From positions 1-42,889 of the IMG/VR virus record IMGVR_UViG_3300036766_000378: a stretch of DNA of 42,889 bases; one strand, 5' to 3'. The stretch's first letter is position 1; each line of letters begins with the position of its first letter. The DNA comes from a virus. The translations under genes were made by a program, and so were the position numbers. The notes beneath the pieces were generated by a model. That model was not told the DNA's origin and did no database searches. It saw nothing but the letters and a program-made list of their open reading frames with translations. This document shows positions 1 to 42,889 of this stretch, one piece after another.

Positions 1-126
1 AACCCGTTGCTGACCGTGCCTGACCCGACAGGGGCTACTTCAAAAAGGGAATGGGCACTCTGCCTATCCGACACGATCAGCGCCTTCATTGTACCGCATC
101 GCACGGCAACGCAACACGGCTCATCG
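1..126. repeat. Terminal direct repeat, left copy
   Basis: These bases are identical to 42757-42882. They contain one arm of the leader hairpin described at 42737-42792 and a -10-like TACAAT on the minus strand (positions 88-93). The identity stops at base 127, and seven unrelated bases finish the contig on the right. This is either a circular-assembly overlap or a true terminal redundancy; the sequence alone cannot separate them. Confidence 0.9.
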
Positions 127-138
127 TGCTCTGCATCT

Positions 139-273
139 TCATCGCGCGGCCACCGCGAGGTAGCGCACCGCTGGCACGCCGCCATGCGCCGCGTCCCAGT
201 GCGCGATGAGCGCCACGATGGGGCCTGGTTCGCCGGGCACGTAGAACCACCAACAGCGCGAGCAGGTGGTCAT
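139..273 (-). CDS. Small CxxC protein (44 aa)
   Basis: This short reading frame begins with an ATG that overlaps the stop of the methyltransferase remnant (ATGA, 270-273), the same coupling used throughout this operon. The N-terminus has a CSRC pair followed by aromatic residues (WWFY), and the rest is small and hydrophobic. I recognise no family. Its stop is followed by another ATGA overlap leading into an 18-codon frame that ends inside the terminal repeat and is too short to call. It is the last plausible gene of the dnaN operon. Confidence 0.45.
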
Positions 274-386
274 GAAAAGGCCATCGCTTCCTGGCTGAGC
301 CGCTTTGCTGCGAGATCGCAGTAGCGTTCTTCGATCTCGATGCCGATGGCTTTGCGGCCTAGGTCTTTCGCTGCCCGTAGGGTCAC
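270..386 (-). pseudogene. Remnant of a DNA methyltransferase C-terminus
   Basis: The frame reads [20 protein letters not shown] and then a [11 protein letters not shown]-type tail. This is the standard C-terminal end of beta-class N6-adenine/N4-cytosine methyltransferases just after the FxGSGTT SAM-binding motif. Motif FxGSGTT itself and everything before it are missing, because the HNH gene ends exactly there. A GTG at 384-386 overlaps the HNH stop (GTGA), so a 38-aa peptide could still be made. It is similar to, but clearly diverged from, the C-terminus of the intact methyltransferase upstream (GRRAIGIEVEERYC versus [14 protein letters not shown]). It is not a recent copy. Confidence 0.7.
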
Positions 387-853
387 TGCGGGCACGAGCA
401 CGTTTGGCAGTGCGGCGGGTCGTCGAGTCTCTGCATAGATGGCTGCTTGCTGGCCCAAACCTCTAGGTTCTCTGGGCGGTTGTCGTCGCGGATGCCGTTC
501 TTGTGGTGGACGTTCTCTCCGGGGAGTAGCGGTCGGCCAAGCGTTTCCACCATCACCGCCCGATGTTCGGCAATCATGCCGCCTGAGTTGGCGTTCGGGT
601 GGTCGGGTAGTCTGAGCCAGATATACCCGTGCTTGTCTCGTTGACGACCGCCTTTCCACGATGGTGATTCTGCGCCTTTCTTGTTCCACGTCATCTGTCC
701 CTTTGTCCCAGCCCACGGGATAGTCAGCGTGCCCACAGCGAACATGCGCTTGCGCGTTTCGCTGTGCTGCTTGCGCGCAGCCTCAGAGCGCGGGCGTCCT
801 CGATTCGCCAGAGATATCTTGCGTTTCGTTTCCTCGGTCTGCGGGTGAGCCAT
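383..853 (-). CDS. HNH homing-type endonuclease
   Basis: This 156-aa protein has two known parts. Residues about 5-35 are a basic Lys/Arg-rich NUMOD3-like DNA-binding motif ([13 protein letters not shown]). The C-terminal half carries an HNH_3 signature, [20 protein letters not shown], with the paired His and the Asn. Such proteins nick or cut specific DNA and spread as free-standing or intron-borne mobile genes. The ATG at 851-853 is preceded by AGGGAGGA at good spacing, so I prefer it over the ATG 12 codons upstream. The gene overlaps the 3' end of the methyltransferase by 71 bp and ends against a methyltransferase remnant, which suggests insertion into a methyltransferase gene. A Cys pair (CQTC) near the C-terminus may bind metal. 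Confidence 0.88.
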
Positions 854-1613
854 TGAAGAATCCTCCCTGTGTAGGTGGGAGTGTATCACGGCTCGCGGTA
901 ACTGTTAGCGGCAAAGGCATCTGCCGTAGTCTTTCGACTGCAATCTGGCAATACCGTTCCTCGACCTCAATGCCGATAGCGCGCCGCCCAAGTGACTGAG
1001 CAGCCACTAGCGTGGTGCCGCTTCCCATGAACGGGTCGAGGATCGTTTCGTTGGTCTTGGAGTAGTCGCCTACAATGGCCCGCATGAGTTGAATGGGTTT
1101 GCCCCCCATGCGTTCAGTACCCAGCCATCCAGCGCCAGCAGCGTACCCGCCGGGCAACGTGCCCCAGCGTGCTTGCGCCTTGGTGCGGGCAACAACGATC
1201 CATATCGTCCAAGAAGAAGGGCCGTCGCCCCACAGCCGAACGCGTGACCCCGGTGCGAAGTAGGGAAGCGGGGCGAATGTGTAACGTCCCGCTTCCTCTA
1301 GTGCGGCACAGTAGGTTGGGGCGAGTATGTGATCGGTCATCGCGACGATCCAGCCGGAACATAGCGGAGTCGCTGCGGCAATGAACCGCCGTACATCCGC
1401 GGTATCCCACGCCTCATATCCGAGCGGTTTGCGATCTGCTCCGTCCCGCCCAAAACCAAGATGTCCACAGGCAGAGGCATCATGCCCCGCATGGGTTCGC
1501 TCACTGAATGGCGGGTCCGTAATGACGTGATCCACCCGATCCAGCGTCGGCAGCACGTCGCGGCAGTCTGCGTGGTAGATGGTGATCCCGCCAGACTCGT
1601 AGTACGGCTTCAC
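783..1613 (-). CDS. Beta-class DNA adenine methyltransferase
   Basis: This SAM-dependent DNA methyltransferase (276 aa) has the catalytic motif DPPF near residue 36. The SAM-binding motif DPFMGSGTT lies near residue 190, followed by GRRAIGIEVEERYC. The order catalytic, then target region, then SAM motif is the beta class, and DPPF points to N6-adenine. I take the GTG at 1611-1613, which overlaps the stop of the upstream microgene (GTGA); a GTG one codon earlier is also possible. The last ~35 residues after the usual end of the fold are read through the HNH leader and gene start, so the native stop seems to have been lost when the HNH module arrived. Likely roles are protection from host restriction or regulation. 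It is an orphan, with no restriction enzyme nearby. Confidence 0.85.
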   Translation of the reverse strand: MKPYYESGGITIYHADCRDVLPTLDRVDHVITDPPFSERTHAGHDASACGHLGFGRDGADRKPLGYEAWDTADVRRFIAAATPLCSGWIVAMTDHILAPTYCAALEEAGRYTFAPLPYFAPGSRVRLWGDGPSSWTIWIVVARTKAQARWGTLPGGYAAGAGWLGTERMGGKPIQLMRAIVGDYSKTNETILDPFMGSGTTLVAAQSLGRRAIGIEVEERYCQIAVERLRQMPLPLTVTASRDTLPPTQGGFFNGSPADRGNETQDISGESRTPAL

Positions 1614-1696
1614 CACGGCATCGTTCCTTGTCCGGCCACGCTGAGCCACGCCACGTACACCACGAAGCTGGCTGCGAGGAACAGCAGGGGGCTCAT
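1610..1696 (-). CDS. Membrane microprotein (28 aa)
   Basis: A 28-codon frame fills the gap between dnaN and the methyltransferase. It starts 5 nt after the dnaN stop, and its stop overlaps the methyltransferase GTG. Residues 3-22 (PLLFLAASFVVYVAWLSVAG) would form a single membrane span. No clear Shine-Dalgarno is visible, so translation would depend on coupling to dnaN. I recognise no family. The fit between the two neighbours is the main evidence. Confidence 0.45.
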   Translation of the reverse strand: MSPLLFLAASFVVYVAWLSVAGQGTMPW

Positions 1697-1701
1697 TGCG
1701 G

Positions 1702-2883
1702 CTACCACTGCACGAACATCGGCATGAGGGCATGTAGGAGGTCACAGACGCCCGTAACCGGCCCTTGCGCCCGGAACACTGCCGCCGAACTTCGCCCGGT
1801 TGTTTCTAACACCACATCACCCGAAAGCGAGCCGACGATATCGGACAGGTAGCGCACGTTGAAGGCGATCATCCCGTCCCCTTCGACCGAGGCGATCAGC
1901 CTTATCTGTGTGTGGCCGATCGCATCCGCCATCGCATCCGCCCGCGCCCCAACCTCCAAGCCGCCTGCGCTGGTGAAGTTGAGGCGGATGATCCTTGAGC
2001 CATCGCGGGCAAAGAGAGAGGCGAGTTTGACCGCCTGTAGGAAGGCGTCACGGTTCACGATTACCCGGCTGGTGTGCTCTGTCGAGATGAGCGCTTTCAG
2101 GGAAGGAAAGATCCCCTGGATGATCTGCGCAGTCAGCGCCCACGAGCCGCCTTCGATGGGCGTAAATGCCATCTGAGTGCGGGTAGGGTTGATCCGAATC
2201 AACAGGTCGGCGGACGGGTCCAGTGCAACGAGCGCCTTGAGTGGCTTCACTACCGCGACCGGGACGATCGCTTTCAGCTCGCAGAGACTCTCTACGGGAA
2301 TGGTCGCGACGGTCAGGCGGAATCCATCGCTCGCGGCCATTCGAATCTTCCCGTCCCGCACATCGAAGTCGATCCCGGTCAGGATCGGACGGGCGTCATC
2401 TTGGGCAGCTGAGAGACGGCAGTATCCGAGCGCAGCGATGAGCGATGAGGCTTTGACGGTGAACGCCTGCCCGCCCTCAAAACGTTCAAACTTCGGAAAG
2501 TCAGCGGGCCGGTAGCCGTTCAGCCAGACTTCGTTCGGGCCACCCGTGATGTGATAGGTGGCGGGGCCGCCCTCGCCCTCGTAGTCCGCGCGAAGTGTCA
2601 CCGACCCATCGGGCATCGCAGCGAGCGCGGCGGCCAACATCCGGCCTGGGAGCACGCCATCGAAGCACTCCGTGGTGTCGCCCCGTACCTCGTATTCGAT
2701 GGTCATGTTGAGGTCGGTAGCCGTGAGCCGAACTCCGCTCTCGATCCCGCAGAGCCGCACCCCTTTGAGGATGGGCAAGGTTGCCCGCCGCTGAACTGCC
2801 GGGATTACGAGGCAAAGGCCGCGCGCGAGGTCGGCTCGTTCTACGGTCACGGACGGGGTTGGCGGTGCTTTCTTCTTCGTCAC
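1702..2883 (-). CDS. dnaN: DNA polymerase III beta subunit (sliding clamp)
   Basis: The 393-aa product matches the three-domain bacterial sliding clamp. It encircles DNA and tethers polymerase and other replication or repair proteins. Visible hallmarks are the early LPILKGVRL segment, the central ARPILTGIDFDVRDGKIRMA block with ASDGFRLTVA, and the C-terminal HALMPMFVQW that corresponds to the usual IMPMR(L) end of DnaN. The length is close to that of cellular clamps (~370 aa). The GTG at 2881-2883 follows GGGGGT and overlaps the preceding small gene (GTGA). The phage has no recognisable polymerase or clamp loader, so this clamp presumably works with the host's. The gene sits in a run of translationally coupled small genes and just before the methyltransferase. 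Confidence 0.93.
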   Translation of the reverse strand: MTKKKAPPTPSVTVERADLARGLCLVIPAVQRRATLPILKGVRLCGIESGVRLTATDLNMTIEYEVRGDTTECFDGVLPGRMLAAALAAMPDGSVTLRADYEGEGGPATYHITGGPNEVWLNGYRPADFPKFERFEGGQAFTVKASSLIAALGYCRLSAAQDDARPILTGIDFDVRDGKIRMAASDGFRLTVATIPVESLCELKAIVPVAVVKPLKALVALDPSADLLIRINPTRTQMAFTPIEGGSWALTAQIIQGIFPSLKALISTEHTSRVIVNRDAFLQAVKLASLFARDGSRIIRLNFTSAGGLEVGARADAMADAIGHTQIRLIASVEGDGMIAFNVRYLSDIVGSLSGDVVLETTGRSSAAVFRAQGPVTGVCDLLHALMPMFVQW

Positions 2884-3026
2884 GCTGTTACCCCCAAAAA
2901 GGCTTCTACGCAGGCTGTGGCGGCCTTGCCAGCGCAGAGTTCGGCGTCCCCGGTGTCCAGCCAGACCCGCCACGTCGGCACCGTCTCTGAGTGTTCCCGC
3001 GTCAGGCGAAACTCGGGTGCGTTCAT
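2880..3026 (-). CDS. Small protein of unknown function (48 aa)
   Basis: This short frame is linked to both neighbours by 4-bp overlaps: ATGA with the SWIM gene upstream and GTGA with dnaN downstream. It has an acidic/aromatic middle (TVPTWRVWLDTGDAELC) and two Cys, and no recognisable domain. The double coupling in a run of such overlaps is good evidence that it is translated. Confidence 0.6.
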   Translation of the reverse strand: MNAPEFRLTREHSETVPTWRVWLDTGDAELCAGKAATACVEAFLGVTA

Positions 3027-3253
3027 GCCTCACCTACCGGCTCAGAAAGCCACGCCATGTACGCCTTCGCCGCTCTCGCCTGGAACATCGCATCGCCGAT
3101 GTGACGGCAGGTTTTGCGGTAGGTGTACCCGGCGCATTGGCACTCCCAGCGGTCGTCACGGAAGCTCACCACGTACTCGCGACCCGGCACCGTTGCACTG
3201 GGGATGCGGTACTCCGGCTGAGGGATTGGCTGGCCGCAATGCTGGCAGTTCAC
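3023..3253 (-). CDS. SWIM zinc-finger protein
   Basis: This 76-aa protein begins with a CQHCG zinc knuckle. It contains ECQCAGYTYRKTCRHIGDA, which matches the SWIM pattern CxC...CxH and would bind one zinc ion. SWIM domains occur in DNA- and protein-binding factors, and small phage versions are common in replication operons. The GTG at 3251-3253 overlaps the stop of the preceding gene (GTGA). Immediate linkage to dnaN and to a possible ssDNA-binding protein suggests a role at DNA, but the activity is unknown. Confidence 0.75.
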   Translation of the reverse strand: MNCQHCGQPIPQPEYRIPSATVPGREYVVSFRDDRWECQCAGYTYRKTCRHIGDAMFQARAAKAYMAWLSEPVGEA

Positions 3254-4002
3254 GACACGAGTCCCAGCGAAGCGGCTAGCTCGTCCAGTTGCGCGGCGGT
3301 GAAGCCCGCCAGCGAATCGACGCCCGCCGCCGCCAGTACCTGCTTCTGCGTGAACCCGCCAGCCCGCGCCGTCGTCCAGAACGCGACCATGACGTTGGCG
3401 CTGCTAGATTGCGTCGTAGTCGCCGGATGTTCGGGCAGGGCTTCCCTCGGTGGACCGTCGTCTTTGCCGTTCACGCGCTCCTTGAAGGATTGCTTCGGCG
3501 CGGCAGGCTTCGCGGCGCCACGCGGCTCAGGACGCGCCACAGGGGCATCGTCATCGTCTGGTGCCGGTGATGGCTCCGAAGTAGGCGGCTCATATGCGAC
3601 AATGTACTGCTTCGGCGGAGCAAAGCCTGGGGCCGTGGCCTCTCCGTTCTTGGTGTAGGTCACGGTGAGATAGCCCCCAACGATGATGCCACCGAAGGGG
3701 CGCGTGGCTTTCGTAATCGCGGCGAGCATCTGGTTCTTCGCGAAGATGCGGCGCTCGCCGTTATCGTCCTCGATCGCGTCGTCGTGTTCGGCGGTTTGAA
3801 GCGTGATGACGGCCTGCTCCATGATGTTCCCGTCGTCGTACTTCTTCACCGCCCCCGTTTTGATGTCTGTCTGCGGTCGCCATGCGCGGTCCACGACCCA
3901 TCCTTCTACGCATGTGCCGGGTGTCGGGAACTTCGCTGCGGGACTTCCGCCGCTCAGTAGCCGGTCGTTGAAATCGTCGTGGTCTTCGTAACCCTGAGTC
4001 AC
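3250..4002 (-). CDS. Putative OB-fold, SSB-like replication protein
   Basis: The 250-aa protein has a beta-rich N-terminal half (residues ~25-135). It includes a long acidic/basic alternation, the ERRIFAKNQMLAAI stretch and GYLTVTYTKNG, ending at QYIVAYEPP. A Pro/Asp/Ala-rich linker follows (about 140-190) and then a short helical C-terminal domain (AGFTQKQVLAAAGVDSLAGF). Many actinophage-type replication proteins share this plan of folded domain plus low-complexity acidic tail, and a single-stranded-DNA-binding role is my inference. GTG start at 4000-4002, overlapping the upstream stop. An alternative is simply a conserved phage protein of unknown function. Confidence 0.5.
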   Translation of the reverse strand: MTQGYEDHDDFNDRLLSGGSPAAKFPTPGTCVEGWVVDRAWRPQTDIKTGAVKKYDDGNIMEQAVITLQTAEHDDAIEDDNGERRIFAKNQMLAAITKATRPFGGIIVGGYLTVTYTKNGEATAPGFAPPKQYIVAYEPPTSEPSPAPDDDDAPVARPEPRGAAKPAAPKQSFKERVNGKDDGPPREALPEHPATTTQSSSANVMVAFWTTARAGGFTQKQVLAAAGVDSLAGFTAAQLDELAASLGLVS

Positions 4003-4436
4003 TTAACTGCTCCTTGTGTTTCGCGGAGGTCGGAGGCGATGGTCGCTGTGACCACCTTCATCTCGGCCACAAACGCGGGCCGGTTCGATGCGCTCTTGCA
4101 AAGGTCCCTGAACGCCTTAGAGTCGAGCGACAGACACATCCCCGTGCTCTTGGCCCAGGTCAGCGCCGCCACAGCTTCAAAGCTGTATTCCGTGATCTCG
4201 CGGATGCCGACCCCCGGCGCGATGGCTTTGTGCTCGCCGTCGTATGCAGCCACGGCCGCTGCGCGCAGCTCCGCCTCCGCCGTCGCGAGCGATTCACGGA
4301 GTTGCTTTTGGGCAGCCAGCAGTGCTTCGGCGTCCTTCTCCCATGCCGCGCGTGAAGTCACCACGGCCACGTCCGCCCCCTCCGCAAGCTCGCGGGCCCG
4401 AACGACCGTCGTGATCAGAGTCCCGATGTCGCTCAT
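3999..4436 (-). CDS. Conserved phage protein, unknown function (145 aa)
   Basis: The N-terminal half is helical and Ala/Glu-rich, likely a coiled coil (residues ~15-65). The C-terminal half has the pattern APGVGIREITEYSF, then AVAALTWAKSTG and LDSKAFRDLCKSA, ending VVTATIASDL. That pattern recurs in many phage proteins located near recombination or ssDNA-binding genes, but no function is established that I can name. I choose the ATG at 4434-4436 because it overlaps the stop of the preceding small gene (ATGA). An in-frame ATG ten codons upstream (4466) lacks a ribosome site. Confidence 0.65.
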   Translation of the reverse strand: MSDIGTLITTVVRARELAEGADVAVVTSRAAWEKDAEALLAAQKQLRESLATAEAELRAAAVAAYDGEHKAIAPGVGIREITEYSFEAVAALTWAKSTGMCLSLDSKAFRDLCKSASNRPAFVAEMKVVTATIASDLRETQGAVK

Positions 4437-4624
4437 CGCTTTACCAATCGGCGTAGGCGCTGCCATCGCTTACTCGTCCGCCGAAGTCCCGCTCCCGCGC
4501 TGCGACGATTGTGGGAGATGCGGTCTTTCAGCATCAGACGGGCGTTTCTGCGCCTTTCGGCCCGGTCCCCCCTTTGCATTAGACGACTAAGCTCGCCGAT
4601 TGTGCCGCGCGTTGGTGATCTCAT
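4433..4624 (-). CDS. Small basic protein (63 aa)
   Basis: This highly basic frame (about one residue in four is Arg or Lys) is linked by ATGA overlaps at both ends to its neighbours. Motifs such as RAERRRNARLML and the C-terminal RWQRLRRLVKR suggest nucleic-acid or acidic-partner binding. No family is recognised. Confidence 0.55.
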   Translation of the reverse strand: MRSPTRGTIGELSRLMQRGDRAERRRNARLMLKDRISHNRRSAGAGLRRTSKRWQRLRRLVKR

Positions 4625-4968
4625 CGCGTCGCCTCCATGCCGTTGTCCTTCCTGATTTGCCGCGCCCTGTCGTTGAGGTGGACGCCCGCTTTCGGTGACC
4701 CCATAAATGCGAGCTTGCGATCCCAACACGGTTGACAGGTGGCGTGGAGCTTCCGCATTTCCATGCGGTGGTGCGCTGAGTGGTCCTCTGGCGCTTCGAT
4801 GCGGCCCAGCTTGAATCGCGGGCATCCGCAGCCGTCCACGAGGCAGCAACCACGCGGCGCTTCCACGAGGGGCCAATCGAGCCGCATCACGCGTTCGTGG
4901 CCCTCGCTGCGATGCTCACACACCTCGCAGTAGGCGATGCCGATGGTGGCTGCGTTGCCCTTGTTCAT
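4621..4968 (-). CDS. Cys-rich zinc-binding protein (115 aa)
   Basis: Four Cys pairs are visible: CEVC near residue 14, the CCLVDGCGC cluster near 41, and CQPC near 78. This arrangement could bind two zinc ions. The C-terminal part is basic. No known function. It is coupled to both neighbours by ATGA overlaps (4621-4624 and 4965-4968), placing it firmly in the operon that ends with dnaN. Confidence 0.65.
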   Translation of the reverse strand: MNKGNAATIGIAYCEVCEHRSEGHERVMRLDWPLVEAPRGCCLVDGCGCPRFKLGRIEAPEDHSAHHRMEMRKLHATCQPCWDRKLAFMGSPKAGVHLNDRARQIRKDNGMEATR

Positions 4969-5177
4969 AGCAGCGCCTCCAACTCGGCCAGCACAGTCCT
5001 CAAGTCGCCGAGCAGCCTGCCTGCCTTCTCACGCTCCGTTTCCGGCGTGGCGTCGAGGATGCGCAGAGCGATGTGGATATCGCACCCGCAGAGCGCTGCG
5101 AGTGGGTGATTCGCCGCGGCGGCTTCCTTTCTCGCCGCAGCCACCGCCGCCTGCATTGCTTCGTATCGCGTGGTCAT
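4965..5177 (-). CDS. Small helical protein (70 aa)
   Basis: After the coupled ATG at 5175-5177 (ATGA overlap with the upstream stop) the protein is Ala/Glu/Arg-rich and predicted helical, with a short CGCDIH segment in the middle and an acidic Leu-rich end (LRTVLAELEALL). An in-frame start 55 codons upstream would overlap the neighbour completely and has no ribosome site, so I reject it. Function unknown. Confidence 0.55.
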   Translation of the reverse strand: MTTRYEAMQAAVAAARKEAAAANHPLAALCGCDIHIALRILDATPETEREKAGRLLGDLRTVLAELEALL

Positions 5178-5389
5178 CGTGTTTCCTGCTTTTGGAGCCA
5201 CGCAATCTCGTCGCTGTGGCTGGCAAAGGCCGCGTGCTGTTTGCGAGGTAGGCCGTCGTCCGCCATCGTCTCGATGAACATGGGCAGCGGTTCCTGGGGG
5301 CATTCGCTGCTCTGATGCGTTGCTGCCTCGCAGATGTCGCAACCGCCCTCATCGCGGTAGTCGTCCAGCGGGTTCTCTGCGCGCGTCAT
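5174..5389 (-). CDS. Small acidic Cys-containing protein (71 aa)
   Basis: The start at 5387-5389 overlaps the upstream stop (ATGA). The N-terminal part is acidic with a CDIC pair (DDYRDEGGCDICEAA), followed by a later Cys, so a partial zinc knuckle is possible. Function unknown; called because of the coupled position. Confidence 0.55.
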   Translation of the reverse strand: MTRAENPLDDYRDEGGCDICEAATHQSSECPQEPLPMFIETMADDGLPRKQHAAFASHSDEIAWLQKQETR

Positions 5390-5601
5390 GATGCCGACTC
5401 GCAATAGTCGCTGTGCCCCTCAAAGAGGATGCAGCGATGCGTCTTGTCGCTCGTCCAGGGAGTGGGCTTCGAACACAGCGGCATAGTCGCGAGCGTGGCG
5501 TAGACCTGCGCCTTGGCAGCGTCCAGCGGCCCTGCCATTATGCCTTTGGTGAGGTGCAGCGCAGCCTCTATGCACCCCGCGCGGGTTAGCTGCGCGCTCA
5601 T
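5386..5601 (-). CDS. Small protein, unknown function (71 aa)
   Basis: Coupled by ATGA at both ends. The C-terminal third has Cys and His residues (THRCILFEGHSDYCESAS) that could bind a metal ion together with an earlier Cys (MPLCSKP). No family recognised. Confidence 0.55.
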   Translation of the reverse strand: MSAQLTRAGCIEAALHLTKGIMAGPLDAAKAQVYATLATMPLCSKPTPWTSDKTHRCILFEGHSDYCESAS

Positions 5602-6065
5602 CCCTGCACCGCCGTCCGCGCCGCGCGCCGCTGCTGGTAGTAGAGGTCGTGCCCCAGCCGACGGGCCCAGCGGACGCGCGCGGCTTCCATGAGCCGCCAC
5701 ACCTCGTCCGTGTTTCCCTCGCTCGCCACGATCGCGTTGTAGCGGCGGTAGAGGTCGAGGTAATCGGCGTAGCAGGCCTGGCTCGCGAGAATCTTGCGGC
5801 CGACGAGCAGCTTCAATCGCTGCTCACCGCAGGCCTGTGCGATGACGGCGAGAGCTGCGGCTACGTCGCAATCGGCGGTGTGGTCTGGGGCGTTGCGACT
5901 GCAATCGAGGCAGTAGTCGAGGCCAGTTAGGCTGCTCCGCGCGCTGAAATGAGGGATGAGGTTTTCGAGGGCATCGAGCAACGCGGGCGCGGAGCCGGGA
6001 GTGTGTGTCGTTGATTTCGTCTTGGTCTCTTGCGTCTTTGCTGGTGTCGGGCTTAGCTTGACCAT
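5598..6065 (-). CDS. First gene of the dnaN operon, unknown function (155 aa)
   Basis: The ATG at 6063-6065 has a TAGGAGC ribosome site 8 nt upstream. This is the last free-standing site before a long series of coupled genes, so this is probably where ribosomes enter the operon. The N-terminal ~30 residues are Lys/Thr/Pro-rich and disordered. The middle has CLDC and a further Cys/His (APDHTADC), a possible zinc site. The C-terminal half is helical and basic. No known domain. An in-frame frame reaching 6182 has no ribosome site. Confidence 0.65.
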   Translation of the reverse strand: MVKLSPTPAKTQETKTKSTTHTPGSAPALLDALENLIPHFSARSSLTGLDYCLDCSRNAPDHTADCDVAAALAVIAQACGEQRLKLLVGRKILASQACYADYLDLYRRYNAIVASEGNTDEVWRLMEAARVRWARRLGHDLYYQQRRAARTAVQG

Positions 6066-6095
6066 GTTGCTTGCTCCTATCGAGTAATGGCGTTG

Positions 6096-6120
6096 CGCCC
6101 GGTGTTGAAGCCGGGCGTTT
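6096..6120. terminator. Stem-loop between the regulator gene and the dnaN operon
   Basis: A perfect 7-bp stem (CGCCCGG 6096-6102, CCGGGCG 6111-6117) with an 8-nt loop. Three T follow on the plus strand; on the minus strand no T tract follows. It sits in the leader just before the first gene of the dnaN operon. It could be a weak terminator or a leader structure that shields the ribosome site. Confidence 0.4.
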
Positions 6121-6138
6121 CGCTTGTGTGCGGCTCGG

Positions 6139-6360
6139 TTACTTCGTCTCAGCGGCAACCTCCTGTGAGAACACGCCAGCATCGACGCCGAACACCTCCG
6201 CGAACTTCGCTCGCATCGGCGCGGTCATGGGACGTTCCCCACTGGCAACGCGGGCTAAGTGCGGCTTGCTCCACTCTGTGCGCCGTGCCAGCCAGGCTAC
6301 CGTTCGGTCGTCCTGACGGAGCAGGCGGCGGAGCGTTTCGGTTTCGTGCGATGTCTTCAT
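6139..6360 (-). CDS. XRE-family HTH regulator
   Basis: The 73-aa protein has a helix-turn-helix of the Cro/C1 type: LRRLLRQDDRTVAWLARRTE, then a recognition helix WSKPHLARVASGER and a closing MRAKFAEVFGV. It would act as a DNA-binding repressor or activator. I choose the ATG at 6358-6360. No Shine-Dalgarno lies before it, but TACTGT sits 6 nt upstream with TTGCGC 17 bp further, so the transcript may be leaderless. It stands between the late fibre genes and the dnaN operon, so it could control either. An ATG at 6384 would overlap the promoter. Confidence 0.82.
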   Translation of the reverse strand: MKTSHETETLRRLLRQDDRTVAWLARRTEWSKPHLARVASGERPMTAPMRAKFAEVFGVDAGVFSQEVAAETK

Positions 6361-6366
6361 GCAGCG

Positions 6367-6395
6367 ACAGTACGCCCTTGCCAACCAAAGCGCAA
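6367..6395 (-). promoter_or_regulatory. Candidate leaderless promoter of the XRE gene
   Basis: On the minus strand, TTGCGC (6390-6395), a 17-bp spacer and TACTGT (6367-6372) precede the ATG by 6 nt. The expected start of transcription would coincide with the start codon. Confidence 0.45.
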
Positions 6396-6434
6396 CAAGT
6401 AGTTGCCGCGACGCGAGGAAGGGCGATCCTTGAG

Positions 6435-6791
6435 TCAGAACGCGATGCTGACCCCGAACTTGAGGAATTCCGAGCGGAAGTCATCCTCGACGACATGGTA
6501 CTGGAGCAAGTGGGGGTTTGTGCTCCCGATGCGGTCCGGCTGTATTAGGTGTGATCCCATAGCGGACGTGAGTATGAATGTCACTGCGCCAGCCACTCCC
6601 GCGGGAACCGTCACGGAGAACGCTTCGAGGGATGAGTGGAGGGCGATGAGAGGGTTTGTTTCCAGGCGGATGGTGCCCTTCACAGTTTTTCCCGTGAGGT
6701 TGTAGGTGGCCCCGTCGCGCGTCAGGATGTTTTGAAAGACCGCCTCGCCGCCCTGCACCAGCGTCTGTCCCGAGTCCACAAGAATCGTCAT
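6435..6791 (-). CDS. Tail-associated beta-rich protein (118 aa)
   Basis: This short beta-strand-rich protein has the order GGEAVFQNILTRDGATYNLT, then GKTVKGTIRLE, a variable middle and a C-terminal VEDDFRSEFLKFGVSIAF. The arrangement resembles small Ig-like or BppU N-terminal-like domains encoded next to fibre genes, but I cannot assign the family firmly. AAGGAGG precedes the ATG. The stop of the fibre gene lies inside the ribosome site, so the two are expressed together. Confidence 0.6.
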   Translation of the reverse strand: MTILVDSGQTLVQGGEAVFQNILTRDGATYNLTGKTVKGTIRLETNPLIALHSSLEAFSVTVPAGVAGAVTFILTSAMGSHLIQPDRIGSTNPHLLQYHVVEDDFRSEFLKFGVSIAF

Positions 6792-6801
6792 GCCTGCCTC
6801 C

Positions 6802-9456
6802 TTATAGGGTGCCCGTGAGCACCGATGTAATGTCTATTTCCCCATCCACCGCCGAAACCACGTCCACCGTCCCGGTGACGTTCGAGGTCACGTCCAGCGT
6901 ATGCGATGCCAGCGCGTGGGAGCCGTTCACCGTAGCGAGGATGAGTGAAGTGATATCGAGGTTGCCGCGGATGACGTAGCCCGGCACATGCATCTTTCCC
7001 GTGACGGTCGACGTGCCGGCAATAGGGCTAAGGACGAGGAAAATCCGTGCGGAGAGTTGTGCGAGCGCGATGGTAGAGGTTCCCGCCGTTGTGCTCGGCA
7101 CGAGGTACGCCGTCGTGCTTAGGCTCACACTCGCAGAACTGGCCCCGTTCACCGTGGAGAGGGCAAGCAATGACGGTGCCCAGACCTCCCCGGTCGCGGC
7201 GGAAGCCCCGTTCACTGTCGAGAGGGCAAGCAGGGACGGTGCCCAGACCTCCCCGGTCGCCGTGGAGACTGCCGCCGTCGCGGATGGGACAATCGCAGCG
7301 GGCGTAGAAACCGTCGCCGCCGCGGTTGAGACTGCCGCCACGGTGGACGGGACGAGGGCGGCACTGGTACTCACGGTGCCGGTCGCGGCGGAAGCCCCGT
7401 TCACTGTCGAGAGGGCAAGCAGGGACGGTGCCCAGACCTCCCCGGTCGCCGTGGAGACTGCCGCCGTCGCGGATGGGACAATCGCAGCGGGCGTAGAAAC
7501 CGTCGCCGCCGCGGTTGAGACTGCCGCCGTCGCGCTGGGGACGAGGGCAGCACTGGTACTCACGGTGCCGGTCGCCGTGGATATCGCGGCTACGGTAGAC
7601 AGGGTCAGCAGGGACGGTGCCCAGACCTCCCCGGTCGCGGCGGAAGCCCCGTTCACTGTCGAGAGGGCAAGCAATGCGGGCGATTGCACGAAGGCGGTCG
7701 CCGTCGCCTGTGCGGCCGTGGTCGAAATTGCGAGCACCGCCGGGGTGGAAACGGTCGACTGCGCGGTACTCACACCATCAATGGAGGAGAGGGTCAGCAG
7801 GGCCGCGCTAGCGGACGGGGTAGAGACCGTCGCGGTAGCTGTCGCAACACCATCGATCGCACTGAGCGCGAGATAGGTTTGCGCGGCAAGTTGGGATAGC
7901 GCGATGGTGGCAACGCCGGCAACTGCGCTCAGGACCACGAACCCGGCTGTAGAAACCGTCGCCGCCGCGGTTGAGACTGCCGCCGTCGCGCTGGGGACGA
8001 GGGCAGCACTGGTACTCACGGTGCCGGTCGCCGTCGCCACCGCAGCGACGGTGGACAGTACCAGCGCCGCTGCGGTGCTTACCGCTGCCGTCGCCGTGGA
8101 TATCGCGGCTACGGTAGACAGGGTCAGCAGGGACGGTGCCCAGACCTCCCCGGTCGCCGTGGAGACTGCCGCCGTCGCGGATGGGACAATCGCAGCGGGC
8201 GTAGAAACCGTCGCCGCCGCGGTTGAGACTGCCGCCACGGTGGACGGGGCAAGGTCGGCGGTGGTACTGACGGCAGCCGTCGCCGTCGCCGCCGCAGCGA
8301 CCGTGGACAGTACCAGAGCAGCCTCGGTGCTTACCGCTGCCGTCGCCGTCGAGACCGCCGCCACCGTGGAGAGAACGAGGTTGGCTGCGCCGCCTAGAGA
8401 ATATTGGTCGTAGGTGACGGTGCCGTTGTTGTTGTACAGGATGCCGATAGCCGACGTGATCGCAGTAACGTTCACGCCGAGACAGGTAATCGAGGCTTCT
8501 TGGGCCGCATCCGTCCCCCATGTGTTCGTGCCGCCATCCGAGTCGCGATAGAGATCGCCATCAGAGGACTTCGGAAAGAACGCGTAGACCGTGGTGCCCG
8601 ATACCGCGAGCGCACCTGAGTTGGCCGTGGCGCCATCTACGGCGGCGTCCGCTACCGCCGTCCTCGTCAGGCTGAGCGTATCTCCCGTGGTCCCGCGCAG
8701 AATGGAACCGGACGACGTGTTGTCCTTCGTAAACAGGATGATCTCGGAGCCGTTGACCATGCCGTTGCCAACGTCATAGACGGCGTTGCTTCGCGCGCTG
8801 GCGAGCGACGCTTCGGTGGAGAGGGTGTTGTCAGCCTTGAGCGTCTTCCAGTACAGCGTCGTATTCGTCGTCGTCTTACCGTAGAAAATGTGGCAGCGCC
8901 CGCTTGAATCCGGGCCTACGAGTTCGCGAAAATCATCATGAATCTGCGAACCGGAGTCGTCCGCCACGTTTTGAGTAGTCTGCCATGCGCCGGAGACATA
9001 TCGACTCACAAACGGGCGACGATAGTTCGTCCCCATGCTGGCTGCGGTAGCCCCCTGATAGGCCACGACGTAGCTTCCCGCCGCCCGGACGGCCAGTTGA
9101 AAAGCAAGCTTGGTAGTGTCGCTCGCGGTAGGTGTTGGGCCTGTGGCTGTCGCTGTCCCCCATAGGTCGGTGGTCGTGTCAAACGAGTTTATCGTCAGCA
9201 CCGAACCTATCAATAGGTACGCCACATAAATGCTAGTGGACAAAACCTGGGCCGAACCCACGCCCGCGATGGCACTGGGTCGGTGAGCCGAGTCCTGTTC
9301 TGCCCAGGTTGAACCACCGTCCGTTGATTTCCACACAGAGACGGCACCACTGATATTAATGGGCGCGGCATATAAGTTGCCGCCGATTTGAAATGGGCCG
9401 AGATGGGCATTGAGCCAGCCAGACCACATGCCCCCGACGGTTGCTGGGAGCGCCAT
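6802..9456 (-). CDS. Repetitive tail fibre-like protein (884 aa)
   Basis: The N-terminal ~350 residues look like a beta-propeller with a BNR/sialidase-type Asp box (KSTDGGSTWAEQD near residue 45). From about residue 358 to 820 there are roughly 22 tandem 21-residue repeats of the type L.LSTVAA.STATA.VST.A, some replaced by TGEVWAPS variants. A short unique C-terminus with alternating Val/Ile/Thr follows. Beta-repeat shafts of this kind are typical of host-contact fibres. The start at 9454-9456 follows GGGAGG. Many repeats are nearly identical in DNA, so copy number may vary. Receptor binding is inferred from position and composition, not from a recognised domain. Confidence 0.75.
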   Translation of the reverse strand: MALPATVGGMWSGWLNAHLGPFQIGGNLYAAPINISGAVSVWKSTDGGSTWAEQDSAHRPSAIAGVGSAQVLSTSIYVAYLLIGSVLTINSFDTTTDLWGTATATGPTPTASDTTKLAFQLAVRAAGSYVVAYQGATAASMGTNYRRPFVSRYVSGAWQTTQNVADDSGSQIHDDFRELVGPDSSGRCHIFYGKTTTNTTLYWKTLKADNTLSTEASLASARSNAVYDVGNGMVNGSEIILFTKDNTSSGSILRGTTGDTLSLTRTAVADAAVDGATANSGALAVSGTTVYAFFPKSSDGDLYRDSDGGTNTWGTDAAQEASITCLGVNVTAITSAIGILYNNNGTVTYDQYSLGGAANLVLSTVAAVSTATAAVSTEAALVLSTVAAAATATAAVSTTADLAPSTVAAVSTAAATVSTPAAIVPSATAAVSTATGEVWAPSLLTLSTVAAISTATAAVSTAAALVLSTVAAVATATGTVSTSAALVPSATAAVSTAAATVSTAGFVVLSAVAGVATIALSQLAAQTYLALSAIDGVATATATVSTPSASAALLTLSSIDGVSTAQSTVSTPAVLAISTTAAQATATAFVQSPALLALSTVNGASAATGEVWAPSLLTLSTVAAISTATGTVSTSAALVPSATAAVSTAAATVSTPAAIVPSATAAVSTATGEVWAPSLLALSTVNGASAATGTVSTSAALVPSTVAAVSTAAATVSTPAAIVPSATAAVSTATGEVWAPSLLALSTVNGASAATGEVWAPSLLALSTVNGASSASVSLSTTAYLVPSTTAGTSTIALAQLSARIFLVLSPIAGTSTVTGKMHVPGYVIRGNLDITSLILATVNGSHALASHTLDVTSNVTGTVDVVSAVDGEIDITSVLTGTL
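6990..8385 (-). repeat. 63-bp coding tandem repeats (about 22 units)
   Basis: These in-frame repeats encode the 21-residue modules of the fibre-like protein. Two alternating module types recur (ALVPSATAAVSTAAATVST and LLALSTVNGASAATG), in blocks that are almost identical in DNA, which points to recent duplication and exchange between units. Confidence 0.85.
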
Positions 9457-9990
9457 CTAGAACGCCTCCCGCGTGATCGCATCAAAGCAATCACCAACCC
9501 CAAGTAACGCCCGCCATTCCGCCTGCGTCCGCCAGTTCAGCGGCGCGCAATGTTCGTCTCCGTGCTCGCACGAGATAATGTGCAGCACCGCCGCTCCCGC
9601 CTGTCCCATCGCCGACGCCATCGCTACACACTCCCCGTCGTCGCAGCATGGCAGGCAGTCTTCCGACACAACCAAATCCCACGGCCCCGGCGGGTACTCC
9701 GCCAGTACACACCCATCCCCAAGGACGATTCGCTCGCCAAGAGCCGCCTGTGCCTCACTCACCGCCCATGCGCTCGCGTCCATCCCCCACGCGTTCACCC
9801 CGCGCGCGAGCAGATCATCTACCAGATATCCGCCCGGCCCGCAGCCAACTACCAGTGCCCGCCGCGCGTTCGGATACCGTCCGACGATCATCTCTGCCCG
9901 TTCCGCGAACATGGGAAAGCGCCAGTAGATCGTGTACAGCGAGCCTGGTGATGACCCGTCGCAATCAGTTGCCGTTAGGAGACGCCCCAA
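9457..9990 (-). CDS. SAM-dependent methyltransferase (class I)
   Basis: The 177-aa protein has the SAM-binding motif ALVVGCGPGGYLVDDLL, then an acidic residue at the end of strand 2 (NAWGMDAS) and a typical strand-4 segment (PWDLVVSEDCLPC). It has neither the DPPY of DNA adenine methyltransferases nor the PCQ of C5-methyltransferases, so a small-molecule, sugar or protein substrate is more likely. The start is TTG (9988-9990) with AGGAGGGG just upstream. It lies directly before the fibre gene (the stop codon is in the fibre's ribosome site), so modification of the fibre or of surface glycans is a reasonable guess. Confidence 0.72.
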   Translation of the reverse strand: MGRLLTATDCDGSSPGSLYTIYWRFPMFAERAEMIVGRYPNARRALVVGCGPGGYLVDDLLARGVNAWGMDASAWAVSEAQAALGERIVLGDGCVLAEYPPGPWDLVVSEDCLPCCDDGECVAMASAMGQAGAAVLHIISCEHGDEHCAPLNWRTQAEWRALLGVGDCFDAITREAF

Positions 9991-10011
9991 AGTGACCCCT
10001 CCTAATCGGGC

Positions 10012-10371
10012 CTAGGTGACCAACAGCGACGTGGCCGCCAGGATCACGGTGTTGTTGAAGGTATGCCCGGATTCCGTCGAAAACCCCCATGTCCCCGTCG
10101 AGGTCAGGCACACATCGGCGTGGATGTGCCCACCGACCGCCTTCGTGTAGAACGACATATAGGCGTCCCCAGACGGGTTGGTGACGCGCACGATGACCTG
10201 CGAGGGATACCCGTCGCCGTCGATGGTCGCTTCGTAGCCCAATGAGCCGCAGTTGGTCGGCGCGACCTGTGCAGCGATGAGCGTTGGAGACGATGCGGGC
10301 GCTTTCCCCGCAAACGCGATCGACGGGAAGAGGACGACGGCGAACAGCGCCGCAGCGATGATGAGCTTCAT
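10012..10371 (-). CDS. Small exported protein with signal peptide
   Basis: The first 22 residues (MKLIIAAALFAVVLFPSIAFA) form a clear signal peptide with an AFA cleavage site. The mature part (~98 aa) is beta-rich with two Cys (TNCGSLGYEAT and ADVCLTS) that could form a disulfide. AAAGGAG precedes the ATG at ideal spacing. An exported protein among late genes could act in the envelope, for instance in lysis or superinfection exclusion, but the sequence does not decide. Confidence 0.65.
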   Translation of the reverse strand: MKLIIAAALFAVVLFPSIAFAGKAPASSPTLIAAQVAPTNCGSLGYEATIDGDGYPSQVIVRVTNPSGDAYMSFYTKAVGGHIHADVCLTSTGTWGFSTESGHTFNNTVILAATSLLVT

Positions 10372-10392
10372 GGCGAACTCCTTTGGTTTGGT

Positions 10393-10407
10393 AACTAACC
10401 GTTAGTT
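10393..10407. promoter_or_regulatory. Near-palindrome upstream of the exported-protein gene
   Basis: AACTAAC (10393-10399), one base, then GTTAGTT (10401-10407). The surrounding 50 bp are unusually rich in CCAAA/TTTGG words. It could be an operator or an mRNA structure before the signal-peptide gene. Confidence 0.3.
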
Positions 10408-10428
10408 GCCTTTGGTTTTGTTCTCATC

Positions 10429-10728
10429 CTACGCCTTTCGCGCGGCGGCCTCCGCTGCCCACTGTGCCCGGTTCGCGGCGGCTGCTTCGTACTCTTGGAT
10501 TACCCACGAAGAGGGGTAGACCATCTCGAAGCACTCCGGTTTCGATACCGGGTCCAGCCCGCCGATGCCGGCCCAGTCCGGGTGAATTGAGAAGCACATC
10601 GGGGCGCCGTTGAAGAACCGCAGGAACCCGCCGGTGACGGGGACATACCTGTCGTTCTTTTTAGTGAGCGCGCCATCCGCCTCCGGGGTAAAGCCGTAAG
10701 AGACAAGAGCCTTAGTTGCACGGTCCAT
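10429..10728 (-). CDS. Small late protein, unknown function (99 aa)
   Basis: The ATG at 10726-10728 follows a strong AAGGAGG. The protein has an aromatic middle (GGFLRFFNGAPMCFSIHPDW) and an Ala-rich helical end. No family is recognised. It lies between a tail-type gene and the exported-protein gene. Confidence 0.6.
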   Translation of the reverse strand: MDRATKALVSYGFTPEADGALTKKNDRYVPVTGGFLRFFNGAPMCFSIHPDWAGIGGLDPVSKPECFEMVYPSSWVIQEYEAAAANRAQWAAEAAARKA

Positions 10729-10738
10729 GTCTTCCTCC

Positions 10739-11146
10739 TTAGTCCAGCGTACTGACGAGCGCGCCAATGGCAATCGTGGGCGGCGTATTGCTGGTGTCGA
10801 TGACTTTCGACGTGACGGTGCCCCACAAGAGCATGTTGCCCGCCCCGATGGTGATCGAATCGAACACGCCGAAATACGTGATCGTGCTGCTGCCGGCGGT
10901 GCAGGCAGCTAACGTCAAGGCGGCGCTGTTCGTCTTCGACCCCGAGGCGGCGGCGCTCATGTCCGAGGCGTTGATGATGAGACGCGCATACGTCGTGTAG
11001 GTCGCCTCCCCCGCCGTGGCGCCGGTACTGGCGTCGGTCAGGGCTGATGTCCACAGGCCAACGTAGGCGGTGGGCGAGGTGTACGCCCCGTCCCCGAAGA
11101 CGTGATCGAGGATTTTGTTTTCGAGGTAGTCGCTGAAACTTGCCAT
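10739..11146 (-). CDS. Conserved phage tail-type protein (135 aa)
   Basis: The opening MASFSDYLENKILDHVFGDG followed by YTSPTAYVGLWTSALTDAS is a recurring pattern in phage structural regions: short helix, then a beta-sandwich. The C-terminal half (SSTITYFGVFDS, GNMLLWGTVTS) fits a beta fold. Such proteins are usually encoded near fibres and endolysins, but their exact role is unknown. The start at 11144-11146 has AAGGAGGG 8 nt upstream. Confidence 0.7.
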   Translation of the reverse strand: MASFSDYLENKILDHVFGDGAYTSPTAYVGLWTSALTDASTGATAGEATYTTYARLIINASDMSAAASGSKTNSAALTLAACTAGSSTITYFGVFDSITIGAGNMLLWGTVTSKVIDTSNTPPTIAIGALVSTLD

Positions 11147-11148
11147 TG

Positions 11149-11364
11149 CTAAGTCCCTCCTTGAGTAGTGAACTGCCGCACGATGCGCCACCCCGCGAGG
11201 CCTGCCGCCGCCACGACGCTTTGCCAGAGCGTGTGGTAATTCGGCGTGGCCTGGTTGAGCGCGCCCGTCGCCAGCATCGCGGCGATGAAGGCCGCTACGA
11301 AGTCGCGCTCCGCCTTGCGGAGATCGTCGGGCTGATTCATGTAGAACGCGATGAGACGGTTCAC
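11149..11364 (-). CDS. Small membrane-associated protein, possible holin
   Basis: This 71-aa protein starts with GTG overlapping the endolysin stop (GTGA). It has one amphipathic to hydrophobic stretch (DFVAAFIAAMLATGAL) and a second weaker one (VVAAAGLAGWRIV), with charged ends. Position directly after the endolysin and possible membrane spans suggest a holin or lysis helper. The hydrophobicity is moderate, so this is tentative. Confidence 0.55.
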   Translation of the reverse strand: MNRLIAFYMNQPDDLRKAERDFVAAFIAAMLATGALNQATPNYHTLWQSVVAAAGLAGWRIVRQFTTQGGT

Positions 11365-12005
11365 GACAGCACCGCGATTGCCGCGTCGCGCTTGACGCTG
11401 TTCGAGAGCAGGTTCGCGATGGCGTTGCGCTGCTTCTGCTCAGTGGTGGCGTTCGTCACGAGGCCGGCCGCGAGCAGCGCCCTGTAGCAGGCCAGCATGT
11501 ATGCCTTGTCAGGCGAGGTAGAGATGCCGATCAGCTCCTGCTCGGCTGCGTTCATTCCCATTGGTTCCCCCATGAAGAGTTGTGGATCTCGGCAGTCCGA
11601 GAACGTGACGGTGAGGCCGCCCTTGCAATCGCGCTGCGCGTGAAGATGTGGCCCCGTGGACGTGCCCGTGTTGCCGCTGTAGGCGATAAGGTCGCCCGCC
11701 TTGACCGTTGCTCCCTGCGCGCCTGCCCCCGTGAAACTGAGCAGATGCGCCAGCAGCGTAGGCCAGCCATCGCCGTGATCGATGAGGATGTGGTTGCCGA
11801 AGCTGCCATTTCCGTAGCCGTCGCCGGGGACGTGCAGGTGGACGATGCCGGCGGCTGGCGCGTAGACGGGCGTACCCACGGGCACGGCGTAGTCGCAGCC
11901 ACGGTGAGGTGCGGCCACGCTGTAGGGCGGGCTTGTCTCCCCGAAGCCGAACGTCACCGGGTGGTCCACCGGCAGGCGCTCCCAGAGTACCGTTGGTTCG
12001 CTCAT
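11361..12005 (-). CDS. M23-family peptidoglycan endopeptidase (endolysin)
   Basis: The 214-aa protein carries the LytM/M23 zinc signature. His34 and Asp38 lie in APHRGCDYAVPVGTPV, His87 in LLAHL, and His120 and His122 in GPHLHAQ. The family cuts peptide cross-bridges or stems in peptidoglycan. A C-terminal helical region (residues ~155-214) may bind the wall or regulate. No signal peptide is present, so release would need a holin, and candidates lie on both sides. The start at 12003-12005 follows AGGGAGG; longer in-frame starts lack a ribosome site. Confidence 0.88.
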   Translation of the reverse strand: MSEPTVLWERLPVDHPVTFGFGETSPPYSVAAPHRGCDYAVPVGTPVYAPAAGIVHLHVPGDGYGNGSFGNHILIDHGDGWPTLLAHLLSFTGAGAQGATVKAGDLIAYSGNTGTSTGPHLHAQRDCKGGLTVTFSDCRDPQLFMGEPMGMNAAEQELIGISTSPDKAYMLACYRALLAAGLVTNATTEQKQRNAIANLLSNSVKRDAAIAVLS

Positions 12006-12075
12006 CGTTGGCCTCCCTGCGTACATGGTAGGAGATTCGCCATTCGAGCGGTGCCCAGCGAAAGCAACGCATCGT

Positions 12076-12300
12076 TCACAGCCGACTACCCCCGTGGCGC
12101 GGGAAGTGATACCGCCGGCGGCCGGGAGTGGCGGCCATCCGCTCCTCGCGCTCAGACGTTTCATCTGCGGCTGCCCCAACGTCCTGGACGTAGCCGCACA
12201 TCATGCAGCTCCCGTACGTCCCGGCGAGGTCGCGTTCGATGGTGACGAAGCCGCGACATCGCGGACAATCCTTCGGGGGAGACTGCGGCAGCGACGGCAT
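12076..12300 (-). CDS. Zinc-ribbon protein (74 aa)
   Basis: Two CxxC pairs (CPRC and CMMC, about 20 residues apart) form a classic zinc ribbon. The C-terminal part is polar with Arg/His. The preferred ATG at 12298-12300 has a weak GTGGGG upstream. The frame is open much further upstream, but that part is in the neighbour's antisense shadow. Function unknown. Confidence 0.5.
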   Translation of the reverse strand: MPSLPQSPPKDCPRCRGFVTIERDLAGTYGSCMMCGYVQDVGAAADETSEREERMAATPGRRRYHFPRHGGSRL

Positions 12301-12346
12301 CAGCGTGGCCCCACGATGCCGGGCGTGGCGCGCAGGATGGCGTCGT

Positions 12347-12790
12347 TCACGATCCCACCTTCGTTCCGTCCAGCCAGACGAACTCACCGTCCGGGCCGAC
12401 CGGATAGTGCCCCTTGCATCCGGCGCAGTAAGTCGCCCCGTAGAAGCCCGGCTGCGCGGCATAGGTTTCCGCAAGAGCCTGAGCCATCGTCGTCTCCGTG
12501 CCGCATCCGCTGTTCAGCGACTTATCTGTCCAAAACTTCCCGGTGACAGACCCGTCACCGGGGTACTTCTCGAACTTGAGGTAGCCGAACTGGTCGTATC
12601 GCTCATGCTCCTCCTCGGTCAGGTCGCGCAGCGGGTGCGTAGGCTGTACGCCGACGTGCCGATAGGTGCGCCGGATGGGGCGCACGAGGTCGCGACGTTC
12701 ACCGTCGGGCAAGACGAGATAGCACTTTTGCATCCCGTCCGCCCCGAGTTCGTGAAGGCACCCGTCGTGCTGATCTGTAGTTAGGCTCAT
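12347..12790 (-). CDS. Cys-containing protein of the lysis region (147 aa)
   Basis: The start at 12788-12790 overlaps the stop of the 34-aa membrane gene (ATGA). The protein is hydrophilic, with a His/Arg-rich middle (VRPIRRTYRHVGVQPTHPL), an acidic helix (LTEEEHERYDQF) and a CAGC pair near the C-terminus. No domain is recognised. Position would allow a virion or lysis-regulating role. Confidence 0.55.
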   Translation of the reverse strand: MSLTTDQHDGCLHELGADGMQKCYLVLPDGERRDLVRPIRRTYRHVGVQPTHPLRDLTEEEHERYDQFGYLKFEKYPGDGSVTGKFWTDKSLNSGCGTETTMAQALAETYAAQPGFYGATYCAGCKGHYPVGPDGEFVWLDGTKVGS

Positions 12791-12891
12791 CGCCCCACTC
12801 CGTAGCCGAACGCCCGCCCGGTAGCCTCGAACAGCAGCCACCCACAGAGCATCGCCCCGAGGATGATGCCAACCACGATCGCGCGCCTCAT
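12787..12891 (-). CDS. Membrane microprotein (34 aa)
   Basis: A 34-codon gene coupled by ATGA at both ends. After MRRA, residues 5-20 (IVVGIILGAMLCGWLL) form one membrane span, so the basic N-terminus would face the cytoplasm. In this location, between a holin-like gene and the endolysin, it may be a lysis accessory (pinholin- or spanin-like), but it is too short to classify. Confidence 0.55.
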   Translation of the reverse strand: MRRAIVVGIILGAMLCGWLLFEATGRAFGYGVGR

Positions 12892-13154
12892 CCTGCGAAC
12901 CTCGCATAGAGCACGGCCAGCGCACCGGGAAGAATCCAACGCGTGACCTCCATACGGGCGAGCGCGTAGACCCACCGCACGATGTCGGTACGCCCGGCAA
13001 CACGTTCGGCATGACGCATGCGCTCATTATCGCTGTTCGCCTGCCATAGTTCGACGCTTTTGAGGCGAATATCCACCGCATCGAAACGCTCATTGACCCG
13101 CTGTTCAAAGCGGCTGAGTTGCTGTTGGAGTACCGCGATGTCGTCAGCCGTCAA
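12888..13154 (-). CDS. Holin-like protein with N-terminal coiled coil
   Basis: The 88-aa protein has an N-terminal coiled coil (IAVLQQQLSRFEQRVNERF and following) and a C-terminal hydrophobic segment (WILPGALAVLYARF). This is the plan of XhlA-type haemolysin/holin accessory proteins. The start is TTG (13152-13154) with GGGAGGG 7 nt upstream. Placement just before the membrane microgene and the endolysin supports a lysis function. Confidence 0.6.
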   Translation of the reverse strand: MTADDIAVLQQQLSRFEQRVNERFDAVDIRLKSVELWQANSDNERMRHAERVAGRTDIVRWVYALARMEVTRWILPGALAVLYARFAG

Positions 13155-13185
13155 ATCCCTACCCTCCCGTCGACGCCGTTGAATC

Positions 13186-13464
13186 TCATGGTTGGATCGC
13201 CACCTGTTGCGCGGCCCCGCTTGCGAACAGCGCCATCAGCTTTGTCTTACCGCTCCCGTTATCGACACAGTATAACCAGCAGCCATCCGTCACAGCGGTG
13301 GGCACGGTGTCGATCTCGCGCATAAGGATGCGGTTCGGGGAGAGTGAATCTCCCGTTTCCATCCCCCTGAGCCCGTTATCAGAAAGCCTATTCAACCGCC
13401 CGGTCAGGGTAGCAACGGCCACACTCAGGCGGGCGATCTCGGCGTCCCGGTCGATATCGTTCAT
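13186..13464 (-). CDS. Short virion-type protein with N-terminal coiled coil (92 aa)
   Basis: Coupled to the upstream tail gene by ATGA. Residues ~5-30 (DRDAEIARLSVAVATLTGRL) are a coiled coil. The rest is beta-rich (GCWLYCVDNGSGKTKLMALF). It resembles small accessory tail proteins but I cannot name the family. The GSGKTK string is not in a P-loop context. Confidence 0.55.
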   Translation of the reverse strand: MNDIDRDAEIARLSVAVATLTGRLNRLSDNGLRGMETGDSLSPNRILMREIDTVPTAVTDGCWLYCVDNGSGKTKLMALFASGAAQQVAIQP

Positions 13465-15410
13465 TGGCCGCTCACCGTAGGGACAGTTACGGCGTGGATT
13501 TGGGCGATCTTGCCGATACCGCCCCCTGAGTTTTGATCGCCGCCGTCGCTCTTCACGTCGGAAATGATCACTTCTACGAGCTTCACGTACTCCGAATCCC
13601 CGTCCGCATCAGCGGCAAAGAGCGTGGTTTGGTTAATCGCTTCGCCGAGGATGCGGTCTGCCTGTGCTTCCGCCGTCCCCTCGATTGAGTCGTCCTTGAG
13701 GATCACGGTGAAGGTGTAGTCGTTCACCTCCAGGGGGCGCAGACGATAGGTCAGCTTCAATTGGCCCTTCACCTGGGGGGCGGAGGTTGAGGTATTCGTA
13801 GCAAAGGCGAGTTGCGGCTTGATTCTTCGCCCCGAGGTCGTGCTAAGCGGCACGCCAGCCGAGACGTTGAGGAGCCGATTGAAGGCGTTCCCCGTGACCG
13901 CCGCATAGTTGCCGTTGCTCCCGCCGTCCGCTGTGACGCCCAGCGTGATCGTGCGCGCCGCAGTCGCGTTACTAGATTCAAACTCCCACGCCTCTACGTC
14001 CTTGATGAGGTGGGGATAGCGGCGGAGTTCGGTGAGGTAGGTCGTCCCCGAGGTCTGGTAGGTGTAGTTGGTGTCGTCAATCTCTCGCTCAATCCGCCCC
14101 AGGGTCATGTAGAACATATTCGACCCGTACCCGCCGACCAGTGTTGGGTTCGTGCGGACATTCGAGTCGTTGATGATTTCCAGCCACTCGCACGCGAGGT
14201 CCGTTAGCCTGGCGATCGGGTAGTAGCTCTGCGGGTTGGTGTGATGGTCACCGACCTGTCGTGGCCGGACAGCGCAGATCCATGTGTCGCCCGTCAGTTC
14301 GTCATACCACGCCTCGTATCCCCAGCGTGTGCTCCCGGCTTGTGCGGTGGGGTAGCCCCTGACGGGCGAGAGGTTGCCGCCGAAGCGCTCAATCCCGATG
14401 CTTTCTGATACCCCGTTCTTGAAGTACCGCATCCCGTCGCGCAGGGGGATTTTCACCCCGAAGTACGACCACTCGCGCATCTGGTGGCAGTTGGCCTCGT
14501 CGTTGCCAATCTCGGGCATGTAGGGGTAGAAGTCTTTGTTGGTCGGGTTGAGGAGGTATGGGCCTCTCGTTGTGCCGATGAGCCAGAGATTCCCGTCCAC
14601 CGCGAAGCCAGTCATCGTGATCGCCTGGCCGTCGATCGTCGTTACCGTGTTCCAGTTCGGCGCTGCCATCGTGATTGAGCCTGAGAGCACGTTTCCCGCC
14701 GCTGTCTGTGAGGCAAGCCGCACGATTCGCCCGTCAGGAGCCAAGCCGAGAATCCTTGCCGCCACTGAGGCGGAGTTCGTCGTCCATGTATCGAGCGTCC
14801 CCGTCGTGGTCATGGTCTGATAGGGCGAGGACGGCATGCCGAGCGAAAGTTCCACCGTGCCGTCGTTCGCGCGCGTCGAAAACACGGAGGTAGAGCCTTC
14901 GGGGAGTTCCAGGCCCGTGCGGGCGAGGGTCATGGTCACGGCGTTCACCTTCGCCGGGAAGTTGCCCCGAGAGAGGTACAACAGGTACAGCCCCCCGGTA
15001 GCGATGAACGCCATCCCGTTCACGTTGTCCGCGACTCCGGGGGCATCAGTGTTCGCGCTGACATCGACAAGGCAGGAGTCCTCGTCTACCAGCGAGATGG
15101 CGTGGGGGGTGTCGTAAGTCGAGAGCGTGACCGTTGGCAGGGCAGGGCCGAGCGTGTGCGCATCTTTAAAGCGCGAATCAGTGCCCAGGCAGTAATCGAT
15201 TCCCAAGAACCCGGCGCCCTGTTCGGACACATCCTCGAAGGAGTGGAACGCCTCGGAAGAGAGATCCCAGATCGCTTCAAGCTGGGGGCCGGGGTCGCCA
15301 AGCTGGGAGGGGCGATTCTTCACCAGCCATCGCTTCCCCCCGGTGGGCACATAGGTCTGCCCGGCGAGCGAGTAGCGATGCCCCCCAAGTGTGACGGTCG
15401 CGCGCGCCAT
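13461..15410 (-). CDS. Large tail/baseplate protein (649 aa)
   Basis: This long beta-rich protein has propeller-like spacing of aromatic/Gly segments (FAVDGNLWLIGTTRGPYLL, WGYEAWYDELTGDTWICAV) and a C-terminal beta-sandwich-like region (PQVKGQLKLTYRLRPLEVND). The pattern fits a tail hub or tip protein of a short-tailed phage. No signal or catalytic motif is visible. The start follows the upstream stop by 3 nt without a clear ribosome site, so reinitiation is likely. Confidence 0.65.
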   Translation of the reverse strand: MARATVTLGGHRYSLAGQTYVPTGGKRWLVKNRPSQLGDPGPQLEAIWDLSSEAFHSFEDVSEQGAGFLGIDYCLGTDSRFKDAHTLGPALPTVTLSTYDTPHAISLVDEDSCLVDVSANTDAPGVADNVNGMAFIATGGLYLLYLSRGNFPAKVNAVTMTLARTGLELPEGSTSVFSTRANDGTVELSLGMPSSPYQTMTTTGTLDTWTTNSASVAARILGLAPDGRIVRLASQTAAGNVLSGSITMAAPNWNTVTTIDGQAITMTGFAVDGNLWLIGTTRGPYLLNPTNKDFYPYMPEIGNDEANCHQMREWSYFGVKIPLRDGMRYFKNGVSESIGIERFGGNLSPVRGYPTAQAGSTRWGYEAWYDELTGDTWICAVRPRQVGDHHTNPQSYYPIARLTDLACEWLEIINDSNVRTNPTLVGGYGSNMFYMTLGRIEREIDDTNYTYQTSGTTYLTELRRYPHLIKDVEAWEFESSNATAARTITLGVTADGGSNGNYAAVTGNAFNRLLNVSAGVPLSTTSGRRIKPQLAFATNTSTSAPQVKGQLKLTYRLRPLEVNDYTFTVILKDDSIEGTAEAQADRILGEAINQTTLFAADADGDSEYVKLVEVIISDVKSDGGDQNSGGGIGKIAQIHAVTVPTVSGQ

Positions 15411-15413
15411 ATG

Positions 15414-16661
15414 TTAGGGCAGCGTCGCTGACTGCGTGAACCCGATTACGGGTAGACAGGTGGTAAATGTAAGAGCAACCGGAGTAGCAGTCGCTGGCAG
15501 TGTTCCTGCGTTTGCTTCCTGCATCATCCCCCAACCTTTGCCTTGCGCTAAGGTATGCGTCAGTATGAAGAATGTACTCGTAGCATCACTGTTCACTGCC
15601 GCAAAAAAGTATAAGCCCGGCCCAAGCGTCACATCGGCAGTATTGAAGAACTGGAGTGCGCTGGTTCCAGACTGCGCGGTTGGCCCCATCGTTACAACTT
15701 TGGTGGTGGGAATCCCCGCCGCTGAGTTGTAGATGCCAATGTCCGTGTTTCCCGCAGCGGTGGCTCCGTTGGACGTAAACATTCGGGCAACAAGGGTAGG
15801 GGCGGTAACGATGAACGGGATGTAGATCGCAAGGTTCGCGCCCCCCCCCCAGACCTGCGAGAGGGGCGCGACGATAGCGGCAGCAGCGACCGGCCCGCCT
15901 AACGACTGGCTGCTCAGCGTCGAAATTACTCCGGGCATAGGTGTTATTGATCCCAAGGGTAGTTCCCTCCAATTCCCGCTGCCCTCGCTTCGGAAAACAG
16001 CCATGTCGTTTGCGGCGGTCGTCCTGCTGACGAAGTTCGCGAGGATGAAGGTCGAGGCGTTGTAGGTCAGGGGCACCGCCGCATCAAAGACAAACGTTAC
16101 CTGGTATCCAGCGGGCCGCGCTGAGATGCCTGTAATCGGCGTCGTGCCCGTGACGTGGTAGTAGTTGCTCTGCGCGACGGTGATCGTCGTGGCCGACGTG
16201 ATGTCGCTGCCCTTCGTCCCGCCCCAGCCGATCCGCAGCCGCTTGTCCGTGATGTCAGCGGTGGCGATCGTGGTGGCGCCGAATGCCATGTACACCTCTG
16301 CCAGCATGAACTGTGTCGCCGGGTCGAAGGTGTTGCTGAGCGCGGGAGTCGCAGCCGGGGTGCCATCGATCTTCCCAATGGTTCCCGAGGTGTCGATGTA
16401 GATGATGTCGCGGCGATTCAAGGTGGAGTGCGCCGCCGTCAAAGCGATCGTCCCGCCAGCGTAGGCCGTCACTACCGGCGTGCCGTTGATGACCACCGTG
16501 CCCGCCGTCGTCGCCGCTACCGCAAGCGTGATCCCTGAAGATGTGGTAACAGCGCCTTCGGTGGCCGAGTAGATGCCGTGCAATCCTGCGACCGACCGGC
16601 CAAGCGCCTCAAAGTCAGCGTCCGAACTGAGGATCGCCCCACTTCGTACCGTGTACACCAT
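15414..16661 (-). CDS. Fibre or appendage protein with G10 tract (415 aa)
   Basis: The N-terminal ~130 residues read like a common phage fibre/baseplate adaptor: short repeats with TTSSGITLAVAATTAGTVVI and then LNRRDIIYIDTSG and FMLAEVYMAFGATTI. The rest is Thr/Ala-rich beta structure, with a C-terminal galactose-binding-like stretch (LYFFAAVNSDATSTFFILTH). A run of ten G (15841-15850 on the plus strand as C10) encodes WGGGA; a one-base slip would change or truncate the last ~145 residues. The ATG at 16659-16661 follows AGGAAGG at 13 nt. Confidence 0.65.
   Translation of the reverse strand: MVYTVRSGAILSSDADFEALGRSVAGLHGIYSATEGAVTTSSGITLAVAATTAGTVVINGTPVVTAYAGGTIALTAAHSTLNRRDIIYIDTSGTIGKIDGTPAATPALSNTFDPATQFMLAEVYMAFGATTIATADITDKRLRIGWGGTKGSDITSATTITVAQSNYYHVTGTTPITGISARPAGYQVTFVFDAAVPLTYNASTFILANFVSRTTAANDMAVFRSEGSGNWRELPLGSITPMPGVISTLSSQSLGGPVAAAAIVAPLSQVWGGGANLAIYIPFIVTAPTLVARMFTSNGATAAGNTDIGIYNSAAGIPTTKVVTMGPTAQSGTSALQFFNTADVTLGPGLYFFAAVNSDATSTFFILTHTLAQGKGWGMMQEANAGTLPATATPVALTFTTCLPVIGFTQSATLP
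15841..15850 (-). repeat. Homopolymer G10 in the coding strand
   Basis: Ten consecutive C on the plus strand (G10 in the gene). Runs of this length are uncommon and are classic sites for slipped-strand length change and also for sequencing error. Confidence 0.9.
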
Positions 16662-16666
16662 CTTAG

Positions 16667-18049
16667 TTAATACCTTCCTGAGAGAATAAGCGGCATGCCG
16701 GGAAGCGGAAGCCCGCCGCCCTGCGTGTCGCGTTGATAGCGGTGCATCTGGGCAAGCGTCTCGAACTTCGCCATCCACTCCGACCCTTCGTAGGTAGCCT
16801 TCGACGTGTCCTCACCTCTTCGCATCGCCTCGGAGCGGAAGAGATGAGCGATCCCGCCAGTAGCGACGTGGATCAGCGGCGCATCGGAAACGTCCTGATC
16901 CGCCGTGCCTGCGCTCACCCGCGAAGCGTCGAAGGCGGGATAGCCCCGCTCCGATTCGATGATCAGCTGCGCGCCGATGCCATAGACCGGGGTGACCATC
17001 GCGAGTGTCCCGTTCCCCTGCTCCCAGCGCACAAACTCGGAGATTTCCGCCTCGTCAAAGGTGTCGTAACGCGTCTGGTTATCGACGCTCCCGAACACCA
17101 AATACAACTCGTCTACGAGCTTGGCCGTCTCGTTCTGTTCCTGGCGGAACTGGATGCGGATCTGCTCTGCGTCCGCGTGGACGACGTGCGCCGCCGTCAG
17201 TTCTTCCCATGTCCCGCCGCCCGTGTGGTAGCTGCTGTTCGTGGTGGACAAGACCACCCCAGAGGCGTCCTCAGAGGTCACACGGACCCTCTGCGAGCTG
17301 GCCGCACCACAGAGCGAAACCCCGACCCCGGTGACCGTCTGGCCCCTGAGCGAGTCCCCCGAGGTTGCCGAGCCGGACGCCATGACCGGGATCACCGCGT
17401 CAACCGTCCCCGCATTCCCCCCGCTGGTCGTGACGGCAAGCGCATACGCGCCTCTGCGAGCGGTACCGCTTCGCGCGAACGTGGCGCCCGTCACGCTGAG
17501 CGTCCAGTTGTCCGGGATCAAAGCGCCAACCGAGGAATAGGCGTTCCACTTCTCCAGGAAGCGGTTATTCGTCATCACCCTCGAATTGCGATGAAAGATC
17601 TTCAGGCCAGCGGGGTCGGTGACCCATGACAGCTGCGGGTAGTAACGGTTTGCTCCTTGCACGGTGGGAAGCATCGTCCTATCGATTCGCCTGAGCTTGG
17701 GCAGCGTCGCCTGGATCGCGTTATCGAGGAGGTAGGGTTCGTACTCGGAGATTTCCAACGTCTCGTTCGTCGCCGTGGTGTCCGCATAGTTGGCCCCTGC
17801 GTGCGCCAGGGTGCCCGTGGCAGCCACATACCCGGTCGCTGTGGTCAACCGGGTGCGGTCTGCCCCAGCCGCCGTCACAGCGTCAGGGCGGATCATCCAC
17901 TTCCCCGCGTTCCGCGAAGCATCCACCGTCCCCGTCGCCAGCGCATTCACTACAGCGGTGGTTACGGTATAGGACGCAGGGGTGACCACTCGCCCCAGCG
18001 AAGGGGCAAGGAGGTACATCTGCTGGCGGAACGCAGTGAACGTCGTCAA
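16667..18049 (-). CDS. Tail/baseplate protein (460 aa)
   Basis: The central third (about residues 165-310) resembles a carbohydrate-binding-type beta-sandwich: FLEKWNAYSSVGALIPDNW, then RRGAYALAVTTSGG and QIRIQFRQEQNE. The flanks are helical and match no enzyme. The first in-frame start is a TTG overlapping the upstream stop (TTGA, 18046-18049); an ATG at residue 11 is an alternative. Likely a tail component that contacts surface sugars, by inference. Confidence 0.62.
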   Translation of the reverse strand: MTTFTAFRQQMYLLAPSLGRVVTPASYTVTTAVVNALATGTVDASRNAGKWMIRPDAVTAAGADRTRLTTATGYVAATGTLAHAGANYADTTATNETLEISEYEPYLLDNAIQATLPKLRRIDRTMLPTVQGANRYYPQLSWVTDPAGLKIFHRNSRVMTNNRFLEKWNAYSSVGALIPDNWTLSVTGATFARSGTARRGAYALAVTTSGGNAGTVDAVIPVMASGSATSGDSLRGQTVTGVGVSLCGAASSQRVRVTSEDASGVVLSTTNSSYHTGGGTWEELTAAHVVHADAEQIRIQFRQEQNETAKLVDELYLVFGSVDNQTRYDTFDEAEISEFVRWEQGNGTLAMVTPVYGIGAQLIIESERGYPAFDASRVSAGTADQDVSDAPLIHVATGGIAHLFRSEAMRRGEDTSKATYEGSEWMAKFETLAQMHRYQRDTQGGGLPLPGMPLILSGRY

Positions 18050-18492
18050 CTCAACGTCGCCCCCGGAGTGAGCGCGTGCCAGCGCACGTTGATTTCGACA
18101 ACACCAGAGGCGACATCCGCCGAGGCGTGTGTACTGGAGAGCAGGACGTTGCCCGCGATCACGATCCCCTTGTCTGCCGCGGCGAGGGCGATACCCCCCG
18201 CCGTGGGGGTGGTCGTCGCCCAGACGGGGGTTGTGGTCACCAGGTCCGTCGCGGTCGTGGTACCGATGAAGAGAGAGGTGGAACCAGTGACCCCGAGGGT
18301 CACCGTTGCCGTCGCGCCCGTGCAGTTCGTCGTGACCCGTCCCGTGATCTCATCAATGACCACGAGCCCGCCCGCGATGGTGAAGCAGGTCGTGGCCGTA
18401 GCGTGCAGCCCGAGCCCTGAGGCCCCGGTGAAGGTGACAGTCTTGGAAGCGATCTTCGTTTCGGTGGTAACTGAAGGCCCGCCGATGTTCAT
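18046..18492 (-). CDS. Small beta-rich virion protein (148 aa)
   Basis: Almost entirely short beta strands rich in Thr/Val/Ala (ETKIASKTVTFTGASGLGL, then GLVVIDEITGRVTTNCTGAT). A late NVLLSSTHASADVASG segment ends in a typical VRWHALTPG strand. It fits a tail or decoration protein. The ATG at 18490-18492 has GGGAGG upstream, lying across the stop of the previous gene. Confidence 0.6.
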   Translation of the reverse strand: MNIGGPSVTTETKIASKTVTFTGASGLGLHATATTCFTIAGGLVVIDEITGRVTTNCTGATATVTLGVTGSTSLFIGTTTATDLVTTTPVWATTTPTAGGIALAAADKGIVIAGNVLLSSTHASADVASGVVEINVRWHALTPGATLS

Positions 18493-18493
18493 C

Positions 18494-19303
18494 CTACATG
18501 AACCTCCCACCACCGCGCGTGGCGACATTGACGATCAGCGACGCCGTACCAGCGTCGGTGAGTGCGGTGACCGAGCAGATCCCGCCCGGCCCTACTGTCA
18601 CCGCTTCCTCAAATGGCTGCCCGGCGGCCAACTCCGCGTAGGCGGTCGAACGGTTGATGGCGATCAGGCTGTTGAGCGTTGTTGAAGCGTCGTTCGCTGC
18701 TGAGACCACCCAGCGCGTCCAGAACAGGGGATGGGTGAGGATGCCTACGTTCTGCATCTCACCAACCACGGCGTCATTGAGCGCCGCTTTCACCCATGCG
18801 GTGGGCACCGTCCAGGTCACGTTCCCGTCCTGGGCGAACGGCGCCCCGCCAGAGGCAGTTCCATCAGTAGGAGTGATGTTCGTCCACGTCGTCCCGTCCC
18901 AATACGTCACCGCAAGGGTGGCAGAAGTCCCGTTCGTGGCGTCAACGTCAATCTCGGCGCCAGCAAAGGGCACCTCAGCGCCGACGTAGAGCGATCCCCC
19001 ATTCGCCAGCGTGGCGAGACTGGAGAGCACCACGTCCGTTGCCGTGGAGGAATCCTGTGCCGCATCGGAATAGTCCGTGAGGTTGGCTACCAGTAGGTCA
19101 GTGGTCTTCAAGACCGTGAGCCACGGGTTGACGTTGAACTTCACCACCGCCGCGCCCGAAAGGTTGCGCGGAGTGAGTGACAGCCATTTCGTACCGATGG
19201 GAAGCACGATCCGCGTCGCGGTGGAGGTGAGTGCCGTCCCTCCCCCAGCGGTGGAAGCGGCCCGCAATTCCCCGAGTGGGCCAGTCAGAATTTCAGTGCT
19301 CAT
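18494..19303 (-). CDS. Structural protein, unknown role (269 aa)
   Basis: Beta-rich with repeated small-residue strands. It contains a jelly-roll-like middle (SLYVGAEVPFAGAEIDVDAT, then LAVTYWDGTTWTNITPT, a pattern seen in phage tail-surface proteins) and a WTRWVVSAAND motif near the end. Ribosome site GGGAGAG before the ATG. It belongs to the set of tail-type proteins encoded after the capsid genes. Confidence 0.62.
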   Translation of the reverse strand: MSTEILTGPLGELRAASTAGGGTALTSTATRIVLPIGTKWLSLTPRNLSGAAVVKFNVNPWLTVLKTTDLLVANLTDYSDAAQDSSTATDVVLSSLATLANGGSLYVGAEVPFAGAEIDVDATNGTSATLAVTYWDGTTWTNITPTDGTASGGAPFAQDGNVTWTVPTAWVKAALNDAVVGEMQNVGILTHPLFWTRWVVSAANDASTTLNSLIAINRSTAYAELAAGQPFEEAVTVGPGGICSVTALTDAGTASLIVNVATRGGGRFM

Positions 19304-19346
19304 GTATCTCTCCCGGTTATCGCTTTCGTCCAGCCGTGAAGATTCT

Positions 19347-19700
19347 CTAGGCGATGTCGGCTGAGTCCTTTACCCCTAGCTTGGTGAGGCGTTGGGCCTC
19401 TGCTTTCGCCGCCGTGAACAGGCGTGGCGTCAACAGAGGCTTTCCCGCCGCTTCTTCGTTTCGTGAGTGCTGGTACTCCAGCTCCGCCGAGGCTTCGCTG
19501 TAGTCCTTGAACTCCTGCCCCAACGATCGTTCACCGACCGGGGCAGGCTTGAACCCGCAGAAGTTGACCGCGTACACCGCCAACCGCTCCGCAGTAGCCA
19601 CGCACCCGCAATGCTGATCGGATGGTACCTGGTAGGTGTCTCGACTAACACGGCGGTCAAACGTGTGACCCTGCGGGCAGCGGAAGGTGTAGGTCGGCAT
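19347..19700 (-). CDS. FmdB-like zinc-ribbon protein (117 aa)
   Basis: The protein opens MPTYTFRCPQGHTFDRRVSR and has CGC shortly after, close to the FmdB-type regulatory zinc ribbon (MPxYxYxCxxCGxxFExxxxxxxxxxxxCPxC). The second pair is altered (C-G-C). The C-terminal two thirds are helical. Such proteins recur between head and tail genes of many phages with no proven role. The start follows the previous stop directly (TAAATG), so it depends on coupling. Confidence 0.6.
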   Translation of the reverse strand: MPTYTFRCPQGHTFDRRVSRDTYQVPSDQHCGCVATAERLAVYAVNFCGFKPAPVGERSLGQEFKDYSEASAELEYQHSRNEEAAGKPLLTPRLFTAAKAEAQRLTKLGVKDSADIA

Positions 19701-20357
19701 TTAGGTGGCCAGCAGCGCTGTGGGGATTTCGAGGTAGTCGAGGCTTGCGAAATACGAAGGGCCGGTGGTCGTCGCCGCGATCTGGACATAGAGGCACCGC
19801 GCCGCCGCCGCCGTTCCCACCAGCCGGGGCGGGCGCAGTGGCTCCCACGTCGCGATCGGCACGTAGGCGCCCATCGCAATCGGCTGGCTGAAGCTCCAGT
19901 GGCGCTGCGTGGTGGTGGCGAGTTCCGCCGTCACCGTGACCGCGCCCGCCGCCTGCACCCTTGCCGTGGTCAGCGAAGCCGCTAGCCCGTCCGACTTGAG
20001 CGGCAGGGGCACAAACGCCGTCCCCGCCGAGGAGGCAGTGGCGACGCTCTTGGCCGCGTACTCGTGCAAAGTCCCCGTGCCGAGCCGGATCGAGATGTTG
20101 TTGCAGACCGGGATGAGCGTCCCGCCGTTTGCAACATCGACGCAGTATTCAGCGGCGGTGTCCGTGATCACCACGTCACCAACGAGCGGCGTGGTGAGCG
20201 TCCCGGCGCGCACTTGGAAGCCGTAGCCGTCCAGTACCGCCTTCGTGAAGAAGTCCATGACCACCAGCGCACCCGTGGGGTCGATGGTGGGTTGTGCCTG
20301 GCTGTTGTTGACGAGTCCAGCAACTGCTCGCCGGACCAATCCTGTGAAGTCTGCCAT
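19701..20357 (-). CDS. Structural protein (218 aa)
   Basis: It starts with a short helix (FTGLVRRAVAGLVNN) followed by many beta strands (GTLTTPLVGDVVITDT, then a Val-rich second half). This matches the general look of head-tail connector or tail-surface proteins, but no family is certain. AGGAGG lies before the ATG; the stop of the previous gene is within the ribosome site. Confidence 0.58.
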   Translation of the reverse strand: MADFTGLVRRAVAGLVNNSQAQPTIDPTGALVVMDFFTKAVLDGYGFQVRAGTLTTPLVGDVVITDTAAEYCVDVANGGTLIPVCNNISIRLGTGTLHEYAAKSVATASSAGTAFVPLPLKSDGLAASLTTARVQAAGAVTVTAELATTTQRHWSFSQPIAMGAYVPIATWEPLRPPRLVGTAAAARCLYVQIAATTTGPSYFASLDYLEIPTALLAT

Positions 20358-20368
20358 TTCGATACCTC

Positions 20369-21112
20369 CTAGGACCGCAGTCCGGTGATGCCCCAGTAGT
20401 CAACCGTGGCGGTGATGGTTGCCGAAGCCCCCGTGAGCGTTTCGTCGTAGACCCATGGTGTGAGTGACGACCCGCCCTCGACCTGGCCCGAGCCGACGAG
20501 CTGGCCGTTGACGTAGCCGGATGCGACATCGCCCTGCACCACGATCTCAATGATCACGTAGGTGTCCGCGGCGAAGGTGCCCGCCCAGTCGGCGTTGGCT
20601 CCGACCACGCCGGCCTTGGCGGTGATGAACGTGAGATTGGCATCTTCCGTCCGGTCAAAGACGAAAAGGGCGCAGTCGGTGGCGGTGAAGGTCGGAGTGG
20701 CTTTCACCGCTACGGCGCCATCGTCGTTAACCGCATCGGTCAGGCCGAACTCCAGTTTGCCGAGGGTGATGCGCGAGAGCTTCACCCGCCCAAGGAAGTA
20801 ACAGCCGTCGTCGCCGTCCCAGTTGAGCCCGAGGCCCTGACCGGCGGTGTCACCGTCTGCGGCGGCGGTCGTCACGGTCATCGTGCCGCCGACAGCCTGG
20901 GTGATACCGATGACTTCCGTGTTGACGCCGACAGTCGCCGCATACGGCGTGCTGGCCGGCCATGTGCCGCCCCGTGTGCCTACGAAATCGTCCCAGAACG
21001 CGACGTACGCGGGGTTGCCCTGCTGCATCGCGAAGAGGGCCTTCGCGGACTCAGGGAAAGCGAGACGGCTGAACGCTGTATTGAGCCGTCGAGGCAAGAA
21101 CTTGCCTGCCAT
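20369..21112 (-). CDS. Concanavalin-like structural protein (247 aa)
   Basis: After an N-terminal stretch with AYVAFWDDFVGTRGGTW, the protein shows alternating beta strands with the end DYWGITGLRS. This is the arrangement of LamG/concanavalin-type jelly-rolls often found in virion proteins that bind glycans. The call is by pattern only. A GAGGA ribosome site precedes the ATG. Likely a capsid-decoration or tail protein. Confidence 0.6.
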   Translation of the reverse strand: MAGKFLPRRLNTAFSRLAFPESAKALFAMQQGNPAYVAFWDDFVGTRGGTWPASTPYAATVGVNTEVIGITQAVGGTMTVTTAAADGDTAGQGLGLNWDGDDGCYFLGRVKLSRITLGKLEFGLTDAVNDDGAVAVKATPTFTATDCALFVFDRTEDANLTFITAKAGVVGANADWAGTFAADTYVIIEIVVQGDVASGYVNGQLVGSGQVEGGSSLTPWVYDETLTGASATITATVDYWGITGLRS

Positions 21113-21153
21113 GTGTTCCTCGTGGGAGCCCTAACGCGTCTCCCGTATCGCGA

Positions 21154-21435
21154 CTAAGAGCGACGCCGTTCGGCCGGTACAGGAGCCTTAGTCGGCTCTT
21201 CTTCCGGTAGCGCGATGCGCTCGACTTCGACCATTGAGCGGAACGGTCCTTCGTTGCGGATTACCAGATCGTTGCCTTCGCGGGTGAGCGTAGACGACGA
21301 GTTCAGGCCATCCTCGTTGGGAAGGGAAAACCCGCCGACTGTCTGCCCGTTGCGCGTGACAACGACGCTGGTAGCGCCTTTATCGGAGACAATTGCAGTC
21401 ACCACTGTTCGCCCTGTCAGACTCTTGATTTTCAT
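21154..21435 (-). CDS. Small protein in the head-tail region (93 aa)
   Basis: A compact beta-rich N-terminal part (MKIKSLTGRTVVTAIVSDKG, TSVVVTRNG) and a charged C-terminal tail with a Glu/Pro/Lys run. AGGGAGA precedes the ATG. It could be a connector or head-decoration protein. No family recognised. Confidence 0.58.
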   Translation of the reverse strand: MKIKSLTGRTVVTAIVSDKGATSVVVTRNGQTVGGFSLPNEDGLNSSSTLTREGNDLVIRNEGPFRSMVEVERIALPEEEPTKAPVPAERRRS

Positions 21436-21445
21436 CGGGTTCTCC

Positions 21446-22069
21446 CTATAGAGGCTGTGAAAGCGGCCCGAGCAACAGGTCTTTACGCCTGAGCCCGAGC
21501 GTGTTTCTGCGCGCCTCTGCGAATTTCATTGGGTTGTGCGCCGGTTCGTCCGCCGTGATCTCCGCCTTTGTCGGCAGAAGCGGCGTTGAAACCAGCCGGG
21601 GGCCAAGCGGCACGCCATAGCGCTCCGCCTCGTCGTTGAGGTAGAGAAAGTCGTTAAGCGAAATGAACACGGGCCATTCACGCTGAAAACGCGCTGTGAC
21701 CCAGTACCATTTCACGTCCTCGTCACCTTCCGCCTTGGTACCCGGTGAGGGCGGGTCGTAGGGGCCGCAGACGTGCGGACGAATGTTCAGGAAGCGCTTA
21801 CCGCAATGGTCGCAGGGTGCTGTCCCCATTGCCGTGGACTGAATAAGGCCCTTCTTGGCCTTCCACTCCAGCCACTTCCCAACCCTGTCCTCGATCTGCT
21901 TCTCAAACGCCATGCGCTCATTCGAGTGCGGCGGCGCCCCAACGTGTTTGACAGGCACCGCGATATATCCCTCGTGGACATCTCCCGCCGCTGAGTGCGT
22001 CAGCAAGGGGACATGCACCGGGCCTCCCGGTTGCGGGACATATCGCCGTGTACCCGTCGTAAACGTCAC
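21446..22069 (-). CDS. Protein with a CxxC...HxC finger (207 aa)
   Basis: A CDHCGKRFLNIRPHVC segment (Cys pair, then His-x-Cys, about residues 86-101) is a probable zinc site. The flanks are helical and rich in charged residues. It starts with a GTG overlapping the upstream stop (GTGA). Position after the major capsid protein suggests a head-completion or connector role, but zinc-containing versions are not a family I can name. Confidence 0.6.
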   Translation of the reverse strand: MTFTTGTRRYVPQPGGPVHVPLLTHSAAGDVHEGYIAVPVKHVGAPPHSNERMAFEKQIEDRVGKWLEWKAKKGLIQSTAMGTAPCDHCGKRFLNIRPHVCGPYDPPSPGTKAEGDEDVKWYWVTARFQREWPVFISLNDFLYLNDEAERYGVPLGPRLVSTPLLPTKAEITADEPAHNPMKFAEARRNTLGLRRKDLLLGPLSQPL

Positions 22070-22791
22070 TGCGCCGCCCTTTGGAGTTTCACTTCCAGCG
22101 AGTCTCGTCCGGCGTTCATAGCCTGGTCGAAGACATCGTTCGTGCGCAGGACGGTTTGGCCGTCCCCGCTTTCGAGCCGTTTCTGGAAGTGGGTGATGAA
22201 CTTCTGGTTGAGGTCGCCAACCATCTCCCGCATCACTGCGAGGATGTTTGGATCGACCTTCGCCAACCGTTGTGCGCGGGCGATCTCTTCGAGTTCCGCT
22301 GTCAGCTTGTCGCCGTCGAGTTCAGCGGAAACGCGCTCAAGGCGCGCTGTCAACTGCCCCTTACGGCGCCGCTGCTGGTCACGAACTTCGGGTCGATCAC
22401 TGTTCTTGAGGGCGAGGTCGGCGTCGGCGATCTCCTCCTTGAGGAAGAGCATCTCGTCCTCGCGGTTGGACGCGAGGATTTCCACGATTCGCTTGACCGC
22501 TTGCGGAGTCAACGAGGAACCCACGTATTCGAATCCCTTGGCTTTCTGCCGGGAGATGTAATACTCGGAGTTCTCGCTGAACTTCTTCTCGCCCTGCGAT
22601 CCGTTCGGGTAGACCGTCAGGATGTCCGCGATGGTTGCGCCATCGGGACGAAGGAAGTACGCAGCGCCACCGCCGCCGTGCGTCGGGATCTCGTCGATCG
22701 GTGTGATGATCGACATCCCCCGCCGGAGTTGCCCGCGGACAGACTGTGGCCGCTCAGCGACCATGACGTTCGTTCCTGCCTTCTTAGCCAT
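22066..22791 (-). CDS. Coiled-coil head-associated protein (241 aa)
   Basis: A perfect AAGGAG ribosome site lies before the ATG. The N-terminal ~85 residues are mixed with a Gly run (THGGGGAAYFL). Residues 100-200 are a strong coiled coil (ILASNREDEMLFLKEEIADA and an Arg/Glu-rich stretch). Encoded directly after the major capsid protein, it may assist head assembly or act as a second scaffold-type factor. No enzyme motif. Confidence 0.6.
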   Translation of the reverse strand: MAKKAGTNVMVAERPQSVRGQLRRGMSIITPIDEIPTHGGGGAAYFLRPDGATIADILTVYPNGSQGEKKFSENSEYYISRQKAKGFEYVGSSLTPQAVKRIVEILASNREDEMLFLKEEIADADLALKNSDRPEVRDQQRRRKGQLTARLERVSAELDGDKLTAELEEIARAQRLAKVDPNILAVMREMVGDLNQKFITHFQKRLESGDGQTVLRTNDVFDQAMNAGRDSLEVKLQRAAQ

Positions 22792-22800
22792 CTGTCTCCT

Positions 22801-23646
22801 TTATGCGCCCCGAGCCCAGACGCCATGGTCGTCGCGAGTCTCGATAACGCCCCAGATGGCGCTCACGGCAACCTGCGTCGAGAGGTTCTGGATGTCATCA
22901 AAGACGCGCGTCTTGGGGGCCATGCGCATCGCCAGGGCGATCGAGTCGCGGTGGTAGATGCCGTTGTCATGGCCGATTGAATTGGAGCCTTCAACGTTCG
23001 TGGAGTTCCACGTCCGAAGGCCGTAGATCGTGCCGAATTCGCCCCGGACGATGTTCGCCCCGCCGCCACCGTTGAAGTCGTTGGAGGCGTAGCGGTCGAT
23101 TCCGAGCATCGAGTTCTTGGTCGCTGGCGACATCGCGAAGTAGCGATCTTCCTGCGGCACGTTGGCGTCGTCGAGGTACTGCACGCCAGTCCGGATGTCC
23201 GGGTCGGTGAGGTCAACCGCGAGCGATCCAGTGGTCTGCGAGAAGTCGTCCAGCAATGCGGCCAGGGTGTCATCGATGGCGAGGTTGACCGCGTAAGTCG
23301 CCCGCTTCGTGTAGAGCGCCTGCTGGTCAACGAGCGACAACGACTTCTCGAACTCTTCCAACTCGAAGGCCGCGTACTGGTGCTGGTTGATGGTCAGCGT
23401 GACATTGCCCTCGGTGTTGGCCGAGTAGGTGATGTCGTTGCCGCTGTTTCCCTGCGACTTCGAGCTTGCCGTGAACGCCGTGACGGTGGCCCACTTGATC
23501 GTGGTTCCAACGCGCGCTTCGTCCACGTACTTGCGGGAAACGGTGCCCTCGAAGGCGAGGTTTGCTTCCCGAATGTCAATGACCTGCTTCGACGTGATCG
23601 CCGGGTTGAATACGGCGCCGGTCGTCGAAGTGAGTGAAGTGCTCAC
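22801..23646 (-). CDS. Major capsid protein
   Basis: The 281-aa protein has the profile of HK97-fold coat proteins from short-tailed environmental phages. An N-terminal ...NPAITSKQVIDIREANLAFE is followed by the spine helix-like QYAAFELEEFEKSLSLVDQ, a long middle helix (RATYAVNLAIDDTLAALLDD), a GVQYLDDANVPQEDRYFAMS segment and the C-terminal VAVSAIWGVIETR strand. The order scaffold-coat also fits. The start is a GTG (23644-23646) following GAGGAGA across the upstream stop. No cleavage domain or protease is encoded nearby. Confidence 0.85.
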   Translation of the reverse strand: MSTSLTSTTGAVFNPAITSKQVIDIREANLAFEGTVSRKYVDEARVGTTIKWATVTAFTASSKSQGNSGNDITYSANTEGNVTLTINQHQYAAFELEEFEKSLSLVDQQALYTKRATYAVNLAIDDTLAALLDDFSQTTGSLAVDLTDPDIRTGVQYLDDANVPQEDRYFAMSPATKNSMLGIDRYASNDFNGGGGANIVRGEFGTIYGLRTWNSTNVEGSNSIGHDNGIYHRDSIALAMRMAPKTRVFDDIQNLSTQVAVSAIWGVIETRDDHGVWARGA

Positions 23647-24528
23647 TTAGCTTCTCCTCTGTGGTTCTGCCTGGTCTGCTTCAGAGAGCAGCCGCTGGCG
23701 ATCCGCGGCCGGGAGGTTGGCCCACTGCTGCGAGGTGTAATTTGCGTCCAACTCGGTATGGGTCATGAACTTCGGGGCTGGCTTGCCGTTCAGGCTGGTC
23801 GGCCCCTGCTGTGTCTTCCGTGCCACTTCCGCTTTGCGGAGCGATTCGGCCTCGGCTTCCGCCTGGGCCTTGTCTGTCTCCGTGCGGGTCATTTCCTCAA
23901 GTACCGACTTTCGCTCATCAGACCGAATCGCCGCTTCAAGGACACGGGTTCCAAAGATGCTCATCGCCCGAACATCGCCCGACATCTCTGCGCGGGCGTA
24001 TTCGGCTCCGAGGTCTTTGGGAATCTCGAACCCTTGGAAACGGGCGAGTTGCTGATTGAACGAAGAGGTGAGTTCCGTGACAGAACTCAGCCGGTGGAAT
24101 GCCTGGAGGTCGTTCGCCGCTTCGAGGACCGCCTTCTGATCGACTTCCGCCCCGGTCTCTGACGCATCGCGGAGCAACTTCGAGAGTCGCCCTACGGTTT
24201 CGCCGGACTGCACCCTGAGCGCGGCTTCCGTGCTTACGCGGGAAGTCTCGGACAGAATGCGGTCTTGCGCCTCGCGTTCGAGACGGGTCTGAACGTCCTT
24301 GATACTCTGGCCGTGGCGCGCTTCAAGGTCTTTCGCTTTCGCATCGAGCAGCGCTGCTACTCGGGGCGAAGCGGCGATAGCCTCGTCGGCCAGTTCGGCA
24401 AGGGGATCGGGTTCAGGCTCTGGAACCGGCGTTTCTACCGGGGGACTTACCTCTGCCGCTTCCACCGTTGCCGATGTTGCCTTGGGGTCACCGATAGGGG
24501 CTTCCAGGACGGCTGCTTCGTCAGCCAC
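23647..24528 (-). CDS. Scaffold-like protein (293 aa)
   Basis: The N-terminal ~40 residues are Pro/Glu-rich, followed by a long helical, charged region with coiled-coil periodicity (KDLEARHGQSIKDVQTRLER, later LEEMTRTETDKAQAEAEAES). This composition and the position just before the coat gene are typical of capsid scaffolds. The C-terminus is basic. I use the GTG at 24526-24528, with TGGAGG 6 nt upstream; a longer open frame starts at 24600 but crosses the terminator hairpin. Confidence 0.7.
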   Translation of the reverse strand: MADEAAVLEAPIGDPKATSATVEAAEVSPPVETPVPEPEPDPLAELADEAIAASPRVAALLDAKAKDLEARHGQSIKDVQTRLEREAQDRILSETSRVSTEAALRVQSGETVGRLSKLLRDASETGAEVDQKAVLEAANDLQAFHRLSSVTELTSSFNQQLARFQGFEIPKDLGAEYARAEMSGDVRAMSIFGTRVLEAAIRSDERKSVLEEMTRTETDKAQAEAEAESLRKAEVARKTQQGPTSLNGKPAPKFMTHTELDANYTSQQWANLPAADRQRLLSEADQAEPQRRS

Positions 24529-24561
24529 GCGAATCCTCCAACGTCCCCCGAAAACACGAAA

Positions 24562-24590
24562 AGCGCCCAGCCTCCAAAGAGATGGGCGCT
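24562..24590 (-). terminator. Rho-independent terminator before the scaffold gene
   Basis: Stem AGCGCCCA/TGGGCGCT (24562-24569 and 24583-24590) with a 13-nt loop; the minus-strand transcript then reads TTTTCG. It sits 33 nt before the scaffold start, so it would reduce readthrough from the upstream virion genes into scaffold and coat, or the capsid genes need their own promoter. Confidence 0.6.
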
Positions 24591-24657
24591 CATGGCGCAC
24601 GGGTGAAAACGTCGTTACCGGAATGTTACTCCATATCGCGGTAGCAAGTCATCACAA

Positions 24658-24819
24658 CTATTTGTTGGGGGTCGCCACGGTCAGCATTCCGCATTTGCGG
24701 CACTTGAAGCGCGCGGCTCCCTGCCCATCGTATTCACCAACAAGCGGGGCGTTGGGGCACCACTGACACACGACTTTGCGCCAGGCGATTGCGACTGGGG
24801 GGGAGGTCGCGAGCGTCAA
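24658..24819 (-). CDS. Com-like zinc ribbon (53 aa)
   Basis: The start is a TTG overlapping the stop of the 1505-aa gene (TTGA). Two Cys pairs (VCQWC and FKCRKCGMLTV) form a zinc ribbon whose second half resembles the Com protein of Mu-like phages, a translational regulator of the mom modification gene. No mom gene is visible here, and the resemblance is short, so function is open. Confidence 0.55.
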   Translation of the reverse strand: MTLATSPPVAIAWRKVVCQWCPNAPLVGEYDGQGAARFKCRKCGMLTVATPNK

Positions 24820-27800
24820 CGAGGCCCCCTGAGTAGTGCCTGAATGTCCTTGTTCGGGGTGATGTGACCCCACTTCACGCCCGCCCGCAGCTCGCCGAGA
24901 TGGGTCATAGCCCATTGAATCCTAAGAGCGTCAGTCATAGCGTTGAGATCTTTCACCAGTGGCATCTTGGCGATCTCCTGAGCGGCAAGGTACCTTGCCG
25001 CTTCCGGAGGGGCGCCGGCCTGAGTGATCATTCTCGTGAGATCGCGGAGTTGCTGGTCATACCAGGTGCCAAAATCTTGCATTCCAGTCGGAGCGCCGGC
25101 AGAACGGAGTTTGTTCCAAACCCCATCCTGAATATCCCAATACGGCAAGAGCGCTTTCGTGGCGGCGCGGTATTCGCGTACGGTCGGCGTATCGAGGCTA
25201 AGCCCAGTCTTGTCGCCGATGTGCTTCACGTCTGCCGGGTGCAGTGTCGCTATGTAGGCGTCCACCTTCGTCCAATCGGGCGGGCCGCCCGTACCGGGGT
25301 TCGCGGCGTCCAGCGCGGCGAAGTACTTGTCCAGCACCGGGTCTTTGCCCGCCGTGAGGTTCAGCGCGTGGTAGATTTCGTCCTTGCGAATTCGCAGCTC
25401 GGTCTGGTTCGCGTGGAAGTTGTCGCTCCACGTTTTGCCGTCCTGGTCCTGCGCGAACTGCTTATCGGCGTTCTGCTGCTGGCCGGTGATCTTCGCCGTG
25501 ACCTCCTGTGCGCGTTTGCCTTCACCTGACGCTTGCTGGTCGCGGAGATTCGCAATGTAGGGGTTTGCTGCCAAGAGGTCGTCCTGCGCTGTTTTGCTAA
25601 GCGAGGCAAAGTCGCCGCCCGCCTTCTGATCCAGTCGTTCCGTTGCGGTCATGGGGTTGGAGTTCAGGCCCAGGCTGTTTGCGATGCCATCAAGAATAGC
25701 GTCGTGCCACGACATCCCCTTCGCACGATTCAGTACAGCGCTGGCGATACTGATGGGAATCGCCGCATCCACTGCCGCTTGCCATGCATCCTCAGGGGCG
25801 GCACTGCGAGGGTTGTAGCCGCTGAACGTCTCGTCTCGCGCAATCTCGGTAACTTTGCGGCCTACCGGTGAGCCCTTCGATTGCTCTACCTGCCCGATGG
25901 CATCCAGTAGCGCCATCATGTCGTGGTCTTTGATTGCTTTGTTTGCGCTGTTCGCGGCAACCGCGGCCAGTCGAGCATAGGTGCGATACGGACCGAGCAA
26001 GCTCACGTCCTGACCCTCGACTCGCGCTGTCCCAAAGTTGGGGTTCATCTTCAATTCGCCGTTCTTCAGCGCCTTCATGTCAATGGGATTCAACACTTCG
26101 CCCATGTCCCGCCCCTGAGCCGCAGCGATGCCGGCGGTAGCCATGCCCATCGTCGTGAAGTATGTCCCGAGATAACGCCGGGCAATCTGCCCTTCCAAAC
26201 CCTTATCCGTAAACGCCTTGCCCATCGTCTCGAAAATCGCACGCTGAAAGTTGGAAGCGAAGAAGCCCAGCGTCTCTAGATCGCCCGCGCGAGTGGTGGC
26301 CGCTCCAGTCATGCGGTTCACCGCCGCTGCGACCTGTTCTTCGGCACGAGCATCCATCGCCATACCACCGCGCTTGTTCATATCAATGATCGCGTCGGTC
26401 AGGTCAGCGCGCATACGACTGTTCAAGGACTCGAAGTAAACATTGGCGCGCTCAGCTGCCTTCCCCACCACGGGGAGGCGCGTGAACCAGCTCGTGAACT
26501 CGTAGTCCGAGTTCGCACCGTTCGGCCCAAGTAGTGCCGTACCCCGCCGCTGAGCGCGTTGCGCTACCGGAGATGCAAGCCACTTGTCATATTCAGCAGG
26601 GTTGAACGAATCGCGCACACTCGCGCCGATGTTCTTAGCAAACAAGTCGGGGTGGAGCACGTAGGTCAGATGGTTCTGTAAAAACGTCCCAGAGGCGTCA
26701 AGAGTCGCTTTTGCAGAAGTCAGGTTGCTGTTAACTGAGCGAATATCGCGCTGCACTTTGCCGATCTGCGATCCTTCCGGCAGACGAGCGTTTAGGTCGA
26801 AGAAGTGAGTAAGGGCGGAAGCCGTAGCCTTCGGGTAATCCTTGCCCATGAACGCGGTAGCACCCTGCACCTTCGCTCGCCCGGCCGCATTTCCGACTCG
26901 ATCAGCCGCAACCTCCTGTGCCTTCCGCCACTCAGGAAGAAGCGCATCGAACTGTGCCTGCGTCTGCGAAAGACGGTGCTGTATCGAATCAGCCAGCCCA
27001 GCCCACTGTGATCCTCGCGCGCTAAGTGCATCAGCCCGACGCTGCATCTGGCGCAGGGCCGTGTACACGTCTTCCGGGGCTACGTTCTTCGCAGCGACGA
27101 CAGTAGCGGCATCTGCCTCTTTAAGCGCCCCCGCAGCGCCCTTCGCCTCAATCTCCTGCGCTGCCCGCTTGATGTACGCGCTCACCGCATTTTCCTGCGC
27201 CCCTTGAACCGCTGTTCCCTCCAGGTTCTTCAGGAGCGCATAGCGAATCTCCCCCTCCTGTGCGGTGGATCTACTGGCGAGATCGGCGACCACTGAATCG
27301 AGTTTTCCCTGAAACGCATTCTGCGCTGCTCGGTCGAGTTCCAAACCGCTACCTGCCGCCCGCGCTGTACGCAGCGCATCGGTACGAGCGGAGTTCATTT
27401 CTTGAACGGCAGTTTTCAACGCCACTTTGGCCTCAGCGGAAGGCATGAGGCTGCTGAGTTTATCGATGGGCTTTTCGAGTTCGCCCGACTTTCCGTATGC
27501 AAGCCCAGCGCGTTTCTCCGCCGTTGCGAGCCTGCCGGTTTGGGATTGCACCGCTGCTTTCAGCGTATCGAACTTCGTTCGCAGCGCGTCCGGCACATAG
27601 TCTGCACTGGTCCGCTGCACGACCGAAGCGAGGTCGCGAAGATGCGCGGTGGCCGCCTTATTCAGCCCACGCTCGACATTCTGCCCTAGAGCGTTTACGG
27701 GGTGGTCGTAAACGACGCCTGCCGCAACGGCATCGATGGGATTATCAAAGAGGCGAGTAGCATCCTGGGCGACGCTGCCCATTGATGAGCCACCGCCCCC

Positions 27801-29333
27801 CGTCGCTTCCATCGCTTTCGCTGGATTACCCGCCCCACCCAGGAGGACTTCAAGAAAGCCGCGCTTCGCGCCCTGTTCGCCCTGTTGCACCAGCGCCGAA
27901 GCCTGTGTCACTGTTGACGGCTTAAGGGCGCTGCGGTGGAGCCACTGTTCGCCTTCTTCCATAGCCAACCGATGAGGAGACGCACCGAACATGTCGCGTT
28001 CCGCTGACACATCGGCTTGCAACTGGGCAATCTTCCGTGCCCCGCCAATGGCGCGCTCGCCGAGACTGTACTGGGTTGGATTTTCAAGGACGTTCTGCAC
28101 CAGCGCGCCCGGCTTCGGGCCGAGCTTCGCCAGTTCTTCGGCAGTCTGCGGGATACCCTTGAAGTAGAGGTTACCAGCTTCATCGCGAATAACGGATGAT
28201 CGGGTTGCAGCCTGAATGTCTCGCATCGCGATCCGTCCCTGCGCAGTGGCGGTGATCTTGTAATTGTTCACCTGCCGCCCGAGGTTTCGAGCTTCACCGA
28301 GCAACGTCTTATTGAAGGTGGGGTTGGTTTCAGGAGTGCCGAAAACTTCCGCAGCCCGCGCGCTGAGAATAGAGCCCTTGCGCGGGGACGTTTCTAATGC
28401 TGGCTGGCGAAGTTTTAATCGCTGATCAAGAAGTGCAGACGGGTTCACGCTACCCGCCTCGCCCGCGTTGACCGCCTTTGCCGCCGCGCCTGCTTGCTTC
28501 GCCGCACCGGGGAGCAGCGGCTTCACCGCGTTCAGCGCCTCGTATGCGCCCACGCCGGCCGCAAGCTGCGCATAGCCCACTCTCACAGGCTTCGGGATAA
28601 CGCCGAGCGGGGTTCGCCCCACCGCTTCTGAGCCCGCCACGTCGCCCGCGTACATGCTGTATCCCGTGATCGCAAGGTTGCGCGCGAAGTTCGATGCGAA
28701 TCCTGCCACACCCCCACCCGTGCCCAGCGTCGCGAGCGACAGGGGCGACAGCCCATAGCCCAAGATGTCCTGCGCGTGGTAGTCGTTGGGGACCCGCTTG
28801 ATCGCGTTTCCCTCGATGGGCACATTGCGCGCGTCGGTCACCTGCGAGAATACGTCACCAGCACTGCCCATCGGGTCTGTGATCGTCTGAAACGCCCTAC
28901 CCGGCACGGTGTAGCCCGCAGCCTTGCTGCCCAGTACGTTGCCAACCTTGCCCGCAACGTCACCCAGCGCCCCGAACCCGCCGCTGCCCAGTACGTTGCC
29001 AACCTTGCCCGCAACGTCACCCAGCGCCCCGAACCCGCCGCTGCCTGAGGCGCTGTAGGTTGTCTGGCTGAACTTGTTGAAGTTGCCCTGCGCGGTGCTG
29101 TACGGCCCGACGATGGGCGCTTGCGGCACCGTATTACTGAGCGGGTTCGTGAGCGGGGTGTTCGCGCCCCAGCCCGGTGCAGTGCGCTGCAACTCGGGAT
29201 TAGCTTGCGGTACCGTCGCTCCGCCCAAGCGCGGCCCCACTCCCGATCCTAGATTCGGCGCGGGGGAATATCTGGGACTGGGCGGGTTCTTCGGCAACTG
29301 GTCAAGCGTGTCGGAGCCGAGGTACAAGGCCAT
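24816..29333 (-). CDS. 1505-aa virion protein, polyvalent/ejection-type
   Basis: This giant protein has a low-complexity Gly/Pro-rich N-terminus with a duplicated 19-residue GALGDVAGKVGNVLG unit, then a hydrophobic stretch (SLATLGTGGGVAGFASNF), a long coiled-coil middle, and a C-terminal third with a conserved-looking module. The pattern GTYFTTMGMATAGIAAAQG, later NFGTARVEGQDVSLLG and a KGSPVGRKVTEI helix resembles large polyvalent-protein-associated domains of phage ejected proteins. The gene sits between the portal-side proteins and the scaffold, where short-tailed phages encode internal virion proteins. No peptidase or transglycosylase motif is evident. A tape-measure role is possible but the Pro/Gly content argues against it. 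Confidence 0.6.
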   Translation of the reverse strand: MALYLGSDTLDQLPKNPPSPRYSPAPNLGSGVGPRLGGATVPQANPELQRTAPGWGANTPLTNPLSNTVPQAPIVGPYSTAQGNFNKFSQTTYSASGSGGFGALGDVAGKVGNVLGSGGFGALGDVAGKVGNVLGSKAAGYTVPGRAFQTITDPMGSAGDVFSQVTDARNVPIEGNAIKRVPNDYHAQDILGYGLSPLSLATLGTGGGVAGFASNFARNLAITGYSMYAGDVAGSEAVGRTPLGVIPKPVRVGYAQLAAGVGAYEALNAVKPLLPGAAKQAGAAAKAVNAGEAGSVNPSALLDQRLKLRQPALETSPRKGSILSARAAEVFGTPETNPTFNKTLLGEARNLGRQVNNYKITATAQGRIAMRDIQAATRSSVIRDEAGNLYFKGIPQTAEELAKLGPKPGALVQNVLENPTQYSLGERAIGGARKIAQLQADVSAERDMFGASPHRLAMEEGEQWLHRSALKPSTVTQASALVQQGEQGAKRGFLEVLLGGAGNPAKAMEATGGGGSSMGSVAQDATRLFDNPIDAVAAGVVYDHPVNALGQNVERGLNKAATAHLRDLASVVQRTSADYVPDALRTKFDTLKAAVQSQTGRLATAEKRAGLAYGKSGELEKPIDKLSSLMPSAEAKVALKTAVQEMNSARTDALRTARAAGSGLELDRAAQNAFQGKLDSVVADLASRSTAQEGEIRYALLKNLEGTAVQGAQENAVSAYIKRAAQEIEAKGAAGALKEADAATVVAAKNVAPEDVYTALRQMQRRADALSARGSQWAGLADSIQHRLSQTQAQFDALLPEWRKAQEVAADRVGNAAGRAKVQGATAFMGKDYPKATASALTHFFDLNARLPEGSQIGKVQRDIRSVNSNLTSAKATLDASGTFLQNHLTYVLHPDLFAKNIGASVRDSFNPAEYDKWLASPVAQRAQRRGTALLGPNGANSDYEFTSWFTRLPVVGKAAERANVYFESLNSRMRADLTDAIIDMNKRGGMAMDARAEEQVAAAVNRMTGAATTRAGDLETLGFFASNFQRAIFETMGKAFTDKGLEGQIARRYLGTYFTTMGMATAGIAAAQGRDMGEVLNPIDMKALKNGELKMNPNFGTARVEGQDVSLLGPYRTYARLAAVAANSANKAIKDHDMMALLDAIGQVEQSKGSPVGRKVTEIARDETFSGYNPRSAAPEDAWQAAVDAAIPISIASAVLNRAKGMSWHDAILDGIANSLGLNSNPMTATERLDQKAGGDFASLSKTAQDDLLAANPYIANLRDQQASGEGKRAQEVTAKITGQQQNADKQFAQDQDGKTWSDNFHANQTELRIRKDEIYHALNLTAGKDPVLDKYFAALDAANPGTGGPPDWTKVDAYIATLHPADVKHIGDKTGLSLDTPTVREYRAATKALLPYWDIQDGVWNKLRSAGAPTGMQDFGTWYDQQLRDLTRMITQAGAPPEAARYLAAQEIAKMPLVKDLNAMTDALRIQWAMTHLGELRAGVKWGHITPNKDIQALLRGPR
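28926..29039 (-). repeat. 57-bp tandem duplication in the 1505-aa gene
   Basis: Two exact 57-bp copies (28926-28982 and 28983-29039) encode a repeated 19-residue Gly/Val module. In frame and identical in DNA, so recent. Confidence 0.85.
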
Positions 29334-29336
29334 GCT

Positions 29337-31409
29337 TTAGTACCCGATCGCCCGCTGTCCCCGTCCAAGTCCGGCAAGGGCGTACCTGTTTGCCTCTGCC
29401 TGCTGGTCAGCGACGGGGACGCCGTATTTCGTCTGGTTGCCCATCATGTACGAACTTCCCAGCGTCGGACTGACGTTGCCGAACTGAGTATTGTAAACAC
29501 CCCCCGCGAAGCCGAGGTCAGGCACGTTCGCGTTCTGGCGAAACTGCCGAATTTGGTCGATGTACGGCTTATCCTCAGGGGCAATCAGCGTCCCGAGTGC
29601 CTGGTCAGTTCCTAAAGCGAACCGGCCCTGCGACTTTAGTTCACGGCCAAGCGTGACATCGCCCGCCATGCCCGAAGCATCCGCGCCGCCGTCCATCAAG
29701 TCCATGAGCACGCGCATCAGCATCGTCAGCTTTTCGGGATTGCCGAGACGTGCGGACATCGGTGGTTGGTTGGTCATCATTGGATCTGCCAGCGGCGTCA
29801 CCGTAGCCCCTGCGTTGTTTGCTCCCGGAGGGTCTACCACCTTGATCTTCTCTGGAGCCTTGCCGCCCACAAAAGGGTCCGTTGGGTCAGTCGAGTCCCC
29901 CGCCAGGAAAGGCTTTCCATTGACTCCCGCAAGGGGTGGCCTGTCGTTACCCGTCGGCATCGTCCCATAGGCAAGACGTTCAGGTGGGGCATCAGGATGC
30001 TGCTGGTTCCACCAATCAAGCGTCGCCTGCTGGTTCTCCAAGGGTGTCTGTGTCGCGGCCTGCCGCGGGTCTGGCGGTAGTCCCATCGTTTGAGGATGTG
30101 CCGCGTCAACCGATGTGTTCATCGTCTGTCCCGGAACCTTGATTGGGGTCTTCCCTTGAAGGTACAGCGGCAACGTATTCTGGGTGGGCGTTGCACCACC
30201 AAGATAGGGATTCGTAGACGCGACGCTCGGGTTCGTGCGCTCCTGGTAGGTGTAGGGCGCTACCTGCGCGAGCGGCTGATCCTGCGTCCTCAATGTCCTC
30301 GCGGCACCGAGCATCGCCTGGTCCGACAGCGCCGACTTCCCCCCCGCAATCGCGTTCGAGATGTTCCCACCACCACCAAGCAGGAAGGCATTGACGGCGT
30401 TGGTATCGGTTGAAGAGATGAGCCCGGCGATTTGCGCCGCGTTCTGTGCCCCAAGCTGGAGGTTCGCGCGCTGGCTGGCCGCGATATCGAGGGCGTTGGT
30501 CGCGGTGAACTCCCCCGCCCTCTGCGCCCGGTCAAGCGTGCTCTCCCCGCTCTGATAAGCCTGCGCCCCCAGTCGCTCACCGCTGGTGAACTGCCGGTTG
30601 ATCTGGTTCTGGCCCGCGGTGAAGTCCTGAGAGCCAAGACGCTCTGAGGTCTGAAACCCCTGAGAATTGGCTTGCAATGCGGCATCCGCGGCGCGCTGGG
30701 TCTCTGCGTTTATTTTCTGCGCGGCGATCTGGGCCGTAGTGTCCGGGGAGATGGTGGCAGCAGAGATGATCGTCTTCGAGCCAGTGGCGGTGTCGTAGAG
30801 GACTGTGCCTTCTGAGGTCTGGATGATCTGCTTCGTCCCGTTGGGGTCGGTAAGCCCGGTATAAATCGGGGTTCCACCGCCCGGTGGCAGGTAGTACACC
30901 TTGCCGCCCACGGTCGTGTAGGAGCCCTGTGGCGCGGCTGCCCCTCCGCCTGTTGAAGGCTTGTCGCCGCCGAGGTACTTCCACGAGCCGTCTGCCTGTC
31001 GTTCGTAGAGGCCATATCCCTGCGGCCCGTTAAAGGCTTCCGTCTGCGACTTTGGGTCGGTCTGCGACTTTGGGTCGGTCTTCGACGTGTCGATCCCGTA
31101 GGTGTACTTTAGGACCATCTGCGGATCGATGAACCCGGCGCCCGAACCTTCGACGCCGTTCCACATTTGCCCCGAGGCGTTTGCCCAATACCCGCCACTT
31201 GTTTGGGTGAAGCGGGGATCGTTGATCCAGTGAAGGCCGTTCCCAACCGTATTACTGAGCGGGTTCGCTGTAGCGCGGGTGTTCATGTCCGCTGCCCAGG
31301 CGTCGCTGATGTTTGAGTAGCCCAACTGACTGCCGAAGGGGTAGAACTTCTTGTCATCCCCTATGTAGTAGCCGCCGCCGAACCAGTGGGTGTCGTAAAT
31401 GGTTTGCAT
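29337..31409 (-). CDS. Large virion protein, unknown role (690 aa)
   Basis: The N-terminal ~90 residues (YDTHWFGGGYYIGDDKKFYP) are aromatic-rich. The centre has helical Gln/Ala/Gly repeats such as FTAGQNQINRQFTSGERLG, a coiled-coil-like composition often seen in virion proteins. The C-terminal third is Pro-rich with little structure. The ATG at 31407-31409 shares its A with the upstream stop (TGATG), and GGGAGGG lies just before. Between portal and the 1505-aa protein, it fits an internal or portal-associated protein. Confidence 0.62.
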   Translation of the reverse strand: MQTIYDTHWFGGGYYIGDDKKFYPFGSQLGYSNISDAWAADMNTRATANPLSNTVGNGLHWINDPRFTQTSGGYWANASGQMWNGVEGSGAGFIDPQMVLKYTYGIDTSKTDPKSQTDPKSQTEAFNGPQGYGLYERQADGSWKYLGGDKPSTGGGAAAPQGSYTTVGGKVYYLPPGGGTPIYTGLTDPNGTKQIIQTSEGTVLYDTATGSKTIISAATISPDTTAQIAAQKINAETQRAADAALQANSQGFQTSERLGSQDFTAGQNQINRQFTSGERLGAQAYQSGESTLDRAQRAGEFTATNALDIAASQRANLQLGAQNAAQIAGLISSTDTNAVNAFLLGGGGNISNAIAGGKSALSDQAMLGAARTLRTQDQPLAQVAPYTYQERTNPSVASTNPYLGGATPTQNTLPLYLQGKTPIKVPGQTMNTSVDAAHPQTMGLPPDPRQAATQTPLENQQATLDWWNQQHPDAPPERLAYGTMPTGNDRPPLAGVNGKPFLAGDSTDPTDPFVGGKAPEKIKVVDPPGANNAGATVTPLADPMMTNQPPMSARLGNPEKLTMLMRVLMDLMDGGADASGMAGDVTLGRELKSQGRFALGTDQALGTLIAPEDKPYIDQIRQFRQNANVPDLGFAGGVYNTQFGNVSPTLGSSYMMGNQTKYGVPVADQQAEANRYALAGLGRGQRAIGY
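31043..31078 (-). repeat. 18-bp in-frame tandem duplication
   Basis: Two copies of an 18-bp word (31043-31060 and 31061-31078) encode TDPKSQ twice in the 690-aa virion protein. Confidence 0.85.
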
Positions 31410-31705
31410 CAGTTCCCTCCCATCGTTGCCATTGCGTAAGGCAGGATCAGGGCTTCGTACGCTTGCTGTCCCATGAGCCTCTTGTAACGGCGGTTCAAGT
31501 CCGCCCCGTTTACCGTGAGTTCCAATGCGGGGATGTAGTTCGGGTCTTTCTGCGCCTGCGCTTCGTACCACTGGACAAACTGGGCATCGTCCGGCTCGCC
31601 CGCGTGCAAAGGAATGCCCTTGAACGCCTCGTCAAGCACCTTCGCATCCTCGGCTCGCATCTCTGCGACCCGCTGCACAATCCGCGCGATCTGCTTGGAG
31701 TTCAC
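31409..31705 (-). CDS. Small protein after the portal (98 aa)
   Basis: Starts with GTG overlapping the portal stop (GTGA). Predicted helical, with charged N-terminal half (ARIVQRVAEMRAEDAKVLDE) and a C-terminal YKRLMGQQAYEALILPYAMA. Likely a portal partner or head-completion factor by position; unrecognised by sequence. Confidence 0.6.
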   Translation of the reverse strand: MNSKQIARIVQRVAEMRAEDAKVLDEAFKGIPLHAGEPDDAQFVQWYEAQAQKDPNYIPALELTVNGADLNRRYKRLMGQQAYEALILPYAMATMGGN

Positions 31706-33726
31706 GCCACGGCCCCTTGAAGCGGGATGGTTCCCGGTGCGGCCATTGGCGGCATCGGGGCGGGCGTCGCGCCGGTCGCGGGGCCTCCCGGTTGGGCCGG
31801 TGGCGGCGAGGCCCCTGCTCCCTGTTGTGGTTGTTGGACGAAGGGCTTGCCGTTGCGCCCCAAAAGCTCGTACGGCTGCACCTGCTCCCCGTTCGCCCCA
31901 ATCAGCATCCCTTCCGGCCCCACGACAACCTGAAGTAACCCGGCCTTCGCCAGTTCCTGTTTCAACAGGCCCGGCCGGACGTACTCCTTGTAAGCCGACT
32001 CGCTCAGCAGTTCCTCTTCGTCGGCGCCGGGGTCTCGCGATCCCTTGTAGTCGGCGAGGTACTGCTTGAGGGTGATGACCGGCGTCGGGTTGTTGAGTAG
32101 TTCCAATCCCAGCGTCTCAAGCGTCGTCTGCTCGCCGTTGGTCGTCTCGTTGATCTCGCAATCGACCATCAGGCTGGGGATTTCCGCCGGGTCAACGCTG
32201 ATCACCGACTGCATGTTGACCACGCCATCCTTGCTCTTGGCGTAGGTGCAGATCGGCTCACCGAATCCACCCTGGTCGGCGTTCTTGCTCATCACCAGGG
32301 CGACGTTGCGCATCGCTGTCCTCAGCCCGGAGACGAGGTTGCGCAGATAAAAGCGCGGCTGAATGTTGGCCTGCGCCTGCGCCATCCTCACGGCCCACGG
32401 CTTTGTCGCGGCGGTGAGTTCCGCAATCCCGGTGTCCGGCTTGGCATCTTTCATCTGCTGCGATGCCTGCTCAGTGACGCGGACATACGCCTCGTTCACC
32501 TCGAACTCAATCTTGACAAGTTCCAGGCCGGCCGGGAGTTGCTGGGCCAACTGCGAATCCTGCGAGAGGAACAGCGTCTTGCCGTCCTCCGCGAGCTGGG
32601 GAAGCCGCGTCTCTTTGTGGCGGATGTAGTAACGCGGGATCGCCGTGGCATAGGCGAGCGCGTGCAGGTAGGCCATCATCGCGTCGTACTGCGGCTTGGT
32701 GCGGTACAGTCCCTCCATCGCCGGGAGCCACCGCTGGGCAGGGTCGGAGACGTTGAAGGTCTCCGCCGCAATGAGCACGAAGGGCGGCATCTCGTAAGGG
32801 TGAGAAACGTTATCTCTCACCATCGTCCACGAGTCCCCCGCGGCGGTAGCAACCAGTTCGTAGAACACGTCGCGGAACCAGACGGTCGCAACCTTCACCT
32901 TGCGCCGGTAGGCACTGCCCGACGGCTGGTCATCCCGCGGGGCGTCACCTTCGACGTAGACCTTGATCGACTCGTCAACCTGGCAGAGCGCAATGATCGG
33001 CTTGCCGTCCTTCGTCTGCCCAACGACCGCCGTCCGGTAGTCCAGCAAGGAAACTTCGTGGACAGTGGCGACGATGGCAAAGCCGTTGCGTGGGCTCTTG
33101 TCAGGAACCGGGTAGACCGTCAGTGTGTCAGGTACTTCAAAGCAGAACGGAAAGCCAGCACGCGCGATATCGTGCTGGCGGTTGCGATTGAACGCATCGC
33201 GGGTCTGGCGGTACTTGCCCTTATTCGGCCCCTTCGTCTCAGGAGTCGAGTAGTAGTCCTCCTTCGTTGCGTCTGTTGGAAGATCAACAACGTAGTCCTC
33301 CTTCGGGAGGTCGGGCCACATATCGCTCGCCTTGCGCCAGTGCAGGATGCCGAAGCAGTCCACCGCAAGACCATCTGCGAGATCCCCGACAAACGATGTC
33401 CCGGCACGCTCCTCCATGAGTTCATAGCCGTCGTTAAGCACCGTCTCTAAACGCTGTGCCGCTTCTGCCTGTCCCTTCTTCGGGGAGGAAGTGTTGAACA
33501 CCGGCTTGTTCTCAGTGAGGCGCGCCTTCAACTGCGACCACGCCTGCCGGAGGATGTCGGACTGGTAGACCTCCATTCGGTCGTAGGGCGGAGGGAGTTT
33601 GGGAGAGACGGCTTTATCGTTGAAGAACTGCTGCCGCCGCCACCGTACGAGGTTGTGCAGGGGTCGGTAACGTTCCTGCAACTCGTTCAGCAGATCCCCG
33701 AGGTCGGTTTCCGTCCACGTCGTCAT
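31702..33726 (-). CDS. Portal protein
   Basis: The 674-aa protein fits large portals of short-tailed phages in length and arrangement. It has an N-terminal helical region (LLNELQERYRPLHNLVRWRR), an early crown/wing pattern, the conserved-looking LPAMEGLYRTKPQYDAMMAY helix, and a C-terminal Pro/Gly-rich tail. The dodecameric portal is the gate for DNA entry and exit. Genome order terS-terL-portal supports the call. The ATG at 33724-33726 overlaps the small gene upstream (ATGA). Confidence 0.78.
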   Translation of the reverse strand: MTTWTETDLGDLLNELQERYRPLHNLVRWRRQQFFNDKAVSPKLPPPYDRMEVYQSDILRQAWSQLKARLTENKPVFNTSSPKKGQAEAAQRLETVLNDGYELMEERAGTSFVGDLADGLAVDCFGILHWRKASDMWPDLPKEDYVVDLPTDATKEDYYSTPETKGPNKGKYRQTRDAFNRNRQHDIARAGFPFCFEVPDTLTVYPVPDKSPRNGFAIVATVHEVSLLDYRTAVVGQTKDGKPIIALCQVDESIKVYVEGDAPRDDQPSGSAYRRKVKVATVWFRDVFYELVATAAGDSWTMVRDNVSHPYEMPPFVLIAAETFNVSDPAQRWLPAMEGLYRTKPQYDAMMAYLHALAYATAIPRYYIRHKETRLPQLAEDGKTLFLSQDSQLAQQLPAGLELVKIEFEVNEAYVRVTEQASQQMKDAKPDTGIAELTAATKPWAVRMAQAQANIQPRFYLRNLVSGLRTAMRNVALVMSKNADQGGFGEPICTYAKSKDGVVNMQSVISVDPAEIPSLMVDCEINETTNGEQTTLETLGLELLNNPTPVITLKQYLADYKGSRDPGADEEELLSESAYKEYVRPGLLKQELAKAGLLQVVVGPEGMLIGANGEQVQPYELLGRNGKPFVQQPQQGAGASPPPAQPGGPATGATPAPMPPMAAPGTIPLQGAVA

Positions 33727-33917
33727 CCAATCAACTCCCGTACATGTCTCGTGGCCCGTTTCTCCAACCGCTTTGCGATGCCCTTACCCCGGTACTTCGT
33801 CATCATACGCGCATAGTTCTTGTTGCCCTTAAGCACGTAGCTTTCGTCCGGCCAGCACCAACGGCAGCGCTGACACACAAGGTCGACCACATCGCCATCG
33901 CAACGCGGGCACTTCAT
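33723..33917 (-). CDS. Zinc-ribbon protein (64 aa)
   Basis: The N-terminus has two CxxC pairs (MKCPRC and CQRCRWC, ~14 residues apart), a zinc ribbon, followed by a basic helical tail (MTKYRGKGIAKRLEKRATRH). Coupled by ATGA to the gene upstream and to the portal downstream. A role in packaging or nucleic-acid binding is possible. Confidence 0.6.
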   Translation of the reverse strand: MKCPRCDGDVVDLVCQRCRWCWPDESYVLKGNKNYARMMTKYRGKGIAKRLEKRATRHVRELIG

Positions 33918-34102
33918 CTCAGCCAGCCTTTCGGAAACCGGAAACTGACCACCGCTTTCACGGGCTCTTCCGACGGCCAGAACGCCACGATAGCTGGAGC
34001 CTCAATCCACGTCTCTCCAGCATCGTAGGCGTCCAGCAAGCGGCGCATGAAGCCCACCATTACGACCGTGTCCACCGTGCGTATTACTTCCGTCACCTCC
34101 AT
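33914..34102 (-). CDS. Small protein overlapping the terminase end (62 aa)
   Basis: The ATG at 34100-34102 has GGAAG upstream and overlaps the terL end by 10 bp; a GTG four codons earlier is also possible. The protein has an amphipathic helix (VMVGFMRRLLDAYDAG) and aromatic strands (IVAFWPSEEPVKAVVSF). Unknown function. Confidence 0.5.
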   Translation of the reverse strand: MEVTEVIRTVDTVVMVGFMRRLLDAYDAGETWIEAPAIVAFWPSEEPVKAVVSFRFPKGWLR

Positions 34103-35580
34103 GCCAGCTTCCACGGGCCGCTAGAGACGGATGTGCCGAGTACCTGGTTGAAACCGAGGATATTGTACCGCTGCGCGTCCTTCGCGTCGGCGTGGTGGTC
34201 TACCGGCGTCTTGGTCACGTACAGCGTCTGATCGTGCGGATCTCGTCGCTCCCCGATCCGATAGCCGTAATACTCCTTGATCGTCTCTTTGCAACTGGCG
34301 TGGTGCGTCAACCTGCGTTCACCGAGGCACTGGCGATACGCCTGGATACCCGCCTCGCGGTCCTTGATCGCCGGGTAGACACGGTCGCCAAAGTAGAGCC
34401 TCAGCGTCTCTAGCAAGACCGCGCCGCCTGCTATATCGATCCAGATGAGGTCGAATGGGGCTTCCCTGTCGAGCACTGCGAGCCAGTTGATGATTGCCTC
34501 AGTCGTCACGCCGCCACGCCGGTAAAACTCGAATGGCTGGTGGAAGCTGTAGCCGATCGGCGTCTTGAACACGCCGTTCGGGACGATCGCGGTGGGGTCT
34601 GTACCGCCCGGGTCGATTGAGGCGATGCGGTAGTCGTAGTCCGCCCACGCCTTTGGGTCAGCCTGGACGACGTGAAGCTCTTCGCGAAATTCCGGAAAGA
34701 CGAGCCCGGCACGCCCCACGAACGCCGCTGCGTCACTCGCCGGGTAGTAGGCATCGAAACGCTCAGGGTCGCCCGCGTAGGCGCTGCGCTCCCTCGCATG
34801 CCACGTCGCATCGCGCCCCGGCCGCGCATCCCAAGGCACGAACACCGCCGCATACGGCGTCTCTGAGCGCTGTGATGCCCAGTAGAGGTCATGGAAGAAG
34901 CCGCTCGGCCCCAGGCCGGGGTCTGCCGTGCTCAGCGCGATGAACTGCCCGCCCGCTGACAGCGTGGGCCGTATCGCCGCGTAGTTCGCCAGCGCGTAGG
35001 GGTGGAAGGCGGATTCGTCGGCGATTACCAACTGGTTCGTGGCGCCGATGCCCGCATGCTCCGTCGAAGGGTAGACGGTCATCGTCCCGCCGCTGGCGAA
35101 CTTCACGTCATCGATGCGCCATTCCGCCCCGGTGCGCAGATAGGCCGGCAGATGGTCGTAAAGATATCGCGCCTTCTCGAGTAGCTGCCGTGCCTCACGC
35201 TGCCCGCTGGACAGCATCGCGACCTGCCACCCTCGATACATCGCGCGATGCAGCGCGTAGCCGCCGACCGTCCACGAGAAGCCGAGTTGCCGCGCCTTGA
35301 GCACTACTTCGCTCCCGCCGCTATCCCATGCCCGGATGCGCTCTAAGAGGGACGGCCACGCCTGCCACGCGATGGGCTCAGGGTTCACAGGGTCGTCCGA
35401 GAGGATGCGCGTGCGCGCCATCATCGCCACGGGGTCCGCGCGACAGGCCGCAATCTCCGGGGCGTAGAGGCGCGCTTCGACCTGGGCGAGGGCCGCATCG
35501 ATGGCCACGGCGCGTGCAGCAGGCGGCAAGGCGCGTATCTCGGCCAGCGGGTCAACGAGAGTGGGCGAGTCACTGACCAT
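34093..35580 (-). CDS. terL: Terminase large subunit
   Basis: The 495-aa packaging motor has an ATPase N-terminal domain: Walker A-like KARQLGFSW (residues 95-103), Walker B LVIADES (184-190) and a coupling segment FIALSTADPG. The C-terminal RNase H-like nuclease has Asp in SIDPGGTDPTAI and a later VDHHADAKDAQRY. It converts ATP energy into DNA translocation into the prohead and cuts the genome. GGGGGAG lies upstream of the ATG. Its small-subunit partner is encoded just before it, and the portal two genes later. Confidence 0.93.
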   Translation of the reverse strand: MVSDSPTLVDPLAEIRALPPAARAVAIDAALAQVEARLYAPEIAACRADPVAMMARTRILSDDPVNPEPIAWQAWPSLLERIRAWDSGGSEVVLKARQLGFSWTVGGYALHRAMYRGWQVAMLSSGQREARQLLEKARYLYDHLPAYLRTGAEWRIDDVKFASGGTMTVYPSTEHAGIGATNQLVIADESAFHPYALANYAAIRPTLSAGGQFIALSTADPGLGPSGFFHDLYWASQRSETPYAAVFVPWDARPGRDATWHARERSAYAGDPERFDAYYPASDAAAFVGRAGLVFPEFREELHVVQADPKAWADYDYRIASIDPGGTDPTAIVPNGVFKTPIGYSFHQPFEFYRRGGVTTEAIINWLAVLDREAPFDLIWIDIAGGAVLLETLRLYFGDRVYPAIKDREAGIQAYRQCLGERRLTHHASCKETIKEYYGYRIGERRDPHDQTLYVTKTPVDHHADAKDAQRYNILGFNQVLGTSVSSGPWKLAWR

Positions 35581-35610
35581 TTAGGGCAGACTCCCCCCTA
35601 ATGAGCATCG

Positions 35611-36054
35611 CTACGTCGATTCCTTGAGGCTCAACAGCGAATCCCTCAACGCCTCAAGCGTCGCCGCATCGATGCTCTCAGGCAGGACAAGGTTCACCGT
35701 CACCTGCCGCTGATCCACCATCGCTGCTCGCCCGTAGATGTCGGGATGCATCCGCTCAGCTTTCCAAGCGTCAGCTCGCCAATCGCCTTCCTCGCCCGCT
35801 TTATCGATTCGCCTCTCACGCTTCGCAAGCGCTTCAAATCTGGCCGCAGACACCTTTGCAGCAAAATCGGCATCGTCACGACGCCAATCCTGCATCGCGC
35901 GCGACGAAACCCTAGCGATGGCAGAAGCCCCTTCAAACGAGTGTCCTAGGCGGATTGCATCGATGACAGCGAGCATGATCGCGGGCTTATCAGCGGGGAG
36001 AATGCGGATGTTAGCGGGGTCGCCAGTGAGAATGCGATCGACGGCTTGCGTCAT
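35611..36054 (-). CDS. terS: Terminase small subunit
   Basis: The 147-aa protein has a helix-turn-helix (FEGASAIARVSSRAMQDWRR), a charged helical middle (RFEALAKRERRIDKAG), and a C-terminal VTVNLVLPESIDA segment that resembles the end of other small terminases. It recognises the packaging site and recruits TerL. The start ATG (36052-36054) has no Shine-Dalgarno but an extended -10 box (TGCTAATAT) 7 nt upstream, so its mRNA may begin at the start codon. Confidence 0.75.
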   Translation of the reverse strand: MTQAVDRILTGDPANIRILPADKPAIMLAVIDAIRLGHSFEGASAIARVSSRAMQDWRRDDADFAAKVSAARFEALAKRERRIDKAGEEGDWRADAWKAERMHPDIYGRAAMVDQRQVTVNLVLPESIDAATLEALRDSLLSLKEST

Positions 36055-36283
36055 AGCGAGGATATTAGCAGTTGAGGACGCGTAATGCCATGCTTTCGGC
36101 TGCTGCGCTACGCTACGCGCTCAATGCTGGCAGGAGGCTCAGAGGGGAATCTATAAGAGAGAAGAAACGGGGAAAGAAGAGAGAATGGCACGACCGAGTA
36201 TCACTGACGAGCTATCCGGGCCAGTTTTGTTTATGACGCGCGGGCTGCTAGATGCGCGTGGGGTCGTGGTGCTGGGGTTGGGG
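36055..36283. other. Intergenic region before the terminase genes
   Basis: It contains the candidate terS promoter at one end, a purine-rich tract (36150-36184) and a possible TATAAG box (36152-36157) on the plus strand. A plus-strand 44-codon frame starts at 36185 and ends at 36319, partly antisense to the Cys/His-module gene. It has only a weak purine-rich leader, so I do not call it a gene. Confidence 0.4.
36062..36090 (-). promoter_or_regulatory. Candidate late promoter of the packaging/head operon
   Basis: On the minus strand, TGGCAT, a 17-bp spacer and TAATAT (36062-36067) with a preceding TGC (extended -10). The -10 is 7 nt from the terS ATG. The -35 match is poor, so the extended -10 would carry recognition. 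Confidence 0.45.
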
Positions 36284-36538
36284 TTAGTCGATCCACTTTG
36301 CGCCGGCACGGAGTTCTAAGCGGGTCCTGGTATCGGGACCCGTTGGGTGGCGGAACTTATCGCCTTCAGGAGAGTGGACGGGGCAAGTGGCGAGCGGCCA
36401 GCGGCAAGGTGTGAGTTTCCTCGTTGGCTGGCCGCATTGCTGTTCCACGGTTCCTCCAGGAGTGTGGACGGGGCAAGTGGCGAGCGGCCAGCGGCAAGGT
36501 GTGAGTTTCCTCGTTGGCTGGCCGCATTGCTGTTCCAC
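36284..36538 (-). CDS. Duplicated Cys/His-module protein (84 aa)
   Basis: Two exact 30-residue copies of EQQCGQPTRKLTPCRWPLAT followed by CPVH, differing only at one Thr/Ser, are followed by a basic tail. The pattern CGxPTxxxxPCxxxxxxxCxxH resembles the zinc-binding motif found in many small phage and bacterial proteins (CxxxTxxGxPC...CxxH), so each copy may hold one zinc. The start is GTG (36536-36538) with TGAGGA close upstream. It lies alone on the minus strand, divergent from the plus-strand accessory unit. Unknown role; a second single-copy motif occurs at 38094-38318. Confidence 0.6.
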   Translation of the reverse strand: MEQQCGQPTRKLTPCRWPLATCPVHTPGGTVEQQCGQPTRKLTPCRWPLATCPVHSPEGDKFRHPTGPDTRTRLELRAGAKWID

Positions 36539-36546
36539 GGTTCCTC
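36367..36546. repeat. 90-bp tandem duplication
   Basis: Two copies (36367-36456 and 36457-36546) differ at a single base (a at 36373, t at 36463). The unit is exactly 30 codons of the Cys/His-module gene, so the reading frame is preserved. Confidence 0.92.
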
Positions 36547-36556
36547 AGCGAGACGC

Positions 36557-36595
36557 GAGCGCGGGTTAGGCGGAGCGGACGGGTAACCCGCGCTC
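36557..36595. promoter_or_regulatory. 12-bp perfect inverted repeat in the divergent region
   Basis: GAGCGCGGGTTA (36557-36568) and its exact complement TAACCCGCGCTC (36584-36595) with a 15-nt loop. It lies just upstream of the Cys/His-module gene and between divergent units. No T tract follows on either strand, so an operator or leader hairpin is more likely than a terminator. Confidence 0.55.
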
Positions 36596-36632
36596 TAGCG
36601 TTCTCAGGGGCGATTCTACGCCTGGTGCGTGG

Positions 36633-36654
36633 CAAGCGGTCAAGCGGTCAAGCG
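36633..36654. repeat. Tandem octamer CAAGCGGT
   Basis: CAAGCGGT occurs twice in a row, followed by a partial third copy (CAAGCG). It is located between the inverted repeat and the plus-strand promoter, and may be a protein-binding site. Confidence 0.5.
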
Positions 36655-36707
36655 TCGTGAAGCACTCCTATTTCGATAGTGACGCGAAAATCGTCTTTAC
36701 CTAGGGC

Positions 36708-36735
36708 TTGACTATCCTAACGGGGTGGCTATTCT
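36708..36735 (+). promoter_or_regulatory. Plus-strand promoter of the accessory unit
   Basis: TTGACT (36708-36713), a 16-bp spacer and TATTCT (36730-36735) form a good sigma-70-type promoter. Two CTATcCTA/CTATtCTA words lie in it (36712-36719 and 36729-36736). An ATG follows the -10 box by 6 nt and opens a 28-codon frame that overlaps the first gene. Confidence 0.7.
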
Positions 36736-36775
36736 AGGTACATGGCCAGCGAGCCCACCACCAGGAGCAAGCATC

Positions 36776-36997
36776 ATGTCAGTCAGGGTTATGGGGCACG
36801 CAGCAGAGTTGATCGAGTCAATGCTTGATACCGATGGCATCATCTACAAGCTGTACCGCGATTCGGACGGTGCGACGGTATTCGTGAAGGACGTGGACGC
36901 GGACGCAGTTATCAGCTGCGTCCACTACCCCAGCATCGCCCACGCAATCGTCGTTTTCACCGCGGCGACCAAACTCGCTATCGCAGTCAGCATCTAA
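36776..36997 (+). CDS. Small protein, first gene of the plus-strand unit (73 aa)
   Basis: The ATG at 36776 follows AGGAGC at 10 nt. The protein has MGHAAELIESMLDTDGIIYK followed by beta strands with charged residues and ends in a Val/Ala-rich strand. No domain is recognised. An in-frame ATG at 36725 would start upstream of the predicted transcription start, so I reject it. Confidence 0.62.
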   Translation: MSVRVMGHAAELIESMLDTDGIIYKLYRDSDGATVFVKDVDADAVISCVHYPSIAHAIVVFTAATKLAIAVSI

Positions 36998-37012
36998 TCC
37001 CCCACCCGCAAA

Positions 37013-37090
37013 CCCGAATCCGCCCCAGCGTATGGGGCTTTCGGGGTGTCAGCCGCGTACAGCGGAGATAGCAAACTTAGGAGCAACAGC
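37013..37090 (+). repeat. Leader cassette, copy 1 (diverged)
   Basis: Contains hairpin 1 (GCCCC...GGGGC, 37022-37038), hairpin 2 (CCGC-GTACA-GCGG, 37052-37064) and AGGAG 10 nt before the next ATG. It matches copies 2 and 3 closely from 37013 to 37068, then differs before the ribosome site. Confidence 0.85.
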
Positions 37091-37093
37091 ATC

Positions 37094-37285
37094 ATGGCAA
37101 CGAAAACGCAGGCACAGTCACAGGCGGAAGCGGTATCCGTAGACGCCGACGAGATAGAAAACGCCCTCGCCGACTGCGCGGACCTCACGCCGGACGAGTA
37201 TGAGAGCATCTACGAATATCTGGAGCGAGCACGACGCGCAATCTCCCTCGCATGGGAAGTGTCGGCGAAGATCCGCGTCGCCTAG
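37094..37285 (+). CDS. Small acidic protein of the accessory unit (63 aa)
   Basis: Starts right after leader cassette 1. Predicted helical and acidic (SVDADEIENALADCADLTPD, then EYLERARRAISLAWE). No family recognised. Strong ribosome site in the cassette supports translation. Confidence 0.62.
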   Translation: MATKTQAQSQAEAVSVDADEIENALADCADLTPDEYESIYEYLERARRAISLAWEVSAKIRVA

Positions 37286-37374
37286 CACCCTCGCCCAGCA
37301 TCCCGAATCCGCCCCAGCGTATGGGGCCTTCGGGGTGTCAGCCGCGTACAGCGCAGACACAAGGAGCAACAGCA
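37279..37374 (+). repeat. Leader cassette, copy 2
   Basis: About 96 bp, one mismatch versus copy 3 (37711-37806). It starts with the stop codon of the preceding gene and carries hairpin 1 (37311-37327), a broken hairpin 2 and AAGGAG before the next gene. Confidence 0.9.
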
Positions 37375-37376
37375 TC

Positions 37377-37658
37377 ATGGCAGTCACCTACCACGTGACC
37401 TACAACTCTACAAACGGCCAGCCCTCGAACGAGTTCGGGACGTTTGGCTCCCGCCGCAAGGCGATCGCCGCCGCCCGCGAGGCCGTCCGCACCTGCCTCC
37501 CCGAGCGCAGTGGTGGCTATGTACGGGTGATTGTCGGCGAGGACACCGACAATTTTGGCGCGGAGATCATTTGGCAGTGGTATGAGCACCCCGAAGGCGG
37601 GTTCGGCTACCACCGCAGCAACGGCGCCCACGAGGGCGAGGTCCGGGGGCTGCGATGA
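37377..37658 (+). CDS. Small protein of the accessory unit (93 aa)
   Basis: Starts after leader cassette 2. The N-terminal TYHVTYNSTNGQPSNEFGTF and SRRKAIAAAREAVRTC helix precede a strand VRVIVGEDTDNFGAE and a C-terminal WQWYEHPEGGFGYHRSNGAH. A small alpha/beta fold is likely. Unrecognised family. Confidence 0.62.
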   Translation: MAVTYHVTYNSTNGQPSNEFGTFGSRRKAIAAAREAVRTCLPERSGGYVRVIVGEDTDNFGAEIIWQWYEHPEGGFGYHRSNGAHEGEVRGLR

Positions 37659-37717
37659 TGCTAGGCCACGTCGCGGGCAGCATCCTCACGGCAAGCCTCG
37701 CGCTCACCGCCGCCTAG
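37655..37717 (+). pseudogene. Truncated copy of the 34-aa membrane microgene
   Basis: The first part (LGHVAGSILTASLALTA) is identical in DNA to the start of the gene at 37993-38097 (54 bp, 37659-37712 versus 37994-38047), then stops at the TAG that opens leader cassette 3. It is coupled by ATGA to the gene before it. The membrane span is cut short, so it is probably not functional. Confidence 0.7.
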
Positions 37718-37806
37718 CACCCTCGCCCAGCATCCCGAATCCGCCCCAGCGTATGGGGCCTTCGGGGTGTCAGCCGCGTACAGCGGAGACACAAGGAGCA
37801 ACAGCA
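37711..37806 (+). repeat. Leader cassette, copy 3
   Basis: Same 96-bp unit as at 37279-37374 with one base different. Intact hairpin 1 (37743-37759) and hairpin 2, then AAGGAG before the gene at 37811. It interrupts a copy of the membrane microgene. Confidence 0.9.
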
Positions 37807-37810
37807 AGCC

Positions 37811-37999
37811 ATGACAACGAAGGCCGAATTTGACGCCGCCAACGAAACGGGAACGCTCACGGATGGTGCGATCCTGATGGTCAAGAAATGGATCGCCACG
37901 GATGGCCCCGAGGGTGCCGCTCAGTACATGGCGAGAACTCTCCGCCTGTTCGGGATTCGCACCGCTCGCGAGATCGTTGCGCTAGTGCAGAAGTGCTAG
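37811..37999 (+). CDS. Small protein of the accessory unit (62 aa)
   Basis: Starts after leader cassette 3. Predicted helical (KAEFDAANETGTLTDGAILM, later MARTLRLFGIRTAREIVALV), with a C-terminal Cys. No recognised domain. The stop overlaps the start of the membrane microgene. Confidence 0.62.
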   Translation: MTTKAEFDAANETGTLTDGAILMVKKWIATDGPEGAAQYMARTLRLFGIRTAREIVALVQKC

Positions 38000-38097
38000 G
38001 CCACGTCGCGGGCAGCATCCTCACGGCAAGCCTCGCGCTCACCGCCGTCCTAAGCTTCGCGTTCGCCATCACCGATGCCTGGAGGCACGACCGATGA
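37993..38097 (+). CDS. Membrane microprotein (34 aa)
   Basis: Starts with GTG (37993-37995) inside the end of the preceding gene and ends in an ATGA overlap with the next. The hydrophobic span (ILTASLALTAVLSFAFAIT) is followed by a charged tail (DAWRHDR). A truncated duplicate lies 335 bp upstream. Function unknown. Confidence 0.55.
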   Translation: MLGHVAGSILTASLALTAVLSFAFAITDAWRHDR

Positions 38098-38318
38098 CCA
38101 CCTGTACCCGAACCCGAAACGGCGTCCAGTGCGGCGCCATCGTCACGAACAACAATGGCGGGCAGTGGTGCGGCACCCACCTGCGCCGCCTGCGGGCATC
38201 CAGCGTTTCCGACGCACCGAATAGCCAGTGGCCGCTTCGGAGCAACTTTGCAGCGCAACTCTATGGCATCCCAAAGCTCGCCTTCGGGCATAATCCCCGA
38301 ATCGACCTTGCATCATGA
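38094..38318 (+). CDS. Cys/His-motif protein (74 aa)
   Basis: The N-terminal part TCTRTRNGVQCGAIVTNNNG with a following WCGTH fits the same Cys/His spacing class as the duplicated module at 36284-36538 (CxxxRxGxxC...CxxH). The remainder is polar. It is linked by ATGA overlaps to both neighbours. Likely zinc-binding; role unknown. Confidence 0.62.
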   Translation: MTTCTRTRNGVQCGAIVTNNNGGQWCGTHLRRLRASSVSDAPNSQWPLRSNFAAQLYGIPKLAFGHNPRIDLAS

Positions 38319-38839
38319 CCATCCTGCTGACTCCACGAATCACGCTCGCGATGCTGAAAGGCGCTTGCAGCGAACAGCGCCACATCTTTCTCACTGAATG
38401 GCCGAATGGCGCTGTGGCAACCCTCGAAAACGTCCAGCGCGCACAGGCTATTGGCCTTGATCTCTCCTGGGGTACGTGCTGGTTCACCCCCGAAGCACTC
38501 GCCGAATACCAACGCGTGACGGCTGCTGCCTGGCTCAAATACGAGAGCGTGAGGGCTCCCGCCAACGTCGAATACCAACGCGTGACGGCTCCCGCCTACG
38601 CCGAATACGAGAGCGTGACGATTGCCGCCCAAGCCGAATACCGGCTCGTGACGATTGCCGCACTCGCCGAATACCAGCGCGTGAGGATTGCCGCCAACGT
38701 CGAATTCCAGCGCGTGAGGATTGCCGCCCAAGCCGAATACGAGAGCGTGACGGCTCCCGCCAAAGCCGAATTCCAGCGCGTGACGGCTCCCGCCTGGCTC
38801 GCAGCGTTCCTCGCCTCGCAGGCACAGGTAGCATCGTGA
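38315..38839 (+). CDS. Protein with 11-residue (hendecad) repeats (174 aa)
   Basis: The N-terminal ~55 residues are mixed, followed by nine 11-residue repeats of the type YQRVTAPA.AE (for example YQRVTAPAYAE, YESVTIAAQAE). The hendecad spacing and alternating Ala/Val suggest a right-handed coiled coil or helical rod. Related repeat proteins occur in other phages with no established function. Coupled by ATGA to the gene before and by GTGA to the HTH gene after. Confidence 0.7.
   Translation: MTILLTPRITLAMLKGACSEQRHIFLTEWPNGAVATLENVQRAQAIGLDLSWGTCWFTPEALAEYQRVTAAAWLKYESVRAPANVEYQRVTAPAYAEYESVTIAAQAEYRLVTIAALAEYQRVRIAANVEFQRVRIAAQAEYESVTAPAKAEFQRVTAPAWLAAFLASQAQVAS
38506..38808 (+). repeat. 33-bp coding repeats (nine units)
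   Basis: The 11-codon units of the hendecad protein, with alternating CAGCGCGTGA and GAGAGCGTGA words and two kinds of Ala-rich spacer. Conserved DNA words within units point to recent expansion. Confidence 0.75.
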
Positions 38840-39036
38840 CCACATACCGCACGGGCGAGGTCGCGGCCATCATCGGCGTCTCCGAAGGCCGCGTCCGCCA
38901 ACTCGCCGCCACGATGCGTCTCGGCAAACTCATCACACCGCGCGTCCGCCTGTTCTCAGCGCGCGACGTGCAACGCCTCGAATCGCGCATCGATGGGCGC
39001 ACCACCCGCTACAAACCGAAGAAGCCGCGATCCTAG
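38836..39036 (+). CDS. MerR/excisionase-type HTH protein (66 aa)
   Basis: The opening TYRTGEVAAIIGVSEGRVRQ followed by RLFSARDVQRLESR matches the winged-helix HTH of MerR-like excisionases (HTH_17). GTG start overlapping the upstream stop (GTGA). The basic C-terminus (TTRYKPKKPRS) may add DNA contacts. As the last gene of the unit, it may be an autoregulator. No integrase is present, so an excisionase role is not supported by context. Confidence 0.72.
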   Translation: MTTYRTGEVAAIIGVSEGRVRQLAATMRLGKLITPRVRLFSARDVQRLESRIDGRTTRYKPKKPRS

Positions 39037-39054
39037 CCCAGCGAACACCAGTCA

Positions 39055-39078
39055 GCCCCGCTAATCACGGGGCTTTTC
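39055..39078 (+). terminator. Rho-independent terminator of the plus-strand unit
   Basis: Perfect GCCCCG (39055-39060) / CGGGGC (39068-39073) stem with a 7-nt loop, followed by TTTT (39074-39077). It lies between the convergent HTH gene and the transglycosylase gene. Confidence 0.82.
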
Positions 39079-39082
39079 TGCG

Positions 39083-39712
39083 TCATCGCCAGTCCTCCAT
39101 GCCTCCCGGTTGACATACCCATTGCCTCCATGTGTCTCCTGCGTAGTGGTACGCGCCCAGCGCCGCCTTTGCGTTGACGATCGGGTCGCGCCATCGCGCC
39201 ACCTCTTCGCCGATGTGCGACAGCCAGCCTGACCACAGTTGAAACAGCCCCAGGTTCCCTGTGCTGTTCAACGCCCCTGGCGACCATCGCGACTCGCACC
39301 ACGCAACGGACAGCGCCTCGGGGATCACCGCTTCCGGCCAGCCAGCGGCCTTCAACACCTCGCGCACTTCGCCTTCCGTAAGCTGCGAAAATGTCCCCAC
39401 CGTCGCGCTGGAGGCCGCTGGCGCGACGTTAGCCCTGTTTCCGGTGTCCATAGGCCACTCCGCTTCGGGGAAGGCCGCCAGCGGGTCGAGGGGCACCGCC
39501 ACGGTGCTGCGAATGTCTCCTGGTATGGATGCCTCCTCTTTGGCTCTCATTTCCAAAGTTTCAGATTCGGCTTTGGAAACGCTTTGGCTCAGTGGGACGA
39601 ACGTCACGTCGATCCCCTCGGCAGCTACTGGCCGGATGAAGGCGAGGCAAGCAATGAAGCCCACCACGATCCCGATGACGAAAAGGGCTGTCGATTTCCA
39701 GTGGTCATTCAT
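39083..39712 (-). CDS. Membrane-anchored lytic transglycosylase
   Basis: The 209-aa protein has an N-terminal membrane span (ALFVIGIVVGFIACLAFI), a linker, and a C-terminal lysozyme-like domain. VAWCESRWSPGALNS with the catalytic Glu is followed by GNLGLFQLW (GLxQ motif) and a KAALGAYHYAGDTWRQWVC end. It would cut peptidoglycan from the outside of the membrane and could assist lysis or genome entry. It is separated from the M23 endolysin by most of the genome and lies at the end of the initiator operon. No ribosome site is obvious at 39710-39712. Confidence 0.78.
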   Translation of the reverse strand: MNDHWKSTALFVIGIVVGFIACLAFIRPVAAEGIDVTFVPLSQSVSKAESETLEMRAKEEASIPGDIRSTVAVPLDPLAAFPEAEWPMDTGNRANVAPAASSATVGTFSQLTEGEVREVLKAAGWPEAVIPEALSVAWCESRWSPGALNSTGNLGLFQLWSGWLSHIGEEVARWRDPIVNAKAALGAYHYAGDTWRQWVCQPGGMEDWR

Positions 39713-39747
39713 GCGACTCGCTTTGCTGTGGCGCGGCTTCGGGGCCG

Positions 39748-39945
39748 CTAGTCGATCGCTCTTGATTCAAGCCGCACCGCGTAGCGGTGCACGATGGCCC
39801 GATACCCGTCCTCGAACTCAATCCCCACCATCCCGAAGAGAGGCAACGACCTCGCCCACACCCGGCAGCGATCGCCGAACCGTCCGCTCAGTTGCGCGCT
39901 CAACGGGCCGTACCTCGTCGTCCGCCAGCGAAAGATGTGCGTCAC
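39748..39945 (-). CDS. Small protein, unknown function (65 aa)
   Basis: GTG at 39943-39945 overlapping the upstream stop (GTGA); a GTG one codon earlier also fits. Beta-rich with Arg (FRWRTTRYGPLSAQLSGRFG) and a C-terminal DGYRAIVHRYAVRLESR. It may be nucleic-acid binding because of the basic strands, but no family is recognised. Confidence 0.52.
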   Translation of the reverse strand: MTHIFRWRTTRYGPLSAQLSGRFGDRCRVWARSLPLFGMVGIEFEDGYRAIVHRYAVRLESRAID

Positions 39946-40232
39946 CACACACCGTCCATCACGTGCTGAAGGGCGTCGATCTCACGCTGGCCCTGAGCAC
40001 GGCAGCGTGAGCAGTCAACCGCCGCGTGGTTCCCGTCCTCATTCCAGCCGTCGAGGATCACCGCCACCGTGCCCACGGTGCGACCGAATACCTTCGCGGG
40101 AGCGCATAACGTCCTGCCTACGCAGCGATGGGTGTTTTCAGGCAGGGAGTTGCCCGGTTCGTCTACCCGGATAAACTTCGCGTCTACGCTCAGGTGAACC
40201 TTCGTGCCCGTGGCCGTCAGAACGCGCCTCAC
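39942..40232 (-). CDS. Small Cys-containing protein (96 aa)
   Basis: GTG start overlapping the microgene stop (GTGA). It has beta strands (TKVHLSVDAKFIRV) and Cys residues (THRCVGRTLC, then DCSRC) that could form a zinc site. A WNEDGN loop follows the strand TVGTVAVILDG. Unknown function. Confidence 0.55.
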   Translation of the reverse strand: MRRVLTATGTKVHLSVDAKFIRVDEPGNSLPENTHRCVGRTLCAPAKVFGRTVGTVAVILDGWNEDGNHAAVDCSRCRAQGQREIDALQHVMDGVW

Positions 40233-40300
40233 GCCGGCACCGCCGAGAACTCCCGCGAACCATCCGCGGGGGAGAGTCGGCGGAAACTCATTTCAGTCAT
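40229..40300 (-). CDS. Possible 23-aa microgene
   Basis: A 23-codon frame fits between the RusA-like gene (8-bp overlap at its start) and the next gene (GTGA overlap at its end). The sequence has no domain and its length is low, so it may only carry ribosomes between genes. Confidence 0.35.
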   Translation of the reverse strand: MTEMSFRRLSPADGSREFSAVPA

Positions 40301-40721
40301 CGTTGACCTCCACGAACACATCGACCCACGGCCCGCGTGACGAATCGATTTGGATGCTCCCCGTGAGCCAGTGCTTACGCGCGTCGCCCTTCGCCACTCC
40401 CGCGCTCACGATGCCGTCACGCCCGGCCTTGAAGCTCGCCAGGGCGTTGTCGTCATCGCGGGGCTGGTAGAACTTGCCCTTGGCACCCTTCGTGTAGAAC
40501 ACCAGTGATACCGTGACGCATTCCGGTGCCTCCCATCCCGCCGCACGGACGGCGTTACGCGCATCGGTAAAGCAGCTCTGGCGGTAGACCGACTTCGCCA
40601 GCGCCTTCATCCGCGCACCGCCCCAACCCTTGTTCGGCGACAGAGCAGGAGGCGGGAGCGGCACCGTGAAGCCCAACGTTGGCAGAGGTTGACGCACTTT
40701 GATGCTCGTTGGCGTGATCAT
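40293..40721 (-). CDS. rusA: RusA-like Holliday junction resolvase
   Basis: The 142-aa protein has the RusA pattern: a strand with PLPPPALSPNKG, an AR-containing helix (CFTDARNAVRAAGW), a VTVSLVFYTKG strand and an acidic core RDDDNALASFKAGRDGIV, followed by GVAKGDA. Conserved Asp residues bind magnesium in the homodimer and cut branched DNA. It would resolve recombination or replication intermediates before packaging. The ATG at 40719-40721 overlaps the upstream stop (ATGA). Confidence 0.78.
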   Translation of the reverse strand: MITPTSIKVRQPLPTLGFTVPLPPPALSPNKGWGGARMKALAKSVYRQSCFTDARNAVRAAGWEAPECVTVSLVFYTKGAKGKFYQPRDDDNALASFKAGRDGIVSAGVAKGDARKHWLTGSIQIDSSRGPWVDVFVEVNDD

Positions 40722-41002
40722 CGCTTCAACCACTTTCGCTCGCAGCTTTCGCACGGGCTCAGACCCTCACCGCACTCGGGCCGGTAGGCTATGGGATCGC
40801 TGGCGAAGTTTCCACACCACCATGTGGCGCTCATCCGGCCCCGTTGGTTGATGAAGATGACCGCCGACTTGATGCGATGAATCTTGGTACCTCGCCGGGA
40901 ATACCAAAGCGGCTCGGCCGACTTCACGGTGAGCGCGCGGCAATACTCCTCGGCGTCCCCTCGGCGAACGGCTTGAACAAGGCGGACGTGCCCAGCCTTC
41001 AT
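40718..41002 (-). CDS. Small protein with CxxC (94 aa)
   Basis: Coupled by ATGA at both ends. Central strands (PLWYSRRGTKIHRIKSAVIF) and WWCGNF precede a C-terminal CESCERKWLKR zinc knuckle, with a further Cys before it. Probably a small nucleic-acid-related protein. Unrecognised family. Confidence 0.58.
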   Translation of the reverse strand: MKAGHVRLVQAVRRGDAEEYCRALTVKSAEPLWYSRRGTKIHRIKSAVIFINQRGRMSATWWCGNFASDPIAYRPECGEGLSPCESCERKWLKR

Positions 41003-41358
41003 CGCGCCTGCTCCATGAGTTCCGCCACTCTCGCGGCTCGCCACGCGGCCAGCTCCGCGCGCTTTGTTTCCTTCGCCGCCTCTCGCTCCGCAACCCCTCG
41101 CAATACCGCCTCGCGCCGTTCGTTCTCCACGATTCGCCGCTGCCTGTCGAGTGCCGCATCAAGTACCAGCGCGCACGGTTCGCACACCCAGCCGAGCTTC
41201 TGGCGAAACTCCCAGCCCTTCGCCCTCGCCAGCGCACCGGCCTTTATGTAGCTCGATCCCTCCATAAGTTCGCGCTCCTCACCGATGGCGCAACTTATGA
41301 CAAGGCTGGCATGGATCTTACCGGGGACAGATCCCCACGTCCTGCCGTGCGCCGTCAT
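40999..41358 (-). CDS. Protein with C-terminal coiled coil (119 aa)
   Basis: The ATG at 41356-41358 overlaps the helicase-loader stop (ATGA). A CEPC pair at about residue 59-62 may bind zinc with other ligands. The C-terminal 50 residues are an Arg/Glu-rich helix (RRIVENERREAVLRGVAERE). Its place right after the loader suggests a replication-related function, but no family is recognised. Confidence 0.58.
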   Translation of the reverse strand: MTAHGRTWGSVPGKIHASLVISCAIGEERELMEGSSYIKAGALARAKGWEFRQKLGWVCEPCALVLDAALDRQRRIVENERREAVLRGVAEREAAKETKRAELAAWRAARVAELMEQAR

Positions 41359-42119
41359 CGTTGCCTCCAATTCGGCAGGCCCGCGAAGCTCACGCTGACG
41401 CTCGATGCGTGGTCCGCGAGACGACTGAGGATGCGTTCGTGCCCGCGCACCGTCTCCGGGTTGCAGGTCACGATCAGCGGCAGCCCGTTTCGCCAGCGGT
41501 GGTCAACGATCTGGTACATCTTGGCCTCCGACGCCCCGGTGCCCAACGATTCCGCTCCCCAATCGTCGATGATGAGCAGCGGCGTGGCTTCCAACTCGCG
41601 GTCGATCGCCGCCTCGCTTTCCGTCGCATCATCGCCGTACGTCGCCCGGTAACGCCGCCACAGTTCGGCGAATGAGTGGAAGCGTGAGTAGGCGCCGAAC
41701 CGTTCCAGCGCATCGCGAGCAACTGCTATCGCAAGGTGAGTCTTGCCCGTACCCGATGGTCCGCCAAGGAACAGGAACGGCTTCGATGGCGGAAACTTGT
41801 CGAGGTAGGTCATCGCCTGTAGCCGCTGCGCAGAACTGTGCGGCAGCCAGGTTTCAAGCGTCGCGGCGGCGAAGTGCGCCGGCACGCCCGCGCGCACTCT
41901 CTCAGGTTGCTCTTGAAACGTCCGTTGCTTCTTCGTCACGCACTGAGGGCACAGGATCGTCTTCCCGAACATCGGATGGCGCGGGTCACCCTCGGTCACG
42001 CGCACCCTTCCTCCGTCATGGCAGTAGTCACAGGCGAACACTTCCGGGATGGGATCAAGCGTGCCGGGTGACGTGCTCGTCAAAGAACTTTTCGGCATAA
42101 GTCGGCTGATGTGTTCCAT
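41355..42119 (-). CDS. DnaC/IstB-type helicase loader ATPase
   Basis: The 254-aa AAA+ protein has an N-terminal zinc site (C30, C33, C57, C60), then Walker A GGPSGTGKT (119-127), Walker B LLIIDD (181-186) and a sensor-1-like PLIVTCNPE. DnaC-type proteins deliver the replicative helicase to an origin. AAAGGAGG lies 8 nt before the ATG at 42117-42119. The gene overlaps the initiator by 65 bp, as lambda P follows O. No phage helicase is present, so it presumably loads the host DnaB. Confidence 0.87.
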   Translation of the reverse strand: MEHISRLMPKSSLTSTSPGTLDPIPEVFACDYCHDGGRVRVTEGDPRHPMFGKTILCPQCVTKKQRTFQEQPERVRAGVPAHFAAATLETWLPHSSAQRLQAMTYLDKFPPSKPFLFLGGPSGTGKTHLAIAVARDALERFGAYSRFHSFAELWRRYRATYGDDATESEAAIDRELEATPLLIIDDWGAESLGTGASEAKMYQIVDHRWRNGLPLIVTCNPETVRGHERILSRLADHASSVSVSFAGLPNWRQR

Positions 42120-42726
42120 TCTGCGAACCTCCTTTCGCAAACTGCTTCCGCTTCCACTCGACCCGGAGTTGGTTTCGGAACCCCCGTTCTTTGTCCGTGT
42201 GTTTCGAGGAACCTGTCCAGTTCAGGTAGTCAGCAGCGAACGCCGGTATGTCCAAATCCGGCTCCTCCCCTTGGACCGTTTGAAGAAACTCGTCCGAGAG
42301 GGTGGAGCGCCTCGCGCGACTAATCACTGACGGTTCTATTAATGACGGTTCTTGACGGTTCGTCTGATGTGGGGCATCCGCCTTTGTGTCGCGAAGATCC
42401 GCCTTTGTGTCGCGAAGATCCGCCTTTGCCCCTTTTTCGCTAAAGGCGGATGCTTGGCATTTTATTCGTTCGACATTTAGGAGATATTGGGAACTGTTGC
42501 CGCGCCCGTTGCCCACTTTGACCACTGTAATCCAGTCGTCAGCGACCAACGCGTGAAGATTTACGCGGCAGTTTCGCTCCGAAATACTGGCTTTCGCCGC
42601 GACAGTTTCCTGGTTCGGCCAGCAATAGCCCGTGTCATTCGCGTTGTCGGCGAGCGCCACAAGAACGAGTTTGCGGACGGGAGGAAGGGCTAAAAGAAGA
42701 ACGTCGCCAAGAATGCGAATGCTCAT
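42055..42726 (-). CDS. Replication initiator with internal iterons (223 aa)
   Basis: The N-terminal ~90 residues form a winged-helix/HTH domain (RKLVLVALADNANDTGYCWP, ETVAAKASISERNCRVNLHA) like phage O-type initiators. A short middle has the repeat KADLRDTKADLRDTKADAPH encoded by iterons, and a C-terminal ~85 residues has DIPAFAADYLNWTGSSK. It would bind the iterons in its own gene and recruit the loader encoded next. No Shine-Dalgarno precedes the ATG at 42724-42726; instead the leader ends in a terminator-like hairpin. Confidence 0.72.
   Translation of the reverse strand: MSIRILGDVLLLALPPVRKLVLVALADNANDTGYCWPNQETVAAKASISERNCRVNLHALVADDWITVVKVGNGRGNSSQYLLNVERIKCQASAFSEKGAKADLRDTKADLRDTKADAPHQTNRQEPSLIEPSVISRARRSTLSDEFLQTVQGEEPDLDIPAFAADYLNWTGSSKHTDKERGFRNQLRVEWKRKQFAKGGSQNGTHQPTYAEKFFDEHVTRHA
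42376..42451. other. Candidate replication origin: iterons in the initiator gene
   Basis: The word ATCCGCCTTT occurs three times at exactly 21-bp spacing (42376, 42397, 42418) and once inverted (42442-42451). A more AT-rich stretch (about 42431-42490) follows. Direct iterons inside the initiator gene next to AT-rich DNA are the lambda-type origin plan. Confidence 0.65.
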
Positions 42727-42728
42727 GG

Positions 42729-42792
42729 CAAAGAAAAGCCCCTGTCGGAAGTCAGAAACCCGTTGCTGACCGTGCCTGACCCGACAGGGGCT
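42729..42792 (-). terminator. Terminator/attenuator in the initiator leader
   Basis: On the minus strand a perfect 12-bp stem (42792-42781 with 42748-42737; AGCCCCTGTCGG and complement) encloses an inner 5-bp stem (GTCAG/CTGAC) and is followed by TTTTCTTT. The run ends 3 nt before the initiator ATG. This is a strong intrinsic terminator by form, placed in the 5' leader rather than after a gene. It could end transcription from the methyltransferase operon across the contig junction, or act as an attenuator of the initiator. Confidence 0.72.
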
Positions 42793-42882
42793 ACTTCAAA
42801 AAGGGAATGGGCACTCTGCCTATCCGACACGATCAGCGCCTTCATTGTACCGCATCGCACGGCAACGCAACACGGCTCATCG
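42757..42882. repeat. Terminal direct repeat, right copy
   Basis: Identical to 1-126. The last seven bases of the window (42883-42889) do not match the left continuation. It includes one arm of the leader hairpin and a -10-like TACAAT (42844-42849, minus strand). Confidence 0.9.
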
Positions 42883-42889
42883 AGGCTCC

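Follow-up and report, generated by a model that had tools for sequence, protein, structure and literature searches.

A putative phage replication origin within an O-like initiator gene combines phage-specific iterons with an array of a conserved GAACC box

The window examined here, i.e. the whole stretch of 42,889 nucleotides of viral DNA that was analysed, probably contains a phage replication origin that lies within the initiator gene and is composed of two kinds of repeat, namely phage-specific iterons and an array of a conserved box. Judged from sequence, the feature first noticed appears to be genuine and to represent a fairly ordinary O-like origin; what is added here is the near-fixed second repeat found beside the variable iterons, which has good statistical support and a putative function. 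The novelty of this box should be regarded as provisional: in a literature search that covered few subscription papers or preprints, GAACC(A)GTCA boxes were not mentioned, and the matches to box sequences that it did return were apparently coincidental (e.g. primers). If the boxes work as proposed below, a short DNA pattern inside the initiator gene would suffice to locate the origin in a very large group of temperate phages.

The O-like replication initiator gene occupies positions 42055–42726 on the minus strand and encodes 223 amino acids. Its product matches the profile of PHROG 391 (O-like; E 3.3e-17, residues 1–141), and HTH_36 (E 8e-8) is the sole Pfam family above its cut-off; none of the other phage replication-initiator domains in Pfam was detected at E 0.1. 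The winged HTH comprises residues 1–90 (about 42457–42726), for which the AlphaFold2 pLDDT is mostly above 90, while values of 50–60 were obtained in the linker encoded by the repeats. A Foldseek search gave generic winged-helix matches only, none of them at E ≤ 0.001, and the top match of the HTH profile among PDB sequences was the N-terminal domain of DnaD (2vn2, E 1.5e-4). The 3' end of the gene is overlapped by a second minus-strand ORF (42140–41355), which encodes a DnaC-like AAA+ helicase loader (PHROG 50, E 1.5e-39; IstB_IS21, E 8.7e-14) and has TTG at 42140 or ATG at 42119 as candidate start codons. The initial annotation had predicted an iteron-containing initiator gene with a helicase loader gene downstream, and these matches (PHROG 391 and HTH_36; PHROG 50 and IstB) agree with that prediction. 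Searches of viral contigs with the initiator or the loader of the window alone retrieved no relatives. Upstream of the initiator ATG, the minus strand also contains a strong hairpin (42737–42792; perfect 12-bp stem, z -4.4, -37.7 kcal/mol) with TTTTCTTT behind it, which stops 10 bases short of the start codon and spans AGGGG, the likely ribosome-binding stretch. A role as a terminator or attenuator, or as a translational switch, is conceivable.

Elsewhere in the window, a sliding clamp with three DNA_pol3_beta domains is encoded at 1702–3033, and a scan of the larger ORFs revealed no polymerase, both as had been anticipated. The packaging genes had also been described as being of the short-tail type; the terminase, however, has its matches among generic and T4/cyanophage-like terminases, and no marker of tail type was found. 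An exact 126-bp end repeat (1–126 = 42757–42882, after which the record closes with 7 divergent bases) makes the genome look circular or terminally redundant, with a length of about 42.76 kb. Four very large ORFs (24816–29333, 29337–31571, 6802–9456 and 13461–15410, encoding 1505, 744, 884 and 649 amino acids) gave no PHROG match at E 0.001 (0.1 for 6802–9456) and no Pfam match at E 0.01, and a search of the window against Rfam gave no match.

The iteron core ATCCGCCTTT(G) is present three times within the initiator ORF, at 42376, 42397 and 42418, with spacings of 21 and 21 bp. In the direction of transcription, copy 1 is represented by its core (42418–42428, minus strand; CAAAGGCGGAT on the coding strand), while copy 2 (42397–42417, minus strand) and copy 3 (42376–42396, minus strand; core 42376–42386) extend over the full 21 bp, so that the copies at 42376 and 42397 form a perfect 21-bp tandem; all three share an exact ATCCGCCTTTG, again at 21-bp intervals. 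An inverted core, AAAGGCGGAT, is located on the plus strand at 42442–42451 and encodes residues different from those of the direct copies. The three exact direct repeats and the inverted copy inside the initiator gene are located where the initial annotation had placed them. The exact core does not occur elsewhere in the window, and synonymous codon shuffling with the protein kept constant yielded four cores in none of 20,000 trials. The in-frame peptide repeat that had been noticed in the iterons is also present (KADLRDT). In a Microcystis phage relative, however, the iterons are 17 bp apart and hence lie in different reading frames, which indicates that the iterons are DNA elements and that the in-frame peptide repeat is incidental.

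A second repeat, GAACCGTCA, which was overlooked in the initial annotation, is present in three copies at 42328–42361 and is the more conserved part of the two. On the coding strand, the array starts 14 bp past the last iteron core. All boxes are on the minus strand: box 1 (42353–42361) is read in a frame encoding N-R-Q, while box 2 (42343–42351) and box 3 (42328–42336) both encode E-P-S, so that two reading frames are used. Their spacing of 10 and 15 bp fits a general pattern of at least two sense GAACC(N)GTCA boxes, 10–17 bp apart, located after the iterons. One other exact GAACCGTCA was found in the window, at 6605, away from the initiator locus.

The association of the box with this type of gene was examined in relatives gathered through motif scans, profile searches of genomes, and annotated phages, the HTH alignment being too diverse for scanning. 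Two GAACCGTCA within 8 bp of each other were present in at least 119 viral contigs; among the 119 matches listed, 78 had an O-like HTH ORF, and in 74 the pair was inside the O-like ORF, always in the sense orientation. The control, a complete scan with the reversed motif of equal composition, returned 48 contigs, none of them with an O-like ORF. A pair of GAACCAGTCA, the form of the box in many enterobacterial relatives, was present in at least 120 viral contigs, many of them closely related to each other, and among the matches listed 112 pairs were inside an O-like ORF, all of them sense. Among the annotated phages, which were collected by protein similarity, GAACCAGTCA boxes are common to Ayreon, PhiR49_2, Vibrio D65, ST64B and PseuP_222 despite their differing upstream repeats, and the Microcystis phage combines its own 17-bp iterons with a single GAACC.

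Long low-complexity arrays coding for TVTG, with chance boxes, were present in five viral contigs and made up a major part of the background of these scans. A genome scan for the motif in triplicate likewise gave mostly unrelated tandem repeats, so that short spacing and gene context were demanded. In three Bacillota genomes, the initiator gene has a repeated GAATACCCA-type sequence after the iterons, at the position of the GAACC box; as a general form of the box, GAATACCCA was not supported, since it was found in 12 viral contigs with one O-like gene. In a gammaproteobacterial initiator gene, three GAACCTGTGAA with 12-bp spacing immediately follow the iterons, as a diverged box array.

The frequency of the box was estimated on a sample chosen without the motif, for which 1,253 genomes of Gamma- and Alphaproteobacteria, Bacillota and Actinomycetota were searched with the HTH profile alone. 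In the resulting 53 non-redundant O genes, AGAACCG, GAACCGT and ACCGTCA emerged de novo among the top enriched 7-mers and were strand-asymmetric; AAGAAC was present in the sense orientation in 21 genes and in the antisense orientation in none. Two or more GAACC at 9–17 bp from each other were found in 16 of 52 genes on the sense strand and in 0 of 52 on the antisense strand (Fisher P = 4e-6), and of the 30 possible orders of these five letters none but the overlapping AACCG approaches this result. The bases before the clustered GAACC are rich in A, and those after it tend to (G/T)TCA followed by purines. By group, clusters were observed in 7 of 13 gammaproteobacterial, 6 of 12 actinomycetotal and 3 of 13 alphaproteobacterial genes; the clustered box was missing in two thirds of the unbiased sample, including all 14 genes from Bacillota. 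The box is a DNA element that is common yet not universal.

The arrangement of the repeats was studied on 212 box-bearing initiator genes (including repeat fetches of single loci, the window among them), which formed 50 clusters when the HTH domains were grouped at 60% identity; as this set was chosen by the box, it is informative about arrangement, not about frequency. The initial annotation had pointed to relatives devoid of iterons as evidence that would count against it; in this box-selected set, the 130 bp upstream of the first box contained an exact direct repeat of 10 bp or more in 46 of the 50 clusters, and such a repeat was downstream in 2 of 50. The sequence of the upstream repeats varies between clusters, and their spacing is often 21–23 bp or multiples thereof, while 56 of 66 pairs of neighbouring boxes have a spacing of 10–12 bp, close to one helical turn. 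The HTH tree is too poorly resolved to separate inheritance of the box by initiator lineage from inheritance by host.

Taken with the gene identities, both sets of repeats, the conservation of the box at the DNA level, and the order, strand, spacing and local duplex weakness of the elements, all of which are observed features, the following scheme can be proposed, in which the identity of the origin, the binder of the box and the order of events are those that we infer. The winged-HTH N-terminus of the O-like initiator would bind the iterons as duplex DNA, and the initiators assembled there would bend the box region and separate its strands. The box strand exposed in this way would be retained by the initiator or else by a protein common to such systems, and the overlapping DnaC-like protein would load the host replicative helicase at the opened boxes. 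The box array is, in this scheme, probably an unwinding or single-strand site. More generally, there is perhaps an even chance that GAACC(A)GTCA is a widespread, hitherto unrecognized origin element of HTH_36-type phage initiators, i.e. a strand-specific site of opening or single-strand recognition, which is fixed while the iterons and the duplex-binding surface diversify, and which could serve to locate phage origins across phyla from sequence alone. The contrast between variable iterons and fixed box makes it testable which protein reads each part of the origin, and the same split bears on the placement of the helicase on one strand and on the compatibility of phages within one cell.

The duplex around the boxes is comparatively weak. 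The candidate unwinding region (42315–42365) contains 53% AT, vs 38% in the genome, and the duplex at 42325–42365 is weaker than 98.8% of the stretches of equal length in the window; the least stable segment of the gene, 42449–42498, is on the opposite side of the iterons from the boxes. Across 45 clusters, the mean nearest-neighbour stability reaches its lowest local value at the boxes (z +1.2, standard error 0.15). This weakness, an order of parts equal to that of lambda, and the presence in P22 of a repeated ACAAAAGACAATA after the iterons would also be expected of a plain lambda-type origin, in which the boxes would be the ordinary unwinding repeats of the family, like the A-rich repeats of lambda and P22, and a mere variant in sequence. 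We consider this reading unlikely, although worth serious attention, because the box is half G+C and near-fixed across very diverse initiators, and AT-richness alone needs neither.

As for the reader of the box, the main alternative to the phage initiator is a host protein, such as the helicase, the primase, DnaA or another factor. Such a protein would fit a box that stays constant while iterons and HTH diverge, and that is found with different partner genes. These were classed by annotation or match, a home-made loader profile being insufficiently sensitive for assigning partner-gene classes: the partner is P-like in MD8, of the DnaB type in PP9W2, ZF40 and phiV039C, and DnaC-like in the window and in PhiR49_2. 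However, lambda O, P22 gene 18 and Rac ydaU all lack the box although their hosts are related, so that the host does not require it, and in the cases compared it tracks HTH_36-type initiators. A host protein as the binder therefore seems decidedly improbable, and the variety of partners together with the absence of the box from these three genes favours the HTH_36-type initiator itself as the box reader.

That iterons and boxes are operators regulating the initiator gene, with replication starting elsewhere, appears very improbable. The GC skew of the unique sequence of the window is uninformative in this respect (detrended amplitude, P = 0.19) and indicates no origin, which leaves some room for such a role; the repeats, however, are located mid-gene, past the DNA-binding domain and not at a promoter, as in the characterized lambda origin (PMC7466680). 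Finally, it is hardly credible that the boxes reflect a protein feature, i.e. a conserved EPS-rich linker of the initiator with an incidental DNA repeat: the EPS frame does account for most boxes in the cluster representatives (83, 17 and 16 boxes per frame, n = 116), but a peptide-level explanation is strongly disfavoured by the use of identical DNA in three frames (EPS, NRQ or RTV), by the codon bias of the linker EPS tripeptides in the unbiased sample towards GAA (16 of 17, 49% expected; P = 1e-4) and TCA (11 of 17, 15% expected; P = 5e-6), and by synonymous shuffling of the window's initiator gene, which never produced three boxes.

Several known systems resemble the proposed origin in part. 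In the repABC plasmid p42d, silent mutations demonstrated that the origin is inside repC (PMC3155836); as proposed here, it lies in the coding sequence of the initiator, but repC was found to contain no iterons. DnaA, RctB and plasmid Rep proteins are known to have single-strand motifs in their unwinding elements (PMC10797057), and DnaD recognizes one of the two strands of the Bacillus origin via its C-terminal tail (PMC10201434). By analogy, the boxes may be compared with the DnaA-trio and the DnaD recognition element of bacterial oriC and with the RctB/Rep motifs, each being a short repeat beside duplex sites in the opening region. All of these elements differ from the boxes in sequence and spacing, and DnaD uses its C-terminal tail, not the N-terminal domain matched by the HTH profile.

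Lambda-type origins consist of iterons and an AT-rich region inside O (PMC7466680). The lambda ori with genes O and P, and genes 18 and 12 of P22, are similar to the window in having in-gene repeats after the DNA-binding domain, with several iterons followed by easily opened DNA (a candidate region in the window), and an overlapping helicase-loading gene directly downstream. The initial annotation had likened the window to lambda O/P, and this holds for the layout. It does not hold for the protein families, as the N-terminus of the window's initiator is HTH_36, judged by the Pfam cut-off, and the partner is DnaC-like (PHROG 50), vs P in lambda; nor do lambda O and P22 gene 18 share the GAACC box of the window. 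Both of these genes carry a related ACAAAAGACA-type sequence after their unlike iterons, which is possibly the counterpart of the box in the lambda/P22 type of initiator.

Initiators of the HTH_36/PHROG 391 type are also known from Pseudomonas phage MD8, Escherichia phage PhiR49_2, Salmonella phage ST64B and Pectobacterium phage ZF40. Iteron sequences and partner genes differ between these relatives and the window, and some relatives have diverged boxes or none, but they have in common with it the initiator family and the presence of internal iterons followed by GAACC boxes.
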